Notes under the pieces: generated by a model
What the model was told of the DNA's origin: nothing
Database searches by the model: none
The model's input: only the letters and a program-made list of their open reading frames with translations
Translations under genes and position numbers: made by a program
Virus record (IMG/VR): IMGVR_UViG_3300031576_000006
Location: 52,232-116,231 of that record
Reading direction: 5' to 3' (one strand)
DNA: 64,000 nucleotides
From: a virus
Part shown: one piece after another, positions 1-64,000 of the stretch
Layout: each line of letters starts with the position of its first letter
Numbering within the stretch: position 1 is the first letter of the stretch

Positions 1-294
1 TGATTCTAAATTTCCATCGATCTGCGCCTTACCGTTCTGATCTCTGAATTCACGTCGCATGAAATCAGTAAGCATTGTTGTGAATTTGTCTCTTGGGTCA
101 ACCGGAAGGTTCATGAGTGGAGATTCTTTATACTTAGGATCGTCGGCCCAACTTCTAGGAAACCCGTATTCTTCTGCTGCCAGGTCCTTCAGTGGATCTG
201 CAAACGCAGTTCTACTAGCATCATATTGTTCTATTAAATAATTAGCGATTGTATCTTTCCCAGATCCCTTCCATGCACTTATTGCGACAACCAC
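1..294 (-). CDS. Deoxynucleoside monophosphate kinase, N-terminal part (runs off left edge)
   Basis: Reading the minus strand from a GTG at 294 gives 98 codons with no stop to the window edge. Residues 4-14 read AISAWKGSGKD, a P-loop of the GxxGSGKDT type typical of phage dNMP kinases (T4 gp1 family), followed by a region rich in DPLKD-like motifs as in that family. These enzymes phosphorylate dNMPs to dNDPs in the cytoplasm for phage DNA synthesis. GTG is chosen because GGAGG lies seven bases upstream and no ATG lies near the P-loop. A sigma70-like promoter (TTGACA, 16 bases, TAGAAT) lies just upstream. The C-terminal part is not visible, so substrate range cannot be judged. Confidence 0.75.
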   Translation of the reverse strand, partial: MVVAISAWKGSGKDTIANYLIEQYDASRTAFADPLKDLAAEEYGFPRSWADDPKYKESPLMNLPVDPRDKFTTMLTDFMRREFRDQNGKAQIDGNLES

Positions 295-314
295 CTGATC
301 CTCCTAAAAATCTA

Positions 315-342
315 ATTCTATCATTTTTGGCTGTCGTGTCAA
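315..342 (-). promoter_or_regulatory. Sigma70-like promoter for the dNMP kinase gene
   Basis: Minus strand: TTGACA at 342-337, 16-base spacer, TAGAAT at 320-315, followed by AGGAGG and the GTG start at 294. The -35 box is perfect and the -10 box is 5/6. It overlaps the 3' end of the upstream gene. Confidence 0.5.
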
Positions 343-566
343 CTTGATTCTATATCTGATTTTATAGATGACAAAAAGGCCGCACCTGTTTCCCATATTT
401 TAAAATACGGAATGTGGTCTTCTGGGATATCAATTTCAATAATTTTACTTTGGGATGGGTCCAAGACGTATTGCCTGTGGGTCCAGCTATTCGGCTGCCC
501 CAGATCTTGGACCTGGAGCTTCATTGGCCATATTCTGTCATTCACCAGTGCGATCTTAACTTTCAC
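339..566 (-). CDS. Hypothetical protein, 75 aa
   Basis: Small basic-to-neutral protein beginning MKVKIALVNDRIWPMKLQV; no family recognised and no membrane segment or cysteine motif. Its ATG overlaps the stop of the upstream 182-aa gene by four bases (ATGA), so the two are probably translationally coupled and co-transcribed. The plus-strand ORFs opposite it look like shadows because they lack ribosome binding sites and oppose the local gene direction. Confidence 0.65.
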   Translation of the reverse strand: MKVKIALVNDRIWPMKLQVQDLGQPNSWTHRQYVLDPSQSKIIEIDIPEDHIPYFKIWETGAAFLSSIKSDIESS

Positions 567-1111
567 ACAATTCCCATATATTTCAAAAACACGATTGTAA
601 TAATGCCATCGAAGAATCCGGCAATCCAGAAGACCGATCGGTTGGACAAAATTTCAATCATTCGCGATCTGACGGACGAATAATGCACTGCTTCTGTTTC
701 CTCAGACTCATCGCCCATCTCACAGCGACATGAATTCCATGGCAGCAAACAGAATTCACATCCATCAATCATTTCACCTTCTTCGCGCTCTTCATCATCT
801 TCACGTTCCTCGGCTTCTTCCGCATCTTCATCAAGTTCAAATTCTTCGTGGAGTTCCTTCACAAATTCTTCTCCATGAAGTTCTTTAAGCTTTACGGTTA
901 CATCGGGTACCGTTTTTGAAATCTCAAGAAGAATATTTTTGAAAGCATCTGTGGTTAAAAACTTGCGTTCGTGCAGGACTTTTGCTGCCTCAATCTTCCA
1001 ATAGCCTATAGTATATGGGTCGTTGATGTAGTTGGTTAGGATTTCTTCAGAGGTGGAAGATTCGAAGACGCGGCGCATGAGATCTATTTGTTCCGGTGAA
1101 ATTCTGTACAT
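563..1111 (-). CDS. Acidic Cys-containing protein with C-terminal membrane segment
   Basis: 182 aa. Residues 1-75 look helical. Residues 90-115 form a run of Asp/Glu with Arg. A cysteine cluster CEFCLLPWNSCRC (about 118-130) could bind metal. The C-terminus (about 160-182, FWIAGFFDGIITIVF) is a single hydrophobic segment, so the protein is probably tail-anchored with its acidic domain in the cytoplasm. Family not recognised. The RBS-like AAGGGGGTCC before the ATG is shared with the 61-aa gene ending at 2061. It probably heads a short operon with the 75-aa gene. Confidence 0.7.
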   Translation of the reverse strand: MYRISPEQIDLMRRVFESSTSEEILTNYINDPYTIGYWKIEAAKVLHERKFLTTDAFKNILLEISKTVPDVTVKLKELHGEEFVKELHEEFELDEDAEEAEEREDDEEREEGEMIDGCEFCLLPWNSCRCEMGDESEETEAVHYSSVRSRMIEILSNRSVFWIAGFFDGIITIVFLKYMGIV

Positions 1112-1133
1112 ATGGACCCCCTTGTATAACTAT

Positions 1134-1162
1134 AGTATTGCAAATTTTACAAGCCAGGTCAA
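1134..1162 (-). promoter_or_regulatory. Sigma70-like promoter upstream of the acidic membrane protein
   Basis: Minus strand: TTGACC at 1162-1157, 17-base spacer, AATACT at 1139-1134, followed by AAGGGGGTCC and the start at 1111. Five of six -35 and four of six -10 positions fit the consensus. Confidence 0.4.
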
Positions 1163-1383
1163 CAAATTCCTTCTTTTGCTAGCAAATGAATCCACACAAT
1201 GTCTCGTTCTGGGGCGATCAACATCTTCTCTATTGTACCAAAGACTCCATTGATTTCAAGCTGTTTACCTACGTGTAGGTTTCCAAGAACTTCACTAACC
1301 TTATCGTACCTTAATGCGAAATTTATAATAGCTCTGCCTGGAGTTGGATCTTGCCCTATTACGGTTGCGCCCGTGATTGTCAT
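1159..1383 (-). CDS. Hypothetical protein, 74 aa (small beta protein)
   Basis: Begins MTITGATVIGQDPTPGR; alternating hydrophobic and polar residues with Gly turns suggest a small all-beta fold, perhaps SH3- or OB-like, but no family is recognised. The start overlaps the stop of the CYTH-like gene by four bases (ATGA), implying translational coupling. No transmembrane segment or Cys motif is seen. Confidence 0.65.
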   Translation of the reverse strand: MTITGATVIGQDPTPGRAIINFALRYDKVSEVLGNLHVGKQLEINGVFGTIEKMLIAPERDIVWIHLLAKEGIC

Positions 1384-1958
1384 TTTTTAAATTGCTCCCA
1401 GTTACTTTTCTTCATACGTTTTTGCGGCGTAATGCCAATGGCCGACATTTTTTGTTCCATGGCCTTCACTTCAGCGATAGCTTCTTCCGCAGATTTGAAT
1501 GGGTAATCCTTACGTGCTTCAATCTCGACCCTGCGACCAACTTCCTGCATGTTTTTGTCATAGATTATATAATAAACGACATCAATTTTTTCAAAGTAGT
1601 AGATGTCACAGTATTTATAAACACGAAAGTTTTCTTTGAACCCCATAAGGCTTACAAATTTCATCACAAGCCATTCGGGAACGCCTTCTAGCAACGGTAG
1701 ATCAACTTCTGTACGATGGTTATTATTTTTGTCATCAGTTTTGATTTTGATGGTCAATTCTGGACCTGGCCCGTTACGGAATCTAACGAATTCGAATGGC
1801 AATCCTGAACCGCTGTAGTAGATATCCCAGCTGGCGATTTCCAATCTTTTTTCGGGAGTAGACGCCTCTGCAAATTTTACGAAGTCAGCCAGCTTAATGT
1901 CTTCCGCCGAATACTTAAGCTCTAGCTCTTCGGTTCTAATATCGAATAATTGTTCCAT
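1380..1958 (-). CDS. CYTH-like domain protein
   Basis: 192 aa. The middle of the protein has the CYTH order (adenylate cyclase class IV / thiamine triphosphatase superfamily): FVRFRNGPGPELTIKIK (about 57-73), then a stretch ending in an acidic residue before a beta hairpin, LVMKFVSLMGF, a YKYCDIYY strand, and VVYYIIYDKNMQEVGRRVEIEA (about 127-148), whose VEIEA end matches the usual xEIE strand. CYTH proteins bind triphosphates in a beta tunnel using R/K and E residues with Mg2+. Here the first ExExK-like motif is not obvious, so catalysis is uncertain. The C-terminus is basic and helical. Assigned by pattern, not by search. Confidence 0.6.
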   Translation of the reverse strand: MEQLFDIRTEELELKYSAEDIKLADFVKFAEASTPEKRLEIASWDIYYSGSGLPFEFVRFRNGPGPELTIKIKTDDKNNNHRTEVDLPLLEGVPEWLVMKFVSLMGFKENFRVYKYCDIYYFEKIDVVYYIIYDKNMQEVGRRVEIEARKDYPFKSAEEAIAEVKAMEQKMSAIGITPQKRMKKSNWEQFKK

Positions 1959-2064
1959 ATATCAAACAGACGGTGCATACTGCGTAAAACAGTAATATCA
2001 GGACTGCCAGTCCCTTCCTTAGTCTATTTTTCAGTCTCCTTCTGTTAAGGTCAATTACTTTCAT
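1936..2064 (-). CDS. Tiny membrane protein, 42 aa
   Basis: ATG at 2064 overlaps the stop of the 61-aa gene (ATGA). The frame runs 42 codons to TAG at 1936, ending 22 bases inside the next gene. A basic N-terminus (KVIDLNRRRLKNRLRK) precedes one hydrophobic helix GLAVLILLFYAVCTVCLIYG, the layout of a small N-in inner-membrane protein. There is no clear Shine-Dalgarno, so translation would depend on coupling. It fills the otherwise empty gap between its neighbours. Function unknown. Confidence 0.45.
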   Translation of the reverse strand: MKVIDLNRRRLKNRLRKGLAVLILLFYAVCTVCLIYGTIIRY

Positions 2065-2246
2065 TTCAATGAATCAATAGTCATTTGAGTTCTGTGGATC
2101 TCCAAGTTCAACCAATCGAAGTATACTTCCTCTCGTTCCTTATATTTTGCGGGAACTGCCGCCATTAGACGATTCTGTAAGACAATCACGTATTTATCTA
2201 GACGTAAAATCCTATCTTTGATGTGTTTGTTGTCGATTATTGCCAT
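2061..2246 (-). CDS. Hypothetical helical protein, 61 aa
   Basis: Begins MAIIDNKHIKDRILRLDKY and is predicted largely alpha-helical from its heptad-like hydrophobics; no family recognised. It has a strong ribosome binding site (AAGGGGG) and is preceded by the best sigma70-type promoter in the window, so it probably leads the transcript containing the tiny membrane protein, the CYTH-like gene and the 74-aa gene. Confidence 0.65.
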   Translation of the reverse strand: MAIIDNKHIKDRILRLDKYVIVLQNRLMAAVPAKYKEREEVYFDWLNLEIHRTQMTIDSLK

Positions 2247-2265
2247 GAGACCCCCTTATGAGACA

Positions 2266-2294
2266 ATATTACCTGCGTTTGGTTTTTTTGTCAA
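2266..2294 (-). promoter_or_regulatory. Near-consensus sigma70 promoter
   Basis: Minus strand: TTGACA at 2294-2289, 17-base spacer, TAATAT at 2271-2266. Perfect -35, correct spacing and an A/T-rich -10, about 20 bases before the ribosome binding site of the 61-aa gene. It overlaps the 3' end of the 67-aa gene. Confidence 0.65.
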
Positions 2295-2472
2295 CTCTTG
2301 TTTTTTCCCACTCATTTGCCCTTTCTCTAAGCCTCGAAACCTGCTCTCTAAGAAAATCGTGGGCTGTGCCGGGACGAATAACCCGCGAGGTTAATTGTAT
2401 CATGAGTTCTAGGCGTGCAATTTCATAATCCGCCTGGTTCTTGAAGGTCTTTTGCCACAGAGGCTTGCTCAC
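2269..2472 (-). CDS. Hypothetical helical protein, 67 aa
   Basis: Arg/Lys-rich helical protein beginning MSKPLWQKTFKNQADYE with a basic C-terminus DKKTKRR. It overlaps the upstream DUF7352-like gene by four bases (ATGA) and so belongs to the same transcript. No catalytic motif or membrane segment. Function unknown; nucleic-acid binding is possible from charge only. Confidence 0.6.
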   Translation of the reverse strand: MSKPLWQKTFKNQADYEIARLELMIQLTSRVIRPGTAHDFLREQVSRLRERANEWEKTRVDKKTKRR

Positions 2473-2762
2473 GGTTTATACTCCTCATAAATATGTCCTA
2501 CAATACCGGGCGGCATTTGAAGGGTAGCAAGATATCGAAAGTTAGTATAGTTTTCAAATTCGAATTCCTGGCCTGTCATAATGACATGGAATGTGCGCGG
2601 TTCAATCACAAGAGATTGCGGTAGATGATCTTCGGTGGGTTTTTCAATCCATACTGTTGGTATCCCGTCCTGTAACTGTACGTCGAGTGCGCTGGCCCCC
2701 GCAGGAAGAGCAAAAGTATTTTTCGTTTCGTTTAGTTGATACTTATGGACTACGCTTTTCAT
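2469..2762 (-). CDS. DUF7352-like small beta protein
   Basis: 97 aa. The pattern MKSVVHKYQLNETKNTFALPAGASALDVQLQDGIPTVWIEKP fits the common phage family in which an N-terminal YxL strand, an LPxGA turn and a VQxQ...PxVW strand recur (DUF7352). Function is unknown in the family; members are small cytoplasmic accessory proteins often located among early genes. AAGGAGG eight bases before the ATG is a perfect ribosome binding site. Upstream lies a 200-base untranslated region with hairpins. Confidence 0.6.
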   Translation of the reverse strand: MKSVVHKYQLNETKNTFALPAGASALDVQLQDGIPTVWIEKPTEDHLPQSLVIEPRTFHVIMTGQEFEFENYTNFRYLATLQMPPGIVGHIYEEYKP

Positions 2763-2960
2763 AAAACCTCCTTAAAAAATGTCCGTCGCGAGGTTTCGAA
2801 CCGCTCCACGGACTCTGTTTCTGGTGCCGGGCCTCTGAGAAGCCTTCTTCCGTCTATCAGCCGATCATACAACTAATTAACCGATCTTCGACTACGAAAA
2901 CTAGCAGTTAATTAGGACTTAGGGCGGCGGCTTTCGCCGCCTTTCCCTACTTATTTTATA
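2763..2960 (-). promoter_or_regulatory. Structured intergenic region without a gene
   Basis: About 200 bases with no credible ORF. It holds a GTCCGT...ACGGAC stem around 2781-2813 enclosing a GGTTTCGAACC near-palindrome that mimics a tRNA T-arm, an AGAAGGCTTCT palindrome near 2837-2852, and the terminator-like hairpin at 2926-2941. Likely a terminator plus structured leader; see findings. Confidence 0.35.
2926..2941 (-). terminator. Hairpin downstream of the DUF932 gene
   Basis: A perfect 6-bp GC stem, GGCGGC / GCCGCC, with a four-base loop (GAAA on the minus strand), placed 20 bases after the stop of the DUF932 gene. It lacks a long U run on the minus strand, so it may be a weak or Rho-assisted terminator or an RNA-stability hairpin. 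Confidence 0.45.
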
Positions 2961-3953
2961 TCATGCCGCCCTGGACATTTCAACTGCAGTTTTCAATGCT
3001 TTCTTATTCATGGCTGCACCGGTACCAAACCACAATGAATCCAATCGAGTAGATTCATTGGTGCCGCGCTCATATTGCAAGTATTCAGTTACTGAATTAT
3101 AAGCTGCCCACATAGTGCCTTTAACACCGGGAAGATCATTGCCACGGCCTTTTTCGAAAAGCTCAGTAATCCGGCCCATAACCCGCTTCCCACTGGTCAA
3201 TTCTTCACCAGTAATAAGAGCTTCCTCTTCTTGCTTCGGAGTGGCAAATACGATTTTAACGTATTTCTCAAGATCTTTGCGATTGATTTCGCGAGAAGCA
3301 AGTATACGAAATTGTTCGGCAGTTGATTCAAAGGATTGATCTGCAATGTTTATCACTTCGCGGATTTCCTCCAAAGTTTTAACAATGTCACCTGTGTGTT
3401 TCACTTTGAGAAGCTGTGAACCGCCATTTTGGATGGCCATGGTCAAAGTGTTGTTGCAAACAACGCGAACGGGCGTATAGCCGATGCGGATCGCCAAGGT
3501 ACCGTCGTGGCTATTCGACATAAGAATGTACTTTTTAATGCGGTCGTCTGACTTTGAGACGATCACTGAATCAGGGCGATTCATGGCCGCAAGAATCCAA
3601 ACCCGGCGACCGTTCATCAAAGAACCGGCTGTTTCGAGAGAGGCTTCTTTTGCGTCCAAGAACGGTTGGAAGAACTGGAATGCTTCTCTGTTTTGAAGCA
3701 CTTTGTAGTTTTTACCTACAACGCCAAGAATTGCGCCGTCGTCTTTGCGGTAAGTCGCGACGTGCGTCTTGATCAATTCGCCGCCGAGTTCTGGAACTAC
3801 AGCAAGCTCTTTCGTACCAACTTCCCAATTGAGCTTTGCTACCATGATGCCTTCTTCAATGGTAGGAGCGATTGGGAGAACGGTTCCTAGGCGATGCCAG
3901 GGAATTTCGTTCACCGAAAACATTGTATCTTTTTCTTGGATCTCATGTGCCAT
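2961..3953 (-). CDS. DUF932 / phage-plasmid-like protein (TIGR03299 type)
   Basis: 330 aa. The N-terminal MAHEIQEKDTMFSVNEIPWHRLGT, with the central VVCNNTLTMA stretch and the C-terminal WAAYNSVTEYLQYERG, is the signature order of DUF932 proteins found in phages and plasmids; the length fits the family (about 300-350 aa). The biochemical role is unknown; members are cytoplasmic and usually early-expressed. The start has GGAGG seven bases upstream and a sigma70-like promoter just before it. It is the first gene of the minus-strand block, divergent from the structural genes. Confidence 0.85.
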   Translation of the reverse strand: MAHEIQEKDTMFSVNEIPWHRLGTVLPIAPTIEEGIMVAKLNWEVGTKELAVVPELGGELIKTHVATYRKDDGAILGVVGKNYKVLQNREAFQFFQPFLDAKEASLETAGSLMNGRRVWILAAMNRPDSVIVSKSDDRIKKYILMSNSHDGTLAIRIGYTPVRVVCNNTLTMAIQNGGSQLLKVKHTGDIVKTLEEIREVINIADQSFESTAEQFRILASREINRKDLEKYVKIVFATPKQEEEALITGEELTSGKRVMGRITELFEKGRGNDLPGVKGTMWAAYNSVTEYLQYERGTNESTRLDSLWFGTGAAMNKKALKTAVEMSRAA

Positions 3954-3977
3954 AACGGCCTCCTTTGTTATTAATTA

Positions 3978-4006
3978 ATAATAGCAACGTTCTTATTATT
4001 TAGCAA
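3978..4006 (-). promoter_or_regulatory. Sigma70-like promoter for the DUF932 gene
   Basis: Minus strand: TTGCTA at 4006-4001, 17-base spacer, TATTAT at 3983-3978, 25 bases before the ATG at 3953. It sits back to back with the first copy of the 30-bp plus-strand motif. Confidence 0.5.
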
Positions 4007-4049
4007 TAATATAATGCAGAAATCTTTTATTGCTCTATTGGTTAATAAT

Positions 4050-4079
4050 ATCAATAACTTATCCTAAAAACTTAATAAT
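4050..4079 (+). promoter_or_regulatory. Conserved 30-bp motif, copy 1 (putative late promoter)
   Basis: The most diverged copy: ATCAATAACTTATCCT followed by AAAAACTTAATAAT. The second half is identical in all copies. It ends 54 bases before the ATG at 4134, which has an AGGGAA ribosome binding site. Confidence 0.6.
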
Positions 4080-4133
4080 TCATATGCTGGCACGGGTCGG
4101 TATAGTCTTCGGACTGTGGAATAGGTTAGGGAA

Positions 4134-4865
4134 ATGGCCAATGAAAGAAAATGGTTTGCAGTAACGCAGGCCTTCACAGCTAACGGTACACTTCAGGGAA
4201 AGATCACGGTAGCAGATGTTGCCGGATTATACGTCAAGTCCAAAGTCAGGATTTCCTCCAATACACAACCCCCTCAATTACTTGAAATCAAAAGAATAGA
4301 AGGCACAACAGTCCTCTTTGTTGGACTGTGCGGTGACAATATCAATGATCGCACTGATATGTCAGCCTATCTCGTTATAGATTCTGCTAAAGTAGAGCTT
4401 TTTGAACAAAAAATCCCAACAATCAAGCAAGAAGATATAGCTCAGGCTGTCTATGCCAGGGAGCCAATCTGTGCGATCCGAACTATCGGTGTTGATAAGT
4501 ATGGTCGATATTATGATGCCAACAACAGGTTTCCGGTCGATGCCACTGTTACCATTGGCGATGTTTTAGTCAATGTTGAAAATCCTACAATACCGGATAT
4601 CGCCAATGTCTCGGTCCCGCTGGCTGCCACTGAAGTTTCATTCACTTTCCCACTTAAGACCAAAAGATTCTTAATGAGAATCCGCGATGGAAGTGCAAAT
4701 ATACAGCTGGCATTCATAGCTGGGCAAAGTGGAACAAATTACACAACAATTTCTAGGGGTTGCAATTATGGATCTGGGGATATCGATCCGCCTGATCCAT
4801 TCAGTATCTATTTCCAATGTGATAAACCTGGCAAAACGGTTGAGATTTTATCCTGGAACAATTAA
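4134..4865 (+). CDS. Virion-type structural protein, 243 aa
   Basis: First gene of the plus-strand block. Begins MANERKWFAVTQAFTANGT and continues as a beta-rich, low-Cys protein with a C-terminal strand region (VSFTFPLKTKRFLMRIRDGS). This composition is common in phage decoration or tail-accessory proteins, but no named family is recognised. It is monocistronic or nearly so, because a second motif copy lies between it and the next gene. Probable role in the virion is inferred from neighbours only. Confidence 0.65.
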   Translation: MANERKWFAVTQAFTANGTLQGKITVADVAGLYVKSKVRISSNTQPPQLLEIKRIEGTTVLFVGLCGDNINDRTDMSAYLVIDSAKVELFEQKIPTIKQEDIAQAVYAREPICAIRTIGVDKYGRYYDANNRFPVDATVTIGDVLVNVENPTIPDIANVSVPLAATEVSFTFPLKTKRFLMRIRDGSANIQLAFIAGQSGTNYTTISRGCNYGSGDIDPPDPFSIYFQCDKPGKTVEILSWNN

Positions 4866-4872
4866 TTAGTTA

Positions 4873-4903
4873 AATCGCTAACTTAGGCCAAAAACTTAAT
4901 AAT
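4873..4903 (+). promoter_or_regulatory. Conserved 30-bp motif, copy 2 (putative late promoter)
   Basis: AATCGCTAACTTAGGCC followed by AAAAACTTAATAAT, differing from the consensus at two positions. It ends 40 bases before the ATG at 4944. Confidence 0.7.
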
Positions 4904-4943
4904 TGATTGTAAAATTGTTATTCGATGACCACGGAAGGTAAAA

Positions 4944-5693
4944 ATGGGCGGAATGATAGGAAAAGATAGATTGATTTTTGATCCAACGGATACCACTCAA
5001 GGTGACAATGTTGGAGCTTTCATACGTGCCAGTGACGGCACCTTGATCACTCATACGGCTGTCGGCCCTAAAAAGGCTCTTGATGTAAATATCGTCGCGG
5101 GTCCCGACGACCCAGTTTATGATGAAGATTCTGCTTCTGCAAATGGCGATAAGCTTATGTCTGTCGGCGCAGTTAGACAAGATGCTTTGGCATCAAGCGT
5201 TGACGCTGACGGCGACTATGCCTGGTTTAAATTAAACAGCCGTGGCGCACTATGGACAGCACCTGTTGGTACGGTTGCCGATGACGCAGCTGATACTGAA
5301 AACCCGGTAAAGATCGGTTCGCGGTCTGTTTCTGGCGCAGCCTTACTCGCTGTTTCATCTAACAATGACCGCGCTGATTTGATTTCAGATAAATATCGTA
5401 GGATTTATATTAATGACAGCCCAAACATTGGACTGGCATCTGTAGCTGTGCCCGTCGATACCACTGCCGGTGGGACTGCGATACCAACAACAGCTTTAGC
5501 CGGTAGACGACGAATTATGGTTCAGAACCTCGGAACAAAAGATATTTACGTAGGACCTGCAGGTGTAACAGATACATCTGGCCTTAGAGTCGCGAATGGT
5601 GCAACTCTATCTCTCGAAATTGGCGAAAACATACTCCTTAAAGCCATTGCCGCTTCTGGTTCTCAAGATGTTCGAGTGTTCGAATTAGCATAA
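4944..5693 (+). CDS. Virion-type structural protein, 249 aa
   Basis: Begins MGGMIGKDRLIFDPTDTTQG. The C-terminal 75 residues (RRRIMVQNLGTKDIYVGPA...LRVANGATLSLEIG) match a beta-sandwich module widespread in phage virion proteins, in which an R-x-I-x-x-QNLG strand precedes an xIYVG strand. Together with the neighbours this points to a surface or tail-accessory structural protein. A GGTAAAA-type ribosome binding site precedes the ATG, and the next gene begins seven bases after its stop. Confidence 0.7.
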   Translation: MGGMIGKDRLIFDPTDTTQGDNVGAFIRASDGTLITHTAVGPKKALDVNIVAGPDDPVYDEDSASANGDKLMSVGAVRQDALASSVDADGDYAWFKLNSRGALWTAPVGTVADDAADTENPVKIGSRSVSGAALLAVSSNNDRADLISDKYRRIYINDSPNIGLASVAVPVDTTAGGTAIPTTALAGRRRIMVQNLGTKDIYVGPAGVTDTSGLRVANGATLSLEIGENILLKAIAASGSQDVRVFELA

Positions 5694-5700
5694 GGTAAAA

Positions 5701-5946
5701 ATGCAAATCACCCAGAAAGATAAATCAAATGCTGAAAATTTGTTGCGTGCTTTAAACAAAGCACGCTTCAATGATATTGAAGGTGTTGAAGTTTTGGCGC
5801 TGGCTGATGTTTTCAAATGGGCTTCTGGACTCGTGAAAAGAATTGATGAAGACCTTATACTTCAACAAGCCCTATCTAAGGCCACGATTCAAACTCCAGA
5901 TGAATCTATAAAATCTGAAGAAAAATCCCAGCCTCAAACACCATAG
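5701..5946 (+). CDS. Hypothetical small protein, 81 aa
   Basis: Begins MQITQKDKSNAENLLRALNK. Helical N-terminal 60 residues followed by a polar Ser/Glu/Pro tail. No family recognised. It is sandwiched between two virion-type genes in one transcript (gaps of 7 and 9 bases), so it may be a minor virion or assembly component. Confidence 0.65.
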   Translation: MQITQKDKSNAENLLRALNKARFNDIEGVEVLALADVFKWASGLVKRIDEDLILQQALSKATIQTPDESIKSEEKSQPQTP

Positions 5947-5955
5947 AGAGGTTTC

Positions 5956-7449
5956 ATGGGCGGTCTAGAAAAAGATACAGAATACGGTAAAGCACTATCG
6001 GGATCTATCACTGGCGTCGGCCAAAGTGTAGATATTTTTGATTCCAATTCCAATACCAGGACTATTCAGCTTGCTGGCACATGGTCTGGTACCTTAGTTG
6101 TAGAAGCCAGTAATGACAATGTTACCTACACAACTCTCTCAATTTTAAAATTAAGTTCATTTACATTCATCGCTTCGTTAACGGTCAGTGGCATGTACAT
6201 AGTAAATGGAGGTGGATATAGCCATCTTCGTGTAAGATCCACCGCCTGGACGAGCGGCACTGTAGATATCTCTGCTCGTGGTACAGATGCAGCTTCCTCG
6301 ATTCACTCTCAGTCTACCGTCCGAGGATCAGACGGAACCCAAATCGGAAATGCTTTTGACGCTCTTAAAATAGGCATACAGGGTAGCGATGGAAATTATG
6401 TTGCAGATGTAGAGTTAGTTAATAGCAAGCGAAGACTTCTTACTGATGCCATTGTAACCGTTGAAGAGATCTTTGGACAAGATCCCTTCCCAGATACATT
6501 TTTTACTATTGTAAATGCTGGCGCTGCTGGAACCACAATAAGAGTACAGGTTGCGGCAACAACTGGAGATCCAACGACTCCAGATAGAGATATCGCAGCG
6601 GTTGATCTCACTTATACTCTTGTGGCGGCTGACGTTGGTGATGAGATAAAACTCAGAGACAATATTATAACCTACCTGAACGCTCAATCTTCATTCAGTG
6701 CAAGCCTTAAGGCTCAAAAAGTAAAAGATCTGGCTATTGTTCACATTACCTCCAAGTTTCGTTCGATGACTGGAGAATTTTATGAGAGGCCGGGTGTCAA
6801 CGGTTTTCAGGTCACAACTACCGGAGCTACCTCAGTTCTTGTTGCCTTTGACAATGTAAAATCTCGCGGTAAGGCAACTTCTCTCGCGAGAGATCCAGAT
6901 TCGCCGCACAGACTTGGAATTCTTGGTATTTCAGGTTCGGTAACTGTAACTCCCGGTGGAATTTCCGATCTATTCATTGACAAACTACTCAATGTTGCCT
7001 CACCTGACATGCTTGTAAACGGTTCTGTCACCCCAGTAACTTTTACGCTTCCAACATCCTCACTGAATGACAAGTATGTACAAAGACTCAGATTAGTAGC
7101 TAACGGTAATGGAATAAAATTTGGTCAATTCCTAAGTCAGAATAGCTCACTAACGACGGGCCTTTTGATAGAGATTAAAAGTGACAATATTGTGACGACC
7201 TTACCCGTAATAAAATCAACAGACGACCTGAAGCATTTATTTTCCTTTCCCCCTACAGGATTTTCTCTACACGTCCAAGCTGGTCGAGATGATCTAACTG
7301 CGGAGTTTCAATTTGAAAATCCATTTGTTATCAGACGAACTGGAACCTTTACAACTGATGATTATCTTAAGGTCACGGTTCGGGACAATTTAACGAACAA
7401 CATTTTATACCTTGAAAGCATAGCTTTCGGATTTGAAAAGGAGCCTTAA
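5956..7449 (+). CDS. Virion-type structural protein, 497 aa
   Basis: The N-terminus (1-110) contains RTIQLAGTWSGTLVVEAS and a later HLRVRSTAWTSGTVDI strand, a beta-sandwich found repeatedly in phage tail and surface proteins. The middle (about 170-290) has FFTIVNAGAAGTTIRVQV and an Asp-rich loop as in baseplate or fibre-associated proteins, and the C-terminal 150 residues form another beta domain. No enzymatic motif was seen. Ribosome binding site GAGAGG. Likely a tail or capsid accessory protein; the exact place in the virion cannot be told. Confidence 0.7.
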   Translation: MGGLEKDTEYGKALSGSITGVGQSVDIFDSNSNTRTIQLAGTWSGTLVVEASNDNVTYTTLSILKLSSFTFIASLTVSGMYIVNGGGYSHLRVRSTAWTSGTVDISARGTDAASSIHSQSTVRGSDGTQIGNAFDALKIGIQGSDGNYVADVELVNSKRRLLTDAIVTVEEIFGQDPFPDTFFTIVNAGAAGTTIRVQVAATTGDPTTPDRDIAAVDLTYTLVAADVGDEIKLRDNIITYLNAQSSFSASLKAQKVKDLAIVHITSKFRSMTGEFYERPGVNGFQVTTTGATSVLVAFDNVKSRGKATSLARDPDSPHRLGILGISGSVTVTPGGISDLFIDKLLNVASPDMLVNGSVTPVTFTLPTSSLNDKYVQRLRLVANGNGIKFGQFLSQNSSLTTGLLIEIKSDNIVTTLPVIKSTDDLKHLFSFPPTGFSLHVQAGRDDLTAEFQFENPFVIRRTGTFTTDDYLKVTVRDNLTNNILYLESIAFGFEKEP

Positions 7450-7451
7450 GT

Positions 7452-7916
7452 ATGTGGATTCCAGAGAAAAATTCTAATGGCATACCCATAAGTGCTCCGA
7501 CTTTCGAAGATGTTGGCAATCTCACTCCAGTATGGAAGGGTTTTTTGTACGTTGCTGCGCCTATGTCTTTGAGTATGTTTGATCAAGTTATTACTAGCCA
7601 GGAAAGGCTCAGGGAGGGATGGTTCAGGATATTGCTAGATGGACACATTGGAGATTACATAGAATGCTCTATTGTGGACAAGGATGATGTCTTAGGAATG
7701 TTCTCTGCACTGAATTTAGTGGTTGGTGTAGACGTTCTTGAAATAAAAAAATATGTCAAAACAGAATACGTAGCCCCTGAAGATAAAGGTAGACAAGAAT
7801 TCAAATCAAATTCTGTGTCTGAATTGATGCCAGGTCTTTTTTTAAGGGTCAGCTATCTAAATATAGGATCGGAGCCGGTAACCTTTACTGTTACTAAGAA
7901 ATTTTATGAAGCTTAA
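7452..7916 (+). CDS. Virion-associated protein, 154 aa
   Basis: Begins MWIPEKNSNGIPISAPTFED, a mixed alpha/beta protein with a C-terminal strand pair (LFLRVSYLNIGSEPVTFTV) that looks like an interface domain. It starts two bases after the 497-aa protein and may be its partner. No family recognised. Confidence 0.6.
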   Translation: MWIPEKNSNGIPISAPTFEDVGNLTPVWKGFLYVAAPMSLSMFDQVITSQERLREGWFRILLDGHIGDYIECSIVDKDDVLGMFSALNLVVGVDVLEIKKYVKTEYVAPEDKGRQEFKSNSVSELMPGLFLRVSYLNIGSEPVTFTVTKKFYEA

Positions 7917-8070
7917 TATAAACGGAAAAGAAGTGGATCTAATCATAAATGGCGAAATTCCAGATTTTTTGGCTAAAAAAGTCAAACTGGCAGATGAAGG
8001 ATTGACTCCTGATGAAGTGGTACGAAAACGTCGGGAAGAATTGAAGAAATCGGAAGAAAATGAAGAATAA
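7906..8070 (+). CDS. Hypothetical small protein, 54 aa
   Basis: ATG at 7906 lies inside the end of the 154-aa gene and the frame runs to TAA at 8070. Begins MKLNINGKEVDLIINGE and ends in a charged helix rich in Glu/Lys/Arg. The next gene starts inside it, so the overlap pattern of the region continues through this ORF. Function unknown. Confidence 0.55.
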   Translation: MKLNINGKEVDLIINGEIPDFLAKKVKLADEGLTPDEVVRKRREELKKSEENEE

Positions 8071-8323
8071 TTGCAGAATTTGTCGATATTTTTGGAACAA
8101 TCTCATTGCGGTTGATCAATTGGTTAATACCATTTTTGGTGGTGACCCTGATGAAACCATTAGCTCTCGAATGGGCAAGTGGGGCATTCACTACAAAGAC
8201 GATCATAATAATTGGCGTCATAAGTTCGCTAAGGGTCTTTGCTGGCTTCTAAATCTCATCGACAAAGATCACTGCAATAAATCCATCGAGTCAGATGAAG
8301 GCAATAAAGAGGTAATAGAGTAA
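8060..8323 (+). CDS. Small phage protein of the GGDPDETISSR type
   Basis: 87 aa. Contains FGGDPDETISSRMGKW (residues about 26-41), a signature of a common phage family usually encoded beside holin and endolysin genes, and a CRICRYF start plus an FAKGLCWLLNLI hydrophobic patch. Its function is unknown in the literature I know; context suggests a lysis-associated role. Stop and next start overlap (TAATG). Confidence 0.65.
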   Translation: MKNNCRICRYFWNNLIAVDQLVNTIFGGDPDETISSRMGKWGIHYKDDHNNWRHKFAKGLCWLLNLIDKDHCNKSIESDEGNKEVIE

Positions 8324-8676
8324 TGAATCTTAAGCTTTTTGCCGAAAAATGGAAAGATCTAATAGATAAGGCTAACTCTCGTGGTATTCCACTGCCTATG
8401 GTTAGAGATAAAGGCAAGGCTTCGATTACGGCTACACTTGTTGTAATTTCTTCAGGCCTGTGTGGTATTTCCATACTCATGATGTTGGCAGTATTTATAT
8501 CCAAAATGACCGCCTTCTTTATGCTCAATGATGCCACTTTCAATATCATGAAAGAAGCATTTAGCTCCTCATTCCAATTCTTTATTGCATCTCTTGGCGG
8601 CTATCTTGGCCGTAAAATGCAGAAAAATGGTAATGATGTTACGCTCGACGAGAAAAAAGATCCCCCTAAAGAATAA
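8323..8676 (+). CDS. Putative holin-like membrane protein, 117 aa
   Basis: One long hydrophobic segment at about 35-68 (ATLVVISSGLCGISILMMLAVF) and a weaker one at about 78-97 ending YLGRKM, then a highly charged C-terminus. Size, topology and position directly after the GGDPDETISSR protein fit a holin or holin-like pore protein, but the endolysin lies 36 kb away at 45150, so the role is inferred. It could instead be another inner-membrane protein. Confidence 0.5.
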   Translation: MNLKLFAEKWKDLIDKANSRGIPLPMVRDKGKASITATLVVISSGLCGISILMMLAVFISKMTAFFMLNDATFNIMKEAFSSSFQFFIASLGGYLGRKMQKNGNDVTLDEKKDPPKE

Positions 8677-8717
8677 AAATTCTTGTATCTATTAATCAAT
8701 TGGGTTAGTATTGATAC

Positions 8718-8972
8718 ATGATTGATCGTACTAAAAAATACAAAGTCGTAGGATATAATACGCCATGGTCCCCACCATTACCATCGGTCAACGAATACGA
8801 CTTAAAATGGGCTCAAGAACTAAAAGACGTATATGGACTCAATCTAGATGTGCAAGTAATTGCATTAAACTGGCGAACTTTCTCAAGCGATCTGTATTGT
8901 GCCGGATGGGTAGCAGACTCTAAAGAAAGCATCGAACGTTGTTTCGGTGTAGTCCTGGAGGAAATCCAGTGA
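8718..8972 (+). CDS. Hypothetical protein, 84 aa
   Basis: Begins MIDRTKKYKVVGYNTPWSPPLPSV; compact mixed alpha/beta protein with two cysteines. No family recognised. It is preceded by 41 non-coding bases and followed by a GTGA overlap with the next gene, starting a run of three small coupled genes that leads into the aminotransferase. Confidence 0.6.
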   Translation: MIDRTKKYKVVGYNTPWSPPLPSVNEYDLKWAQELKDVYGLNLDVQVIALNWRTFSSDLYCAGWVADSKESIERCFGVVLEEIQ

Positions 8973-9166
8973 GGTTTGATCCAAGATCCACCAAACACCC
9001 CGACGAACCTTACGTCTCAAGCCCAGACTGGGCGATTCAAAAGAATAATTTTTTAATCAATAAACAAGAAGTTAAGGCGTGTAACGCTAAAATGAATGGT
9101 AGGTTTCATTGGCCCAAGCGCGAAATACCGCCTGATATGGAGATTACAGATGGTTCTATCCGATAA
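8969..9166 (+). CDS. Hypothetical protein, 65 aa
   Basis: GTG at 8969 is chosen over the upstream TTG because GGAGG lies seven bases before it and the GTGA overlaps the preceding stop. The product is charged and Pro/Asn-rich (RFDPRSTKHPDEPYVSSPDW). Function unknown. Its position in the chain leading to the aminotransferase suggests co-expression. Confidence 0.55.
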   Translation: MRFDPRSTKHPDEPYVSSPDWAIQKNNFLINKQEVKACNAKMNGRFHWPKREIPPDMEITDGSIR

Positions 9167-9410
9167 AGAAGCCAAGTTCATAGCAATTCTTTTGGACATG
9201 GCCAAAGATGAGTTCGCAAATCACGGCTGCAATGATCTATCAGACGAACTTAGAAACTTTTTCACAAAAGAAGAACAGGATAAGCTCAACAGAGATATGC
9301 ACAATTGGAACGGTGACCCTGAAGAGTACCGTAGGGGTGAACCGCTTATGAATTATGACTGGCTTTGGATGTCATTCTTTGCTGGTAAACTAAGAGGAGA
9401 AATAAGATGA
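9150..9410 (+). CDS. Hypothetical protein, 86 aa
   Basis: ATG at 9150, with GGAG eight bases upstream, gives MVLSDKEAKFIAILLDMAKD; earlier in-frame starts lack a ribosome binding site. Helical N-terminus, then an FTKEEQDKLN-type EF-like helix and a Trp-rich C-terminus. The stop overlaps the aminotransferase start (ATGA). Confidence 0.55.
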   Translation: MVLSDKEAKFIAILLDMAKDEFANHGCNDLSDELRNFFTKEEQDKLNRDMHNWNGDPEEYRRGEPLMNYDWLWMSFFAGKLRGEIR

Positions 9411-10441
9411 ACTTTAATCGCAGGCCCAGACTAGATATGGGCTATGGCAACCCCGGATTCCTTCAGTCATACTGGCAGGAAGTTGGCCTGAGATTTCTTT
9501 CCAATCCACTAATAAGTCAAATGAGTTATCCACATAGTAAAGCTACTCTTCCGGAATTAGCTAACTACATCCGACTTATCCACAAGAAACATAAGAATGT
9601 AAAAATTACTGATAAGTCTCATATTGTAGTGACCAACGGAGCCGTTCAAGCTCTCTCTGCTGCAATGTTCTATTACCATAGAAAAAAGTACGTAGACTAT
9701 ATGTACGCCCCCATTCCTTATTGGGGTAGGTTCGATGACTTAGCCTCCAATCTACATATCACATTAGTCAATCAATGGTTAATGGATGACACTAAAACTG
9801 ATTACCAACAGGCTACTGCAGTTAAGAAAGATAGTGGGGTAATTTCACTTATCACTTCACCCAACAATCCGGACGGACAGGATACTTCAAAGCTTCCAGC
9901 TACAATCAGAGATGCCTGTTATAATTGGTCACATTATACCGATAAGGTCGTCAAGTTCAAAGATGAGGTTGTAATCTTTTCACTATCTAAATTCTCTGGC
10001 CATTCTTCCTCACGTATAGGCTGGGCTATTACTGAAAATCCTGAGATTGCCGAAACTATGCAAAAGTATATAGACACCTTTACTAGTGGAGTCAGTATAG
10101 ATGCTCAAGTGAAGGCATCCAGAATTTTGTCTTATATGAATTCAAACAATGATTTCGTGTTTGATAGTTTGGCTGGAATCATAAAGAAAAGAAATTTCAT
10201 ATTAAGAAAGCTTGTAAAACATACACAGCTTCCAATTAAGATCCTATCAAGACAAGGCATGTTTTTATATGTCGAATGCGATCCAGACTTAGTTAAAAAG
10301 CTTAATGTAGAATGTACAAACGGTAAGTACTTCGGAGACAACGAAGATCGACACAGATTTAATATTGGCGTCACTGAAGAAGTGTTTGTAGAGTTTGTTT
10401 CGAGACTTACACAAGTAAGTAAAGATTACATTAAAACGTAA
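9407..10441 (+). CDS. PLP-dependent aminotransferase, alliinase / Trp-aminotransferase-like
   Basis: 344 aa, fold-type I. Motifs in order: GNPGFLQSYW (14-23), as in alliinase-C proteins that have a DPTxYExYW-type motif; VVTNGAVQA (74-82) for phosphate binding; ITSPNNPDG (149-157); RDACYNWSHYTDK (168-180), closely matching the DxxYYWPHYT block of alliinases and TAA1-type enzymes, with D169 and Y172 in the cofactor-binding positions; and SLSKFSGHSSSRIGWA (192-207), where K195 is the predicted Schiff-base lysine and R203 the phosphate ligand. All core PLP residues are therefore present. The substrate is unknown: C-S lyase or amino-acid transaminase are the family precedents. It ends 11 bases into a convergent gene and follows three small coupled genes. 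Confidence 0.8.
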   Translation: MNFNRRPRLDMGYGNPGFLQSYWQEVGLRFLSNPLISQMSYPHSKATLPELANYIRLIHKKHKNVKITDKSHIVVTNGAVQALSAAMFYYHRKKYVDYMYAPIPYWGRFDDLASNLHITLVNQWLMDDTKTDYQQATAVKKDSGVISLITSPNNPDGQDTSKLPATIRDACYNWSHYTDKVVKFKDEVVIFSLSKFSGHSSSRIGWAITENPEIAETMQKYIDTFTSGVSIDAQVKASRILSYMNSNNDFVFDSLAGIIKKRNFILRKLVKHTQLPIKILSRQGMFLYVECDPDLVKKLNVECTNGKYFGDNEDRHRFNIGVTEEVFVEFVSRLTQVSKDYIKT

Positions 10442-10736
10442 AGCCAAACATCAATCGACCTTCTTTATTATTCCCTTCAATTGATATGTATTTGTTAATC
10501 ACAGCCCTAGCATTATGACCAGTACTAAAGATGATCAATGGCATAGTGTAAGGAACAAGTACCTCGCTGACAAAAGGACCGGCCACTTTCTTAGCCTGCA
10601 TCTCACCACGCTGTACCATTTCCCTAAACTCCTTATTCTGTGCGTAGTAAGCCTCTGGAGTCTTATTACACTCGTATCCACTGACACACATAGCAATAAC
10701 GAACGCTTCTAACCACATACTGACAATATACCACAT
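10431..10736 (-). CDS. Lone minus-strand exported or membrane protein
   Basis: 101 aa from ATG at 10736 (an earlier TTG at 10763 is possible). The N-terminus MWYIVSMWLEAFVIAMCVSGYEC is hydrophobic and signal-like, and a second hydrophobic patch (VLVPYTMPLIIF) lies near residue 65. It is the only minus-strand gene between 4 and 46 kb, converging with the aminotransferase (11-base overlap) and diverging from the tail operon. No clear ribosome binding site; function unknown. Such isolated genes are often morons. Confidence 0.5.
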   Translation of the reverse strand: MWYIVSMWLEAFVIAMCVSGYECNKTPEAYYAQNKEFREMVQRGEMQAKKVAGPFVSEVLVPYTMPLIIFSTGHNARAVINKYISIEGNNKEGRLMFGFTF

Positions 10737-10774
10737 GTCAGCACTTTGTGCAATTAACACCAATATCCAATGAT

Positions 10775-10804
10775 ATCGCTAGCTTAGCTCAAAAACTTAA
10801 TAAT
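10775..10804 (+). promoter_or_regulatory. Conserved 30-bp motif, copy 3 (putative late promoter)
   Basis: ATCGCTAGCTTAGCTC followed by AAAAACTTAATAAT, one difference from the consensus. It ends 47 bases before the ATG at 10852 and heads the tail-morphogenesis genes. Confidence 0.75.
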
Positions 10805-10851
10805 AAACCGTCCCACTTCCCCGCCTTTCTATCCTTCAATTAGGAAAACCT

Positions 10852-11244
10852 ATGAAAAAGCTGCCGGACATAATTAAATTTGTGTCTCTTGAATCCGTTG
10901 GTGAGAACACTGGTCACCGATATGTTGGGTCTTTTCGACTCAAAGTTTTAATAACTCATGATCAACGTTTTGCCATTGAGCGTACATATAAAGAGATGTT
11001 GCCTGATGATGTTGGCGTCATTCAAGAGATTAAAATCAGATGTGGCGCTATAGCCGAGCTTGAGCATCGTGTCGTTGAAGCTCCATTATGGTGGAGAGAT
11101 TCACGCAATGGTAGAGACCTTATCGATTCACAGCCCCTATATGACATGATGATCCATATCTCTGAAAAGTACGAAGAATGGAAATCTGAACTTCAAAAGG
11201 AAGTAGCTGAGCCGAATGTACCTACCGAACAATCAAGTTCTTAA
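10852..11244 (+). CDS. Putative tail assembly chaperone (first of pair), 130 aa
   Basis: Position, size and context fit the first tail-assembly chaperone upstream of a tape measure gene: it is followed by an overlapping second gene and then the tape measure. The sequence (MKKLPDIIKFVSLESVGENTGHRYVGSF) is not diagnostic. It overlaps the next gene by 29 bases in another frame. I looked for a slippery heptamer in the overlap and saw none, so the second gene probably uses its own ATG by coupling. Confidence 0.5.
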   Translation: MKKLPDIIKFVSLESVGENTGHRYVGSFRLKVLITHDQRFAIERTYKEMLPDDVGVIQEIKIRCGAIAELEHRVVEAPLWWRDSRNGRDLIDSQPLYDMMIHISEKYEEWKSELQKEVAEPNVPTEQSSS

Positions 11245-11722
11245 ATATATTAGGCTTTTGTCTATTTATAATGTCAATAGTAATTCCATTGAGTGGTATG
11301 TAGAACAGGCCTATCGATACTATTCCAAGACCTACCATACCCCATTACACGTTGCTCGTAAGAATATGATCCCAGCTGAAGTCGTCCAGATCTTTATGGA
11401 AGATGAGATGGCCGATATGAATCCTGAAGATGTCACGGCCCTTAAGGATAGACTTGTAAAAGTTCCAAAACCTATGCTTAATGTCGAAGACTATCAACCT
11501 GAAGAAGACACTGAGCTTTCCGATGAAGAATGGGTTATGCAACAAATGGCTGAAGCTGCTAAGAATGAAAAGAATACAAAACCAAAGCCTAAGGCCAATC
11601 CTGGCCCAAGTATGGGAGATGCCATGTCGGCAGCCCAGAAGGCCGTTCAAAACCTATATTCTCAATTAAACAAACCTACGCCTGATAAAGATGAAGGCGA
11701 AATCAAGTTCAATAAAGAGTAA
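11216..11722 (+). CDS. Putative tail assembly chaperone (second of pair), 168 aa
   Basis: Helical N-terminal half (SNSIEWYVEQAYRYYSKTYH) and an acidic, Pro/Lys-rich C-terminal tail. It lies immediately before the tape measure (stop four bases before its ATG), the usual place of the G/T-type chaperone. The ATG at 11216 lies inside the upstream gene. No catalytic motifs. Role inferred from gene order. Confidence 0.5.
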   Translation: MYLPNNQVLKYIRLLSIYNVNSNSIEWYVEQAYRYYSKTYHTPLHVARKNMIPAEVVQIFMEDEMADMNPEDVTALKDRLVKVPKPMLNVEDYQPEEDTELSDEEWVMQQMAEAAKNEKNTKPKPKANPGPSMGDAMSAAQKAVQNLYSQLNKPTPDKDEGEIKFNKE

Positions 11723-11725
11723 TAA

Positions 11726-14059
11726 ATGCAAAGCGACTTAATCAAGCAGATTATCCTCAAATTTAAGACAGAAGGCGCTGATCAGGTCAAGCGGGTCGCT
11801 GACTCGATGACTAAATCATTTAATCCTCGCGAGACCGAAAGGTTCATGCGTAACCTTGAGCAAGTCCAACAGAAGTTTGGTAAGGCTGGCACTGGTATGA
11901 GCGCTGAGCTTAAAAAGGTTACAGAATATTTCAAAGAACTTAATAATCAGCACTTCCAGCGAGCCGAGCGTAACCTCGATCGTATGGGTAGACTTATTAA
12001 GAATCAGATCGAAAATATTGAACGCCTTAAAAGAGAGGGTGCTTCTGCTGAAGAGATCGGTAAACGTCAGACCACACTTAAGTCGGCCACTCAAAGCATG
12101 GAACTGTTAGCAAATCAAACTCCATATAAAAGAGATCAATTGCGCGACTATATGGAAGGTCAAATTCCAGGACTAACCCAAGTAAGACGTATTGGCGGTA
12201 TGCTGTCTCCAGGCATGAAAATGGCCGGTGGAGCGGTAGTGGGTGCAGCTGGAGTAGCAAGTTTAGTAGCAAGTGCCACTAGCACCGTGAATGAGATTAA
12301 AAAAGAGAGCATGCAAAACCGCATCGCAGTTGCTGATATAATCAAATCACAAGCCTTGGATGTGTTTGGCGGTAATATGTCTCGTGCTGCACTTTATTCA
12401 AATAAGCAGCGCAGAGAAGGTATAGCTTCAGACCTTGGCACCCTACAAACTACACAAGATATTGCGACTGGCGCTAGAGGAATTGGCGGTACGCTGATGA
12501 CTGTAGGCGGCGGTATTCTTGGCAGTGCATTTGGTCCTCTCGGAACGGTTGCTGGTGCGTGGGCTGGAAGTAAACTTGGCGGTATGTTAGGTTTAGGCGG
12601 TGCAGGAGATACCATTAATGCCGGTAAATACTTTTTAGCCGGTGGACGAGAAGCTGCAATTCAAAAGAATAGACAGCTGGCGGAAGATAAAGCCGAGTCT
12701 CAAACAATGGATCTCGAATACTACAAAGAATTTGGTCGCAATGCTGAAATGCGATTCAATTATCAAAGACAGTTAGGATTAGGAGATCAGACTGCCCTAG
12801 ACGTTAGAGAACGATTCCGTGCAGCTGGAGTGTTAGATGAGGGTCAAATAGCTCAGTCAATGCTCAGCTTTCGCAGATTTGGAGCGCGTACAGCACCGAC
12901 TGTTGGTGCTCAAACTGCCGAGATGGCTAAACAAATGGGCATGTCACAAGAGTCCGCACAGATGTTAATGCAGAACGTTGCAGGAGTTAATCGTGGTGGT
13001 ATTGGTACAGCAAAGAAGGATTTGGAAGAACTCTTTAGACGTGCAGTAGCTTCAGGGGTTACTGATTCAGGTCTAATCGAAGAATATCAGAAATCAGCTA
13101 CCGGCTTAATGCAAGTATTGGGATCTCGTATGAATGCCGGTCAGATTGCCGGAGCGATGAATAGCTTTATGTTAGAAGGTGCTGGTCAGCGTGAGATTGC
13201 AGCTATACAACCAGCCATACAAGCTTTCGGCCAAACAATGAAAGGCGCTAGCCCATTAATGCAGGCCAAGAGCACTGCTGGTATATTAAATCTATCTCGT
13301 GATGCTAAAGGTAATGTCAATATGTTGGCATTACAATATCTCAGCAACCTTAATCCCACAGAATTGGCAACACTGAATGAGAACGATCCGGTTTTACAGC
13401 AACTGAATGAGAACGATCCGGTTTTACAGCAGATGGGTATTACTGCTGACAAGATCAAAACTTTCAGAAGAGATCAATCTCTCGGAACTCTGCGATCTAA
13501 CCTCGGTGCAGAGCCTGGCCTTAAACTGTTAAATAAAGCTCAGACAAAAGGTGCAAATCTTACAGAAGGTGACCAGCGAATGCTTGCTATTGGCTTCGGA
13601 CATACCGGTACTGGCGATATTCGAACAATTCAATCATTCCTTAAAGCCAATCTCGAATCAGCTGGCGGTGCAGGCGAAGGATTAACCTTTCAAGGTCCTG
13701 GTGGAGCACAGATAGGTTTGAAAGCTGTGCAAACTATGACAGCCGAACAAGTTATGGCTGATCAAGCTGGAACTCCAATATCGGCAGGCGTTGGGGTAAG
13801 AGCTAAGGCCGAAGGTCAAACCGAATTAGACCGACAGGTATATGAAAAAGTTTCTAAGAATATAGACAGCGTTTATGCGGTTTTTAAAGAACAGACCACA
13901 CAAGTAATGCAGGATCTTGATAAGAACGTTTTGGCAGGTCCTATCGGTGAAATCGGTGATGCTGCACAACGCATTGCTAATGCACTTTCCAGTGCCGCTG
14001 ATCGTATTGAGGGTAATTCTTCCCATAGACAATCCTCTTCAAAACAGCCGGGTGAATAA
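11726..14059 (+). CDS. Tail tape measure protein, 777 aa
   Basis: Long, mainly helical protein with an N-terminal coiled-coil region (about 1-160, many Arg/Glu heptads), a hydrophobic Gly/Ala segment near 165-190 and a second Gly-rich hydrophobic stretch near 245-295 (TLMTVGGGILGSAFGPLG), followed by Gln-rich helices. This is the usual tape-measure layout. It sets tail length by spanning the tube, and the hydrophobic parts may aid membrane passage. At about 1.5 angstrom per residue it predicts a tail of roughly 115 nm. It contains a perfect in-frame 30-bp tandem duplication (10 aa) at 13372-13431. The stop overlaps the next start (TAATG). Confidence 0.85.
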   Translation: MQSDLIKQIILKFKTEGADQVKRVADSMTKSFNPRETERFMRNLEQVQQKFGKAGTGMSAELKKVTEYFKELNNQHFQRAERNLDRMGRLIKNQIENIERLKREGASAEEIGKRQTTLKSATQSMELLANQTPYKRDQLRDYMEGQIPGLTQVRRIGGMLSPGMKMAGGAVVGAAGVASLVASATSTVNEIKKESMQNRIAVADIIKSQALDVFGGNMSRAALYSNKQRREGIASDLGTLQTTQDIATGARGIGGTLMTVGGGILGSAFGPLGTVAGAWAGSKLGGMLGLGGAGDTINAGKYFLAGGREAAIQKNRQLAEDKAESQTMDLEYYKEFGRNAEMRFNYQRQLGLGDQTALDVRERFRAAGVLDEGQIAQSMLSFRRFGARTAPTVGAQTAEMAKQMGMSQESAQMLMQNVAGVNRGGIGTAKKDLEELFRRAVASGVTDSGLIEEYQKSATGLMQVLGSRMNAGQIAGAMNSFMLEGAGQREIAAIQPAIQAFGQTMKGASPLMQAKSTAGILNLSRDAKGNVNMLALQYLSNLNPTELATLNENDPVLQQLNENDPVLQQMGITADKIKTFRRDQSLGTLRSNLGAEPGLKLLNKAQTKGANLTEGDQRMLAIGFGHTGTGDIRTIQSFLKANLESAGGAGEGLTFQGPGGAQIGLKAVQTMTAEQVMADQAGTPISAGVGVRAKAEGQTELDRQVYEKVSKNIDSVYAVFKEQTTQVMQDLDKNVLAGPIGEIGDAAQRIANALSSAADRIEGNSSHRQSSSKQPGE
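13372..13431 (+). repeat. Perfect 30-bp tandem repeat inside the tape measure gene
   Basis: Two identical 30-base units (13372-13401 and 13402-13431) encode LNENDPVLQQ twice. In-frame, so the tape measure gains ten residues. Perfect identity suggests a recent slippage or duplication. Confidence 0.95.
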
Positions 14060-15951
14060 TGGCGGCAATTAAATTGATAAAGCCAAGTCATCCAGATAGT
14101 CATCAACAGGCTCCAAGTCCTATTGTATGTTTCTTACCTTTTACCTATCGAGATACTTATAATAATAAAAAAACATTCCCTGATGTAAGTATTACAGAGA
14201 AATCTCTTAGTATAGAAGAGCCAATTGTGGTAGTGAATGATGCCGTAAAAATTACAATAATGAACTCTAAGGCAAATGCCATAGATACTGCAGAAATTTT
14301 GCTCATGTCGGGCGATATTAATTATTCAGCAGCAATAGCCCCCGGAGATCATGCATTGATTTGGTTGGTCAACAATCAGGAAGATTATGAAAAAGTTTCA
14401 AACGACGTAAAAAACAATCGCGTATCTTTGAATGGCGAAAAGAGCGGCCTTAAATTTATCGGTAAGGTTAATTCAGTACGTCAAATCCTTCAAACTCAAG
14501 GGACAGACGGGAAAAAGTTTTATAAATTTAACGTTACTCTGTCTGGATTTTCAGAATTTCAAACACAGGTTTATTATAACGAGCTACTGAGTTCCGTTAT
14601 AAATTCTGTTGATAAGAATGCCTCTAATGTCCAATTTTTTGCACAGATTAGTGAACAGTATCAGGATCTTTTTAAGTCTATTGAAAATGACGCTAGGTTA
14701 CCTACGGAGGAATTAATTAAATTTTTTGTTGATGTGTTTATGGGTCCAGGGCCTAAAAACAATGCTTCGGTTATTGACAGTAAGCTAGTTCAAACTCCGA
14801 ATGCAGCATTTCTTATTCCAACTGAACTTGCTAGATACTTGGGACTCGCCCTTGGAGAAAAGGCAGACAAAAGCCTCGGCTTTCAATATAGCGATATTTT
14901 ACAACGAATTTTCGGATTACAAAGTTACAGCAGTAATAATATGTTTCCCGACCTGTTCCCTTCAGATCATAACAATTATTTTAAATGTAGTCCGCTCAAG
15001 GGTGGAACTCTTATTCCTCCTGCAAACTTTAACAACATAAGTCTTTGGTCTATTTTACAGCAATTTGGCAACCCCGCACTAAATGAAATTTATACAACTT
15101 TGAAGTTTATTCCAAATAGGGGAATTATGCCTACGCTGGTTCTTAGACAGCTTCCATTTTCAACTCGATTTCTTGCTAACCAATTTGGTCCTGACGAAAT
15201 GACTCAGATAGCAAACCTGCCCAGATGGAAGTTAGATGATAATTACCCAGTGAGTCAATACAATCTTGGGACCTCCGACGCTGAGCGATTCAACTTCTTC
15301 CAGGTATATACTAATTCAATCTCAGATAATGATTCCCAGAGGGCCATACAACTTCAACTTATTCTTGGTAATGTGCGCACAGATCTTGCTGATATTATTA
15401 GATCCGGTCCCCGCATTCATTCTAGTACAAGCGATACGGAAGCTGCAGTAAAAGGTAAAACAATTGATTCAGCTGCCATTAATGAATGGGCAGATCTTAT
15501 TGCTGATTTCTTTGCCAACGGACACCTCAAAATGAATGGTACAATTACTGTCGCCGGTATTCAAGATCCAATCGCCGTTGGTGATAATTTTCAATTTGAT
15601 GGTAAGGTATTTCACATCGAAGGCATTCAGCACGTTTATGAAATAGAGCCCACTAAGGGCAATAAAGTTTTTCAAACAACCCTAATGTTGTCGCATGGTT
15701 ATTATATTAATCCATCAACTGGAGAATTAAATTATATGACCGAACAAGTCAGGGAACGTGCGTTCCAGGCCGATAAGCATCTGCCTGGGTTTACAGATGA
15801 GGAAAGATATATAAATGATGTGCCAATATCATCAACTAATGATTCAGCCAATAAACCAACGCAATTACGGAAAAAGATTGAAACCTTCACAAATGATACT
15901 GTGACGAGCGCATCAAGTCGATTGAAGGGTAAATATGAAAATAAAGCATAA
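14059..15951 (+). CDS. Baseplate hub protein, 630 aa
   Basis: Follows the tape measure and precedes the spike, the usual place of the hub (T4 gp27 / Mu gp44 / gpD role). N-terminal region of beta barrels (about 1-170) with KITIMNSKANAIDTAEILL, a mixed central part, and a C-terminal barrel with TITVAGIQDPIAVGDNFQFDGKVFHIEGI (about 494-522), the recurring IxVGDxFxxDGxxFxIxxI strand pair of hub proteins. It would form the ring that the spike attaches to. Family assignment is by order and the C-terminal strand pattern. Confidence 0.65.
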   Translation: MAAIKLIKPSHPDSHQQAPSPIVCFLPFTYRDTYNNKKTFPDVSITEKSLSIEEPIVVVNDAVKITIMNSKANAIDTAEILLMSGDINYSAAIAPGDHALIWLVNNQEDYEKVSNDVKNNRVSLNGEKSGLKFIGKVNSVRQILQTQGTDGKKFYKFNVTLSGFSEFQTQVYYNELLSSVINSVDKNASNVQFFAQISEQYQDLFKSIENDARLPTEELIKFFVDVFMGPGPKNNASVIDSKLVQTPNAAFLIPTELARYLGLALGEKADKSLGFQYSDILQRIFGLQSYSSNNMFPDLFPSDHNNYFKCSPLKGGTLIPPANFNNISLWSILQQFGNPALNEIYTTLKFIPNRGIMPTLVLRQLPFSTRFLANQFGPDEMTQIANLPRWKLDDNYPVSQYNLGTSDAERFNFFQVYTNSISDNDSQRAIQLQLILGNVRTDLADIIRSGPRIHSSTSDTEAAVKGKTIDSAAINEWADLIADFFANGHLKMNGTITVAGIQDPIAVGDNFQFDGKVFHIEGIQHVYEIEPTKGNKVFQTTLMLSHGYYINPSTGELNYMTEQVRERAFQADKHLPGFTDEERYINDVPISSTNDSANKPTQLRKKIETFTNDTVTSASSRLKGKYENKA

Positions 15952-15960
15952 GGAATTAAA

Positions 15961-17058
15961 ATGGGAATGATACTAAGCGACGGATCGATATTACAGTCGG
16001 CATTAAGTTCAGCGCCAAAGACTAAAGCTAGCGACGTTTATAGAATGGACTTCGGCCTTAAGCGTGGCGTTGTAAAGGCTATATATTATCCTGATCAAAA
16101 AGAAAACGTAACTAAGCAATTCGTAGAATATGATGTAATTGTTATCGAAGAGCGTGCTGATGGTGCAGCTGCCACTGTAATTTATTCACGTTGCCAAACT
16201 ATGGATAAATTCTGTACACCAAATGACTTCGAAACATTTGTTCTTCAGTCTAACTCAGAAAAAGATAAGGGCCGATATAAGCAAGGCGCTCAGGTTCTAT
16301 TGTTGGCAATTAATGGTAATGCGGCTGCCGCTAAAGGTATCATTGTTGGTGGAGTATCTTATCCGTTCGCTACTAAGCCCCAACAGTCTGATGGTAAATA
16401 TTACGAATCACAATTCAATGGCCTCAATGTAAAAATCGATAAAGACGGTCAATACTCTCTGACATTCAATTCTCCTATCGATGTGAACCGCAAGAAGACT
16501 AACGCTAAGGCTGCTGGTACTAAGATGGAGATCTTCAAAGACGGTCGTATGAAGATGAGCGATAACGAAGGTCAGTATTGGGAGATTGACAGAGCCAATC
16601 AAAAATCCATATGGGCTAACGGTGCAGAGTCAATTATCATCGACAAAAAGAACAAGAAAATCGATCTCGTCACTAGTGGTACAATGAGCGAAACTATTAA
16701 AGACTCTAAGACCACAATGGTTACCAACAAAGATCATTCGATTGAAACTGCCAGCGGATCTATCATAGAGAAATCTGGCAAAGATATCAATCGCGAAGCT
16801 AAAGCTAATATCATAGAGAAGGCTGGAGCCAATTGGATGTTCGAAGCTGGTGCCAATGTGATCATTAAGTCCGGTGGTAACGTCCAAATCCAGGCAAGCG
16901 GTAATGCTCAACTTAAAGGTGTATTGAATCTTATTGGTGACGGATCAGTTCTTGCGGCTGGTGTCGGTATCAGTCAGTGTTTTGGAATCGGTAATCTTGG
17001 CGGACCTGTCATGAGCAATATTATAACTGGATCTTCTACGGTCCTCATAGGTGCATAA
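15961..17058 (+). CDS. Baseplate spike (gpV/gp5-like), OB-fold plus beta-helix
   Basis: 365 aa. The N-terminal 140 residues (RGVVKAIYYPDQ...YDVIVIEE) look like the OB-fold of central spikes. Residues about 240-340 are a repetitive Asn/Gly/Ala/Lys-rich series (KANIIEKAGANWMFEAGANV, GGNVQIQASGNAQL) as in triple beta-helix needles. The last residues GSSTVLIGA resemble a tip strand; no PAAR metal-binding signature is visible. The spike punctures the outer membrane on contraction. No lysozyme domain is fused, unlike T4 gp5. Confidence 0.75.
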   Translation: MGMILSDGSILQSALSSAPKTKASDVYRMDFGLKRGVVKAIYYPDQKENVTKQFVEYDVIVIEERADGAAATVIYSRCQTMDKFCTPNDFETFVLQSNSEKDKGRYKQGAQVLLLAINGNAAAAKGIIVGGVSYPFATKPQQSDGKYYESQFNGLNVKIDKDGQYSLTFNSPIDVNRKKTNAKAAGTKMEIFKDGRMKMSDNEGQYWEIDRANQKSIWANGAESIIIDKKNKKIDLVTSGTMSETIKDSKTTMVTNKDHSIETASGSIIEKSGKDINREAKANIIEKAGANWMFEAGANVIIKSGGNVQIQASGNAQLKGVLNLIGDGSVLAAGVGISQCFGIGNLGGPVMSNIITGSSTVLIGA

Positions 17059-17285
17059 TGATTTTCAATATAAAAAATACACAGGGTAAGAAAGTCAAAG
17101 TCTTCGATCCCCTCGGAAACATAATCAAGAGTGCTGTATATTATTGCGCCATTACACGGGAGGTAAGATTTTTAGCAAACTCCCTAAAGTACCCCACTAA
17201 AATCGCCATTCGCGATGGGAAGCCTATAATCATCACGGCGATTTGGGAAAACTCTTGGATTGAAGTCGATGGAGTCAGATATTAA
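17058..17285 (+). CDS. Small baseplate-region protein, 75 aa
   Basis: Begins MIFNIKNTQGKKVKVFDPLG; compact beta-rich protein. Both boundaries are TAATG overlaps with the spike and the next baseplate protein, so it is probably co-translated and possibly a baseplate or tip component. Family not recognised. Confidence 0.6.
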   Translation: MIFNIKNTQGKKVKVFDPLGNIIKSAVYYCAITREVRFLANSLKYPTKIAIRDGKPIIITAIWENSWIEVDGVRY

Positions 17286-18796
17286 TGCCAATTAGTTTTA
17301 CAGCTGCAGAGAGAAAAGCTATAACTCGACGCCAAATCAGAATTGCTTTGGAGAATTCGGGCTTTGCTTTGTCTATCGCCGCGTTCGCCGGTCAGAGCAT
17401 AGCCTTATTGCAGGTAGATGTGGCCAACACTGTGTTCTATGATTTCTATAATGGTATCGTCGAAGCATATGAAGGTGAAGGCCGGAAGATGAATGGATTA
17501 ATTCCTTCACTCTATACTGGTGCCGATATTATTTCGAACGCACAAACACCAAACTTAGATCCCTTTTTTCCAATGACTCCTGCTCCTTCATATATTCGGA
17601 ACCTTCCACTAATTCAAGATGGTACACATACGAACAATAAAGTGAAGGGTTTCTTCCATCCCACGGGAACTGATGCTAGGTACGAGCAAAATATCCTGAG
17701 CAATGGAACTGTCTATGATGGACTCACAGAAATGATCTTCCGGCTTAATAACGGTATATCTGGCGGTGGAGCTACAACTACAACAACTACGGCAATTTCT
17801 GCCGGTGTTCAAACTGGCGTAGTTTTAACTGTAGCTGTTACAACCGGCTTTTCAAATGGTGAACTTGTATATATAAACAATGGTGCCGCCTCTGGAATTT
17901 ATCTCATAACTGGGATAGTACCTGCAACGAGTATTACCGTTAGTAGTGTAGTTCATACGCAGACTGGAATAGCATCAGGAGCAACTATAAAAAATACAGT
18001 TGCAGCTTTTACAAACACCGAACGAGAGAACTTAACGTCCAGTCTGTATCAGGAAATACTTACAAATATCACAAATAGAATCCTTTCACTCATTTCTGAA
18101 TGGGAGACTAATCTTAACTTCCAGGTTACGTTCATTACCGGTAATGATGACGATAGGGCTACTCAGGTTACTCAGAATACTGCAGCTTTGGCTGATGTAA
18201 ATAATGCAAAGTCGATCATCGATATTTGGCAGGCATTGGCCAGTACCGGCGTTGGTGCCAAATATACATCAGTCGGAATCGCTCCAATCTCCGCAGAAAT
18301 TACAGCTAGAGCAACTTTTATCTCCGCACGTCTTGCGGAGATTGCAACCGCATTAGGTGGAACATCAGGTGATACTTTGTTTCAATCAGGCGATACATTT
18401 GGAACAAACAGCGCAGGTAATCCATATTTCAATCGATATAAGTGGTTGAACTTCAGAATCAATAGGGCTTCAGGATCTCTTCGAAGGTACTATGCCGCAA
18501 CTCAATCTCAAGGGGCCGTACAGGAATTGTATGCGACGAATGTTTCCCTTCAGAGTGAATACGATTCATATTTCTTAACGAAATCGGTCGTATTTAACGA
18601 TGGCAGTGCAATTCTTCACATTAAGGATTTGGCTGGATTAGCGCCAAGTGACTCTTTGACTGTTGTTTCAGAAACACAGCCTGAGATTTCAAGGACTATA
18701 GTTTCTTTAATGGGAACCACACAAATACAACTTAACGCGCCAGTTCCCAAAACATACAAAACAGATGATATTGCGAGAATATTCAAGACTTTATAA
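17285..18796 (+). CDS. Baseplate-region structural protein, 503 aa
   Basis: The N-terminal third (1-150) is helical with IRIALENSGFALSIAAFAGQS and FYDFYNGIVEAYEGEGRKMNG. From about 160 there is an inserted Thr-rich beta domain (GGGATTTTTTAISAGVQTG...FSNGELVYINNG...YLITGI) like the ones in gpJ, then a helical C-terminus. No named family recognised; placed between spike and LysM/gp25 protein, so a baseplate wedge or hub component is likely. Confidence 0.65.
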   Translation: MPISFTAAERKAITRRQIRIALENSGFALSIAAFAGQSIALLQVDVANTVFYDFYNGIVEAYEGEGRKMNGLIPSLYTGADIISNAQTPNLDPFFPMTPAPSYIRNLPLIQDGTHTNNKVKGFFHPTGTDARYEQNILSNGTVYDGLTEMIFRLNNGISGGGATTTTTTAISAGVQTGVVLTVAVTTGFSNGELVYINNGAASGIYLITGIVPATSITVSSVVHTQTGIASGATIKNTVAAFTNTERENLTSSLYQEILTNITNRILSLISEWETNLNFQVTFITGNDDDRATQVTQNTAALADVNNAKSIIDIWQALASTGVGAKYTSVGIAPISAEITARATFISARLAEIATALGGTSGDTLFQSGDTFGTNSAGNPYFNRYKWLNFRINRASGSLRRYYAATQSQGAVQELYATNVSLQSEYDSYFLTKSVVFNDGSAILHIKDLAGLAPSDSLTVVSETQPEISRTIVSLMGTTQIQLNAPVPKTYKTDDIARIFKTL

Positions 18797-18804
18797 GGTG
18801 AATT

Positions 18805-21273
18805 ATGGGTATAACAGACGATTTTGGTAATCAAGTTAGAAAACAGGCTAATCAGAAATTTGGAATTGATAAGGGTTTTATACGCGGAATCAATGAAATT
18901 GCAGCAGGTAACGGAGTTTCTTCGACAGATTTAGGATCTGTTATTGGTCAAATGCAAATTCTGGCTGGATTAAATTATAGCCAGTCGATCATGATGCGCG
19001 GACTCGATCTTGCTCGCATCGATGCATCTGATTGGAATCGCTTATTTCCATATAAATTTGTAATATTAAGTGCTTCAGAAGATGGCGGATATAAACTTCA
19101 TCGTGGTTTGGAAGTTACCCTTCCACTTACACCACAAGATTTACAAATTACATCACAGTTCGCTTCTGTACTAGAAGTAGCCAGTCGTGGTATTAACGAG
19201 ACGCACAATGGATTACGAGTTAAGAATATAAATTTTACGGCCTCCACCGGCATCCTTATAACTCGTCCAACATTTACGCTCGAAGATAAGGTAGACAGTA
19301 ATATTCAAGCTATTTTTGGTGGAACAGTACAGGCGGTCAATGGATTTCTTAATGCCGTTTCTTCTGTATTTCCTAGCTCACAGGCCCAGTTATCGGATGT
19401 TGGTAGTAATGAATTAATATTTAATGGATATTATCAATATCATGCAATCAAAGCATTTCTTGAGTTGTACGCAGATTTAAAAAGTAAACCGAAAGGGCAA
19501 GGGTATCGTCTTGGATTAGAACTTGGCAAAGATCGAGTAGTTTATTTAATTACCCCACAATCATTCGTAACTAAAAAAAATGCTGCTTCTCCGATGGAAC
19601 ATATTTACACCTTCTCAGGTGTTGCGTGGGGAACTGTAACCGACATTGGATTATCACAGGGTAAAGATGCTGAAAAGTTCCTTGGAAGCTCAACTTCTGA
19701 CATCCAGGATATCCTCAACGGGCTCCGCAATGTTCGCAGGGTATTTCAAAGTGCAAAGGATATTATATCTGCCGCAAAGACAGATGTTGAAACGAATATT
19801 TTTGGTCCTATTAATAATATCATACTGTCTCTCAAGGAGGCAGCTTCGATCCCTCAGACCATTGCTGACTTTCCAGGCGAGCTTCAAAAATCATTTCAAT
19901 CAACTATTGTAAAACAATCCGACACATTATCATCATTACTTCCAGGATCACTACAGGCTTCGTTCAAGGCTGCCGTTGCACCATCTCTTGCTGAGTCTAG
20001 CAATACTGGATCTGTGTCAGGTGTTGTAGTCACCAAAGCATCAATTCTTCAAGATATAGATTTTACAGATGCAATTCCGGTTAACGGAATAACACTTACA
20101 CCCGAACAGCAACAAGCGGTTCAGACTGCAATAGATAATGCTGTAAATACTTCAAATAGCGATCTTAAGTCATTAATCGAGAATATCCAAACCATGTCAG
20201 ATACATTGGAAGATTCAGCGTTAACTCAAGGTATCGACAGTCCATCATGGGATATTTTATATTCCGCTGCCGAAAGTACCACTCACCTTTATGCATTACT
20301 GTCAGATAACTTCTTTGGCGTTGCGACGGTTGGTCAACAGGCCGCTGGCGTTAATCCGCTTATCGATTTTTATCAGGGCTATGCAGCTACCGGTGGAATT
20401 GAGTTTACTAAGAGCCAATCTAAATTTGCAATACCATTTCCATTCAAAGTTACACTCGAATGGCTATCTCAGAAATATCTTGGAGATGCAACTAGATGGC
20501 TTGAGATTGTTGCTGCGAATAATTTACAACCTCCATACATAGATGAGGATGGATTTACCAGAAGCTTTTTAACTAACGGCCAGGACAGACAGTTCAATAT
20601 AAGCGATGGCAGTAACCTATTCGCTAATCAGTCGGTCTGGATTTTTTCAGATACCAAACCTATGCAAAAGCGAAGGATCAAGGCCATTCAGAAGGTGACA
20701 GATACAAATTTTATCATTACTGTAGACGGGGAAAGCGATTTAGGAACTTTCACTCTGGCCGACAAAGCCAAGATGAAGAGTTACTTGCCAAATACCGTCA
20801 ACAGTCAAAAGCTGATATATATCCCGATCGATCAACCTTCAAACTTTTCTGGCGTCCAAAACACTCCGATTACGTTCATCGATGAATCTCCTGAAATGTT
20901 AGCAATGGCCAAAGTTGATCTATTACTTGATCAAAACGGAGATTTAGCCGTATCGCAGGATGGATTTCAGAACTTGGCCTTTGGCAAGAACAACCTGATC
21001 CAAGCAGCTAAAATCAAAATGAAGGCTGTCGCCGGTCAGCTATTGCTACATCCTGAATTTGGAGCCGGAGTTGAAGTAGGTACATCAGAGGCGGATTTTT
21101 CACTAGAGGTACTGGTTTCTAAGATTAAAGACTCTTTCGCTGATGACCCGCGATTTCAGTCTGTGGACAGGGTAGAGATACAGCAAGAGCCCGGAGTTGT
21201 AAGGATGACTGTAATTGTTACAGTTGCCGATAATCAAGGTATAGTGCCGATCAGCTACGAGTTTTCAAAATAA
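18805..21273 (+). CDS. Baseplate protein with LysM-like and gp25-like domains, 822 aa
   Basis: Residues about 1-530 form a large structural part (VDSNIQAIFGGTVQAVNGFL and helical stretches). At about 535-575, EWLSQKYLGDATRWLEIVAANNL is a LysM-like motif as in tail hub proteins that bind peptidoglycan. The last 95 residues (LIQAAKIKMKAVAGQLLLH, EVLVSKIKDSFADDPRF, PISYEF) match the gp25/gpW wedge pattern with its short conserved strand-helix. LysM usually sits in a separate gene from gp25, so this is a fusion. It is followed by 128 bp containing motif copy 4. Confidence 0.7.
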   Translation: MGITDDFGNQVRKQANQKFGIDKGFIRGINEIAAGNGVSSTDLGSVIGQMQILAGLNYSQSIMMRGLDLARIDASDWNRLFPYKFVILSASEDGGYKLHRGLEVTLPLTPQDLQITSQFASVLEVASRGINETHNGLRVKNINFTASTGILITRPTFTLEDKVDSNIQAIFGGTVQAVNGFLNAVSSVFPSSQAQLSDVGSNELIFNGYYQYHAIKAFLELYADLKSKPKGQGYRLGLELGKDRVVYLITPQSFVTKKNAASPMEHIYTFSGVAWGTVTDIGLSQGKDAEKFLGSSTSDIQDILNGLRNVRRVFQSAKDIISAAKTDVETNIFGPINNIILSLKEAASIPQTIADFPGELQKSFQSTIVKQSDTLSSLLPGSLQASFKAAVAPSLAESSNTGSVSGVVVTKASILQDIDFTDAIPVNGITLTPEQQQAVQTAIDNAVNTSNSDLKSLIENIQTMSDTLEDSALTQGIDSPSWDILYSAAESTTHLYALLSDNFFGVATVGQQAAGVNPLIDFYQGYAATGGIEFTKSQSKFAIPFPFKVTLEWLSQKYLGDATRWLEIVAANNLQPPYIDEDGFTRSFLTNGQDRQFNISDGSNLFANQSVWIFSDTKPMQKRRIKAIQKVTDTNFIITVDGESDLGTFTLADKAKMKSYLPNTVNSQKLIYIPIDQPSNFSGVQNTPITFIDESPEMLAMAKVDLLLDQNGDLAVSQDGFQNLAFGKNNLIQAAKIKMKAVAGQLLLHPEFGAGVEVGTSEADFSLEVLVSKIKDSFADDPRFQSVDRVEIQQEPGVVRMTVIVTVADNQGIVPISYEFSK

Positions 21274-21320
21274 AGTTAGGTAAGAATGTCTATATCTAAC
21301 CTTGGTATTTTATGAATATA

Positions 21321-21350
21321 ATCGCTAGCTTAGGTCAAAAACTTAATAAT
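21321..21350 (+). promoter_or_regulatory. Conserved 30-bp motif, copy 4 (putative late promoter)
   Basis: ATCGCTAGCTTAGGTC followed by AAAAACTTAATAAT, the consensus. It ends 51 bases before the ATG at 21402 and is followed by a pyrimidine-rich tract (AAACTACCCTCCCC) shared in part with copies 3 and 5. Confidence 0.75.
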
Positions 21351-21401
21351 AAACTACCCTCCCCACTTCTATCTTCAAATAAATTACATTATAGGAATTA
21401 A

Positions 21402-24400
21402 ATGGCAACGCCAGTAACTCGTAGTTTTCGACAAATCTTCAAGGATATGGTTCGCCAGTACGTATTCACATCCGGCGTAACCGACCTTAATAAGGGTTCG
21501 GCCAATAGATCTACCCTAGAAGCAGCTGCTTTATCTGACTTTAAGACTCAGGGCGATATTATGGCTGCTCTGGCATCAGTTGATATCGATCGTGCAGAAG
21601 ATTCCGATCTGGATAAGATTGGGTTCGCAGCTAAGGTTCCGCGCCCACAGGCCAGAGAATCCAATGGTATTGTTACTATATATCAAAAGAATTTCACCAA
21701 AATATCTACAAAGGTCTATCAAGGTACTGCCGCACCTCCAGCCGGTTCTGCTACTTTAAATATAGCCGATTCTGCCGGGCTTCCTGCCTCAGGATCTGTT
21801 TATATCGGTCGAGGAACAAATAACCTCGAAGGTCCTATAGCCTATAGCTCTATTCTATCTCTTGGATCTTTTTTCCAACTAGTTCTAGTAACCCCGACCA
21901 CTAAGAATCATAACGTAGGCGAATCTGTAATTCTTGCACAAGGCGGCAATCGCGCAGTCGGTGCTGGTGCTATTGTCCAAACAAAATCCACACTTACTTC
22001 ACAATCGGTCACATTTAGGACAATTAATTCAGTAACACTTCTCGATGGCGAGATGGAATTGAAAGATGTTCCTGTAATTTGCACACAGGTTGGAAAGATT
22101 GGAAATGTTACAGCTAACGCAATTGTAGAATTTGCGAGTGAGCCATTTCCTAATGCGGCCTCAGTAAATCCACTTGGGTTTGTATCTGGCCGTGATGTAA
22201 TGTCTAATATCGATTATCGAGAACTCATAAAGAAATCAGAGCAATCTCGTGTAAAGGGTACGGATGAAGCCATTAAATTAGCCGCTAACGGCGTCCAATC
22301 GACAGATGATAATCAAACTGTTACTTCGGCTGAAATCCGTAAGCCTGCTAATCGTGGAGAACCTTCCATTCTCTTCTTAGATAACTCCACCGGCTATCAA
22401 CCTATCTTCAAGGGTCAGGGTTTTGAACAGATTATCGATAGCGCAAACGGCGGCGAGAAATATTTACAACTTCAACGTGAAGATGTTGTTCGCGCAACCG
22501 TTGTATCGTCTATTGAAACACCATTCGCTATTACTGGTGGAATGACTCTATCTGTTAAGGTCGGCGGCGTTTTAAGTGAGCACATATTTAATGCTTCAGA
22601 TTTTTTAACAGAAGGTGCAGCTGACACATTTGAGGTTATCAATTCAATAAACAATAATCCAACCCTATTATTCAATGCTCGTGGATTCAGCAACAGCAGG
22701 AAGATTGTAATATTTTCTAGATCATTCAAAAATGAGGATATGCAGGTAGCCGTTCCTAGCGCAGGAGTTGACGCAAATGAATTCCTTGGCTTTCCTAAGA
22801 CACTAACATATTCGCTACGCTTATATAAAAACGATGACCTGCTGATTAAAGACGGAATTATTCCTACAATATACTCGAACGCTCAAAATACTTGGAACAG
22901 TTCTATTACCAACGGTGCAACTCTAAAAGTCAAGGTTGATCAAACAAGTTTTCAGGCCATTACATTACTTGACGCCGATTTCGTACCGTTTGGTTATGCT
23001 ACCGTCAACAAAGATAATGCACTTTCAGCCTGGGCTTCTGTTTTGACAACTAAACTCGCAGGTGTAACCGTGTCCGTCGAGGGCAATAAACTAAAAATGG
23101 TATCCAACCTTGGCGCAAACGATAGCGCACGACTAGAAGTTAGTGACAGTCTTGTTGCTAACAGCTTAGCTCAGGGCGACAATATGTTTGAACCTGAGGT
23201 ATCTCAGGGCGTAACATCAGACTATTCCTTCAACAGATCTACCGGTCAAGAAGAACTCGCCGCTGTAGCAGCAACTAATGATGTATTTACAGCTGGATCT
23301 AGATTTACTCGCGGATTTATCGACTCTGGAATTTTTACATCAGGCTCTTTGACACTTACAGCTTCGCCCGTTCCTAAACTTTATTTCATTGTGGATCAAG
23401 AAGCTGCTCGCATAAGCGTAAGCCTTTCAAATACTATCACAGTTTCAGTTACTAATCCTTCTTCCAATGTTTGGCGTTACACATTTTCAGTAGCCGGTGT
23501 AATTACTGGAGTACTTAGAGATGATATTGTTATTATTACAGATAACACAACTTTATCGGCCAACAATGAAGGTCACTGGAGAGTGAACGCAGTGGACGGC
23601 GCTGGAACTTGGTTCGAGGTAGTAAAAACTACAGGAACGATTGAAGGTCCAATTACACTCACGGGTGGAAGTGATTTTATTTTCGTTAGATCCCCCTTCG
23701 GAGAAGTTCAAAGTGTTGATCTTCCGAGCGGATTACAAACCCTTACTGCTTTGTCTAATACAATCAGGACTCTTCAAGGATTAACTGCTGAAGTTATTGG
23801 TGGAAGAAAGATCAGAGTATCTACGTTGTCGTTTGATCCAGACGTAGGTCACATCTTCCTGGCCGGTGAGAACACTAATGCTACTACTCTTGGCTTCGTC
23901 ATAGGTGATTCCGATACATCCGAGATTAGCCACACAGCCTTTAATACAAGTCAAAAGGACCTTACCTTCATAGAATTCTTTCATGACTCTTTCGCAACTG
24001 GTGATTCATCTACTCCATATACATCTGTCACAACTACTGTCAATCTTGACACTGCCGGGTATGAACCAAATAATAAAATTGGATTTCTAAACCCATATGG
24101 TACAAAAATATCCTCTAATCGCAAAATGAACACAGATATTGACAATATCAATGGTGTAACCCTTTCATTGCGTGACTCTGCTAAGCTCCGTGAAATTATT
24201 GCAAGCGATCGTTATTATACTGGCATACCATTCAACTTTAATGCGTTGGATAATATGGTCGTAGTGCTTGACAGCGACACGATAAACAAAACTTTCAATA
24301 TAAAGATGGGTCGTCTTGCTAAGATTTACAGTTCTCCCAATGCATCTACATTTAAGGCATACGACTTAGACTTCGGACCCACAGCTAATTTCCCATCTGG

Positions 24401-26966
24401 TTTCGGTAATAATTTCAATTTCGCCGATTTCAAAATGCATTTGAAGGCTCGAAGGGTTTTCGATCCATCTGGTGCAAACAATAAGATCATGGTTAGATCC
24501 GCACTGTTTGGTCCAAGCGGAAATAGAACTCGTGTGGGATTCTTTTACCCTCAGTCTGACGCGGCTGCAGTTAGTTATTCGGCTGCCACTGGCAGTTTCA
24601 CCGATATCCATATTATACTTGCCTCCGGCGCGTTGCGCACGGGCGGTACGTGGGATTCCACTACAGAGTTTGACGTAACAAATCCAGGTGGAAGCACTTG
24701 GCGGTATACTTGGAATACAGTTGGCACCGCACCTAACTTCTCATCTGCAAGTATCCTAGTTGGAGACATTGTAAATATTTCTTCCGGCTCTACATTCAAT
24801 TCTGCAAATGTCGGAACGTTTAAGGTTACTGGCATCACGAACACCTATTTTGAGATCACCAATTATTCACCAGGATTTGCTGAAACAGGACGCACACTTA
24901 GCTCAGCTGCATCACTAAAATTCTTCCCACTAGATGCCTCTGCCAATACAGCAACATTAATTGGAACATTTATCAATACTACGACAACCTCGGTTGAATA
25001 TATTACAATTGCCCAGCTTGAAACTGGTGCAGGAGTAATCAGTACTTCCACAAAAGATGAGACTGTCGGAGTTAATGAGGTTCTTGAGCTTCAAGACGGT
25101 GAGAACTGGATCAGTTCTAGCAGTATCGGCACCACCATCACACCAACAAATGATTTCACATTAAAACGCTCTTTAAATGTTTTTGGAGCGGACTTCCTTA
25201 GTGAAGAGTTTTATCTAGTACCTACAAGATCTGAACACTTAAATAGATTTCTCAATCGATTCGCCGTTACGGGCCTTTCTTCGCTAGGTAATATATCTCA
25301 AGCTACTGACGCTAAAGCAGTTGAGATCTACAGCACTCTATTCGGTTCCGATGGCACTGTATTTGTTACAGGTGGATCTGGCAATGAAGTAAGTGCTGCG
25401 GTCACTGAATCTGCGGCTGTTGTTGACAGCAGTTTCGTTAAGTTTGGAATTGCAAAATCTGCATCATCCGGCTTCCATCGTGGACAGTGGTTAAAAATTG
25501 AAAATACAGACACCCTTGCAAAAGATACAAAATTCAGGTCGGCTACTCAGATCACTTGGAATGCACAATTTCCAGTCGTCGGCCAAACAACTATCAGTAT
25601 TCCTAATAGTACTGCTGGTAACGTATATCAAAACGGCTTCTTCTGGACTAATCGATATCACGATAGCGATGTTACAACTCAGTTTAGGGTTGAGAAACAG
25701 GGTCCGTTCGTAGCCCTTAGCTGGACTGGAACAGGCACTGCACCTTTATTCACAAAAACTTTTACATTAACTAACCGGGCACGCACGTCTGGAGTGTCTA
25801 CTGTCACAACATCCGCCGCTCACGGCGTTGCAACTGGGAGTTCAATTGAATTGGTTATTTCAGGGGTCAACGATAGCTCCTTTGATGGTACGTTTAGGGC
25901 TACTGCCGCCTCACCTACAACATTTGATTACAGACAGGATACTCTTACTAACGTTGTTTCTGCTGCTACTGCTGGTAGTGCTGTACGAAAGGTAAAAAAG
26001 ACCGATCGTATTAATTTCAGTGGAGCCTTCAGTACTGCAAACCAAGGCGAATTCGATGTCGTCGGTATTTACGGCGCATCTACGATTTATTTCATGAACA
26101 ATAACGTTATTGAAGAAGATGTAATTCTTTCAGCCAATTCAAATATCAAAATTTACGATTACGATTCGGTCAGGCCGGGCGACTCTTTCTCTGTAGGATC
26201 TACAATTCTTGATTCTATATCTCCATTCGAATCACATCAGGGATCTTTTACAGTAGCTTCGATTACCTCAAGCGAGACCGAGATTGTCATCACAAGTTCT
26301 GCCGCTCAGGATGTCACGGCTGTTACCTTAGGATCTGATTTTAATACAGTAAGATCTATTGAACAATTTCCTTTCTTGATGTATGGTAAGATTCAGAACA
26401 CTTCTGCATCACCACCTAACTCAAACAATACGGATATTATTATCGAAGGACTTGAGCTTCCTACAAAAATTACACCTTCAGCAGGAACCGGTATTTCATC
26501 TGTGTCAAAACTGAATTTTGACACTTCAGTCAATTCCGGTGAAGATTCATATAAATATTACGGTGGATTAATTAGCGCAGTCGGCCAAAAGATCCGTGGT
26601 AAAGCCTCGGACCCTATCACTTATCCTGGTGTGGCTGCTACCGGCTCGTTCATTGAGATCGATGCTGCATTAGAAAAGCGCATTCAGCTTTCTATTGTAA
26701 TTAGAAATAGAACCGGTACACCGTTTTCTATAGTTAAGTCTCGTGTTCAGTCTGCAGTGGCAGCCTATGTAGATTCCGTTGGAGTAGGCCAACCGGTCGT
26801 ATTCTCTGAAATCGTCGTTGCCGCTCAGTCTATTGATGGAGTTCAAGCAGTGGCTATTTCAAGTCCAACATATAATTCAAGTAATGACCAGATTATTTCA
26901 CAACCAGACCAGAAGCCCTTGATTCGCAATATAGATCAAGACATTATCGTAAGTCAGGCCGCATAA
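21402..26966 (+). CDS. Giant baseplate protein, gpJ-like, 1854 aa
   Basis: The N-terminus (about 1-280: QIFKDMVRQYVFTSGVTDLNKGSANRSTLEAAA, RVKGTDEAIKLAANGVQS) and C-terminus (about 1760-1854: KSRVQSAVAAYVDSVGVGQPV, IVVAAQSIDGVQAVAI) match the two ends of baseplate J proteins, which link wedges to hub. Typical gpJ is 300-450 aa; here about 1400 residues are inserted, made of repeated beta modules such as WRYTW...VGDIVNI...YFEIT (two to three versions) and one copy of the 70-aa mobile domain at about 1460-1530. Extra domains may reach the cell surface. Start with AATTA-type weak RBS. Confidence 0.8.
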   Translation: MATPVTRSFRQIFKDMVRQYVFTSGVTDLNKGSANRSTLEAAALSDFKTQGDIMAALASVDIDRAEDSDLDKIGFAAKVPRPQARESNGIVTIYQKNFTKISTKVYQGTAAPPAGSATLNIADSAGLPASGSVYIGRGTNNLEGPIAYSSILSLGSFFQLVLVTPTTKNHNVGESVILAQGGNRAVGAGAIVQTKSTLTSQSVTFRTINSVTLLDGEMELKDVPVICTQVGKIGNVTANAIVEFASEPFPNAASVNPLGFVSGRDVMSNIDYRELIKKSEQSRVKGTDEAIKLAANGVQSTDDNQTVTSAEIRKPANRGEPSILFLDNSTGYQPIFKGQGFEQIIDSANGGEKYLQLQREDVVRATVVSSIETPFAITGGMTLSVKVGGVLSEHIFNASDFLTEGAADTFEVINSINNNPTLLFNARGFSNSRKIVIFSRSFKNEDMQVAVPSAGVDANEFLGFPKTLTYSLRLYKNDDLLIKDGIIPTIYSNAQNTWNSSITNGATLKVKVDQTSFQAITLLDADFVPFGYATVNKDNALSAWASVLTTKLAGVTVSVEGNKLKMVSNLGANDSARLEVSDSLVANSLAQGDNMFEPEVSQGVTSDYSFNRSTGQEELAAVAATNDVFTAGSRFTRGFIDSGIFTSGSLTLTASPVPKLYFIVDQEAARISVSLSNTITVSVTNPSSNVWRYTFSVAGVITGVLRDDIVIITDNTTLSANNEGHWRVNAVDGAGTWFEVVKTTGTIEGPITLTGGSDFIFVRSPFGEVQSVDLPSGLQTLTALSNTIRTLQGLTAEVIGGRKIRVSTLSFDPDVGHIFLAGENTNATTLGFVIGDSDTSEISHTAFNTSQKDLTFIEFFHDSFATGDSSTPYTSVTTTVNLDTAGYEPNNKIGFLNPYGTKISSNRKMNTDIDNINGVTLSLRDSAKLREIIASDRYYTGIPFNFNALDNMVVVLDSDTINKTFNIKMGRLAKIYSSPNASTFKAYDLDFGPTANFPSGFGNNFNFADFKMHLKARRVFDPSGANNKIMVRSALFGPSGNRTRVGFFYPQSDAAAVSYSAATGSFTDIHIILASGALRTGGTWDSTTEFDVTNPGGSTWRYTWNTVGTAPNFSSASILVGDIVNISSGSTFNSANVGTFKVTGITNTYFEITNYSPGFAETGRTLSSAASLKFFPLDASANTATLIGTFINTTTTSVEYITIAQLETGAGVISTSTKDETVGVNEVLELQDGENWISSSSIGTTITPTNDFTLKRSLNVFGADFLSEEFYLVPTRSEHLNRFLNRFAVTGLSSLGNISQATDAKAVEIYSTLFGSDGTVFVTGGSGNEVSAAVTESAAVVDSSFVKFGIAKSASSGFHRGQWLKIENTDTLAKDTKFRSATQITWNAQFPVVGQTTISIPNSTAGNVYQNGFFWTNRYHDSDVTTQFRVEKQGPFVALSWTGTGTAPLFTKTFTLTNRARTSGVSTVTTSAAHGVATGSSIELVISGVNDSSFDGTFRATAASPTTFDYRQDTLTNVVSAATAGSAVRKVKKTDRINFSGAFSTANQGEFDVVGIYGASTIYFMNNNVIEEDVILSANSNIKIYDYDSVRPGDSFSVGSTILDSISPFESHQGSFTVASITSSETEIVITSSAAQDVTAVTLGSDFNTVRSIEQFPFLMYGKIQNTSASPPNSNNTDIIIEGLELPTKITPSAGTGISSVSKLNFDTSVNSGEDSYKYYGGLISAVGQKIRGKASDPITYPGVAATGSFIEIDAALEKRIQLSIVIRNRTGTPFSIVKSRVQSAVAAYVDSVGVGQPVVFSEIVVAAQSIDGVQAVAISSPTYNSSNDQIISQPDQKPLIRNIDQDIIVSQAA

Positions 26967-27178
26967 TGAATATAATTAATACTGCAGAACAATGGAACAC
27001 GCGATTTGGCGATCGTATCACTCCTTTGATGGGTGAACGTGGTGAGCGAAATCTATTACAGCGCAAATTCTACAGAGTAAATGAGCAACAATTCTGGTTG
27101 AAGCTACATGATAGTAGATATCATATTAATAGGTATGGACAAAAACTAAACTTATACTCGTGGAACAAAGACGAATGA
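26966..27178 (+). CDS. Micro-gene cassette member 1, 70 aa
   Basis: Begins MNIINTAEQWNTRFGDRITPLM; polar, Arg/Tyr/Trp-rich, no membrane segment. TAATG overlap with gpJ, ATGA overlap with the next gene. It shares a loose pattern (W/F, then R-I-x-P within the first 22 residues) with members 2 and 3. Function unknown. Confidence 0.6.
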   Translation: MNIINTAEQWNTRFGDRITPLMGERGERNLLQRKFYRVNEQQFWLKLHDSRYHINRYGQKLNLYSWNKDE

Positions 27179-27387
27179 TCATTATAGGCCGTCCATATTG
27201 TTTTACTGATTCTGAGAGATCAATTACACCTATTGCTAGTTTTGGATGTATGGATGTAATTAGCAAAATTCATGCACACAGACAAGGGATCTCTCTTCAT
27301 GAAGATATGGTATTTCGAAGTAATCATGAAGTTGATATCTACGACAGTTGGCAGAAATTAAATAAGATGGTTTACGCAAAAGTATGA
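27175..27387 (+). CDS. Micro-gene cassette member 2, 70 aa
   Basis: ATG at 27175 is chosen because it overlaps the upstream stop (ATGA). Sequence begins MIIIGRPYCFTDSERSITPIAS, with the same GxP...R-x-ITP-like beginning as members 1 and 3. His-rich middle. The stop of the next overlap (ATGA) continues the chain. Function unknown. Confidence 0.6.
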   Translation: MIIIGRPYCFTDSERSITPIASFGCMDVISKIHAHRQGISLHEDMVFRSNHEVDIYDSWQKLNKMVYAKV

Positions 27388-27581
27388 ATTTTATTGGACA
27401 GCCGTGGCAAACAACCAATGCAGATCGAATCATTCATCCTGGCAATCTTGAATCCAATGCAGAATATTTAATGAATAATGATCGAGAAGTTTTAAATACT
27501 TATGACCACTACGCCATGCGTGCAGCAGACCAAGTTAATAGAAGGTCGTGGCGTCTCAACACAGTGATACTCGATGATTAA
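27384..27581 (+). CDS. Micro-gene cassette member 3, 65 aa
   Basis: Begins MNFIGQPWQTTNADRIIHPGN, similar in layout to member 2 (x-I-G-x-P-W/Y, then R-I-x-P). Helical, polar C-terminal half with paired Arg/Asn. Overlaps member 4 by 8 bases. Function unknown. Confidence 0.6.
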   Translation: MNFIGQPWQTTNADRIIHPGNLESNAEYLMNNDREVLNTYDHYAMRAADQVNRRSWRLNTVILDD

Positions 27582-27795
27582 AATAATAGCCGGAGTAACC
27601 TCCCAACATTTGTCCAATAATTCCATACGGGATTTTACTGGTAAAGGGTTCGTCAATGATGATCATATTAATGCATACGAACGACACGGACTGAATAGCC
27701 TTAGAAGAATCGTTATGTATTTGAATTTTAAGGCCACTGGTGTTTCACCTGCACACAAATATTTAAAGTTAAATCAAGTTGATATAGATGAATAG
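27574..27795 (+). CDS. Micro-gene cassette member 4, 73 aa
   Basis: Begins MIKIIAGVTSQHLSNNSIRDF; neutral, mixed secondary structure. Overlaps neighbours by 8 bases at both ends. No cysteine or membrane motif. Function unknown. Confidence 0.6.
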   Translation: MIKIIAGVTSQHLSNNSIRDFTGKGFVNDDHINAYERHGLNSLRRIVMYLNFKATGVSPAHKYLKLNQVDIDE

Positions 27796-28078
27796 TCACC
27801 CCAAACAAATCAAATTACATTACGTAAACTGGTTAGAAAACGACTGGCAGAACCTAAACGAGGCTTTCGGTAAAGAATGGTCTGATGTGCGCCATCAGGA
27901 TTCGGCTTATCATACTGGTACTACCGATGAAAGGGTAAACGCGTATGGAGATTTTATTAATCGCTGTTCCGTTATGGTTCATCAACCTGGACCATACTGC
28001 GCATTCCGGCCTGAAGATAGATCGGTTTCAACTTCAAAAGACATGTTAGAAGTAATAAGAGAGTTTTTCGATGAGTGA
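27788..28078 (+). CDS. Micro-gene cassette member 5, 96 aa
   Basis: Begins MNSHPKQIKLHYVNWLENDW; polar, His/Trp-rich, with an acidic C-terminus. It overlaps member 4 and the following baseplate gene by 8 bases each. Possibly a scaffold, chaperone or minor component; function unknown. Confidence 0.6.
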   Translation: MNSHPKQIKLHYVNWLENDWQNLNEAFGKEWSDVRHQDSAYHTGTTDERVNAYGDFINRCSVMVHQPGPYCAFRPEDRSVSTSKDMLEVIREFFDE

Positions 28079-29669
28079 TAATCCCACAATTTCACAACGA
28101 ATTAGAGCCTTACTAAATAAGGTTATCAAGGGCAAATTTACAAATGCTATGATAGAGGCGCTTGCCGTTGGTGATGGATATAATGACCAAAATATTATCG
28201 CCCTCAAAGATAATTTATTCATTGCTACAGCCGAGAAACGCTTTCTCGATAAACTCCTAGCTGCTAAGGGCATCATCCGTCCGCCTGGCGTTGGTATCGA
28301 TGACGATAGTTTTCGCGACCTGGCTGTCTCTATTACGACAAATCAATTAGTAGCAAATATTTTCTTCGAAGTCCTTGAATTGTTTTATGGTGAAGATGCC
28401 GTTAAGTCTAATGTGTTGGCCGTTATTGAAGAACCTTATCCCCTCGAAGACGGTATGGATATTTTCATTAAGCAGGACGGTAATGATACGCCTCTCAGAG
28501 TTGAGTTTAAGGCTGCAGATTTCCAAAACATCGCTACGGCTACTTCGATCGAAATTGGTTCAATAATTTCTCGTGAAGCTATCAAGGCTAACTACACACT
28601 TTACGCCACTGATTTCTTAGATGCTGCTGCTGGTAAAACTTACGTACAACTATTCTCAGGTACACGCGGACCAAAGTCTGCAATCACGGTTACTGGTGGA
28701 TCTGCACAGAATATTTTCCGTTTTCCAACATTGAAGCCGACTACACAGATGGCTACCACTCAGTTTACGGTCACTGTAGAGGGTGGATCTTTAAGATATA
28801 CGTGGACTGCAGGTAGTGATCCGGGATTACAAAACGTTGAGGTGGGTGATTATGTAAATATTAAATCCCCTCCGTTCCCCGTGAACCAAGAAGGTAGTTT
28901 TACGATTACCGCTATTGTTCCAGATACTGTTGGTCTTGGATATTTTGAAGTAAGGAATCCAATAGTTCAAACCGGAGGCGTCGTAAATCTTGCAGACCCG
29001 GATGACTTAAGATTTTTCGCACCTAAACGAAATACACTCAATGATCTCACTCGCTTTGCTACTATGTATGAAGTTAATCCATATGAAACGGTTGTATTTT
29101 TGCCAGCCACAACTAAAATTGTAAAACGTATCTTGAAGGGCGGGTGGCACATTCACGAGGATGCTACTGATCAGGGTTATTTAGGTGCTTATTTATTTAA
29201 CCCCAAGTCTGGATTCCCAATCAGCAAAACATCTGTACCGCTCAATCAAGTAATTAATGCTGGTCAAGTATATAGCGTAATTTCTACAAACGGTTCGTCA
29301 ACTGAATTTCCAGATCAAATTGGATTTTTGGTATTCGACTTTGGAACTTCCAATCAAGAAGGTCCGATCAGATACCTTGGACGGCCATCGAACAACACTT
29401 TGCTGCTTGACGCATCATACACTTTTAAGAAGACACATGCAGTAAATGCTGATATAACATTGGTGACGAGCACAAAACCATTTCAACCGAGGGTTGATGG
29501 CAGAGACTATGCCACTTACTTAACCGGTACGACTAAAGGCCGCATTGAAGCTGAAAATCTTTCGAATAGGCTGGTCGCAGCTGGTATTTTTCTCAATATT
29601 TTGATAGTATATCCAGGGGGACCTGGACTAAATGACATTACTCAGGTGTATGCAGGAGATCAGACATAA
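28071..29669 (+). CDS. Baseplate-associated protein, 532 aa
   Basis: N-terminal 120 residues helical (KVIKGKFTNAMIEALAVGDGYND...). The region about 230-310 carries LRYTWTAGSDPGLQNVEVGDYVNI...YFEVRNP, the same beta module as in gpJ (WRYTWNTVGTAPNF...VGDIVNI...YFEITN). The C-terminus (RIEAENLSNRLVAAGIFLNILIVYPGGPGLNDITQV) resembles a wedge-domain end. It may be a gp6/gpI-like wedge partner of gpJ. Confidence 0.6.
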   Translation: MSDNPTISQRIRALLNKVIKGKFTNAMIEALAVGDGYNDQNIIALKDNLFIATAEKRFLDKLLAAKGIIRPPGVGIDDDSFRDLAVSITTNQLVANIFFEVLELFYGEDAVKSNVLAVIEEPYPLEDGMDIFIKQDGNDTPLRVEFKAADFQNIATATSIEIGSIISREAIKANYTLYATDFLDAAAGKTYVQLFSGTRGPKSAITVTGGSAQNIFRFPTLKPTTQMATTQFTVTVEGGSLRYTWTAGSDPGLQNVEVGDYVNIKSPPFPVNQEGSFTITAIVPDTVGLGYFEVRNPIVQTGGVVNLADPDDLRFFAPKRNTLNDLTRFATMYEVNPYETVVFLPATTKIVKRILKGGWHIHEDATDQGYLGAYLFNPKSGFPISKTSVPLNQVINAGQVYSVISTNGSSTEFPDQIGFLVFDFGTSNQEGPIRYLGRPSNNTLLLDASYTFKKTHAVNADITLVTSTKPFQPRVDGRDYATYLTGTTKGRIEAENLSNRLVAAGIFLNILIVYPGGPGLNDITQVYAGDQT

Positions 29670-29672
29670 CCC

Positions 29673-29701
29673 TTGACATAAATGAAAGGATAATGGATAC
29701 T
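29673..29701 (+). promoter_or_regulatory. Sigma70-like promoter for the T5orf172-HTH gene
   Basis: TTGACA at 29673-29678, 17-base spacer, GATACT at 29696-29701, followed by the GTG start at 29737. A perfect -35 and four of six -10 positions. It lies four bases after the stop of the preceding baseplate gene, so the downstream gene has its own host-type promoter inside a late operon. Confidence 0.55.
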
Positions 29702-29736
29702 GCAGCACTCAATTAACCATATATTTGGAGACTACA

Positions 29737-30297
29737 GTGATCTATTTTATACAAACTGAAGATGGTCCGATAAAAATCGGATACACTACTTCTGTAAAAA
29801 AACGAATGAATACTTTACAAACATCATCACCTAAAAAACTTACATTGCTTGCGGAAATGCAAGGCAGTAGAACCTTTGAACGAGAAATTCACAATAAATT
29901 CCATCATATCAAAATGACCGGAGAATGGTTTCGACCAGAGCAAGAATTAATGAATTTTATTCAAGACCTTAAGGGGACCGCAACCGCTACTGGCGAACGC
30001 AAAATAGTGCTACTTCCTAATTTAGCCCGACAAATGGTGAACATGGGAGAAAACATTAAACTTGCAAGACTTAGACGAAATCTTTCCGCTGCAATGATTG
30101 CCGAACGCGCCGATATAACTCGAACAACCCTGAGATCTATAGAGCGAGGTGATGCCAGTGTTTCTATTGGTAACATTGCCAAAGTATTATTCACCCTTGG
30201 ACTTTCAGAAGATTTGGAAAAATTAGGGTCTGACGATATACTTGGTAGAAAACTTCAAGATATCGGATTAAGTAGAAAAAGAATCTCTAGTAAGTAA
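29737..30297 (+). CDS. T5orf172 (GIY-YIG-type) nuclease-like domain fused to XRE HTH
   Basis: 186 aa. GTG at 29737 has GGAG eight bases upstream and begins IYFIQTEDGPIKIGYTT, the start of T5orf172/MUG113 domains (GIY-YIG fold; pattern Y-F-I-Q...K-I-G-Y-T, then R-x-x-x-LQ, then E-x-x-x-H-x-x-F and GEWF). The second half (about 85-160: MGENIKLARLRRNLSAAMIAER...RSIERGDASVSIGNI) is an XRE-type helix-turn-helix very like HipB-type antitoxin DNA-binding domains, followed by DDILGRKLQDIGL. This combination suggests a DNA-binding, possibly cleaving or autoregulating, protein. No HipA partner is nearby. Own promoter; see findings. Confidence 0.75.
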   Translation: MIYFIQTEDGPIKIGYTTSVKKRMNTLQTSSPKKLTLLAEMQGSRTFEREIHNKFHHIKMTGEWFRPEQELMNFIQDLKGTATATGERKIVLLPNLARQMVNMGENIKLARLRRNLSAAMIAERADITRTTLRSIERGDASVSIGNIAKVLFTLGLSEDLEKLGSDDILGRKLQDIGLSRKRISSK

Positions 30298-30307
30298 GGG
30301 GATTTTT

Positions 30308-30377
30308 GGTAAAAAGAGTGACTGAATGGGTAGTTTGTGGTAAAAAGAGTGACTGAATGGGTAGTTTGTGGTAAAAA
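30308..30377 (+). repeat. 31-bp tandem direct repeat
   Basis: Two units of 31 bases (30308-30338 and 30339-30369) that are identical, plus eight bases of a third (30370-30377). It abuts the tRNA gene and the end of the T5orf172-HTH gene. Likely a duplication at the insertion boundary. Confidence 0.9.
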
Positions 30378-30382
30378 ATCAA

Positions 30383-30459
30383 TGCGGGGAAGAGCACCGG
30401 GCGCTCGTTGGCCTCATAAGCCAAAGAGAAGGTTGGTTCGATTCCACCCTCCACAACCA
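30383..30459 (+). tRNA. tRNA-Met (anticodon CAT)
   Basis: 77 nt ending in encoded CCA. Acceptor TGCGGGG / CTCCACA (one C-A mismatch, one G-U pair), D stem GAGC / GCTC, perfect anticodon stem TTGGC / GCCAA with loop CTCATAA (anticodon 30415-30417), T loop TTCGATT. The T stem pairs as GG(T)TGG / CCACC with one bulged T, so it is slightly irregular. It resembles initiator-type tRNA in its GCGGGG acceptor and its loop. CAT could also be an Ile2 tRNA modified at C34. Folding was done by eye. Confidence 0.75.
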
Positions 30460-30507
30460 ATTTTACACAAAATCCCAACATCTAACATAAAAGGTGACAC
30501 AAGGTTT

Positions 30508-30678
30508 ATGAAACCATATGGATACAAAAAACTCAAAAATCCTCCAGGTGATGGATGCTTCCTCTGCACACGGGCACGTAAGACTACCAAAACTGCTGCT
30601 CGACAAAAAGCTCGAACAGAGGCTCGTCGTCACATGGCTCTTTCAAAGGTCTTGGACGATGATGAGGACCGGAATTAA
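30508..30678 (+). CDS. Basic protein, 56 aa
   Basis: ATG at 30508 (MKPYGYKKLKNPPGDGCFLC) is preferred to the upstream start at 30337 because the longer ORF would run through the tRNA and repeat. Cys-x-x-Cys (CFLC) plus a Lys/Arg/Thr-rich tail. AAGG ribosome binding site. Function unknown. Confidence 0.55.
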   Translation: MKPYGYKKLKNPPGDGCFLCTRARKTTKTAARQKARTEARRHMALSKVLDDDEDRN

Positions 30679-30688
30679 GATCGGCAAA

Positions 30689-30835
30689 ATGAAAGATTAC
30701 AGAGTTAAATTCCAAGCTGAATACAGGAGTTTGGATGTCAAACCAAAGAAGCGAAATCGCAAGTATATTGAAGGCTCAAATCGCGTAAAAGCCAAGAAAC
30801 AAATTAAGAAAGAGTTAGACAGGGAAGATAAATGA
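30689..30835 (+). CDS. Small basic protein, 48 aa
   Basis: ATG at 30689 begins MKDYRVKFQAEYRSLDVKPK and ends in a Lys-rich helix (KAKKQIKKELDRED). The stop overlaps the ATG of the next gene (ATGA at 30832-30835). Longer upstream starts overlap the 56-aa gene in another frame and are disfavoured. Function unknown. Confidence 0.5.
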   Translation: MKDYRVKFQAEYRSLDVKPKKRNRKYIEGSNRVKAKKQIKKELDREDK

Positions 30836-31275
30836 GTCAAGTAGACATAATTGTAGGTGCAGCGGTAAGGTTGCTCGTCAACGGCAAGGTCATTGGCGTA
30901 GGTACCTCTGTATCTATTCAACGAGATCAGGGCGTTAAGCCGATCTTTGGTATTGATACCCCTGTCGCACAAGAAATTGCAATTACTGGCCCCTACACAG
31001 TTCGCGGTCAGATAACCGGGCTTCGCACGAGAACTACAGCTGGTTTTGATGGCTTGCAGGTTATAAACGCATCAACCTTATCAGATTACTTTAATCAAAA
31101 ATATTGCACACTTGAGCTTGTAGACCGTAAGACTAATATAGTGTTTGCCAAGGTAAGTAAGGTCATATTCAATTCAGATACTATGCAGGTGAATGCCCGT
31201 ACTGTTGTAACAATTACGGCCAGCTTTATAGGCACCTATCTAACAAACGAACTAAGTCAAAAGAGTGGTAAGTAA
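30832..31275 (+). CDS. Tail tube-like or baseplate cap protein, 147 aa
   Basis: Begins MSQVDIIVGAAVRLLVNGKVIG and has the beta-strand rhythm of small tail-tube proteins (XkdM/gp19 size; strands I-x-G-P-Y-T-V-R-G-Q and K-V-S-K-V-I-F-N-S-D-T). About 150 aa, no Cys cluster. The assignment to tube is tentative; a tube-terminator role is equally possible. It is the last gene before the motif copy 5. Confidence 0.45.
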   Translation: MSQVDIIVGAAVRLLVNGKVIGVGTSVSIQRDQGVKPIFGIDTPVAQEIAITGPYTVRGQITGLRTRTTAGFDGLQVINASTLSDYFNQKYCTLELVDRKTNIVFAKVSKVIFNSDTMQVNARTVVTITASFIGTYLTNELSQKSGK

Positions 31276-31309
31276 GGTTCAGACGGTGATCAGAGGATTC
31301 TTTAATCAA

Positions 31310-31339
31310 ATCGCTAGCTTAGGTCAAAAACTTAATAAT
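31310..31339 (+). promoter_or_regulatory. Conserved 30-bp motif, copy 5 (putative late promoter)
   Basis: ATCGCTAGCTTAGGTC followed by AAAAACTTAATAAT, identical to copy 4. It ends 54 bases before the ATG at 31394 and is followed by CTACTATCCCCTCC, pyrimidine-rich like copies 3 and 4. Heads the fibre genes. Confidence 0.75.
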
Positions 31340-31393
31340 CTACTATCCCCTCCTTTCAAATCACTCTTTGAATCCCAATAATTAAAGGTACCC

Positions 31394-33496
31394 ATGTCCG
31401 TCAAGCAAAGATTTAACTGGCTCGATAATATGCGCGTAGACAAGCCGCATTTAAAATCGGTAGACGACTCCGTTCTATTTGATTTTAAGTCCTTGTTACA
31501 GGGCTTTATCTCCGATACTCCATATATTCTTAGAGGCTTTGATATCAACAATCCAGGTGCTGCCATTAACGGCAATGCCTCGAATCTTCAGGTTATTGTC
31601 GATACCGCAAATATTTGGATGCCATCCGAAGCTGATGGGGCATTTCTCAGGGTTGTAACTGGTCAAGCTAATGAGACCTTAAGTTCTGCAAATGTTAACG
31701 TAAGCGGATCTTTCACGGCCTCCGCAATCAATTATGTTTCTGTAAAGTTTACCAGGGCTACCGATCCAACCACTAATGATCTCGTTGCCTTCTGGGATGT
31801 GGATGCAGAAGTAGAATTTACAAAAACAGTTCCGCTCGGTCTTGTACTTAATTATCAATTTGTAATTAATACGGCTGGATTCAGCACAAATTCTCCGATC
31901 GCTATTATAAGCACTGATGCCTCAAATAATGTCACTTCGATATCCAATGCAAAAAATTCAATGTTCCGTTTGGGCAAAGGCGGATCTTCTCCAAGTTCTT
32001 CATATAACTGGGCTTACCCGGTAGCTACTGAGAACCCTCTCACTTTAACTGCCTCTGGCGGCCCTAATCCATATTCTGGCGGCGACTGGGAAATCAAAGA
32101 CTTCAAGTCCTGGATGGACGCAGTAATGACCGAAATTAAAGCCATGAAAGGTTCTGCCTTTTGGTACTCGGCTGGATCATCTGCCCTACCAGGAGTTAAT
32201 CTCCCCGACTCATGGTTTGATGCGAACGGCTCAAATCTTACTGGTGTTGGTGAATATCAACATGACGATGCAATTGCCGGTAAGCTTACCTGGACATCAA
32301 ACGTATACCTTAGATCAGTTATCGGACCTTTAACTTACACAATTCCCGCAAATAACGTCACGCTTAGTGATACTCAGGTTGCATATATCCAACTTATTCG
32401 TAATCAAGATTTCCAACCGGCCAATACATTCACATTCACCAACGGATCTGCAATTGTTTCAGCTACTGCAAATGTTACTGGTATCGTTGCTGGCGATTGG
32501 ATTAAATTCGACGCACACGACCTTGGTAAGTGGGCAAAAGTTTTAACTGTTGTAACAAATACAGTTACACTCACCGCAGTTTATACTGGAGCTAATGCTA
32601 TTGGCAAAGCCCTGAGAGCACAAGGTTCTTATACGATGTCCTTTGCAAGTCCGACCTCTGTCCCTGCAGACGCAAACGTTTATTGGATTGCAAGGCGAGA
32701 CGATAACGCAGTTACCTCCTCTACTATTGAAACAATTGCAAACTCAGGTGCTACTCGCACGAGCAATATTGCCACTATTAAGACTACCGCTGCACATAAC
32801 TTAGTTGAAGGACAAACGGTCAGTGTTTCTGGAGTTTCAGACACCTCATTCAATGGAATATTTGATATATTATCAACCCCAACCGCAACTACATTCACAT
32901 ATACCAATCCAGGTTCAGATGTAGGATTAACTACAGCTGGCGGTGGATCTGTTAGTGTTCGAGCAAAAATTTATCTACGCGCACTTGGAGAGTTGATCCA
33001 AGGCGAACAGCGTCAAATCGATGATAGTATTAGTGAAGATCTTTTAGAGGCAATAGGTCTATCTAGCGAAACATCAATGCCAAACTATGCTTCATTTTCT
33101 TCTGGATCACTTAATCTTCCAAACTATAATACTGTAGCGAACGAATCAATTGTAGTTAGGGTTGCAAAACTTACAGCGATGCTTGCGGATATTCAACAAA
33201 ACTACAATGTCTCTATTGATCCAGGATTATTTACTTGGAGTGGAACGGATATCACCATCACATCAGCAAAACTTAGTATCCCAGGTACAACTATTGGCGC
33301 GGCTGCAGTTACAATTAACAATCTTGCCTCTACGGCTCTGGCCGATGGCGAATGTCTATATGTTGACATCAGCCGAACGGTTGGTGCGGCTTTGACACTT
33401 TCATCTCCAACCGCATTAACCCTATTAACTCCATGGCAACAAAGACTTGTTGTTGCACGCAGAATTGGTTCTGACATCTTAGCGAGGGCTTCGTAA
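31394..33496 (+). CDS. Tail fibre-like protein, 700 aa
   Basis: Large all-beta protein typical of fibre or spike-associated proteins. N-terminal attachment-like domain (VKQRFNWLDNMRVDKPHL), several beta domains, and one copy of the mobile domain at about 445-520 (TRTSNIATIKTTAAHN...VSGVSDTSFNGIFDI). C-terminal IPGTTIGAAAVTINNLAST with an ending R-I-G-S-D-I-L. The stop overlaps the next start (TAATG). Function: part of the adsorption apparatus, inferred. Confidence 0.65.
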   Translation: MSVKQRFNWLDNMRVDKPHLKSVDDSVLFDFKSLLQGFISDTPYILRGFDINNPGAAINGNASNLQVIVDTANIWMPSEADGAFLRVVTGQANETLSSANVNVSGSFTASAINYVSVKFTRATDPTTNDLVAFWDVDAEVEFTKTVPLGLVLNYQFVINTAGFSTNSPIAIISTDASNNVTSISNAKNSMFRLGKGGSSPSSSYNWAYPVATENPLTLTASGGPNPYSGGDWEIKDFKSWMDAVMTEIKAMKGSAFWYSAGSSALPGVNLPDSWFDANGSNLTGVGEYQHDDAIAGKLTWTSNVYLRSVIGPLTYTIPANNVTLSDTQVAYIQLIRNQDFQPANTFTFTNGSAIVSATANVTGIVAGDWIKFDAHDLGKWAKVLTVVTNTVTLTAVYTGANAIGKALRAQGSYTMSFASPTSVPADANVYWIARRDDNAVTSSTIETIANSGATRTSNIATIKTTAAHNLVEGQTVSVSGVSDTSFNGIFDILSTPTATTFTYTNPGSDVGLTTAGGGSVSVRAKIYLRALGELIQGEQRQIDDSISEDLLEAIGLSSETSMPNYASFSSGSLNLPNYNTVANESIVVRVAKLTAMLADIQQNYNVSIDPGLFTWSGTDITITSAKLSIPGTTIGAAAVTINNLASTALADGECLYVDISRTVGAALTLSSPTALTLLTPWQQRLVVARRIGSDILARAS

Positions 33497-36400
33497 TGAG
33501 TAAGATCTTATCGGGTTCTAAAGTACAGAATCCTACAGACCTTTTGCAGGGTTCCGCAGTTGATCAGTTAATTGATCGCGGCGCACAAATGTATTCAGAC
33601 CAGCAAGCTACCTTCACTGGTACTGGCATTCTGTTTACCCGTCCAATGTCTGTTAGATTCCAAGATGAAGCTGGTAAATACCACTCAAACACAATCAGAT
33701 TCGATGTTGTTGATCTATTCCAGGCAATACCGGGCACAATTCCATTAGCTGACAAACAGTCAATCGTTTGTAGACTAGACAGAACGACTACAAACACAAA
33801 ATCAATCCTCACTGCCGTCCGTGTATCGAACATCACAACCTTCACAACTACTGTTGTGCATGGATTACAGCTTGGTGACATACTTACGGTCAGTGGCATG
33901 ACCAGCTCGACCTTCAATGGTACGTTCAAAGTCCTGACCATGCCCACCACTTCTTCATTCACAGTTATAAATGTTGGTGCGAACGATACATCAACAATCA
34001 ATGGCTCTTTACTTTCACGTAACGTAATATTGACCGCTGCAGCATATTCACCTACCGAGCCAAACTTAGCCGCTGGTACATATTCAGTCGTCAACACCGA
34101 AGATCTCAAAGATATCTTCTTACAAGAAAAAGACATCGTAATTCTCTTCCGAAGAGAAGATACAACTGATCTATTGCCGGTTGTTATGTTGCCACTTCAC
34201 AAGCAATTATTGGAAGCTGGTCAAACAGTATTCCTTGGTGCTTCTGGATCAGGCGGTGGTGCAGGCGATAGCCTCCAAGCTGACATGAAACGTCGATTGG
34301 GTCTTAGCACCTACGAATCTCTTCACGTTAATGACATTGAAATCCGTAAAGACGTTCGAATTGATCTTCCAAATTCTACCGGCGCGTATTCTCCTGCAGA
34401 TAAAGCATTCAAATTCACATCTATTGGCCAAACAATGCGCTCGTATGAGATGCTTGATCCTGAATTTCTCTCAAAAGGTATCGATCTTCAAAAGGTTGAG
34501 TTCACTCATCGTTGGAAGCCAATATATCTTATAGTTGATTCAATTGCCAACTCTGGTGCTGTTCGTACTACAAATATTGCCACTATCAAAACTACCACTG
34601 CCCATGGATATATTCCCGGCCAATCAGTTGTCGTTGCCAATGTAAGCGATGCTTCATTCGATGGAACATGGGTAATTGCCACAACTCCGACAGGAACTTC
34701 ATTCACATACGCAAATACTGGTGTTGATGTCGCTGCAGCTACTGCTGGAAGCGGGACAGTCAATGCAGTACAAGCCGCAACGTATCAAGCAACTCGCGAT
34801 GGCGTTGAATTCCAAACAGTTTCTTTGACTCAGATCGGCAAAACCGATACTCACGTTGGAACACACACATTCACTGAAGAAGTTACACCTCAAACACTCC
34901 AAACATATGATGTAAGTAATGCAAATATCAACAATATACTCAATGATTCAGCCGCGATATCTCGTGCCCAAAAATTTGCCGTTACACACACAGAGACAGC
35001 ACGGTTTTTAACGCTTTATTTGAACAAATTGGAATCAGCCGGTAACTTAACCGGACATTTCTATGTTCGCGTCGTTCGAGATGATGCAGGACTCCCATCT
35101 ACAGATCCAAATGACATCGTAAAAGAATCAATCAGCTACGACATCGACACTCTCGCTACCGGCAACATCTCAGTTGTTGTAGACGTAAGTCTCTGCACAT
35201 TGGTTGCTGGCACTTACTGGTGGGAAATCATACCAGACGCTGAATATCAATCATCCTACCTTGGTGGAACTCGCGAACTTCGCGTTCGTGGCGATACCAC
35301 TCCTAGTACGTATGATGGTGCTCAACAAAACCTTGCTGGAGTCTGGTCTTTAACTGCCAGTAATGCAAATACATATCTATTGACTGGCCGTTTATTGACC
35401 ATGAAATTCCAAGTTACGGCTTCGGCTGCGAACTTGTTGTCAATTGGATACGGAGCTTTGTTCGAACCGCTTGTCGGAACTACACAGACTCTCTATCCAA
35501 AAGAAGTTCAACGCTTCACATTTAGTGGAGATGAGAATCGAGTATTGTTTACGCTTGGATTCTTACCTGACCCTGATCTTTTAGTGGTTTATGACCCCAA
35601 GAGAGGTCAATCTTACGTTGTCGATGATGATGTATTTAGAATCGTAGGCTTTAACGTAACATTTGAGCCTAATACTTTTGATTTCCCAGGTGAAGAAATC
35701 AAGCTGGTCTTTAGTCAGATTGTTGGACAAGGTTTCGATAACTCAGATCAAAATGCAAACGCAATCGCAGAGATCAACAGTAATTTGATTGATCTTGGCG
35801 AAGAGTTAGCGGCGTTGTCTAATTCAATGATTTTGCCGAAGATCCCAGCTCCGTTCACATCTATCCAGAATCGTGTTTTGATGGTGGATCTTACACAGGA
35901 TCTTAAATCGAAACTTGCACCTCAGAGATTCCACGCTCAGCAACTGGTACTTATGCCTAACGAGCTTGGTCCTAACGGTGAAGCCGTATGGGGATTAGCT
36001 AACGATAAATTTGGTCAAGTTCGATTCGTCGGTACTTGGACTATGATTGCGAGCACAGAAGGATGCCATCCTCTCGGTGCTACGGCTGGTGATTACGTAG
36101 AAATTTCATTTGCTGGAACTGGAATGAACTGTTTGGCGATTGGACAATCTCCTCGTGACGTTCGAGCATCCGTTGATGGAGGAGCGCCTGGCGTAAATAT
36201 ATTCAGCTTATCAAGCTCTGTTCTCCTTAGTCGAAACTATTCATCAAACGAAGTAAATCCAGTCACAACAGGCCTCACATATGGAATGCACACAGTAAAA
36301 TTGACAGTCACAACAGCAAACTTCCACTTCATGGGATTTGAATCGTTCACATCAGAATCAACAGGCCTTATCCGAATCAATCCAGGATCTCAATATAATA

Positions 36401-38046
36401 AGGGAAAGAAAAGAACTTTAGCTTCACAATTCACTACGGCATACAACGCAAGCTTCGACTCTGGAGTCTTAGCTGCTCGCGGTGGTAGGGTTGCAATCTT
36501 TCAAAAATTAGATGGTTCGTTTGGTAAATATGTTCAGCCGACCGATGAAACGTCTCAATTTATCAATGATGCAACTAATCCAACAGATCACGCTAATGAA
36601 GAAGTTGCAAGAATTTACAATTTCAGAGAGTTTGGGTATGGACTTTCTACTGACTTTCAAACCTTAACAGGAACTATAGCCGACAAATCCATGATCCTTG
36701 ACGATGGCGTCACTAGTTTAGTGTGCAATGATTGTAATACAGACCAAGTCGGTGTTAAGGACGCATTGGTAAATGCTCAAGCAGCCGGTTCATTCTGGAC
36801 ATTCACATGGGTTGGAACAGGAATCGATATATTTAATGCTCACACGCTTGTACCTTCAGTAAACTTTCCAGTTTTAACTCTTGATGGAACACAAATCGTA
36901 TCTGGAGGCACAAACAGATTCACTGCTAATAGCTGGCAAAGAATTGCATCTGGTCTTCCATACGGAACACACACATTAAAAATGGCTCAGGCTGTTGGTG
37001 GTACAGGATTCAGAGTTTCTGACTTTAAAGTTTATAGACCAATGACTCCGGCTGCTCCAGCTAATGCAATTATCACTGATATATATGACATTCCAGCTAC
37101 ATACGTAGGAACTGGGATAACTGGAACAACAAACGCCGCTAACATTCAAGTCGCGACAGGCGTCATCTCTAAAGCCGCAACTCGCGAACATGTTTTTGTT
37201 GGGGCTTGGCTGATAGATTCACCACCAGACCCAACACTGTTTTCTCAATCTATTGGTGGTGGTACTGATTATCGAACTAATTTCTGGGGAATAGGTTTCG
37301 TGATTCACCTTTCAGACTCAAGTGCTGGAACATATGACTACACCGTATCTATCGATGGAGTTCTTAATGCAACAGGCGTTGCTAGATCTAACTCATCAAA
37401 CCTTGGTGGTGGATCTTACCGCGTAACTTCAGTGGTGGGCGCACAACCAGCTCGTGTTGAGTTTACCGGACTGTCGATGAATAAACATACAATAATCGTT
37501 ACTAAAACTGCAGGTGCGGGTACATTTAGACTTCAAGCTATGCACTTGATCATGCCGATCTATTCTCATCAAAACTCTGGACCAAATGTTTACCAAAACA
37601 TGTTGACAGTTGGGTCTAGTGGTATGACTGACATGAGAAAATTTACTCCTGCAGATGATCCAGACAAAGCGGAATTCTCAAAAGCTAGCGGTATCACTTC
37701 TGCCCCTACGACAACATCAACATCATATGTGCCCTTATTCGAATGTTCAAATGCTATCTACACCACAAAAAGAAAATTAAGAGTAAAGTTCCAAAGCCCG
37801 TTTACTACCAACGCAGGCAACCAAGACGTATCAGCGGCCATATATTTAGACGGCATAAGGGTTGCCGAAGTGAACGCTACAACCCCATCGGCAACCTATA
37901 ACTTTGAGCTGTCTATGAATCAGACCTTCCCAATAGCTCCTGGATTCCATCAAGTTTTTATATTTTGGAAGACTAATGCCGGTACAGCAACGGCATCTGG
38001 AAACACTGCAGCTACAAGACTCATTGAGCTTGAGGGGGTTGACTAA
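33496..38046 (+). CDS. Large receptor-binding tail protein, 1516 aa
   Basis: The N-terminus (about 1-90) has a fibre-attachment character. Two copies of the 70-aa mobile domain (about 108-175 and 350-425), then a module with helical and beta parts, and in the last half a three-fold series of beta domains: R-F-V-G-T-W...G-D-Y-V-E-I-S-F-A-G-T-G (about 840-940), GSFWTFTWVGTGIDIF...GLPYGTHTLKM (about 1095-1165), and HVFVGAWLID...NFWGIGFVIHL...MNKHTIIVTK (about 1230-1345). Similar domains recur in the 735-aa protein at 41690. These beta modules resemble carbohydrate-binding domains of phage fibres. Confidence 0.7.
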   Translation: MSKILSGSKVQNPTDLLQGSAVDQLIDRGAQMYSDQQATFTGTGILFTRPMSVRFQDEAGKYHSNTIRFDVVDLFQAIPGTIPLADKQSIVCRLDRTTTNTKSILTAVRVSNITTFTTTVVHGLQLGDILTVSGMTSSTFNGTFKVLTMPTTSSFTVINVGANDTSTINGSLLSRNVILTAAAYSPTEPNLAAGTYSVVNTEDLKDIFLQEKDIVILFRREDTTDLLPVVMLPLHKQLLEAGQTVFLGASGSGGGAGDSLQADMKRRLGLSTYESLHVNDIEIRKDVRIDLPNSTGAYSPADKAFKFTSIGQTMRSYEMLDPEFLSKGIDLQKVEFTHRWKPIYLIVDSIANSGAVRTTNIATIKTTTAHGYIPGQSVVVANVSDASFDGTWVIATTPTGTSFTYANTGVDVAAATAGSGTVNAVQAATYQATRDGVEFQTVSLTQIGKTDTHVGTHTFTEEVTPQTLQTYDVSNANINNILNDSAAISRAQKFAVTHTETARFLTLYLNKLESAGNLTGHFYVRVVRDDAGLPSTDPNDIVKESISYDIDTLATGNISVVVDVSLCTLVAGTYWWEIIPDAEYQSSYLGGTRELRVRGDTTPSTYDGAQQNLAGVWSLTASNANTYLLTGRLLTMKFQVTASAANLLSIGYGALFEPLVGTTQTLYPKEVQRFTFSGDENRVLFTLGFLPDPDLLVVYDPKRGQSYVVDDDVFRIVGFNVTFEPNTFDFPGEEIKLVFSQIVGQGFDNSDQNANAIAEINSNLIDLGEELAALSNSMILPKIPAPFTSIQNRVLMVDLTQDLKSKLAPQRFHAQQLVLMPNELGPNGEAVWGLANDKFGQVRFVGTWTMIASTEGCHPLGATAGDYVEISFAGTGMNCLAIGQSPRDVRASVDGGAPGVNIFSLSSSVLLSRNYSSNEVNPVTTGLTYGMHTVKLTVTTANFHFMGFESFTSESTGLIRINPGSQYNKGKKRTLASQFTTAYNASFDSGVLAARGGRVAIFQKLDGSFGKYVQPTDETSQFINDATNPTDHANEEVARIYNFREFGYGLSTDFQTLTGTIADKSMILDDGVTSLVCNDCNTDQVGVKDALVNAQAAGSFWTFTWVGTGIDIFNAHTLVPSVNFPVLTLDGTQIVSGGTNRFTANSWQRIASGLPYGTHTLKMAQAVGGTGFRVSDFKVYRPMTPAAPANAIITDIYDIPATYVGTGITGTTNAANIQVATGVISKAATREHVFVGAWLIDSPPDPTLFSQSIGGGTDYRTNFWGIGFVIHLSDSSAGTYDYTVSIDGVLNATGVARSNSSNLGGGSYRVTSVVGAQPARVEFTGLSMNKHTIIVTKTAGAGTFRLQAMHLIMPIYSHQNSGPNVYQNMLTVGSSGMTDMRKFTPADDPDKAEFSKASGITSAPTTTSTSYVPLFECSNAIYTTKRKLRVKFQSPFTTNAGNQDVSAAIYLDGIRVAEVNATTPSATYNFELSMNQTFPIAPGFHQVFIFWKTNAGTATASGNTAATRLIELEGVD

Positions 38047-38831
38047 TGGCAACACAAATCACCTCACAAAATAGAGATCAAAGGCTTGGACAGCTTACTC
38101 ATTCGGCTGGCAATATAGTTCTTGCCGCTTCAACAATTCATATTGGAGCACTGCAATATACAACAGATACGAGCAAATCGGTTGCGCTTCCATCTTTGAT
38201 CGCTAATACAAGATATCAAGTGTACGCAGTAGACAACGGTGCAAGCGACGTTGCTTTGGTGATCTCAACAAACGAAAACTCAGTTGGTCCTGCTAGCTAC
38301 AACAAATGGAAGCTGGTTGGTTCACTTTATGCCGGAGCGACAGCATTTGGTAGTTTTGCTAATATTAAAGGATCGCCACGAACAGAGAGCATAGCATATA
38401 CTCCACCATTGACAGGATTGACTGGACCAACTGGAATTGTATTTTTTTGGCGAAGGGATGGTAAAAGAATATATGTATGGGGAACCGTTGATAGCGTAGG
38501 TACAGTGACCGCCACTGATGCTAGAGTTGACCTTCCTACAAATTTAATTGTCGATACTATAAATTTGGATACCGGAAAAACTCCAATTGGCCATGTGACA
38601 AGAACTAGCAACGCTGCGGCTACAGCCATATTGAATGATGGTCTTATATTTTGGAATACCACCTATACCAATGCTATGTCTCTCGGAAGGTTAAACCAAG
38701 GCGCTGGGAATACTAACATAATTCAAGCCGGATGGGATACCTTTACCTCTTCTAGTTTTGGATTAATTGTAACAGCGTCAGCGGGACTACCAATTACAGG
38801 CTGGTCCAACACTCCAATAGAGGATTTATAA
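38046..38831 (+). CDS. Tail fibre component, 261 aa
   Basis: Beta-rich protein with Thr/Asn-rich strands and a C-terminal region FFWRRDGKRIYVWGTVDSVG that looks like a distal tip domain. Start overlaps the previous stop (TAATG). Likely part of the fibre tip; family not recognised. Confidence 0.6.
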   Translation: MATQITSQNRDQRLGQLTHSAGNIVLAASTIHIGALQYTTDTSKSVALPSLIANTRYQVYAVDNGASDVALVISTNENSVGPASYNKWKLVGSLYAGATAFGSFANIKGSPRTESIAYTPPLTGLTGPTGIVFFWRRDGKRIYVWGTVDSVGTVTATDARVDLPTNLIVDTINLDTGKTPIGHVTRTSNAAATAILNDGLIFWNTTYTNAMSLGRLNQGAGNTNIIQAGWDTFTSSSFGLIVTASAGLPITGWSNTPIEDL

Positions 38832-38832
38832 T

Positions 38833-40149
38833 ATGTCAGCAGGAATGACAGGCAACAGAAACGACAATATTAAGAGAAGCGATCTATTCGCTGACTCTCT
38901 TATTCCATCTGTTGGATTCAAAAACATTGAATGGAAACACCAGGCGACTGATGGTCAAACTGTCATTGATACCACTTCTTTGACTGCTCCTCCAATTGCT
39001 ACGGCGAATGGATTCTTACAGCCAACGCTTTCTGATCTCGCTTCTGTAAATATGAAGCAGTTTCGAAAGAATCTTACACTCATAAGCTCTACTGGTAAAA
39101 CACTTACCGACTATGTTGACTACAGGGTAACGGATTCCCACACACTTGTTCTTTCTTCACCTGCAATCGAAGGTGAGATCTTCACTGGTCGCATCGAAGC
39201 CAATCCACGGAATGGAACGGCAATGCTCGATGCAAGGCCTTTGGTTTTCACTGGAACATTGGCCGCTGGCAATACAGATTTCAACATTGGACCTTACCAA
39301 ATCGGAGCTTATCTTAACTTCCAACACGGTACAGTAATGATTTTCATTGAGAATCAATTGGCTTATCGTAACGATAACAACCAAGCACCCGGCGCTGGCA
39401 TTAATGGGGATTATCAAGAAATAGCAAATATCATCAGATTCAATACTGCAGATCTTTCAAAGGATCGCAGCGTGTCAGTGATCTCTATTGGTGCATTGGT
39501 TGAATCTCCAGATGGGAGTCAACTCGCAATGCTGGATAGTCTAGCTGGACAGATGGATAAAATCATCGAAGTCTTGGCGGCTGTCAGTGGTCAACCGGAA
39601 TCTTATTTCCAAGCTGCACCAAATCAAGCGGATCTGAAAGCTTTTGGCGATAGAGTTCTGACTCTTGAGAGAATTTATGACGTTAGCGTTCCAACTCTTA
39701 CAAATTGGGCTTCAGTGACAATGACACACAATTGGGGAGCTAATGCAACCTTGACTGCTCTTCGTAGACAAGTTGGGGACTCATATGAATATGAGTGTAA
39801 AATTTTACTTAGTGGGGCACCAACTGCAGTACAGTTGTCTGTTATATTACCTTCTGGTGATGTAATTGATACGTCAAAAATTACAGAATTAACTGGCACT
39901 GGTTCGGTATTAGGTATTGCTAATTGTCGAGATGCTGGAACTGAAATTTATGGACCTGCAATAGTAAACTATGAATCGACAACTACGGTATATCTCCAAA
40001 CTGGAGAAGCTACGGCTGGGCAGTTAGATAACGTAAGCAGCTCGGTTCCTTTTGCCTGGAATACATCAGACACGTTAAATTTTACTTTCAGAGCCCCAAT
40101 TATTGGATTGACTGCAACTCAAACTATTAGACAGATTTTAGGATTATAA
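38833..40149 (+). CDS. Tail fibre component, 438 aa
   Basis: Beta-rich; N-terminus SAGMTGNRNDNIKRSDLFADS, a DNIKRSDLFADSLIPSVGF attachment-like segment, then a middle helical part (QLAMLDSLAGQMDKIIEVLAAVSG) suggestive of a trimer-stabilising coil and a C-terminal beta domain. It begins one base after the preceding stop. Probable fibre part. Confidence 0.6.
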   Translation: MSAGMTGNRNDNIKRSDLFADSLIPSVGFKNIEWKHQATDGQTVIDTTSLTAPPIATANGFLQPTLSDLASVNMKQFRKNLTLISSTGKTLTDYVDYRVTDSHTLVLSSPAIEGEIFTGRIEANPRNGTAMLDARPLVFTGTLAAGNTDFNIGPYQIGAYLNFQHGTVMIFIENQLAYRNDNNQAPGAGINGDYQEIANIIRFNTADLSKDRSVSVISIGALVESPDGSQLAMLDSLAGQMDKIIEVLAAVSGQPESYFQAAPNQADLKAFGDRVLTLERIYDVSVPTLTNWASVTMTHNWGANATLTALRRQVGDSYEYECKILLSGAPTAVQLSVILPSGDVIDTSKITELTGTGSVLGIANCRDAGTEIYGPAIVNYESTTTVYLQTGEATAGQLDNVSSSVPFAWNTSDTLNFTFRAPIIGLTATQTIRQILGL

Positions 40150-40150
40150 G

Positions 40151-40576
40151 ATGGCAGGCGCACGAAGACAATCAAATGATGAAATAGAAACAAGGTTGAA
40201 TGATCTTGAGTCTATCTCTGGAGAGAATTTATCAGCCTTAAGACAATATTCTATAACCGTTACCGGAGGTTCGAGCTGGGCCACAACTAGGGCTGTGGCA
40301 GTTCCCTACAAAACTATAGATGGGACTTGGAGAATTAGAATCAATGTTGCGGGAGTTACCACTACCACAACAACGCTCACTTTGACAATTACTGGAATAG
40401 TATTTAAAACGGGGTTCTCTCAAGCTCTGGCTGGTTCTTCAGATAATTTTCAAGGTATGAGATGTATTGGCAATGGTGGAACCAATACCATAACCATAGC
40501 TTCCGCAACTTCAGATACCCTTTGGTATGTTTCTGGAGATGTTGAACTAAATGCTCAACCAGCGTTTGTTATTTAA
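40151..40576 (+). CDS. Small fibre-associated protein, 141 aa
   Basis: An N-terminal helix (RRQSNDEIETRLNDLESISG, likely trimerisation coil) followed by a Thr-rich beta domain with GGTNTITIASATSDTLWYVSGDVEL. Starts a base after the previous stop. Likely a short fibre or adaptor. Confidence 0.55.
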   Translation: MAGARRQSNDEIETRLNDLESISGENLSALRQYSITVTGGSSWATTRAVAVPYKTIDGTWRIRINVAGVTTTTTTLTLTITGIVFKTGFSQALAGSSDNFQGMRCIGNGGTNTITIASATSDTLWYVSGDVELNAQPAFVI

Positions 40577-40585
40577 GGAATCAAT

Positions 40586-41677
40586 ATGGCAAGTAATCAA
40601 CAACTAACACCAAGACTGAATAGACTGGAACCAAACATCGTTATTGACGGCGGTATGGAGATCTGGCCTGAAGGAACTTCTAGATCCGTAGCCAGTGGCT
40701 CCGATCTTTATGGTGCAGTTCTATTTAGAAACGCTAACGACTCATCTTCTGTAACTTTGACAAACTCTCAACAAGACTCTATCCCTGCTGGAACAAACGT
40801 ACCGTTCTCTAATCAGGTCTCTAAAACCGCTTCAGGAACTCTAGTGCCTGGAACAAGAACCATGCTCAGATATTTTGTTGAAGGATATGACCTGAACAAA
40901 TTATTGAACCAAGAATTCTCGGTTATTTTCTGGGTTAAGTCTACCGTTGCAGCGAATAGAAGTTTAGTTCTAACAAACGGAACGGCAACACATTCTTTTG
41001 TTCAACAGTATAATATTGCATCAGCTAATACTTGGCAGTTACAGGTATTAAAATTTTCTGCATTAAGTTCATGTCCAGGCACCCTTGATAGAGTCAGTGG
41101 TTCAGGACTTCAAGTTAGATTTGGCATCGTTAGTGGATCTACTTTCCAAACAAGCACTCTAAATTCTTGGGTTGCTGGGAATTTTAGCTCTGGAACTGGT
41201 GAAGACACTACTTGGCTCACGGGCACAACTCACGATTTTAGCATTGCCGGTGTGATGATACTTCCTGGCGACTGGACATCGTTGACGTCTAACGTCTCTT
41301 CATATAACTTTCTAAGAGCTGGAAGAAACTTCCAAGATGAACAGTCAATGACACAGAGATATTACGAAAAGAGCTATGATTCAAACTTATCTCCAGGAGC
41401 CATAGCAGGAGGTGGATCAACTTATATACTTATAGCCCAACAAGAAACTGCAAATGAGTATAGAATAAGTACGAGATTTAGCGTTAGAAAAAGAGCTGAT
41501 CCTGTTGTCGTTACCTATGCTCCATCATCTGCCACAGCAAATAGAGTTGAAGGTGCGGTTGTAGAGGTATCGATAGTACAAAGTAAAGGCGAAACTGGCT
41601 TCACTGCAGGAAAAGGTCCAGGAACTACACTGGGCAATCAAATAAATTATCAATGGACAGCGGACGCGAGATTTTAA
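40586..41677 (+). CDS. Fibre or tip protein, 363 aa
   Basis: Begins MASNQQLTPRLNRLEPNIVI; residues 30-200 form a carbohydrate-binding-like beta sandwich (EFSVIFWVKSTVAANRSL), and the C-terminal 100 contain QRYYEKSYDSNLSP, a motif that often ends phage adhesins of this type. Probable receptor-binding protein. Confidence 0.65.
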   Translation: MASNQQLTPRLNRLEPNIVIDGGMEIWPEGTSRSVASGSDLYGAVLFRNANDSSSVTLTNSQQDSIPAGTNVPFSNQVSKTASGTLVPGTRTMLRYFVEGYDLNKLLNQEFSVIFWVKSTVAANRSLVLTNGTATHSFVQQYNIASANTWQLQVLKFSALSSCPGTLDRVSGSGLQVRFGIVSGSTFQTSTLNSWVAGNFSSGTGEDTTWLTGTTHDFSIAGVMILPGDWTSLTSNVSSYNFLRAGRNFQDEQSMTQRYYEKSYDSNLSPGAIAGGGSTYILIAQQETANEYRISTRFSVRKRADPVVVTYAPSSATANRVEGAVVEVSIVQSKGETGFTAGKGPGTTLGNQINYQWTADARF

Positions 41678-41689
41678 TGGAGAATCATA

Positions 41690-43897
41690 ATGGCCAACAC
41701 TAAATCAAGCATAGCAAATATTGGAGAAATTCTCGGGACTCTTCCGGCGAAGTTCACGTTCCAGAATCCTCCATTAATTGCGGCTCCCAATACAGCCATT
41801 ACTGACCTATCTGGAAATGCCAGACAATTGCCGGACCCTGCTCAGGCTTTAAGACCTAGTGGCGGTATCGAACGAGTTCTTACTAAACAGCTTCGATTGA
41901 TTGTTAATGAAAAAGGTCCTAACGGTGAAGCCGTATGGGGAATCAATGGGGATGACAGAATTAGATTCGTCGGTAACTGGAGCGTAACTTCCAGCACTTC
42001 CGGTGCATTCATCCATTCTACAACTTCAGGAGATTTCTTCGAAGTAACTTGGTTTGGTACTGGCTTCAATATTCTCACTGCCTATGCAACTATTTCTGCT
42101 GCAACAACATATCAGCTAGACGGCGGCTCAGCCGTGGCTCTTTCTGGTCTGTCTGGAACATCAAGTTTCCTTGAAGCTAGAAACTATGCTGTGAATGGAG
42201 TTTATCCCACTACTAACTTGGCAACTGTTGGTAGACACACTATTCGTGTCAATTGTCTTGGTGTTCTTAAAATTTATGGAGTAGAACTCCTTGATGAATC
42301 AAGCCAAATCAAGATCCCAGCCGGTGAAGCATTTGCTAATGGTAAAAAATATACAAACTCGGCCTTGGCTTCTATCGATTACCTAAGTGGCTTTGATGGA
42401 AACCCAGTCTTGAACGGTCGCGGTGGACATGCGGTTATTTATAAACGTCTTAATGGCGTGACTGGCAAAGTTCTTCAGCAAACTGGCTCTCAAGGCAACT
42501 TTGGATCTGCGAGTCATTTAGACGAATCCGTACTTCACAGGCCAAACTTTCGAGAATTTGGTGCAAGTAGATCAGATGACTTTTCCACAATCGCCGGTTC
42601 ATCCACAACAAGAGCTTATGTGCTTGACGACGGGTTAACCACTCTCATCGGTAGTGCGGTATTTGCTAATACTAACTTAGCCACAGAAGGTCTCAGCTTC
42701 AACGCTGCGGCGAGCTACTTCACACTTACTTTCGAAGGTACCGGGCTCGACATATTCGTAGCTCTACAGGCCGCTGGCACATTTACGACGAACGTATTAA
42801 TTGATGGAACGAGCATTGGAAACTTCACTAATACTGATTTAGTCGCTGGGTCATTCAGATATTTGAAGATAGTATCTGGTCTTCCATATGGAACCCACAC
42901 AGCAAAATTTGTCTCTACCGCTCAGACCCAAAACAATATTATTAATCACTTCGTGATCTATGGACCTAAAAAGCCAACGATTCCTGCTGATGCAATTGAA
43001 TTGAAAAGCTATTATCTCACTTCTACTTTTGTAGCCAACACTGTAGGCTCACCGTCAACCACAAGCTTGGATACAATTTCCCAAGGCATAATGAGAAAAC
43101 AGGGCCAACGAGAGATCGTTTACAACGGCACATGGTCTATCGGTTCTGTTGACGCAACCTTCCCTAATGGATATTCTATTTCATCTACGACCGTAGGAAA
43201 CTATGTAGAGTACACATTTTGGGGAATCGGATTTGATCTTAGAATGTTCATGTCTACTGCTGGAACTGGTAACGTACAACTCCTACTTGATGGAGTCGCT
43301 ACTAACTTTTCAGGATTCACTACGACTTTTGCTGGTCCCGCTGGTACAAGTTTTACAAATACCACGGGTCTTATCGATGGATCGGCTTCGGCTGGTTCTG
43401 GATTCGCGTCTACAACGGTCAATGGACTTACACTTGGTAAACACACTCTTAGGGCTACAATTTTGACAACGGGTATGAATATGGTTGCTTTTGATGTAAT
43501 ATCTCCTATTCATTTTCCAAATACTAAAATCGGCTCTTTAGCAATGAGTCCTGGAATCCAATTAGCCTCTGATTCAGGGGCCGTGGCGGATGTAGACTTA
43601 AGTAAAGCAAAGGCGTGGATTGTTTTTGATGGTACGAATGGCGTTATTTTCGCTTCAATGAATGTAAGCGCCATGCTAAGAACGACTACTGGTACTTATC
43701 GGGTTTACTTCCAAAAACCATTTAAGAATAAGGATTACGTTGCTGTAGGTGCGGCTCAAGCAGGTACTGATAAGTTGGTGCATTTTGGAACTCCATTCGC
43801 CGATTCTATTACGGTATTAAATATAGCTGGTGGACCAACTGAGGATAATACTCGTATATCCGCTGCATTTTTTGGTGAGCTTGAGGGTGAGGAATAA
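41690..43897 (+). CDS. Receptor-binding tail protein, paralogue of the 1516-aa protein, 735 aa
   Basis: Shares three related beta modules with the 1516-aa protein at 33496 in the same order: GPNGEAVWG...RFVGNWSVTSS (about 75-150), the AARGGR/ARGGH-type region, SYFTLTFEGTGLDIFVAL...GLPYGTHTAKF (about 340-410), and EIVYNGTWSIGSV...YTFWGIGFDLRMF...GLTLGKHTLRA. At the DNA level a 27-base identical stretch occurs at 35968-35994 and 41915-41941. It lacks the long N-terminal part. Likely a second adhesin. Confidence 0.7.
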   Translation: MANTKSSIANIGEILGTLPAKFTFQNPPLIAAPNTAITDLSGNARQLPDPAQALRPSGGIERVLTKQLRLIVNEKGPNGEAVWGINGDDRIRFVGNWSVTSSTSGAFIHSTTSGDFFEVTWFGTGFNILTAYATISAATTYQLDGGSAVALSGLSGTSSFLEARNYAVNGVYPTTNLATVGRHTIRVNCLGVLKIYGVELLDESSQIKIPAGEAFANGKKYTNSALASIDYLSGFDGNPVLNGRGGHAVIYKRLNGVTGKVLQQTGSQGNFGSASHLDESVLHRPNFREFGASRSDDFSTIAGSSTTRAYVLDDGLTTLIGSAVFANTNLATEGLSFNAAASYFTLTFEGTGLDIFVALQAAGTFTTNVLIDGTSIGNFTNTDLVAGSFRYLKIVSGLPYGTHTAKFVSTAQTQNNIINHFVIYGPKKPTIPADAIELKSYYLTSTFVANTVGSPSTTSLDTISQGIMRKQGQREIVYNGTWSIGSVDATFPNGYSISSTTVGNYVEYTFWGIGFDLRMFMSTAGTGNVQLLLDGVATNFSGFTTTFAGPAGTSFTNTTGLIDGSASAGSGFASTTVNGLTLGKHTLRATILTTGMNMVAFDVISPIHFPNTKIGSLAMSPGIQLASDSGAVADVDLSKAKAWIVFDGTNGVIFASMNVSAMLRTTTGTYRVYFQKPFKNKDYVAVGAAQAGTDKLVHFGTPFADSITVLNIAGGPTEDNTRISAAFFGELEGEE

Positions 43898-44319
43898 TGA
43901 AACAACATAAGCTTAAAAGACCTGATGGGTCTATCTCAATTTTGAACTGTGACAATGATCCTTCTATGTTTATTCCAGAAGGTTGGGAATTACTCCCTGA
44001 TCAAGATCTTCCTGCCGGTCACATCGACGCTATGGAGGCCGATGAAAATGGCTCTATTTCTTTATCATTGTCGAAACTACGAACCCTTAAAGTAAATGAG
44101 ATTCGTGCAAGGCGCGATCAATGGCTTAAAAAGTCCGATGAGGCTTGGGTTGAATTGAAATCAAAAGGCCAATCTACTGCCGATATCGAAGAAGATAAGG
44201 ATGAGCTTCGCGCACTTCCACAACTGGCATCTGACGAACTTGCTGATCTCGATACTAAAGAAGAAATTGAAGCGTATGATGCATTTGAGATGCTCGCTAT
44301 GTCTAGGAGTTACGAATGA
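43897..44319 (+). CDS. Tail fibre assembly chaperone-like, 140 aa
   Basis: The N-terminal 60 residues are beta; the C-terminal half has RTLKVNEIRARRDQWLKKSDEAWVE, which fits the R-x-x-R-D-x-x-L-x-x-S/T-D motif of fibre assembly chaperones. The stop overlaps the ATG of the next gene. It would help the fibres fold. Confidence 0.6.
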   Translation: MKQHKLKRPDGSISILNCDNDPSMFIPEGWELLPDQDLPAGHIDAMEADENGSISLSLSKLRTLKVNEIRARRDQWLKKSDEAWVELKSKGQSTADIEEDKDELRALPQLASDELADLDTKEEIEAYDAFEMLAMSRSYE

Positions 44320-44768
44320 AACGCTGGCTAACAATTAACATGAACACTTCTGAAATCGCTCACAGTCATAACTCTGAAGACAAGCCTACATGGGTTGGAA
44401 ACTTCTCTGAGTCATATTATAAAGTCGTAGAAGCTCCTTCAGATATCCTTGAGTCAGAGCTTTCTGTCGCCGTTGAAGATGGAGAGATTTCTTTTAGCAC
44501 TAATAGCCCACTCAAAGCAATAAGGGTTCAATCGGAGCGCGATGCTAAGCTTGACCAAATCAGAGCATTAAGGGATCAGAAACTTTCAGAAGCTGACGTT
44601 ATGGTCAATGAGCTAGTCCTTGAGATTCGCGCTGATAAAGTAGCTGTTAAAGATTACAGACAAGCATTGCTCGATTACACGAATATTTACAAGAAATTGG
44701 ACGGACATGCCCGTGCTTCTATCGATAATGTCGATTTAGAAGATCTTGAGTGGCCCACAGAGCCATAA
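44316..44768 (+). CDS. Second fibre assembly chaperone-like protein, 150 aa
   Basis: The C-terminus has RDAKLDQIRALRDQKLSEADVMVNELV, the same R-A-L-R-D-Q-K-L-x-E-A-D chaperone motif as phage tail assembly chaperones, and is coupled to the first one (ATGA). Two chaperones match the two adhesins. Confident on motif, not on partner. Confidence 0.65.
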   Translation: MKRWLTINMNTSEIAHSHNSEDKPTWVGNFSESYYKVVEAPSDILESELSVAVEDGEISFSTNSPLKAIRVQSERDAKLDQIRALRDQKLSEADVMVNELVLEIRADKVAVKDYRQALLDYTNIYKKLDGHARASIDNVDLEDLEWPTEP

Positions 44769-44774
44769 TCCAAA

Positions 44775-44900
44775 ATGATAAAAAAAGAATGTTCAAAACA
44801 TTTTAGCGATATGAGTAAGCACAACAGGAATTTCGTATTTCCAGTTTGTACCCTTTCTCTTATTGCATTCCTGGCTTTTTTAGCCATCGTCTTAATGTAA
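44775..44900 (+). CDS. Tiny membrane protein, 41 aa
   Basis: ATG at 44775 to TAA at 44900. A polar N-terminus with two Cys and one hydrophobic helix at the C-terminus (VCTLSLIAFLAFLAIVLM). It could be a small lysis helper near the endolysin. Ribosome binding site weak. Confidence 0.4.
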   Translation: MIKKECSKHFSDMSKHNRNFVFPVCTLSLIAFLAFLAIVLM

Positions 44901-44906
44901 GTATAT

Positions 44907-45116
44907 ATGCAGAGATCTTGTCCGATATGTATTTCTTACATGCTGTCTCATCCGGCCTTAAAGGGATGGACCAAATGTGTGACCTGCGGCTATTGCATGG
45001 ACAAAGATGGAAAAAATAAACAGTACTCTAACGGATACGACAAAGGAGAACAAAATGAAAGAACAAAAGAATGCACCGAAGCTGACGATAAAAAACCGTC
45101 CAGGAATGGAAGATAG
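44907..45116 (+). CDS. Zinc-ribbon-like small protein, 69 aa
   Basis: Two CxxC motifs (CPIC near 5-8, CVTCGYC near 24-30) suggest one bound Zn. Polar, Lys/Glu-rich C-terminus. Function unknown. Its 3' end overlaps the next tiny ORF. Confidence 0.55.
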   Translation: MQRSCPICISYMLSHPALKGWTKCVTCGYCMDKDGKNKQYSNGYDKGEQNERTKECTEADDKKPSRNGR

Positions 45117-45150
45117 AATTACTACCGGCGCTAATACTAAGGTATCTTGA
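45055..45150 (+). CDS. Tiny peptide with strong RBS, 31 aa
   Basis: ATG at 45055 follows an AAGGAGAACAAA ribosome binding site and the frame runs 31 codons to TGA at 45150, which overlaps the endolysin ATG (TGATG). Product MKEQKNAPKLTIKNRPGMED, basic. It is possibly a coupling leader for the endolysin. Confidence 0.45.
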   Translation: MKEQKNAPKLTIKNRPGMEDRITTGANTKVS

Positions 45151-45566
45151 TGATAACCATCAATGAGTTACTTAAGGGGAAAAAATTAGAGGATCAATCT
45201 ACTGCAATTCAAACAAATTTGAAGGATCTTTTGATCAAAATTAATAAAGTTCGAACCAAGAGGGACCTACCAATGACAATCACGTCTGGACTCCGTACTG
45301 TGGATGACCATTTAAGAATCTACGAGGATCTTGCGAAACAAAGAAAGGTGCCATTTGATAAATCTAAAGTGCCCATGCAGTCAAAACATCTTTATGGTCA
45401 AGCTGTGGATATTTCCGATCCAGACGGCTCCTTATTCCAGTGGACTAAAGATAATGAAAAATTTTTAACTGAGGTGGGGCTTTGGATGGAAGAAAAGGAC
45501 GATCAACCTCGTGTTCATTTTCAAATCGTTCCTCCTAAATCAGGAAAGCGTTGGTTTTATCCTTGA
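45150..45566 (+). CDS. Endolysin, peptidase M15 type, 138 aa
   Basis: ATG at 45150. Contains SGLRT (46-50), the HLYGQAVDIS block (80-89) with H80 and D87 as metal ligands, and RVHFQI (121-126) with H123; these are the Zn-binding and catalytic residues of M15 peptidases (VanY/L-Ala-D-Glu class). It cuts peptidoglycan stem peptides to lyse the host. No signal peptide, so a holin or similar pore is needed. It starts with a TGATG overlap from the 31-aa peptide. Confidence 0.85.
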   Translation: MITINELLKGKKLEDQSTAIQTNLKDLLIKINKVRTKRDLPMTITSGLRTVDDHLRIYEDLAKQRKVPFDKSKVPMQSKHLYGQAVDISDPDGSLFQWTKDNEKFLTEVGLWMEEKDDQPRVHFQIVPPKSGKRWFYP

Positions 45567-46090
45567 ACGAATTTTATGTTTATGGACATTATAGGAATGA
45601 TACCAATCAATTATTTTATGTTGGTAAGGGGAAAGATCGCCGGGCTTACGCGAAAAAAAACCGCAATAAGCACTGGACCCTTATAGCCGATAAATATGGC
45701 TATACCGTGTATTTTTTCTACAAGGATCTTTCCGAGAAGGAAGCTTATGATTTAGAGAAAGCTGTTATTGCAGATACCGCGCCAGAAGCCAATTATGCTC
45801 CTGGCGGACCTATTTGTGGTACTTGTATAAAGGGATTCCTCGGCAAAAAACACACTGAAGAGCATAAGCTTTATATGTCAAATCTTTACAAGGGTAGACA
45901 AATGCGTAAAATGGATGAATCTTATAAAAAACAACTAAAGGCTGCCGGTATGAAACGGGCTAAAAAAGTTTTGGATTCTAATTCACAAACAGTCTATGAA
46001 AGTATTCGTGAATGCTCTAGGGGGGTTGGCATAAGCAAAAGTGGTATAATTTCTATGATTAAGCGCGATTTTCGCTTTAAAGTTGTATGA
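45563..46090 (+). CDS. GIY-YIG homing endonuclease with NUMOD domains
   Basis: TTG at 45563 (overlaps the endolysin stop as TTGA; upstream TTG at 45551 is an alternative), 175 aa. EFYVYGHYR...LFYVGKGKDRRA is the GIY-YIG pattern, with E in YDLEKAVIAD. Then GFLGKKHTEEHK is a NUMOD3-type motif and the C-terminal 45 residues (VLDSNSQTVYESIRECSRG, GISKSGIISMIK) fit NUMOD1. Such proteins are free-standing homing endonucleases. There is no intron around it, so it may simply home next to the endolysin. Confidence 0.8.
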   Translation: MNEFYVYGHYRNDTNQLFYVGKGKDRRAYAKKNRNKHWTLIADKYGYTVYFFYKDLSEKEAYDLEKAVIADTAPEANYAPGGPICGTCIKGFLGKKHTEEHKLYMSNLYKGRQMRKMDESYKKQLKAAGMKRAKKVLDSNSQTVYESIRECSRGVGISKSGIISMIKRDFRFKVV

Positions 46091-46272
46091 TACCGTCGCC
46101 TGAGTTTTGGTTGGCAGTATCGCCACTTATTTTTGCAATAATCGTTGGACTATTTCTGACCAATCACAATCTTAAAGTGGCACACAGAGAAAGAGAAGAA
46201 AGAATCGCTAGACGCAAGGCCAAGAAAAAGATCATTTTAGCAATTCCTCCGAAGAAGCTTCTGGATACCTAG
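46087..46272 (+). CDS. Membrane protein near endolysin, 61 aa
   Basis: One N-terminal hydrophobic helix (FWLAVSPLIFAIIVGLFLT) then a basic, charged helix (REREERIARRKAKKK). Position after the endolysin suggests a lysis accessory (i-spanin- or holin-like), although the sequence is not diagnostic. It converges with the first minus-strand gene with a 41-base overlap. Confidence 0.55.
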   Translation: MIPSPEFWLAVSPLIFAIIVGLFLTNHNLKVAHREREERIARRKAKKKIILAIPPKKLLDT

Positions 46273-46621
46273 GAACTCCGTCAGGTTTAATATACCTGAT
46301 TCCAGTAAAAACAGCTAATTGAACTACAGTTTGTTGTGGTTGATCTTCTGCAAATGGAGGTTCTTGAATATAACAATCTCTTCTCCATTCAAGATCGATT
46401 TTGGTATTTTCTTCAAAAAGCGGATGTTCAAAATTCAGCACATATACACGAGCAAGGCCTATTGCGCCGACTTCAAACGTACTAATATATTTCGCACCCT
46501 CTGGCATAATTTTTAGTATCAAGTTAGTGACACGATAGTTCATCTCTTCATTGCTGGCATCTTTTCCTCTGATCGCCATCCATTGATAACTAATTCTATG
46601 TTCGAAATAGACTCTTCCCAT
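46232..46621 (-). CDS. Hypothetical protein, 129 aa
   Basis: Begins MGRVYFEHRISYQWMAIRGK, beta-rich; has GGAG before the ATG. It is the last gene of the long minus-strand block, convergent with the lysis end. Function unknown. Confidence 0.65.
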   Translation of the reverse strand: MGRVYFEHRISYQWMAIRGKDASNEEMNYRVTNLILKIMPEGAKYISTFEVGAIGLARVYVLNFEHPLFEENTKIDLEWRRDCYIQEPPFAEDQPQQTVVQLAVFTGIRYIKPDGVPRYPEASSEELLK

Positions 46622-46635
46622 AAAATCTCCAAAGT

Positions 46636-46923
46636 CTAATCACGTTTAGTTTTGTCATTTGCCTCTAATTTCAGTGATATATCTAAACTTACCTCAATGT
46701 TCCAGTCGGTATTGCAGTATTTTTTTGGACCCTCATATTCATTTTCACAATAAAAATATATTTTAGTTGGGGTACTTATTCTCGGATATGATAAATATTC
46801 TTTACCCATATCTTTTTTATGTAGTATGCCGCATCTTGGACAGTTAGATTCAAGAACTATACCTGGCAAATAAAACCGCTTTACGTCAACAATACCTTCA
46901 CATTTACCATTAAGTTTTGTCAT
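46636..46923 (-). CDS. Zinc-ribbon-like protein, 95 aa
   Basis: ATG at 46923, with AGAGAAG upstream, preferred over the longer start. CPRCG near 28-32 is followed by a Cys in YFYCENEYEGPKKYC, giving a possible four-Cys site. Function unknown. Confidence 0.6.
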   Translation of the reverse strand: MTKLNGKCEGIVDVKRFYLPGIVLESNCPRCGILHKKDMGKEYLSYPRISTPTKIYFYCENEYEGPKKYCNTDWNIEVSLDISLKLEANDKTKRD

Positions 46924-47242
46924 TATTCTTCTCTGTAACTTCAGGCGATTGAGCAATATCTTCGACCAGATCTGCTGGTAGGGGCCGCGTAATCGATTCG
47001 ATCACAAAATTGGTCAGTTCTTCCAGTGCCTCTTTATTGGGTATTTTTGGGTATACAATTGGGCCATTACCCTCGTTCTTGATGTACGAAACAGTTCTGT
47101 TAGGATTTGGAGGAATGACCTGAACTGCAGTTGTGAAGGGCGGCGGCACATAAGCCGGTTGCTGGCCTGTATGACATTTCTCTGCCTGGATAAGCGTATC
47201 GTAAACCGTTAGGCATTCAGGGTTGGAACACTTGTATTTCAT
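46910..47242 (-). CDS. Putative zinc-finger protein, 110 aa
   Basis: KYKCSNPECLTVYDTLIQAEKCH at residues 2-24 gives C-x4-C...C-H, a finger-like pattern. The rest is Pro-rich then helical (KEALEELTNFVIESI). Function unknown. Confidence 0.6.
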   Translation of the reverse strand: MKYKCSNPECLTVYDTLIQAEKCHTGQQPAYVPPPFTTAVQVIPPNPNRTVSYIKNEGNGPIVYPKIPNKEALEELTNFVIESITRPLPADLVEDIAQSPEVTEKNNDKT

Positions 47243-47529
47243 TAATCCACCACCACAATCTCACGCCATAGAATGTCTACATTCTCACCATCTGGGTTAG
47301 GCGCAAACTCACCCATCAACCACTTATCTGAAAAAATCCATTTCGTTTCATCTTGTTTGGGAAGGTTCCGTTTCCAGCGTTTCCCTATAAATGTTCCAGT
47401 TGGTAATGTTGTTGAATAGTTTAATAGCGCATCAAAATCCACCTTTGTCATTAAGGCTGTTTTCTCATCCACAATAATTTTGCTTTTGGCTGTGGCAGTC
47501 AAATATTCAATATCAAATTTGCCCATCAT
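47242..47529 (-). CDS. Hypothetical protein, 95 aa
   Basis: ATG at 47529 overlaps the upstream stop (ATGA) and has AGGGAAG upstream. Mixed alpha/beta with TATAKSKIIVDEKTAL and a Trp-rich C-terminus. Function unknown. Confidence 0.6.
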   Translation of the reverse strand: MMGKFDIEYLTATAKSKIIVDEKTALMTKVDFDALLNYSTTLPTGTFIGKRWKRNLPKQDETKWIFSDKWLMGEFAPNPDGENVDILWREIVVVD

Positions 47530-47792
47530 TTCTTCCCTAATCCATCCCATGGGTCGAGCTTGTCGAGCCGGTTTAGTCTCCAGTCTGGAATTTCCTTGTA
47601 GATCTTACTCTTGTCTACTTTACTATTTTTAATGCCCCACATCCACCACGGATTGGGGATGCCCGGAATCTTCAAGTAGACTCGCTTTTCGTTTAAGCGT
47701 GCAGCTGCCATGGCACTGCAAAGTGATTTGTGTTTTGTGAACGGCCTGCAACCCTTTCTTATCTCATTGTATAAGACGTAATAAAGTGCCAT
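47526..47792 (-). CDS. Hypothetical protein, 88 aa
   Basis: ATG at 47792 lies directly after the upstream TAA. Product starts MALYYVLYNEIRKGCRPFTKH; Trp/Pro-rich middle (IPGIPNPWWMWGI). No family recognised. Confidence 0.6.
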   Translation of the reverse strand: MALYYVLYNEIRKGCRPFTKHKSLCSAMAAARLNEKRVYLKIPGIPNPWWMWGIKNSKVDKSKIYKEIPDWRLNRLDKLDPWDGLGKK

Positions 47793-47793
47793 T

Positions 47794-48195
47794 TTAAAAC
47801 CCATCATTCATATGTTCGTCTGTGGCTTCTTGGCAGTAAAAAGCATGGGTTGTTTTACATACCTGACACATCACGTCTTCACTTAACATCCATCCGACCT
47901 TGATGCCCGTGCTGCAAGCGTACCCACTATGAACCATTTTATTAAGCGGATGTTGACAGGTTTTTTTCAATTGCTTCTTTTTCTGTTTAAGTTTTTTAGT
48001 CAAGGTTTTTATTTCAATTGCAGCTAACAATATGTCGTTTTTCAAGTCCCTAACGGCTTTTCTGTTTGAATCGCTGGCCCTTGTAGGAAACTTGCTTTTA
48101 AGATATTCAACGGTGTTTTTGTACATCAATACCCTGTAATTATCGCTTTTGACTTCAGCTGACTTGATCAGATAGGGAACAGTGTATCCAAACAT
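47794..48195 (-). CDS. Coiled-coil zinc-binding-like protein, 133 aa
   Basis: ATG at 48195, with AAGG eight bases upstream. Central Lys-rich helix (LTKKLKQKKKQLKKT) followed by a cysteine set: C-Q-H-P, A-C-S, V-M-C-Q-V-C and F-Y-C-Q. Could be a zinc-binding adaptor. Function unknown. Confidence 0.6.
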   Translation of the reverse strand: MFGYTVPYLIKSAEVKSDNYRVLMYKNTVEYLKSKFPTRASDSNRKAVRDLKNDILLAAIEIKTLTKKLKQKKKQLKKTCQHPLNKMVHSGYACSTGIKVGWMLSEDVMCQVCKTTHAFYCQEATDEHMNDGF

Positions 48196-48204
48196 ACTCA
48201 CACC

Positions 48205-48468
48205 TTAATCAGACACTATGGAGGCCATAAGTATAGTCCATAGTGTAAATGTTAAAAACCATATAAAAAAGGTTAATCCGCCGCCAAATAGTAGCATAAT
48301 GCCGCCTAGGGCGATCCGGCCCATTTCGGTTTCTGGATTAATCCAGTTCCAAAACCCGTAGCCAGCTAGAACCGGCAATGAAGCAATGCTTACAGCTATG
48401 AGCGTGACAATCACCGCGAACAATGATTTAATCAAAAACATAAATCCCCTATCGTTCATTTTTTTCAT
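48205..48468 (-). CDS. Membrane protein, 87 aa
   Basis: Three hydrophobic stretches (about 10-35, 50-62, 63-82): FLIKSLFAVIVTLIAVSIA, GRIALGGIMLLFGGG, TFFIWFLTFTLWTILM. Ribosome binding site GGGAGAC. ATGA overlap with the tiny lipoprotein-like gene. Confidence 0.6.
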   Translation of the reverse strand: MKKMNDRGFMFLIKSLFAVIVTLIAVSIASLPVLAGYGFWNWINPETEMGRIALGGIMLLFGGGLTFFIWFLTFTLWTILMASIVSD

Positions 48469-48614
48469 CTACTGTCTCCCGGTCGGTCACCCGGCCACTT
48501 TAATCGATCTGGACTTACCTGAATATGAATGCAACTTGTCATTAAGCACAAGAATAGTATAACAAAGATCGCGACACTAAACCAGTCAAAAATAGCATTT
48601 TCTGTGAATTTCAT
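48465..48614 (-). CDS. Tiny lipoprotein-like protein, 49 aa
   Basis: ATG at 48614 overlaps the upstream stop, and the frame ends at TGA 48465. N-terminal hydrophobic helix ends LCLMTSC, a lipobox-like motif, then a polar PxDRxG tail. Could be an outer-membrane lipoprotein of the o-spanin type; too short to be sure. Confidence 0.5.
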   Translation of the reverse strand: MKFTENAIFDWFSVAIFVILFLCLMTSCIHIQVSPDRLKWPGDRPGDSR

Positions 48615-48925
48615 TCATCCTTTTTCTTATAGTCACTAAACCACTCAGACATCAAATACGTACATGCTGCCACCTTATGTTCGTGCTTCGGACCCCATGA
48701 GCCCATAATAGATTTTAAAGCCCGAATAGCTTTGCCTTTATCCACACCTTCTTTCGATGTGAACTGCTCTGCTCTAATTCCAGTGAAAAACCAATCATTG
48801 AACGCCTCATGCCAAATTGTTCCATTCGTCTTCCAAAACTCTTTCGGAATGTCTTCTTTCTTTGGAATATGTTGAGCGGTTGGAAAAGCAATATCGGCAT
48901 CACTAACTTCAAATATTGGAATCAT
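48611..48925 (-). CDS. Hypothetical protein, 104 aa
   Basis: Begins MIPIFEVSDADIAFPTAQHI; helical, Trp-rich (EFWKTNGTIWHEAFNDWFFTG), charged. No motif recognised. Ribosome binding site GGGAT-like. Confidence 0.6.
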   Translation of the reverse strand: MIPIFEVSDADIAFPTAQHIPKKEDIPKEFWKTNGTIWHEAFNDWFFTGIRAEQFTSKEGVDKGKAIRALKSIMGSWGPKHEHKVAACTYLMSEWFSDYKKKDE

Positions 48926-48926
48926 A

Positions 48927-49109
48927 TTATCCCCTCAATCCTTCAAATAACGGATGGACATAATCATGAAGAAAATTCACTCCGGTCCAGGCTGATACCA
49001 GCATAACGAATGCAAGACTTAATGCCAGTATAACAATTGTAGCAACCAACAGATCAAACCCTTTGGAAAGCAATCTTTGGATTCTATCTTTCAGTGGTTC
49101 CTTTTTCAT
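48927..49109 (-). CDS. Membrane protein, 60 aa
   Basis: Basic N-terminus then one long hydrophobic helix (LLVATIVILALSLAFVMLVS). Overlaps the upstream stop by four bases. Possible superinfection-immunity or envelope protein; unknown. Confidence 0.55.
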   Translation of the reverse strand: MKKEPLKDRIQRLLSKGFDLLVATIVILALSLAFVMLVSAWTGVNFLHDYVHPLFEGLRG

Positions 49110-49300
49110 AATTTCTCCGCATGCACCCGTAAGCTAACGGCAATATCCTGCAATTCTTCCAAGCTCAGTTCGACAAGTTTTTTGTCTTTTATTTGCTCCA
49201 CTAAAGCATCAATTCTCCAGCTGCACTTCGTTACTTCTCCTCGCACCATATCTGCAATCTTGTTATTAACAATATATCTGTAAGCATATTCTTTACTCAT
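49106..49300 (-). CDS. Hypothetical helical protein, 64 aa
   Basis: ATG at 49300 overlaps the upstream TGA (ATGA). Begins MSKEYAYRYIVNNKIADMVRG; helical with one Cys. Function unknown. Confidence 0.55.
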   Translation of the reverse strand: MSKEYAYRYIVNNKIADMVRGEVTKCSWRIDALVEQIKDKKLVELSLEELQDIAVSLRVHAEKL

Positions 49301-49950
49301 CTCCACACCCCATTATCCCAACGTTCGTTCCAGATTCTTACTCTTTCTTTAATATAGTCCCTGGTAATTATTTCAGATTCGTATTCTATTGAAGAAAGCA
49401 GGCAGGCAGACGAGTCATTATCAAGTTCGTATGGCTCATCCAAAAAAGATAGAAATTCACCAGGCATTACACCTTCTGCCATTGCCCACAAAACAACATA
49501 ATACATGGCGACGAGTCGCTTACTGTATTCACCTGCCCTTAGTTCGTTGTTTGTGAGAAACTTATAAGTTTCAAGAGATCTATTTGTTAACCTTAATTGT
49601 GCGGCCAGCATATGTTGTGGAAGCTCCAGATGTTCTGTTAAGAAATCAATTAGGTCCCTGCCGCTATACCATCCTCTGTCCATATATTCCATAGCTTTGT
49701 CTTGAATAAGAAGCCTATTGGCCAGTTCCCGTTCTTTATCGGTAAGCGGTGTGGACTTTAGCGGTCGCGGGAATATATAAGATTTGAGATTAGCGACTTG
49801 ACGTGTTGCGTCTTTCAGCCAAAATTTGAACCGGAACCATTTTGTTGATTTTATATTAAATACTTTGCCCATAGCATCAAAATCCTCCACGTCTTTTTCT
49901 TCTTCAGCGACCTTTTTATACCATTTTGGAGATGCCGAGAATTTAATCAT
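49297..49950 (-). CDS. Hypothetical protein, 217 aa
   Basis: Helical, Trp/Arg-rich; begins MIKFSASPKWYKKVAEEEKD and contains TKWFRFKFWLKDATRQVANL. No enzyme motif. One of the larger unknown genes of the block; may act in DNA or membrane processes. Confidence 0.65.
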   Translation of the reverse strand: MIKFSASPKWYKKVAEEEKDVEDFDAMGKVFNIKSTKWFRFKFWLKDATRQVANLKSYIFPRPLKSTPLTDKERELANRLLIQDKAMEYMDRGWYSGRDLIDFLTEHLELPQHMLAAQLRLTNRSLETYKFLTNNELRAGEYSKRLVAMYYVVLWAMAEGVMPGEFLSFLDEPYELDNDSSACLLSSIEYESEIITRDYIKERVRIWNERWDNGVWR

Positions 49951-50113
49951 ACACTGGAACTTTCCATTCGTTACTATTTGCGATGGCCGACTTAAACTGT
50001 ATACGTATTTCTACACAAGCCCATCGTTGCTCGGCAGTTTCCCTGGCCGTTCTTCGTTGAACTAGCCATCCAATTTCAGCAAATTTGAGAATTACAATAT
50101 CATACTTGCCCAT
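49943..50113 (-). CDS. Hypothetical protein, 56 aa
   Basis: ATG at 50113, preceded by AAGGGC within the previous gene, gives a 56-codon frame to TAA at 49943. Begins MGKYDIVILKFAEIGWLVQR, mixed alpha/beta. It overlaps both neighbours by 8-14 bases, as usual here. Function unknown. Confidence 0.55.
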   Translation of the reverse strand: MGKYDIVILKFAEIGWLVQRRTARETAEQRWACVEIRIQFKSAIANSNEWKVPVYD

Positions 50114-50339
50114 TGTCGCCCTTCATCATCAACCCTTTGACTCTTATTTTTAATTCTATATCTGTTTCGCCGCGAAGTCTAGTGATTGCTGTTAATGAGG
50201 CAAGCCTATCTAAATCCTTACCCCTTACTCGCATCTTTCTTAACGCCCACCAGAGTATAAGCCAATGTATTGGATTTGCCTTTATATAAGGCCAGGCCTC
50301 TTTTAAAACTTCCCATCTCAATCTGAGATTTAGTCTCAT
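50100..50339 (-). CDS. Hypothetical basic protein, 79 aa
   Basis: ATG at 50339 overlaps the upstream stop (ATGA). A Leu/Trp/Arg-rich helix (LRLRWEVLKEAWPYIKANP, HWLILWWALRKMRVRG) that could associate with a membrane. Function unknown. Confidence 0.6.
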   Translation of the reverse strand: MRLNLRLRWEVLKEAWPYIKANPIHWLILWWALRKMRVRGKDLDRLASLTAITRLRGETDIELKIRVKGLMMKGDNGQV

Positions 50340-50689
50340 GAATAATAACCCCAACTTTTGTTGATGCAGATAACCGGACCTTCAATTATAATTTTTAGGT
50401 AATAGGTTCGCGGTATGTGCTTGATTTCGCTTGATAATCCAAAATATTTTTTGATACTGACAGTATCAGGCTCCAGCCTTTTCCTAAAGATCACTCTTTC
50501 GCCATCAAACCTATAATCACCATTTGATAGTTCGGTTCCATTTAAAAGTACCTTAATTGATTGATTACCCTTTGTGGAAAGTATTTTAGCTAAACCCTTT
50601 ACTCTGGCGCGGCAACAAAATTTCCAAACGTGAATATATCTATGAGAAATCGTCCTTTGGCTTTCTATTTCAACTGAAGCACCAATCAT
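50336..50689 (-). CDS. Hypothetical beta-rich protein, 117 aa
   Basis: Begins MIGASVEIESQRTISHRYIH, a beta-rich protein with basic strands and a central KVLLNGTELSNGDYRFDG turn region. No family recognised. Confidence 0.6.
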   Translation of the reverse strand: MIGASVEIESQRTISHRYIHVWKFCCRARVKGLAKILSTKGNQSIKVLLNGTELSNGDYRFDGERVIFRKRLEPDTVSIKKYFGLSSEIKHIPRTYYLKIIIEGPVICINKSWGYYS

Positions 50690-50982
50690 TTGAAATTCCC
50701 ATTCTTGTCAAACCATTTCGGGTGCTTTTTTAAGAGCTTTTTCTTACCCCTGGCGAACCGCTTATGAATCTCTTCATCTGACATATATTTGAACATGCGA
50801 GGTTCATTCAGTGGGTGAACCCAGATCTTGAATTCATATTTATGATCGCGAGAATTCCATTCAGCCCGGCCATGCTTTCTGGCAGTACTGCGATTAGTGT
50901 AGACTCCTTCGATGTAACTATGGAGATCTTCATCGCCCCAACGGTACATTTGCACGACATATAGCTTGAGCTTTTTGGGCAT
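50686..50982 (-). CDS. Hypothetical basic protein, 98 aa
   Basis: Begins MPKKLKLYVVQMYRWGDEDL, with a C-terminal Lys-rich helix (KRFARGKKKLLKKHPKWF). Mixed alpha/beta; nucleic-acid binding is only a guess from charge. Confidence 0.6.
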   Translation of the reverse strand: MPKKLKLYVVQMYRWGDEDLHSYIEGVYTNRSTARKHGRAEWNSRDHKYEFKIWVHPLNEPRMFKYMSDEEIHKRFARGKKKLLKKHPKWFDKNGNFK

Positions 50983-50983
50983 A

Positions 50984-51298
50984 TTAAAACTCCCCTGTAA
51001 ACCAATCGTCTACAGGAGTACTTCCACCTTCATTGACGGTAACAAATCCAGACCATTCAAATACCCTATCGTTAATGATTACTCGGTTATTGGAAATTTC
51101 TTCGGCATCATATTCTCTAACATCATAGTTTCCCTTCTTGGAATACTGAGATGCTACCGGATTGTTTCCAACACCGGCAAGCAAAAAGAAAGCGATGCGG
51201 CGATCGGCATCTTCCTTAGATTCAAAGGGGCCACGGTAATGATTTTCATAGGAACAATATGAGCATCCAGTTCGACATTCAATTAGAAATATTTTCAT
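50984..51298 (-). CDS. Hypothetical protein with Cys pair, 104 aa
   Basis: ATG at 51298 overlaps the upstream stop (ATGA). Contains C-R-T-G-C-S-Y-C-S-Y near 8-17 and GGGSTPVDDWF-like C-terminal loop. Mixed fold, function unknown. Confidence 0.6.
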   Translation of the reverse strand: MKIFLIECRTGCSYCSYENHYRGPFESKEDADRRIAFFLLAGVGNNPVASQYSKKGNYDVREYDAEEISNNRVIINDRVFEWSGFVTVNEGGSTPVDDWFTGEF

Positions 51299-51495
51299 AA
51301 CCACTCCATATATTCATTGTATGCTATTGCTGCCTCTTCCAGGGTACTGAACGGCCCATGTAGCTGTTCAACTTCATCGCAATGGTACCAGCCGGGTGGG
51401 TATTCTTCAGTTCCTTTGTCCAATAAAACTATTGGTGGAATATGATTCGGCTTATCCCATGGTTTACCGTCTGTATCATAATGTTTAGCACTCAT
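51295..51495 (-). CDS. Hypothetical protein, 66 aa
   Basis: ATG at 51495 overlaps the upstream TGA. Pro-rich (PWDKPNHIPPIVLLDKG, PPGWYHCDE). Function unknown. Confidence 0.55.
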   Translation of the reverse strand: MSAKHYDTDGKPWDKPNHIPPIVLLDKGTEEYPPGWYHCDEVEQLHGPFSTLEEAAIAYNEYMEWL

Positions 51496-51677
51496 GGTGA
51501 CCACACTCCACAGATTTTGCAACTACTATCAGATCTGTCATAACTCCTGAAAGTTTCAAACTCATGATCACACATTTTTCGTAGTTTGTCCAATTTTCTC
51601 AGGTAAGCATTCACGGCTTTATCGTGTATGACTTTTGCCTTTTCTATTTCCAACTTAATATTAATCACTTTAGCCAT
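51492..51677 (-). CDS. Small zinc-binding-like protein, 61 aa
   Basis: Helical N-terminus (KVINIKLEIEKAKVIHDKAV), then C-D-H-E-F and C-K-I-C, three cysteines and a His that could bind Zn. Overlaps neighbours by 4-8 bases. Function unknown. Confidence 0.55.
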   Translation of the reverse strand: MAKVINIKLEIEKAKVIHDKAVNAYLRKLDKLRKMCDHEFETFRSYDRSDSSCKICGVWSP

Positions 51678-52059
51678 TAGATTTCTCCCCGAAAAGGATC
51701 GGATGCCACTTATCTACGAACTTTACGAATTTTGATTTGTACTTGTACTCATTATAGTGTTTGGTTTTGGAAGTTATTTGAGATCCATATCCGCCCCAAG
51801 CCTTACCGGTTTGGATATATGATTGTTGTTTGTCTTTTTGAATCGAAATTATCTTCAATGGGTCATCCTGGTAAGAAGGTTCTATACCAATTCTAATCGA
51901 ATCATCATCAATATGAAAGTCAAATCCATCCCAATGCTTGAAATAAAGTTCAATGGCTTCATCGGCAAATTTTTTGGTTGGCAGTTTCGGTCCATTATTG
52001 TCTAATAACTCTGGATCTGGGTTACCTAGACCAAAACCAGAAGCAATACGGTGTCTCAT
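51670..52059 (-). CDS. Hypothetical protein, 129 aa
   Basis: ATG at 52059 overlaps the upstream stop (ATGA), giving MRHRIASGFGLGNPDPELLD. Charged, with Asp/His/Tyr-rich middle (HWDGFDFHIDDDSIRIG). Function unknown. Confidence 0.6.
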   Translation of the reverse strand: MRHRIASGFGLGNPDPELLDNNGPKLPTKKFADEAIELYFKHWDGFDFHIDDDSIRIGIEPSYQDDPLKIISIQKDKQQSYIQTGKAWGGYGSQITSKTKHYNEYKYKSKFVKFVDKWHPILFGEKSNG

Positions 52060-52217
52060 TTGATTCGCTCCGGCAAAAGCCAAAGACTGCAAAGTACGAG
52101 TGCTACGACAGATCCATTGATTACATCCATAAGGCCTGGCATCGTATGGGCATAATACCAGCCCTGAAAGAAGAGTCCAACAGTGGCTAAGATTTTTATA
52201 AACATATTAAACGTCAT
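52056..52217 (-). CDS. Small membrane protein, 53 aa
   Basis: ATG at 52217 overlaps the Pth2 stop (ATGA). Two hydrophobic stretches (IKILATVGLFFQGWYYA and VINGSVVALVLCSLWLLP). Function unknown. Confidence 0.5.
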   Translation of the reverse strand: MTFNMFIKILATVGLFFQGWYYAHTMPGLMDVINGSVVALVLCSLWLLPERIK

Positions 52218-52552
52218 AAAAGCTTCAATTCTCCAGTAATTTTGTCAACTTCTTCATCTTCAGCCGGGCCAATACCAACGGCTGTAAGCGTTTCTACCCC
52301 GTGGAATTCTGTAAGACCGGCATCTTTTATTAGAACGCAAGGTAGTCCGGCAGTTTTGGCTTGATTATATATTTCTACCAGTTCAGCTTCAGAGTTAACT
52401 CCGACACAGATTTTTGTTTGACGGCCAATCCAGGCATCTCTCACTTCCTGAGAGGCTTGCAGGTAAGCGTATAGGCATGCATGACTACCCTGAGCAACAC
52501 ATTTGCCCTTTCTCATGTTTAAATCCTTGCGCAACACAATTACTTGTTTCAT
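52214..52552 (-). CDS. pth2: Peptidyl-tRNA hydrolase, Pth2 type
   Basis: 112 aa, whole Pth2 fold. MKQVIVLRKDLNMRKGKCVAQGSHA (1-25) matches the family motif with K-M-R-K-G-K-x-x-A-Q-x-x-H-A; H24 and K15 are the catalytic or substrate positions. Later A-x-x-x-G-L-P-C-V-L-I-K-D-A-G-L-T-E and A-V-G-I-G-P motifs also fit, and the end D-K-I-T-G-E-L-K-L-L is typical. Pth2 removes peptides from stalled peptidyl-tRNA. It is common in archaea and eukaryotes, less so in bacteria. It lies four genes before the GGQ protein. Confidence 0.85.
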   Translation of the reverse strand: MKQVIVLRKDLNMRKGKCVAQGSHACLYAYLQASQEVRDAWIGRQTKICVGVNSEAELVEIYNQAKTAGLPCVLIKDAGLTEFHGVETLTAVGIGPAEDEEVDKITGELKLL

Positions 52553-52767
52553 TCCACTACCTGTCGCACATAGCTATCACACCAGTTGATAGCCTTTTGT
52601 TGAGCATCTCTGCCATCCCGTTCACTAAACACTTTTTTTACAGATGGCATAGTTTTATGCATTACTATAAATTCTGAACTACATCCATACGGTTTGCGTT
52701 CTGTTTCAAGCTCCCGAACTTGAGCAACTTCATTTTCATAAACAATACCTAGATCATGTGTAGACAT
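52549..52767 (-). CDS. Hypothetical protein, 72 aa
   Basis: Begins MSTHDLGIVYENEVAQVREL; helical, charged with two Cys. Overlaps Pth2 by four bases (ATGA), so co-translated. Function unknown. Confidence 0.6.
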   Translation of the reverse strand: MSTHDLGIVYENEVAQVRELETERKPYGCSSEFIVMHKTMPSVKKVFSERDGRDAQQKAINWCDSYVRQVVE

Positions 52768-52770
52768 ATT

Positions 52771-53226
52771 TCAATTCTCCCCATCATCACAAAAACACTG
52801 TTCGCAGTGAACACATTCTCCACAGTCTTCACAAAATTCGCATTCGAAACCTTCTTCTTCGCAATCTCTTTTGTTCATCGAAATCCATTTACCATCTTCA
52901 CTCTTAACTTCAGTCTTGATGTTGGATTCCTTCATAGCATCCTTCACCTTATCTTCGATAGCAGCAGCCTGCCCAGTTCTTCTGGCTACTTCGGCTCGAT
53001 GCCAAGCCTTAAACTCTTTAGTGCCAGCCATGCGCTCAAATGCCTTTTTGCGATTCTGATCCTTAGAACGACCCTCTTCGGATTTTCCTACGGCACCGCT
53101 AGCAGTATGGGTACACCTAGCACAGTTATCGGTCTTATTCTTCTTTTGACCGCCACTACCGGAACCTCTAAAATAGTCCCACCTGCAGTCTTTAGCCGTA
53201 ACCGAGAATAGTAATTTCTTACTCAT
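52771..53226 (-). CDS. Release-factor-like GGQ domain protein, 151 aa
   Basis: ATG at 53226. Residues 20-62 carry RGSGSGGQKKNKTDNCARCT, with GGQ at 25-27, then THTASGAVGKSEEGRSKDQN, the RF-1 domain core of ArfB/RF-H-like peptidyl-tRNA hydrolases. There is no codon-recognition domain. The C-terminal 30 residues are Cys-rich (CEFCEDCGECVHCEQCFC), possibly a metal site. Could rescue stalled ribosomes or change termination. It is close to Pth2 (three genes away). Confidence 0.8.
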   Translation of the reverse strand: MSKKLLFSVTAKDCRWDYFRGSGSGGQKKNKTDNCARCTHTASGAVGKSEEGRSKDQNRKKAFERMAGTKEFKAWHRAEVARRTGQAAAIEDKVKDAMKESNIKTEVKSEDGKWISMNKRDCEEEGFECEFCEDCGECVHCEQCFCDDGEN

Positions 53227-53578
53227 GAAATTCACACCTGTCTTTTTCAAAATGGAACACTATTGAGTCAATCTTGATTTCTTGTATTAGACCAAACCGT
53301 TCAGCATTTCTGAAATTGATAGAATATTTCCTGGCCATTGCGACTTGACGGTGTATGGTTTCTCGAAAAGTCTCTAGGCCGTGTGTACATTTATAATTAT
53401 TACACTGAAAACATACAGGCATTAAATTCAACTCTTCATTGGTACCGCCAAATTCAACTGGAACGACATGGTCTATTTGGAGTCTATCCGGCTTAACCCC
53501 ACAATAGCCACAGTTGCCGCCGTACTTAGCCTTGATTTTTTCTCTAAGACGCTTTGGAAGGCTAATTCTTTTACTCAT
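53219..53578 (-). CDS. HNH endonuclease, 119 aa
   Basis: C23 and C26 (CGYC), D36-H37, N51 and C56/C59 with N60 give the HNH/zinc pattern, C-x-x-C...D-H...N...C-x-x-C-N. The nuclease is likely a free-standing homing-type enzyme or DNA processing enzyme. It overlaps the GGQ gene by 8 bases. Confidence 0.8.
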   Translation of the reverse strand: MSKRISLPKRLREKIKAKYGGNCGYCGVKPDRLQIDHVVPVEFGGTNEELNLMPVCFQCNNYKCTHGLETFRETIHRQVAMARKYSINFRNAERFGLIQEIKIDSIVFHFEKDRCEFHE

Positions 53579-53879
53579 AACTTGCTTTCAATAATTTCAA
53601 ATCTAGATTAATCAAAGCGAAATCTACCGGCATGTTTGGTTTTAAATTAATTTTCAGCGTCTTCCCATCATATGAATGTTCGCCAACCTCACCTAATGAT
53701 TCGTCAGAGTCCGGTCGTCTTAATTTGTTGTCATCGCCAAGAGTCAGTCCGTGATGAAACATAAAGTACGCTTTTACGAGGGATCTCGAATGCTCTTCTG
53801 GAGTTTGAATTATAAATCTATCCTCTAGAGCCTTTTTAAAGGATTCGGAAATTATTCGGGCTGCATCTTTTACATCCAT
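53571..53879 (-). CDS. Hypothetical protein, 102 aa
   Basis: ATG at 53879 directly after the upstream stop (TAATG). Begins MDVKDAARIISESFKKALED, helical then beta. Function unknown. Confidence 0.6.
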   Translation of the reverse strand: MDVKDAARIISESFKKALEDRFIIQTPEEHSRSLVKAYFMFHHGLTLGDDNKLRRPDSDESLGEVGEHSYDGKTLKINLKPNMPVDFALINLDLKLLKASYE

Positions 53880-54073
53880 TACATTGCCGTCCTTTGTAAT
53901 TTGCGTGGCCAACCAAAAATAACAACCACTTGTTTAAGGTAAAAATAGAAGCTGAGGTAGTATCTTTTGTGCATATCACTGATCGTTTGCTCTGGCATTG
54001 CCATCATACCAATAGTTCTATAATCATTACCATTCAATTGGAATTCAACAAAATAACGTCTTCCGAATTTCAT
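53879..54073 (-). CDS. Hypothetical protein, 64 aa
   Basis: ATG at 54073 overlaps the upstream TGA (TGATG), preferred to the longer start at 54118. Begins MKFGRRYFVEFQLNGNDYRT, beta-rich then an aromatic hydrophobic C-terminus. Function unknown. Confidence 0.55.
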   Translation of the reverse strand: MKFGRRYFVEFQLNGNDYRTIGMMAMPEQTISDMHKRYYLSFYFYLKQVVVIFGWPRKLQRTAM

Positions 54074-54369
54074 CAGTTTGGCTTTTTGTAGGGATCTGTT
54101 TGCATTTTGGCCGGACATTTTATTTTCGTCATCATACTATCCATGATGTGTTCTTTTTCTTTAGACGGAATGATCCAATGGCCTTTGATCATTCCGAGCA
54201 TCACATATTCACCATGGTCGATATCGACAAGTTTTTCAATGTAAAGCCCGTTACTGAAGCACTGGCCGACTTCATACTTGAAAGATTTCTTTGATACAGA
54301 GTATCCTGTAAGTAGGCCAATCAAAAGAGCCAGTGTGGCTATAATAAATATCTTTATTTCTGCTTTCAT
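54073..54369 (-). CDS. Membrane-anchored protein, 98 aa
   Basis: An N-terminal signal-anchor-like hydrophobic helix (IFIIATLALLIGLLTGYSVS, about 7-27) then a beta-rich periplasmic or cytoplasmic domain ending with two Cys. Function unknown. Confidence 0.6.
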   Translation of the reverse strand: MKAEIKIFIIATLALLIGLLTGYSVSKKSFKYEVGQCFSNGLYIEKLVDIDHGEYVMLGMIKGHWIIPSKEKEHIMDSMMTKIKCPAKMQTDPYKKPN

Positions 54370-54806
54370 CTATTAGGACCTTCTTTGAGTTTTCTTGTCT
54401 TAATCCACTCGGCATATTTGAGAAGCCATTTACCAAGTCTTTCAGCCTCTATAGCCTGTCGCTTGTAGGAAACGTCTCCATCAAACAAATATAGATCTTC
54501 AAGGATAACCACATCTCTTCTTACAAGCCCATCGCCAGACTCGGCAAACTGTTCAGAGTAAAAATCTTCATGAACTCTTGCTAAGGTGTATTTTCCGTAT
54601 GTTTCAATACCAAAGCTATCTGGAATAGGTTTAGGTTTTCTTATTGTTTTTGACACTTTAACCCTTTCAGTTTGATTATAGATCCCGTTTCCCTTTATGG
54701 TGAATTTACTAAGATCGTCTCTAGTGTAGGTACCTTCATAGTTTGGGGATATCCATCTAACTTTCCAGTATCGTCCATCCACCCGAATGATCTTACCCAC
54801 CAACAT
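54366..54806 (-). CDS. Hypothetical protein, 146 aa
   Basis: ATG at 54806 directly after the upstream TAA (TAATG). Begins MLVGKIIRVDGRYWKVRWIS; N-terminal beta barrel-like, C-terminal helix. Function unknown. Confidence 0.6.
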   Translation of the reverse strand: MLVGKIIRVDGRYWKVRWISPNYEGTYTRDDLSKFTIKGNGIYNQTERVKVSKTIRKPKPIPDSFGIETYGKYTLARVHEDFYSEQFAESGDGLVRRDVVILEDLYLFDGDVSYKRQAIEAERLGKWLLKYAEWIKTRKLKEGPNR

Positions 54807-54952
54807 TAGAAATCCTTCCATTTATACTTACAATCCTGACACCAGATCTTGTAGTTCTGCCAGCCGAGCTTACCATCTTTGGTTTCCCAGTATTCACCAG
54901 TACGGTGCCAATGGATTAGACAGTGTAGCATCACCTTGATCCAATCAATCAT
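54806..54952 (-). CDS. Small Cys/Trp-rich protein, 48 aa
   Basis: ATG at 54952 overlaps the previous stop; ends at TAA 54806. Trp-rich, with WCQDCKYKW at the C-terminus, a C-x-x-C site. Too short for the tracks but consistent with neighbours' spacing. Function unknown. Confidence 0.5.
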   Translation of the reverse strand: MIDWIKVMLHCLIHWHRTGEYWETKDGKLGWQNYKIWCQDCKYKWKDF

Positions 54953-55254
54953 AAAAACCTACTATGTGAACTCACCAATCTTGGACTTACTTTAATTTCG
55001 ATAGTTTCTTTTTTGAATGTTAATTTGACTTGTTCAACAATTAAATCGGTTCTTAAAACCGAACCGTTTGGGTCAACGACAGAAACGGTTTTACCAATAG
55101 AATCCATTAATTGCTTGGTTTGCCCTTCTCCTAGTTTTTTTACATCGGCAGTGAAGTAATTGAACCAGTTAGCCTCAAATAGGCCAAAATGTTGACATTC
55201 ATTCACAACAAGCATATATCTATTTTTTACTTCTTTACACTTTTTCTTACCCAT
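54949..55254 (-). CDS. Hypothetical protein, 101 aa
   Basis: Begins MGKKKCKEVKNRYMLVVNEC, Lys-rich; beta-rich C-terminus. Overlaps neighbours by 4-28 bases. Function unknown. Confidence 0.6.
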   Translation of the reverse strand: MGKKKCKEVKNRYMLVVNECQHFGLFEANWFNYFTADVKKLGEGQTKQLMDSIGKTVSVVDPNGSVLRTDLIVEQVKLTFKKETIEIKVSPRLVSSHSRFL

Positions 55255-55808
55255 AATGTAGCTTTTACATCCTCATTTATAAAAAGGCCTACCCATTCTT
55301 TTTTCGAAAATCCTCTTGGGTAGAAACTTAAACGATACCCGTCTTGCTTGGCAAAGTCAATGTCTTTCAGGAGCCCAACCTTTTGTTCACCCGGAAGCAG
55401 CAGGACCATTCCATTACCTAGCATAATTATACCTTCATAGCTTTTATAATATTTGAAATTGGATTTGCTTTCTGGTTGCGTGGGATCAAATTTAGGATTA
55501 AGGCTACCCTTAGGTACATCATCACGATAAAACACCAAGCCCATACACTCCATACCGGTTTCATAGTAAGTTTGTAGAATGCCGGTATATTTGTCATAGT
55601 TCTCGCTAAGGGTTTCAAATGTAATAATGGGTCGCGGCTGCCTGCTTTTAGGATAAAGATGTACAAGTTGATGCCAGTAAAGTTTTCCCTCATTGGCCTT
55701 GATCCATTCCTTGGCAGGCTTTTTCTTCATAAAAAGCTGTTGGTGATAGCCAGTAAAAACTTCTTCTTTCAGGGTATAATTGACAGCGTATTTATCTAGA
55801 CGTTTCAA
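55227..55808 (-). CDS. Hypothetical protein, 193 aa
   Basis: Begins MKRLDKYAVNYTLKEEVFTG; mixed fold with aromatic residues, and a C-terminal strand region ending WVRKSVKK. No enzyme motif. Function unknown. Confidence 0.65.
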   Translation of the reverse strand: MKRLDKYAVNYTLKEEVFTGYHQQLFMKKKPAKEWIKANEGKLYWHQLVHLYPKSRQPRPIITFETLSENYDKYTGILQTYYETGMECMGLVFYRDDVPKGSLNPKFDPTQPESKSNFKYYKSYEGIIMLGNGMVLLLPGEQKVGLLKDIDFAKQDGYRLSFYPRGFSKKEWVGLFINEDVKATLWVRKSVKK

Positions 55809-56323
55809 GCCTGCCTCTCATTACCAGTATGAATTTCCTCAAGAACTTTATCCCATGCCTTTTTTTCTTGTTTGTGTTTAAAATACAAAGTCTTATTCAG
55901 GAGCCCGGCAAGAAATTTTAAAACCGGATACGAAACGTAAACATCAAACCAAGTTGGAATTATGAAACAGTTGGGTTCTCCTAAGAACACGGCATGTCTC
56001 ACGTATTGATTTTCATCATCAATGTTAGCCGTAAGTCGGGTAAGTCCATTGAATTGCCAAATCAGAGATTTGTTTGGGTTTAGATCGATGGCCCTTTTAA
56101 GTTTTTCAGCATATGGCGTAGCTAGCAATGACTCTAAAGATCCTGGAATTACTTCTTTCGGTTCTTTTAGGGACGGATCGGTGAAAGTTCTGAACTTCAT
56201 AAACATGTCATCGGTTACATAAAAAAATCCACCGTTCACTTCCCACGAAGAATACAGCCAATGGCTCATGTCATTATAGCCTGGAGAAAAATAAAGTCTT
56301 GGTTTTAATCCTAATCTGATCAT
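55805..56323 (-). CDS. Hypothetical protein, 172 aa
   Basis: Begins MIRLGLKPRLYFSPGYNDMS; aromatic-rich, mixed fold. Helical C-terminus (KHKQEKKAWDKVLEEIH). Function unknown. Confidence 0.65.
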   Translation of the reverse strand: MIRLGLKPRLYFSPGYNDMSHWLYSSWEVNGGFFYVTDDMFMKFRTFTDPSLKEPKEVIPGSLESLLATPYAEKLKRAIDLNPNKSLIWQFNGLTRLTANIDDENQYVRHAVFLGEPNCFIIPTWFDVYVSYPVLKFLAGLLNKTLYFKHKQEKKAWDKVLEEIHTGNERQA

Positions 56324-56697
56324 ATTTTCTTCCTATCGCAATGTTTGCAGTATTCGTAAGTTTCCTTAAGGCCGTGATAGGTCACATCTTCGTGATTACA
56401 AGTTTGCAAATTATCTAATATGGGACCAAAAGTCACATTGTTAAATGTCCCTATTACCTTGCCCGTGGTTTTATCGACAACAGTCGCAGTAAACATATTG
56501 TTTTGTGGAATCTTATCCCAAACTTTATCTACATTAAAGGCCTCATAGTCAAAATGAAAACGCGCCCCTAGATGATCCCATTCGACCGTATATCTATCTT
56601 GAGTGTAATCTACTAGATGTATATTTACATTAACAATCCTACCGGTTTTACCAGTATCCTGGGCCTGAAATCTATCGCCGATAATGAACTTCATCAT
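56320..56697 (-). CDS. Hypothetical protein with C-terminal zinc-like motif, 125 aa
   Basis: N-terminal beta domain (IIGDRFQAQDTGKTGRIVNV looks KOW- or SH3-like) and a C-terminal C-x-H...C-x-x-C set (TCNHEDV, YEYCKHCDRKK). Could bind nucleic acid, but no match was found. Confidence 0.6.
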   Translation of the reverse strand: MMKFIIGDRFQAQDTGKTGRIVNVNIHLVDYTQDRYTVEWDHLGARFHFDYEAFNVDKVWDKIPQNNMFTATVVDKTTGKVIGTFNNVTFGPILDNLQTCNHEDVTYHGLKETYEYCKHCDRKKI

Positions 56698-56981
56698 TTA
56701 TCCCTTGTAAGAATCCGATCAAGCGCATCAAGCAGATTACCTTCACCTTCATCTCTGAAGTCTACTGCGATATCTGGACCTGCACCACGCAAAGTTAATC
56801 GAAAGATCTTCATATCGCGAGTATCAAGGGCGAAATTAATGTATTTGCCTCTGAGGCGTCCGGGTTTACCAATTCCATGACTACCCCAAGATTCAAGGCT
56901 CCAAGTAACATGTTTGTTCTTCTTGATCCATTTAGTCAATTGGGTAAGACTAATTTCTTTTAGGGTCTTTGGTTTACTCAT
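56694..56981 (-). CDS. Hypothetical protein, 95 aa
   Basis: Begins MSKPKTLKEISLTQLTKWIK; helical N-terminus then beta strands. Basic; nucleic-acid binding is possible. Overlaps neighbours by 4-8 bases. Confidence 0.6.
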   Translation of the reverse strand: MSKPKTLKEISLTQLTKWIKKNKHVTWSLESWGSHGIGKPGRLRGKYINFALDTRDMKIFRLTLRGAGPDIAVDFRDEGEGNLLDALDRILTRDK

Positions 56982-57162
56982 TTCCCACCTCTAATTTATG
57001 GTCGTTAAGGTCATATGTAGGAAGCTCGCCTTCACCACACTTAGGACATTGAAAATTATCCCAACATCCTGTCCAGGATACATTACAGACGTAACAAGCC
57101 ATATGCCTAGAGTATACTGGATCAACTGCGGAAAAGTTACCTAAATATTCTGGTTCATTCAT
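56974..57162 (-). CDS. Zinc-ribbon-like protein, 62 aa
   Basis: CYVCNVSW and CPKCGEG provide two CxxC motifs 13-16 residues apart, a zinc-ribbon. Such small ribbons are frequent in this block. Function unknown. Confidence 0.6.
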   Translation of the reverse strand: MNEPEYLGNFSAVDPVYSRHMACYVCNVSWTGCWDNFQCPKCGEGELPTYDLNDHKLEVGNE

Positions 57163-57629
57163 TCGAATACCTCCAATTTAGTATTACTAGATAAAAAGAG
57201 TGGATGTTTTGGCATACCGTCTTTATTTTTACCAAGGCAAAAAACTTTATAGTCTCTAGGGAAAATTCTTGAGTGGAGCCTTGCCATCTTATGAGAGCCC
57301 CATGCCGCAACAATTAAGCCGTAACGGTGTTTGTCGAATTGCTCGACCCAGTGTTTTTGATTCTCTTCACCAACTGGAAAGTCTATGATTAACAGGTCTT
57401 TAGGTTTCGTTGCTCGATAAGCGTATAGATTTATTACTGTCAAAGAAGTACATAGCTCTCGCTCAGCAAATCCAATACAGCGACGAATTGTTGGGTCATT
57501 TTCGGTTGCATCGGCAGTACTGGGGTTGAGCATAATAAAAAGGCAAGGCTTAATGTGGCGAACAAGCTGCGGAAGGTTGCGAGTTAGAACGTAACGGTAT
57601 TTTCCACACTTGCTGATTATGGCACTCAT
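57159..57629 (-). CDS. DUF1643 protein
   Basis: 156 aa. MLNPSTADATENDPTIRRCIGFAERE (33-58) and the INLYAYRATKPKDL / AAWGSH motifs are the DUF1643 signature. The family has unknown function. TGATG overlap with the AAA+ gene. Confidence 0.8.
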   Translation of the reverse strand: MSAIISKCGKYRYVLTRNLPQLVRHIKPCLFIMLNPSTADATENDPTIRRCIGFAERELCTSLTVINLYAYRATKPKDLLIIDFPVGEENQKHWVEQFDKHRYGLIVAAWGSHKMARLHSRIFPRDYKVFCLGKNKDGMPKHPLFLSSNTKLEVFE

Positions 57630-58567
57630 CAGCCCTTCCTTAATTCCATACCCATATTACTTATAGGCATAGGTTTTTCTTCAGGTTCAAAGTTTTCACC
57701 AACTGGATAATTATCTTCATGATAGTTCGGTTCGACCTCAACGGTTTCTTTAAAGTCTCGGCTATTCTTCAATCGTGTAAGGATTACATTAAGTTCTTGT
57801 TTCAAGATAATGTGGCCCTGTATTACTTCTTTCATTTCATCGATCGACAAACCTTTTGATTGTACTGCCAAGTCTTTTGCCATCGCCCTGTTTTTGAGCT
57901 TAGCCATATAATAGGCCATACGTGCGGCAGCGATTGGATACTTTACTTCAACTACTGAAGCGAAGCGTCCGGGGCGTCGTAGGCGCAAAGGAACTTTATC
58001 TATGTAGTTCGTGGTTGCCATATAGATAACGTTTTCTTTTTGAATTTCACCATCCAACAAAGAAAGGAGGGTCGCTTCATATCGTGCGGCCATACGGTCA
58101 AATTCTTCGAATACTACCATCGTTAAAACATTTGGAGAAATATCGTCGATCACCTTGTATGCGACTCCCAAAAGGCGCGGATCATCAACATAAATCACTA
58201 TGCCGCCTAAGGCTACTACATCTCTCATGACGCGCTGTACGATTATGGTTTTTCCAGTACCCGGACTTCCATGCAGAAGGGCACTGCGTTTGTATAAGTA
58301 TCCGTATTTTTTAAATAATTCTCTAATTTCATTTTGTAAAAACAATTGTAGTTCTTGAGTGACCTGTTCATACTCAGGCGAAGGAAGGTCTAAGATCTCA
58401 TCTGACAAAGCTTTGGCTTCTTCAAACCAAAAAACAACACGATTAATGTCAATATGTGGAGTATATATTCCAGGAGGTAGTCGTGTAAGAATTTCACCAA
58501 AATCTCTATTGGCAGTCAACTTGTTATTTTGACGACTAAAACTGTGGTAGGTTTTTGCTTCGCTCAT
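57629..58567 (-). CDS. AAA+ ATPase, 312 aa
   Basis: Walker A GSPGTGKT (100-107); Walker B region LTMVVFEEFDRM (148-159), where the usual Asp is Glu (E154), with E155 as the likely catalytic Glu; sensor 1 ATTNY (about 187-191); Arg-finger region LRRPGRF. These fit AAA+ remodelling ATPases (single domain, spastin/FtsH-like). The N-terminal 95 residues and the Glu/Pro-rich tail are specific. Substrate unknown. Confidence 0.8.
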   Translation of the reverse strand: MSEAKTYHSFSRQNNKLTANRDFGEILTRLPPGIYTPHIDINRVVFWFEEAKALSDEILDLPSPEYEQVTQELQLFLQNEIRELFKKYGYLYKRSALLHGSPGTGKTIIVQRVMRDVVALGGIVIYVDDPRLLGVAYKVIDDISPNVLTMVVFEEFDRMAARYEATLLSLLDGEIQKENVIYMATTNYIDKVPLRLRRPGRFASVVEVKYPIAAARMAYYMAKLKNRAMAKDLAVQSKGLSIDEMKEVIQGHIILKQELNVILTRLKNSRDFKETVEVEPNYHEDNYPVGENFEPEEKPMPISNMGMELRKG

Positions 58568-58815
58568 TTTGCCTCCACCGTGTCGAGTTCTTTGATATCT
58601 GACTCCATAATCCTAAATGCGTCTCGATATTTAAACGTGGATAGGTCTGGATAAGGATTTGATCTATCTACAATTTCTGCGTCCAATTCACCGCGCTTCT
58701 TGAAGCCTTCAAGGAAGGCCCATTTTGCAATTAATTCTTCGCGTGTGTTTTGAATATCGGTCTTTTCATATCTATCATAAATATATTCTTCGACCAGTTG
58801 TTTTTTTGATTTCAT
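58564..58815 (-). CDS. Hypothetical protein, 83 aa
   Basis: Begins MKSKKQLVEEYIYDRYEKTD; helical, charged. Directly between the phosphatase and AAA+ genes with ATGA overlaps, so possibly a partner of one. Function unknown. Confidence 0.6.
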   Translation of the reverse strand: MKSKKQLVEEYIYDRYEKTDIQNTREELIAKWAFLEGFKKRGELDAEIVDRSNPYPDLSTFKYRDAFRIMESDIKELDTVEAK

Positions 58816-59570
58816 TCTTTCTCCTTAGTTGGCTCCATATCAATATTTTCTTGTTGAAATATTGTAAGTTCTGGGAATTGTAAGGCGGTCAGCTTGCCAA
58901 GTCCATCTTTTTTGTAATTTATATAACAACATCCAGTATCGATATTTGCATAACAATCCTTAATTCTTGGATTATCACCATGCGGTGTGTGTCCAAATAC
59001 GTTATAAACACCCGGAATTGCTTTGATATTAGGAACTCTGTTCCATATCATAGAATTCTTGAATGTAAAATCATTCCATCCATCTGCCATACTATCTTTG
59101 CGATGCCATACGGGGTGGGCTGATGAATGCGTCACCAATAAGTAACGATCTTTTGCATCTTTCACATCTGGATATTCCAAATAGTAGGGAAGTTCGTCCA
59201 TCCAAAGCAGATCCGATTGAAGCTGTTCATTGTTTTTAATGGCTTCCAGATTATTAATAGAATCAATGCCGTAGCTTTCAAGCGTAACCTGTCCGCCATT
59301 ACGAACAAAATCACCGATATTGTCATTATAGAGCAAGGCACTAACCATCATAAATTCGTGGTTGCCCATAACGCAATCATAGCCACGTTCCCTGACGAGT
59401 TTAACGATCTGCGCCGAACGTGGACCGCGATCGACAAGATCCCCGCCCAATGCGATCTTTTGATCTTTGGGCAATTTATCAATCAAAGCAACGAATGTAT
59501 TATAACATCCGTGCGGGTCTGTAATGACGATGATACTATTAGGTAAATCGTTTGATGGTGAGGAATCCAT
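58812..59570 (-). CDS. PPP-family metallophosphatase, 252 aa
   Basis: ATG at 59570, with AAGGAT upstream. Motifs: ITDPHGCY (17-23, DPHG in place of GDxHG), GGDLVDRGP (42-50, GDxxDRG), GNHE (69-72), THSS in the middle and GHTPHG near 205. These are the metal-binding residues of Ser/Thr or Ap4A phosphatases, like lambda phosphatase. It could act on phosphoproteins or nucleotides. Confidence 0.85.
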   Translation of the reverse strand: MDSSPSNDLPNSIIVITDPHGCYNTFVALIDKLPKDQKIALGGDLVDRGPRSAQIVKLVRERGYDCVMGNHEFMMVSALLYNDNIGDFVRNGGQVTLESYGIDSINNLEAIKNNEQLQSDLLWMDELPYYLEYPDVKDAKDRYLLVTHSSAHPVWHRKDSMADGWNDFTFKNSMIWNRVPNIKAIPGVYNVFGHTPHGDNPRIKDCYANIDTGCCYINYKKDGLGKLTALQFPELTIFQQENIDMEPTKEKE

Positions 59571-59733
59571 GTCTTTTATCCTTATATTCACGTCTAATTG
59601 ATGGATCTTTAGATTGTTTTTTGAATGCAAAACAAAAATGTTCATTTTGTCTAATATGTAAAGGGCGAATACTTTGGCCTATATATCTCTTTCCGTTAAA
59701 AACATTCAATGCACAGTAGATTATCCCTGTCAT
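59539..59733 (-). pseudogene. GIY-YIG nuclease remnant, 64 aa
   Basis: GIIYCALNVFNGKRYIGQS and the RPLHIRQNEHF stretch give the first two motifs of a GIY-YIG domain. It stops at 64 aa, so the Glu-containing motif and any DNA-binding part are missing, and the end lies inside the phosphatase start. It is probably a decayed or truncated homing nuclease. Confidence 0.55.
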
Positions 59734-60359
59734 CTGTTTCTCTTCTCTTCCAAAAGCTGCTTGGCTTTGATAACGGCCTGTGCTGACAGTGGGTGCCCAT
59801 GGGGAAAGTCAACGGCAAATGGATATTCATCCATATTGATACCCAAGTCTTCACCCATTTTAACCCATTTGCGTTCCATCATGTCATAGTCGTAATCGCT
59901 GATAAGGGTATCGGCCATCTCATAATAGAGATACTTGTGGACCAAAAGATCAAGCATAAGACTGCGCATCTCTGGGCTCATCTTGGCTTCGATTTCATGA
60001 TATTTTCTGTATGTTTCAGTCATTCTAATATCTTCCATTTTCCCCAAAGCCTCTTTTATTTTGGCAATGGTATCTTTGATTATAGAGTAATTGTCCATAA
60101 CTTTCAACTGATCAATTGCAACTTCCAAAACTTCTGTTGCGATTTTATATTGTGATTGGAATATGTCGCGTTCTTTTTGTACGAAATTTTTAGTAGACCT
60201 CAGGTCTTCTGCAAATTTCTGTTCTTCATTAAGTTCCTTCTCGGAAGCTTCTAACATATTAATAATCCAAACAAAATCATCACATTCTGGTCGAGGATCT
60301 GTGATCAATGGATTGGTCTTTTTTATGTTTTCTAGCTTCAGTTTATTTTCTGGTGTCAT
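59730..60359 (-). CDS. Coiled-coil protein with LigA-Ia-like C-terminus, 209 aa
   Basis: ATG at 60359 overlaps the upstream stop (TAATG). Residues about 30-130 are coiled coil. Residues about 140-205 (LVHKYLYYEMADTLISDYDYDMMERKW...HP) match the H-x-Y-Y-Y-x-x-x-x-P-x-I-S-D-x-x-Y-D motif of the Ia domain of NAD-dependent DNA ligase. No adenylation core is present. May bind NAD/NMN or be a remnant. Confidence 0.55.
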   Translation of the reverse strand: MTPENKLKLENIKKTNPLITDPRPECDDFVWIINMLEASEKELNEEQKFAEDLRSTKNFVQKERDIFQSQYKIATEVLEVAIDQLKVMDNYSIIKDTIAKIKEALGKMEDIRMTETYRKYHEIEAKMSPEMRSLMLDLLVHKYLYYEMADTLISDYDYDMMERKWVKMGEDLGINMDEYPFAVDFPHGHPLSAQAVIKAKQLLEEKRNR

Positions 60360-60604
60360 TACTGATACCTGAGCGTTGCACTCTTGAATAATATGCCGGA
60401 GCAAACCACACCATAGATCGTATGGCCGTTTTTAGTACCCCTGAATCCTGTGTGATACCAATCGTCCTTACTACAAGAGAAAAACTGATATCCGGTCATT
60501 TCAACATTTGTAATTCCTTCATATTCCGCAACGCGCCTAGCTTCAGGTTCATTAGTGCAGGCGGCCATGGCCAAAAATAAAAGTACCAAAAGTTTTTTCA
60601 TCAT
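60359..60604 (-). CDS. Lipoprotein, 81 aa
   Basis: Signal peptide MKKLLVLLFLAMAAC with a lipobox ending at C16. The rest (YEGITNVEMTGYQFFSCSKDDWYHTGF, GVVCSGILFKSATLRY) fits a small phage lipoprotein family in which a Gly-rich loop and VCSG motif recur. It is anchored to the inner or outer membrane. Could be a superinfection-exclusion protein. Confidence 0.7.
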   Translation of the reverse strand: MMKKLLVLLFLAMAACTNEPEARRVAEYEGITNVEMTGYQFFSCSKDDWYHTGFRGTKNGHTIYGVVCSGILFKSATLRYQ

Positions 60605-60957
60605 TCTTCTCCTAATTTTTTGATTCGTTTATCGGCGTTACTAGAAATAGAGAGACCAATTTCGGTAATCCTTGATCTGCGGATAATGTTTCCTTCTCGT
60701 TCAATAATTTGACCACCAATTGCGGGTGTCAACAACTTGGCAAGATCTCTTGTTAAAAGATTATCTGGGGTATCAATCTCATACTTTAACAGATTATCCT
60801 CTTTAATAATTTTTCCAATACCTAGGGGCTTCTTTTTGTCAAACTCATAATAACAATGAACCGTTTCGGGAAGTTCAATTTGAGTATTCGGCGGGAAAGA
60901 ATCTCCAGCAGAATCCAGCTGACCATCTAAATTAAGAATTATACCCGTGAACTTCAT
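60601..60957 (-). CDS. Hypothetical beta-rich protein, 118 aa
   Basis: Begins MKFTGIILNLDGQLDSAGDS; beta-rich, then helical C-terminus. No signal peptide. Overlaps neighbours (ATGA). Function unknown. Confidence 0.6.
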   Translation of the reverse strand: MKFTGIILNLDGQLDSAGDSFPPNTQIELPETVHCYYEFDKKKPLGIGKIIKEDNLLKYEIDTPDNLLTRDLAKLLTPAIGGQIIEREGNIIRRSRITEIGLSISSNADKRIKKLGEE

Positions 60958-61223
60958 TTCAAGCCTCCGGTTGCCGGGAACGTGGCCGCACTAAGATTAT
61001 GTATTTTTTTCTGAAGTTGAAGTATTTTTTTAGTTCTCAGTATATCGGCCCGTTCAAGGGCTAATTCGTAAGTTTCATGCCAGTCTCTGCCTTTACCATG
61101 AAAATATTCTACGTATGAATTGTGAGATCCTGAGAGAGTTTTAACCATGCCATCCCCGCACTCTTCGACGATTACACTTCGGATACCTTGAGTTAATGCA
61201 TATTTAGTGACAAATACTTTCAT
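60954..61223 (-). CDS. Hypothetical protein, 89 aa
   Basis: Begins MKVFVTKYALTQGIRSVIVE; beta strands then a Lys/Leu-rich helix. Ribosome binding site AAGGAG. Function unknown. Confidence 0.6.
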   Translation of the reverse strand: MKVFVTKYALTQGIRSVIVEECGDGMVKTLSGSHNSYVEYFHGKGRDWHETYELALERADILRTKKILQLQKKIHNLSAATFPATGGLK

Positions 61224-61233
61224 ATGATCTCCT

Positions 61234-61758
61234 TCAATAACAGACCTTACCGCGAGTAATTACGATATCAAATACTATCTTGCCACGTTTTATTTTCAAT
61301 GTCAACGAGGTACCTGGAGTTCCTATAATTTCAGGCTGGTTGATTGAAACAATGATATCACCGACCATCAGACCGGCCAAATCAGCAGGGTAACCCTCAA
61401 AGACATCTACAATGCCGTAATCATTTATGGCACGAATATAGCCTTCTCGTATGCCAATACCTCCATACCACTTGTCAGGGCACTCTTTGTCCACATTGTG
61501 CTTACGACGTTTCTTTTGTTTAGTAATAATCTCAGATTGGTGCAGTGGGGTCTCGATTAATGCAACTTCAACGATTTTGATTTTGGGGATGATATTAGCT
61601 ACATCGACGCCCTTATACCTCGCTCCACCCTCACCGCCGTCTTTGTCGCCCTTACCCTTGCCATTTCCACCGGAACCCATGGCTACCGATATAAGGAAAA
61701 TAGCATGCAATAATATACTGCTGACGAGACTTATTTTTTCATGTTTTGAGAGAGCCAT
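61234..61758 (-). CDS. Membrane-anchored PDZ domain protein, 174 aa
   Basis: N-terminal signal anchor at about 10-27 (SLVSSILLHAIFLISVAM), a Gly/Lys/Asp-rich linker (29-46), a second segment (51-95), and a PDZ fold at about 98-170 with GGIGIREGYIRAI, EGYPADLAGLMVGDIIVSIN and a final beta strand. PDZ domains bind C-terminal peptides, as in envelope proteases and secretion systems. No protease domain is visible. It overlaps the upstream gene by 28 bases. Confidence 0.75.
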   Translation of the reverse strand: MALSKHEKISLVSSILLHAIFLISVAMGSGGNGKGKGDKDGGEGGARYKGVDVANIIPKIKIVEVALIETPLHQSEIITKQKKRRKHNVDKECPDKWYGGIGIREGYIRAINDYGIVDVFEGYPADLAGLMVGDIIVSINQPEIIGTPGTSLTLKIKRGKIVFDIVITRGKVCY

Positions 61759-61952
61759 TCCGTGCGCCTTTCGCTACATATGGCATTGTAAATATTATCA
61801 GGCTTCTTAATGAACTTCTTGAGGCAGGGAGAATCAGGGTAAAGCTGCTGACAACGTATTTTTGCCCTATCTAGGGTAGTTTGATCTACCTTATTCCAAG
61901 TGCTTGTAAGATTTACAACAATAACAACAAGGCAAACGCCCTGCGAGATCAT
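61731..61952 (-). CDS. Small exported Cys-containing protein, 73 aa
   Basis: Hydrophobic N-terminus (MISQGVCLVVIVVNL) then C-Q-Q-L-Y-P-D-S-P-C-L-K-K-F and A-I-C-S-E, three cysteines in a compact domain that also recurs in other phages. Likely periplasmic, with a disulfide. Directly next to the thioredoxin gene (ATGA). Confidence 0.6.
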   Translation of the reverse strand: MISQGVCLVVIVVNLTSTWNKVDQTTLDRAKIRCQQLYPDSPCLKKFIKKPDNIYNAICSERRTEWLSQNMKK

Positions 61953-62326
61953 TTCATTCTTTCCTGAATTTGAGATTCAAGGTCTTCTTGACTGTTTGGA
62001 ACTCCTACGATCGGAATAACGTTTTGACCGTTAGTTTTTACAACGATGATGGTCGGAAGGGCATCTACCTGACGAGCCAAAGCATTATTGGTATCCACAT
62101 CGACCGCAAAAAACTCAGCCTTGCCACTCAGTTTCTTTTCAGCTTCTTCGTACATAGGGGCAATCCTTTTACAGGCACCGCACCATTTGGCGTAGAACTT
62201 AACTACAACGACTTTTCCAGAATTGACAGCTGCAAACAACTTTTCACTGGCGTCTTGTGGACCTAATTCAGTAACCGCAAACGATGGACTGGACAATAAC
62301 ATAAGCATTAAAAGTAATTTTTTCAT
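61949..62326 (-). CDS. Periplasmic thioredoxin-like protein, 125 aa
   Basis: Signal peptide MKKLLLMLMLLSSPSFA (cleavage after about 17), then FYAKWCGACK with CGAC at 49-52, and cis-Pro in ALPT at 88-91. It is a thioredoxin fold of full size, exported. The CxxC is intact, so it can act as a disulfide oxidoreductase on envelope proteins. Thioredoxins in phages are usually cytoplasmic (T7 uses the host's), so export is unusual. Confidence 0.85.
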   Translation of the reverse strand: MKKLLLMLMLLSSPSFAVTELGPQDASEKLFAAVNSGKVVVVKFYAKWCGACKRIAPMYEEAEKKLSGKAEFFAVDVDTNNALARQVDALPTIIVVKTNGQNVIPIVGVPNSQEDLESQIQERMK

Positions 62327-62622
62327 GTTTCATTTCCTTCTTTTTTTTCGAAACGTTCTTTTTTGCCACAATCACATCCAGCACAGTATGGGGCTGGGAT
62401 GGCTTCATTTTTTATAACAGACAATTTAACGTCATGATCTTCTGGCATCGCCAGAAGGACTACTTCAACTTGATTGTTTTTGAATTTTTTCCGGAAAGAA
62501 TCTCTCAAATCTCCCATAATTTTTTCATCTAAAAATTCTTCGCCTTTCACAGTTACGACCAGGGTGTCTCCAGGCTGAAGGCTAAGTTTTTGAACATCAA
62601 CTTCATTTAGTGTAATTTCCAT
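62323..62622 (-). CDS. Hypothetical protein with C-terminal Cys cluster, 99 aa
   Basis: ATG at 62622, preferred to the longer start, begins MEITLNEVDVQKLSLQPGDT. Beta-rich with a C-terminal C-A-G-C-D-C-G set. Function unknown. Confidence 0.6.
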   Translation of the reverse strand: MEITLNEVDVQKLSLQPGDTLVVTVKGEEFLDEKIMGDLRDSFRKKFKNNQVEVVLLAMPEDHDVKLSVIKNEAIPAPYCAGCDCGKKERFEKKEGNET

Positions 62623-62627
62623 ATTTA

Positions 62628-62855
62628 CTACCCCCGTTTTCCATAATATACCTCTTCTGAATAAGGAACCCAATCTTTAGCTTCAAAAAATTTCTTGAAA
62701 CTAGTCTGTCTTCTTTTAAGATCGGGCTCCAAAACAAACCAAAATTCTATTGAAGATAGGTTTTGATTTTCAGCCTTGGCTTGCACCGAAGAAATGCTAC
62801 GCCGCCCATCTTTCATCAAATATATAAGTGCTTCAGGAAATGACATATTTTTCAT
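62628..62855 (-). CDS. Hypothetical protein, 75 aa
   Basis: ATG at 62855 with GGAGGACC upstream. Begins MKNMSFPEALIYLMKDGRRS; helical, charged. Function unknown. The longer form would read through the small membrane gene. Confidence 0.6.
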   Translation of the reverse strand: MKNMSFPEALIYLMKDGRRSISSVQAKAENQNLSSIEFWFVLEPDLKRRQTSFKKFFEAKDWVPYSEEVYYGKRG

Positions 62856-62965
62856 AAGAGAGGTCCTCCATGCATACACGATGCAAAACAATAAAAAATT
62901 CCAAGAATAACGACAGATTGAACAATGCGCATAATAGCTTCGGGCCAGCCTATAGGCTCTTTCAT
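62852..62965 (-). CDS. Tiny membrane protein, 37 aa
   Basis: ATG at 62965 follows GAGG and ends with TGA at 62852, which overlaps the next ATG (ATGA). One hydrophobic helix (IMRIVQSVVILGIFYCF). Function unknown. Confidence 0.45.
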   Translation of the reverse strand: MKEPIGWPEAIMRIVQSVVILGIFYCFASCMHGGPLL

Positions 62966-63448
62966 TTATTCCTCTTCTTTTGGCATTTGACTTCCACTGT
63001 GCATTACACAAAATGTTTTGTTTGTTCCGTTTGCAACAAGACGACTATATGGCTTACCGGTCAACTCTTCTCCGCAGACGGAGCATGGCTCTATTTTTTG
63101 AACGTATTTATGAGTGGCAACACTCCACGTAATAATTTCTTCATCCGGCTTCATCATCCATTCTCGATGATTTTGATCGGCTTCGGTAAGCCTTTCTCGA
63201 ATCCACTTATTGTGACTATTTTCCTGATATACTCTGGTTTTCATGGCCGACCATAGCCTTTTAAAATAAGATTTCCAGGACATTTTATGGCCGACAGAAA
63301 TGTCTTTGGCGTACCAAGAGTATAGCTGATAAACGGATTGTTTTTCGCAATGTACGAGTCTTTTAATGATCGCTTGCACACGAAACAGATAATCCGGCGA
63401 AGCTTTATCTAATTTTTCAATTTCACGAGATGCACTATGGACTGTCAT
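62966..63448 (-). CDS. Zinc-binding-like protein, 160 aa
   Basis: Helical N-terminal half, Trp/Arg-rich, and CSVCGEEL near 121-128 with a later Cys/His pair (FCVMHSG), forming a possible C-x-x-C...C-x-x-H site. Function unknown. Confidence 0.6.
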   Translation of the reverse strand: MTVHSASREIEKLDKASPDYLFRVQAIIKRLVHCEKQSVYQLYSWYAKDISVGHKMSWKSYFKRLWSAMKTRVYQENSHNKWIRERLTEADQNHREWMMKPDEEIITWSVATHKYVQKIEPCSVCGEELTGKPYSRLVANGTNKTFCVMHSGSQMPKEEE

Positions 63449-63840
63449 TTATTCCTCCTTTTTAAATTAAGAAGTGCCTTAAGTTTTTTCGTGGATTTTC
63501 CAATTCGAGCAAGACTTTCTCGAAGTCCAAAAACTTCTAACTGTAATTTTTTCTTATCATTAACACAATCAACACACCCTGCTTTTAATTTTTCACCAGC
63601 CTCACCCTTGCGATAAAGTTTCCTTTTCAACTCTTCAACTTCAGCCAGTGCGGCGTCCCGTTCCTTTTCTGTGCCGTAACGCTTCCTAGCTTCTTTAAAC
63701 CCATATTGCTCGGTTTTATAAAAGCTCGCAATATCAATGAACTCTTCTGCACCCTGTGGATCATATGGGTCTACATTATCAACCACCTCAGGAGTTTCTC
63801 CGTCCGGCCAGCCGATCCAAACTTTTTTAGGTTCGCTCAT
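63445..63840 (-). CDS. Coiled-coil hypothetical protein, 131 aa
   Basis: N-terminal acidic domain (VWIGWPDGETPEVVDNVDPY), central coiled coil (EKERDAALAEVEELKRKLY) with CVDC, and a basic C-terminus. Function unknown. Confidence 0.6.
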   Translation of the reverse strand: MSEPKKVWIGWPDGETPEVVDNVDPYDPQGAEEFIDIASFYKTEQYGFKEARKRYGTEKERDAALAEVEELKRKLYRKGEAGEKLKAGCVDCVNDKKKLQLEVFGLRESLARIGKSTKKLKALLNLKRRNK

Positions 63841-64000
63841 TTGGAAACTCCAAACAACTGCGGCGCCCCTACACTAGAAACCAGTTTGTACTCCGGTAAA
63901 GGCATTTCATTGATTAACGCCCACTCCAACATCCACTCTTCAGTAATTTTTGCGACTTGATTTGATTGAGGTGTATCGCCCTCTAAAATTGCTAGAAACC
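63837..64000 (-). CDS. Partial protein at right edge (C-terminal part)
   Basis: An open frame enters from the right edge and ends at TGA 63837-63839, overlapping the next ATG (ATGA). The visible 53 residues (ending PQLFGVSK) contain EEWMLEWALINEMPLPEYKL. No family can be told from this part. Confidence 0.6.
   Translation of the reverse strand, partial: FLAILEGDTPQSNQVAKITEEWMLEWALINEMPLPEYKLVSSVGAPQLFGVSK

Follow-up and report, generated by a model that had tools for sequence, protein, structure and literature searches.

The stretch of DNA analysed here (the window, 64,000 nucleotides) corresponds to bases 52232-116231 of the IMG/VR virus record IMGVR_UViG_3300031576_000006 (116,231 bases), and hence to one end of that contig. 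An unbroken reading frame with an ATG start at 9407-10441, on the plus strand, encodes a 344 aa PLP fold-type-I enzyme of the Alliinase_C/TAA1 type; it is preceded by a good Shine-Dalgarno sequence (AGGAG) and coupled through an ATGA overlap to the gene before it. A preliminary description had placed the enzyme gene after three small coupled genes and before a reverse gene, and this arrangement is borne out. The three coupled genes, all on the plus strand, lie at 8718-8972 (84 aa, no family match), 8969-9166 (GTG start) and about 9150-9410 (no family match; listed as an ORF at 9096-9410, with its start likely at 9150), and are themselves preceded by a gene at 8323-8676 (plus strand) for a 117 aa protein that matches no family and whose two hydrophobic stretches recall a holin, by eye only. 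The convergent reverse gene (10431 to about 10736, minus strand) overlaps the 3' end of the enzyme gene and encodes a small protein with an exported-looking N-terminus. A scan for promoters and terminators returned nothing beyond chance, and PADLOC models matched neither the enzyme nor its neighbours, on which ground a known defence-system component was rejected.

To the right of this group, the gene at 10852-11244 (plus strand), a phage core gene also found in the sister phage L029 (61%) and in Myxococcus phage Mx1 (31%), forms the border of the accessory position. It is followed on the same strand by a gene held in common with L029 (11216-11722, 48%), a probable tape-measure gene (11726-14059, 37% in L029), whose function is suggested by size and position, and a tail/baseplate gene at 14059-15951 (48% in L029). 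The product of the latter has a sole relative among 50,697 catalogued phage records, in phage Mx1 (28%, 169.6 kb); several further window proteins match Mx1 at 26-37% identity. A baseplate J protein is encoded inside the window, and PHROG matches identify a tail sheath and a major head (capsid) protein in upstream stretches of the same contig. The source record is thus a phage contig, distantly related to Mx1 as judged from these protein matches. A scan for relatives of this phage recovered only L029 and one distant contig, and a single-protein scan of viral contigs with the 14059-15951 protein found nothing. Elsewhere in the window, 61234-61758 (minus strand) encodes a small PDZ-domain protein, and the sister phage (L101 9027-9545) encodes a protein with a PDZ-like tail and a membrane-like N-terminus. 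Genes for a DHH phosphoesterase and a dNMP kinase adjoin on the minus strand of a locus that overlaps the window start and extends upstream (L004:14959-15867 and L004:15872-16525). Near the contig start (L002 374-7685) lie genes for very large proteins, parts of which look like acetyltransferases and other enzymes; their position is reminiscent of the long prohead-protease region in Mx1 (both by eye).

The sister phage L029 (IMGVR_UViG_3300001765_000256, 135 kb) comes from a different metagenome. Its tail and baseplate genes are 37-65% identical to those of the window, its sheath and capsid genes about 74-80%, and its gene order is the same: enzyme, overlapping small reverse gene, 130 aa gene, 168 aa gene and tape measure. 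The two enzymes are 42% identical, and the reverse neighbours 27% (E 4e-12), with an exported-looking N-terminus in both. This collinearity rules out host contamination or a chimera, including the host-contamination artefact that the preliminary description had named as a refuting outcome. A six-frame profile search of the whole Mx1 genome found no copy of the enzyme, so that the gene is kept in one related phage and missing from another. The suggestion of an accessory island consequently stands in so far as the gene is absent from Mx1 and differently placed in related phages; against it, the unit of enzyme and reverse neighbour is conserved in L029. Two CRISPR-like arrays also lie on the L029 contig, both built on a single 28-nt repeat (GTGTAACGTCATGCGTATAAGGTAAAGG) with unique spacers of 32-34 nt, one array ending just upstream of the enzyme gene (L029/L098 3-211) and the other at 47.8-48.1 kb of the contig (L101 about 5810-6080). 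Inspection by eye of the 12 kb surrounding the second array showed no cas gene, and no array of this kind was found in the window or in the fetched upstream stretches of its contig.

The window enzyme belongs to the Alliinase_C/TAA1 family of PLP fold-type-I enzymes, as the preliminary description had proposed; profile, structure model and tree all support the assignment. The Pfam profile Alliinase_C (PF04864) covers residues 10-247 and scores 129 bits against a cut-off of 22 (E 2.6e-37). Aminotran_1_2 (PF00155) gives 73 bits (E 3.5e-20, cut-off 19.7), which together with the fold type makes it a class I aminotransferase. A phmmer search against the PDB returned TAA1 (3bwn, 3.3e-21) and alliin lyase (1e-15), and nothing convincing beyond these. 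The motifs quoted in that description are all present: SPNNPDG at 151-157, DACYNWSHYT at 169-178 and the lysine loop SKFSGHSSSRIGWA at 194-207. They contain the family hallmarks N154 (SPNNP), D169/Y172/W174 (DxxYxW block), the Schiff-base lysine K195 (the PLP lysine in SKxxGHxxSRIGWA) and the phosphate arginine R203; the carboxylate arginine is R317. Alliinase sensu stricto is defined with an N-terminal EGF-like domain (PMC10015382). The window enzyme starts at the Alliinase_C core (residue 10) and has no Pfam match to an EGF domain; because this domain is absent, the strict definition of an alliinase excludes the enzyme. It carries V80 where TAA1 has T101, a residue conserved in the TAA1/TAR PLP pocket (PMC6997161); T or S occupies this position in 11 of the 14 phages of the window's subclade.

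Across 33 aligned phage proteins, twelve residues are invariant (G14, P16, Y41, G78, N154, D169, Y172, S192, K195, G198, R203 and R317). Profile alignment equates N154/D169/Y172/K195/R203/R317 with TAA1 N168/D191/Y194/K217/R225/R363, K217 being the PLP lysine of TAA1. Omega values of 0.03-0.18 in eight phage pairs (Nei-Gojobori, several dS values near saturation) point to strong purifying selection on the family. The AlphaFold2 model of the window enzyme (pLDDT 87, pTM 0.88, with low confidence at residues 31-40 and 131-140) retrieves TAA1 first from the PDB (E 5e-22, TM about 0.8), all twelve TAA1 chains heading the fold list, then alliinase (1.5e-19) and aspartate aminotransferases (2e-15); no other fold is indicated. 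In a viral structure library, the best match was a giant-virus LL-diaminopimelate aminotransferase only (5e-14). Taken together, the invariant residues, the omega values and the modelled fold make it very likely that the gene encodes an active PLP enzyme.

As a single sequence, the window enzyme matched nothing in viral contigs, catalogued phages or plasmids, and alignments were required to detect its family in viral contigs. Alignment-driven IMG/VR scans recovered 2 viral loci with the window enzyme and TAA1, 13 with five phage sequences, and 23 and 16 with subclade alignments. After de-duplication, a homologous ORF is present in 41 IMG/VR contigs, window included, a few contig pairs being near-identical. 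Many member contigs measure 130-170 kb (144-170 kb for the seven contigs searched whole), and the family divides into three subclades. PF04864 matched all 33 phage members examined. The sole PHROG match, PHROG 5879 (function unassigned), was to 26 of the 33 (best 2.7e-22) and was weak and partial for the window enzyme (5.5e-7). Queries with the window enzyme and four further members found no true family member among the 50,697 catalogued phage records (INPHARED): the matches of L013 and L034 were only of a weak, general aminotransferase type, and the 'Listeria phage' fragments and faecal records matched by L013 (23%) were set aside on that ground. A scan of 84,980 species, which demanded exact short motifs, gave three matches with E < 1e-15, in Elusimicrobia, Cytophagales and Paceibacterota metagenome-assembled genomes. 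They were rejected as bacterial homologues, being phage contigs binned with bacteria; L013 agrees with IMGVR_UViG_2623620416_000002 (146,658 bases) in length and coordinates, L014 is collinear with it, and the L012 neighbours (CYTH, Zn-ribbon, deformylase) are common to phage contigs. On this sequence evidence the enzyme represents a standing phage gene family, probably passed between many large tailed phages. The earlier view that such a gene is no normal phage component accordingly holds for catalogued phages, and fails for about 40 uncultured phage contigs.

The position of the gene varies among these phages. In the Mx1-like phages L031 and L032 it is flanked by a GroEL-adjacent ORF on one side and a recombination endonuclease on the other, and the two flanking genes adjoin in Mx1 without it. 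It follows DnaB/ClpP in four other Mx1-like phages (L033, L034, L036 and L038), adjoins terminase and portal in smaller phages (L045-L048, L055 and L056), and sits beside a B12-type ribonucleotide reductase in L010, likewise a smaller phage. Because positions and neighbours differ between phage lineages, the gene is mobile and has no constant partner. The candidate operon partners CYTH, Zn-ribbon and deformylase are found repeatedly, but for the most part in a single subclade, and were rejected as constant. In six phage contigs (L012:6963-7574, L033:10935-11579, L064, L068, L072 and L075) a CYTH protein gene follows that of the enzyme at a distance of 1-3 genes, the domain being confirmed in L033. 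The window has a CYTH-type relative of its own at 1380-1958 (minus strand), 8 kb from the enzyme gene and on the opposite strand. In L010, a low-complexity Ser/Gly/Arg repeat ORF (14670-14912; SRSGSLSGSG...) overlaps an Asp/Pro repeat ORF on the opposite strand.

To place the family among cellular enzymes, its profile was compared with the PDB, where TAA1 scored 208.7 bits, alliinase 155 and the best bacterial aspartate aminotransferase 112 (TAA1 profile E 1e-60). In about 1,280 bacterial genomes (248 Bacteroidota, 299 Pseudomonadota, 251 Chloroflexota, 287 from the phylum of the Paceibacterota genome and 199 from that of the Elusimicrobia genome), proteins outside the three phage contigs reached at most 126 bits, and phage members in the records searched 279-371 bits. 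A tree of the 33 phage proteins, two plant enzymes (from the PDB, the sole eukaryotes) and 13 cellular aminotransferases grouped TAA1 and alliinase with the window's subclade of 14 phages (support 100/100, without Legionella), apart from the other class I aminotransferases and in agreement with the preliminary description. Trees with Legionella and more cellular rows recovered the same grouping (98/90 and 92/96). A single phage clade excluding the plants is ruled out (lnL -46.7, AU p=4e-5), and a placement of the plants as sister of the window's subclade, rather than inside it, was not rejected (p=0.16). Five residues, W23, H59, N64, W174 and R262, occur in all 14 subclade phages and both plant enzymes, and are nearly absent from the remaining 19 phages and from 18 cellular proteins. 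By these comparisons the closest known kin of the family outside phages are the plant enzymes TAA1 and alliinase, ahead of every bacterial aminotransferase recovered. Several Legionella genomes (L015-L020, L023) encode proteins of 524-545 aa whose N-terminus looks exported and whose Alliinase-like core scores 79-92 bits against the phage profile. These homologues join the same clade, near TAA1, but their branch is so long (2.6-3.4) that the placement is not trusted.

We consider it probable that the window gene, as a member of this phage family, specifies a PLP aminotransferase of the TAA1/alliinase type that is catalytically competent and stands alone. The phage enzymes, at 310-344 aa, form a minimal core that lacks the additions seen in plants. 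The enzyme, probably dimeric, would carry PLP as an internal aldimine on K195, with R317 gripping the alpha-carboxylate of an L-amino acid, which would pass its amino group to pyruvate or 2-oxoglutarate and become the 2-oxo acid. The lack of a constant operon partner makes it probable that the enzyme works by itself on some common metabolite, and the amino-acid or keto-acid pool of the infected cell might thereby be altered. The substrate cannot be read from the sequence, because the presumed side-chain pocket position varies (Y13 in the window enzyme, H29 in TAA1, S in alliinase and W, F, K or V in other phages). Kinship with TAA1 would make an aromatic amino acid such as Trp or Phe the first guess; TAA1 and TAR1 are promiscuous with aromatic amino acids (PMC9309667).

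An unlikely alternative is C-S lysis in the manner of garlic alliinase or PatB, in which cysteine conjugates or sulfoxides would yield a thiol or sulfenate, pyruvate and ammonia and so feed or disturb sulfur metabolism. Alliinase itself demonstrates that this scaffold is capable of C-S lysis, alliin lyase is the second-best solved relative by sequence and fold, and L010 encodes, close to its enzyme gene, a protein that by eye looks like an ATP-pyrophosphatase/PAPS reductase (no Pfam match). However, TAA1 outscores alliinase, the EGF domain and cysteine-rich insert are absent, and no sulfur gene is constant nearby. PLP enzymes are known in phage base hypermodification, and sub-threshold matches to the NCBIfam PLP cyclases GntC (31 of 33 phage members) and VioD (26 of 33) hint at an unusual substrate, such as a modified nucleotide, a guanidino amino acid or a cell-wall precursor, handled in a phage-specific modification pathway as GntC/VioD handle hydroxyarginine. 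We rate this slightly below the lyase, as neighbours vary by phage lineage without a constant kinase, glycosyl- or aminoacyl-transferase, and GntC falls far below TAA1 by fold; a literature search on PLP hypermodification found nothing. The roles floated in the preliminary description (C-S lysis, a signal molecule or base modification) are conjectural. Bacteria commonly encode aminotransferases, and phages often take their auxiliary metabolic genes from hosts, which would fit a recent pickup of an ordinary host enzyme by one phage, of no lasting use. Such a pickup is highly improbable given the gap between cellular proteins (at most 126 bits) and phage members (at least 279), the long phage-side divergence, omega below 0.2 and the retention of the gene in L029. 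The family adds an uncharacterised metabolic enzyme under selection, unseen in catalogued phages, to the genes that phages use inside their hosts.

The clade of tryptophan aminotransferases and alliinases has been described as almost exclusively plant (PMC9309667), and the prokaryotic relatives cited earlier reached about 25% identity at weak E-values (PMC4754409). Plant biologists disagree about the origin of the TAA/alliinase genes (PMC4754409, PMC5611494, PMC10015382) and about the number of transfers (PMC4754409, PMC5611494), and no literature tying the family to phages was found. A large phage branch interleaved with the plant enzymes brings new sequences to this debate and makes it directly testable. 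One speculative and rather doubtful scenario is that the plant genes descend, via transfer into eukaryotes, from a gene diversified by bacteriophages or from a cellular lineage surviving mainly through them; we offer it only as a hypothesis, drawn from five bacterial phyla in depth and from two plant sequences as the only eukaryotes. If true, a plant gene set including the enzyme that starts auxin synthesis would trace to a phage-diversified gene.

Among known systems, Myxococcus phage Mx1 is a related myophage sharing baseplate, tail and structural genes at 26-37%, but it is without the enzyme gene. The bacterial class I aspartate-type aminotransferases (1o4s, 1bkg, and the top matches from Chloroflexota and the Elusimicrobiota phylum) have the fold type I and catalytic set of the window enzyme, but form a separate clade in three trees, score 126 bits at best and lack the diagnostic residues. 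Garlic alliinase (1lk9/2hor), the enzyme behind the smell of garlic, has the Alliinase_C domain and PLP apparatus in common with the window enzyme, and differs in its EGF-like N-terminal domain and cysteine-rich insert. The best match in both sequence (3e-21 single, 1e-60 profile) and fold is Arabidopsis TAA1 (3bwn/3bwo), the L-tryptophan aminotransferase that starts plant auxin synthesis. At 27% identity, the window enzyme differs from it by V80 and Y13 in place of T101 and H29 and by the absence of a plant insert of about 20 aa before the last domain, whereas all catalytic residues are common to the two, together with W23, H59, N64, W174, R262 and F327 (window numbering).
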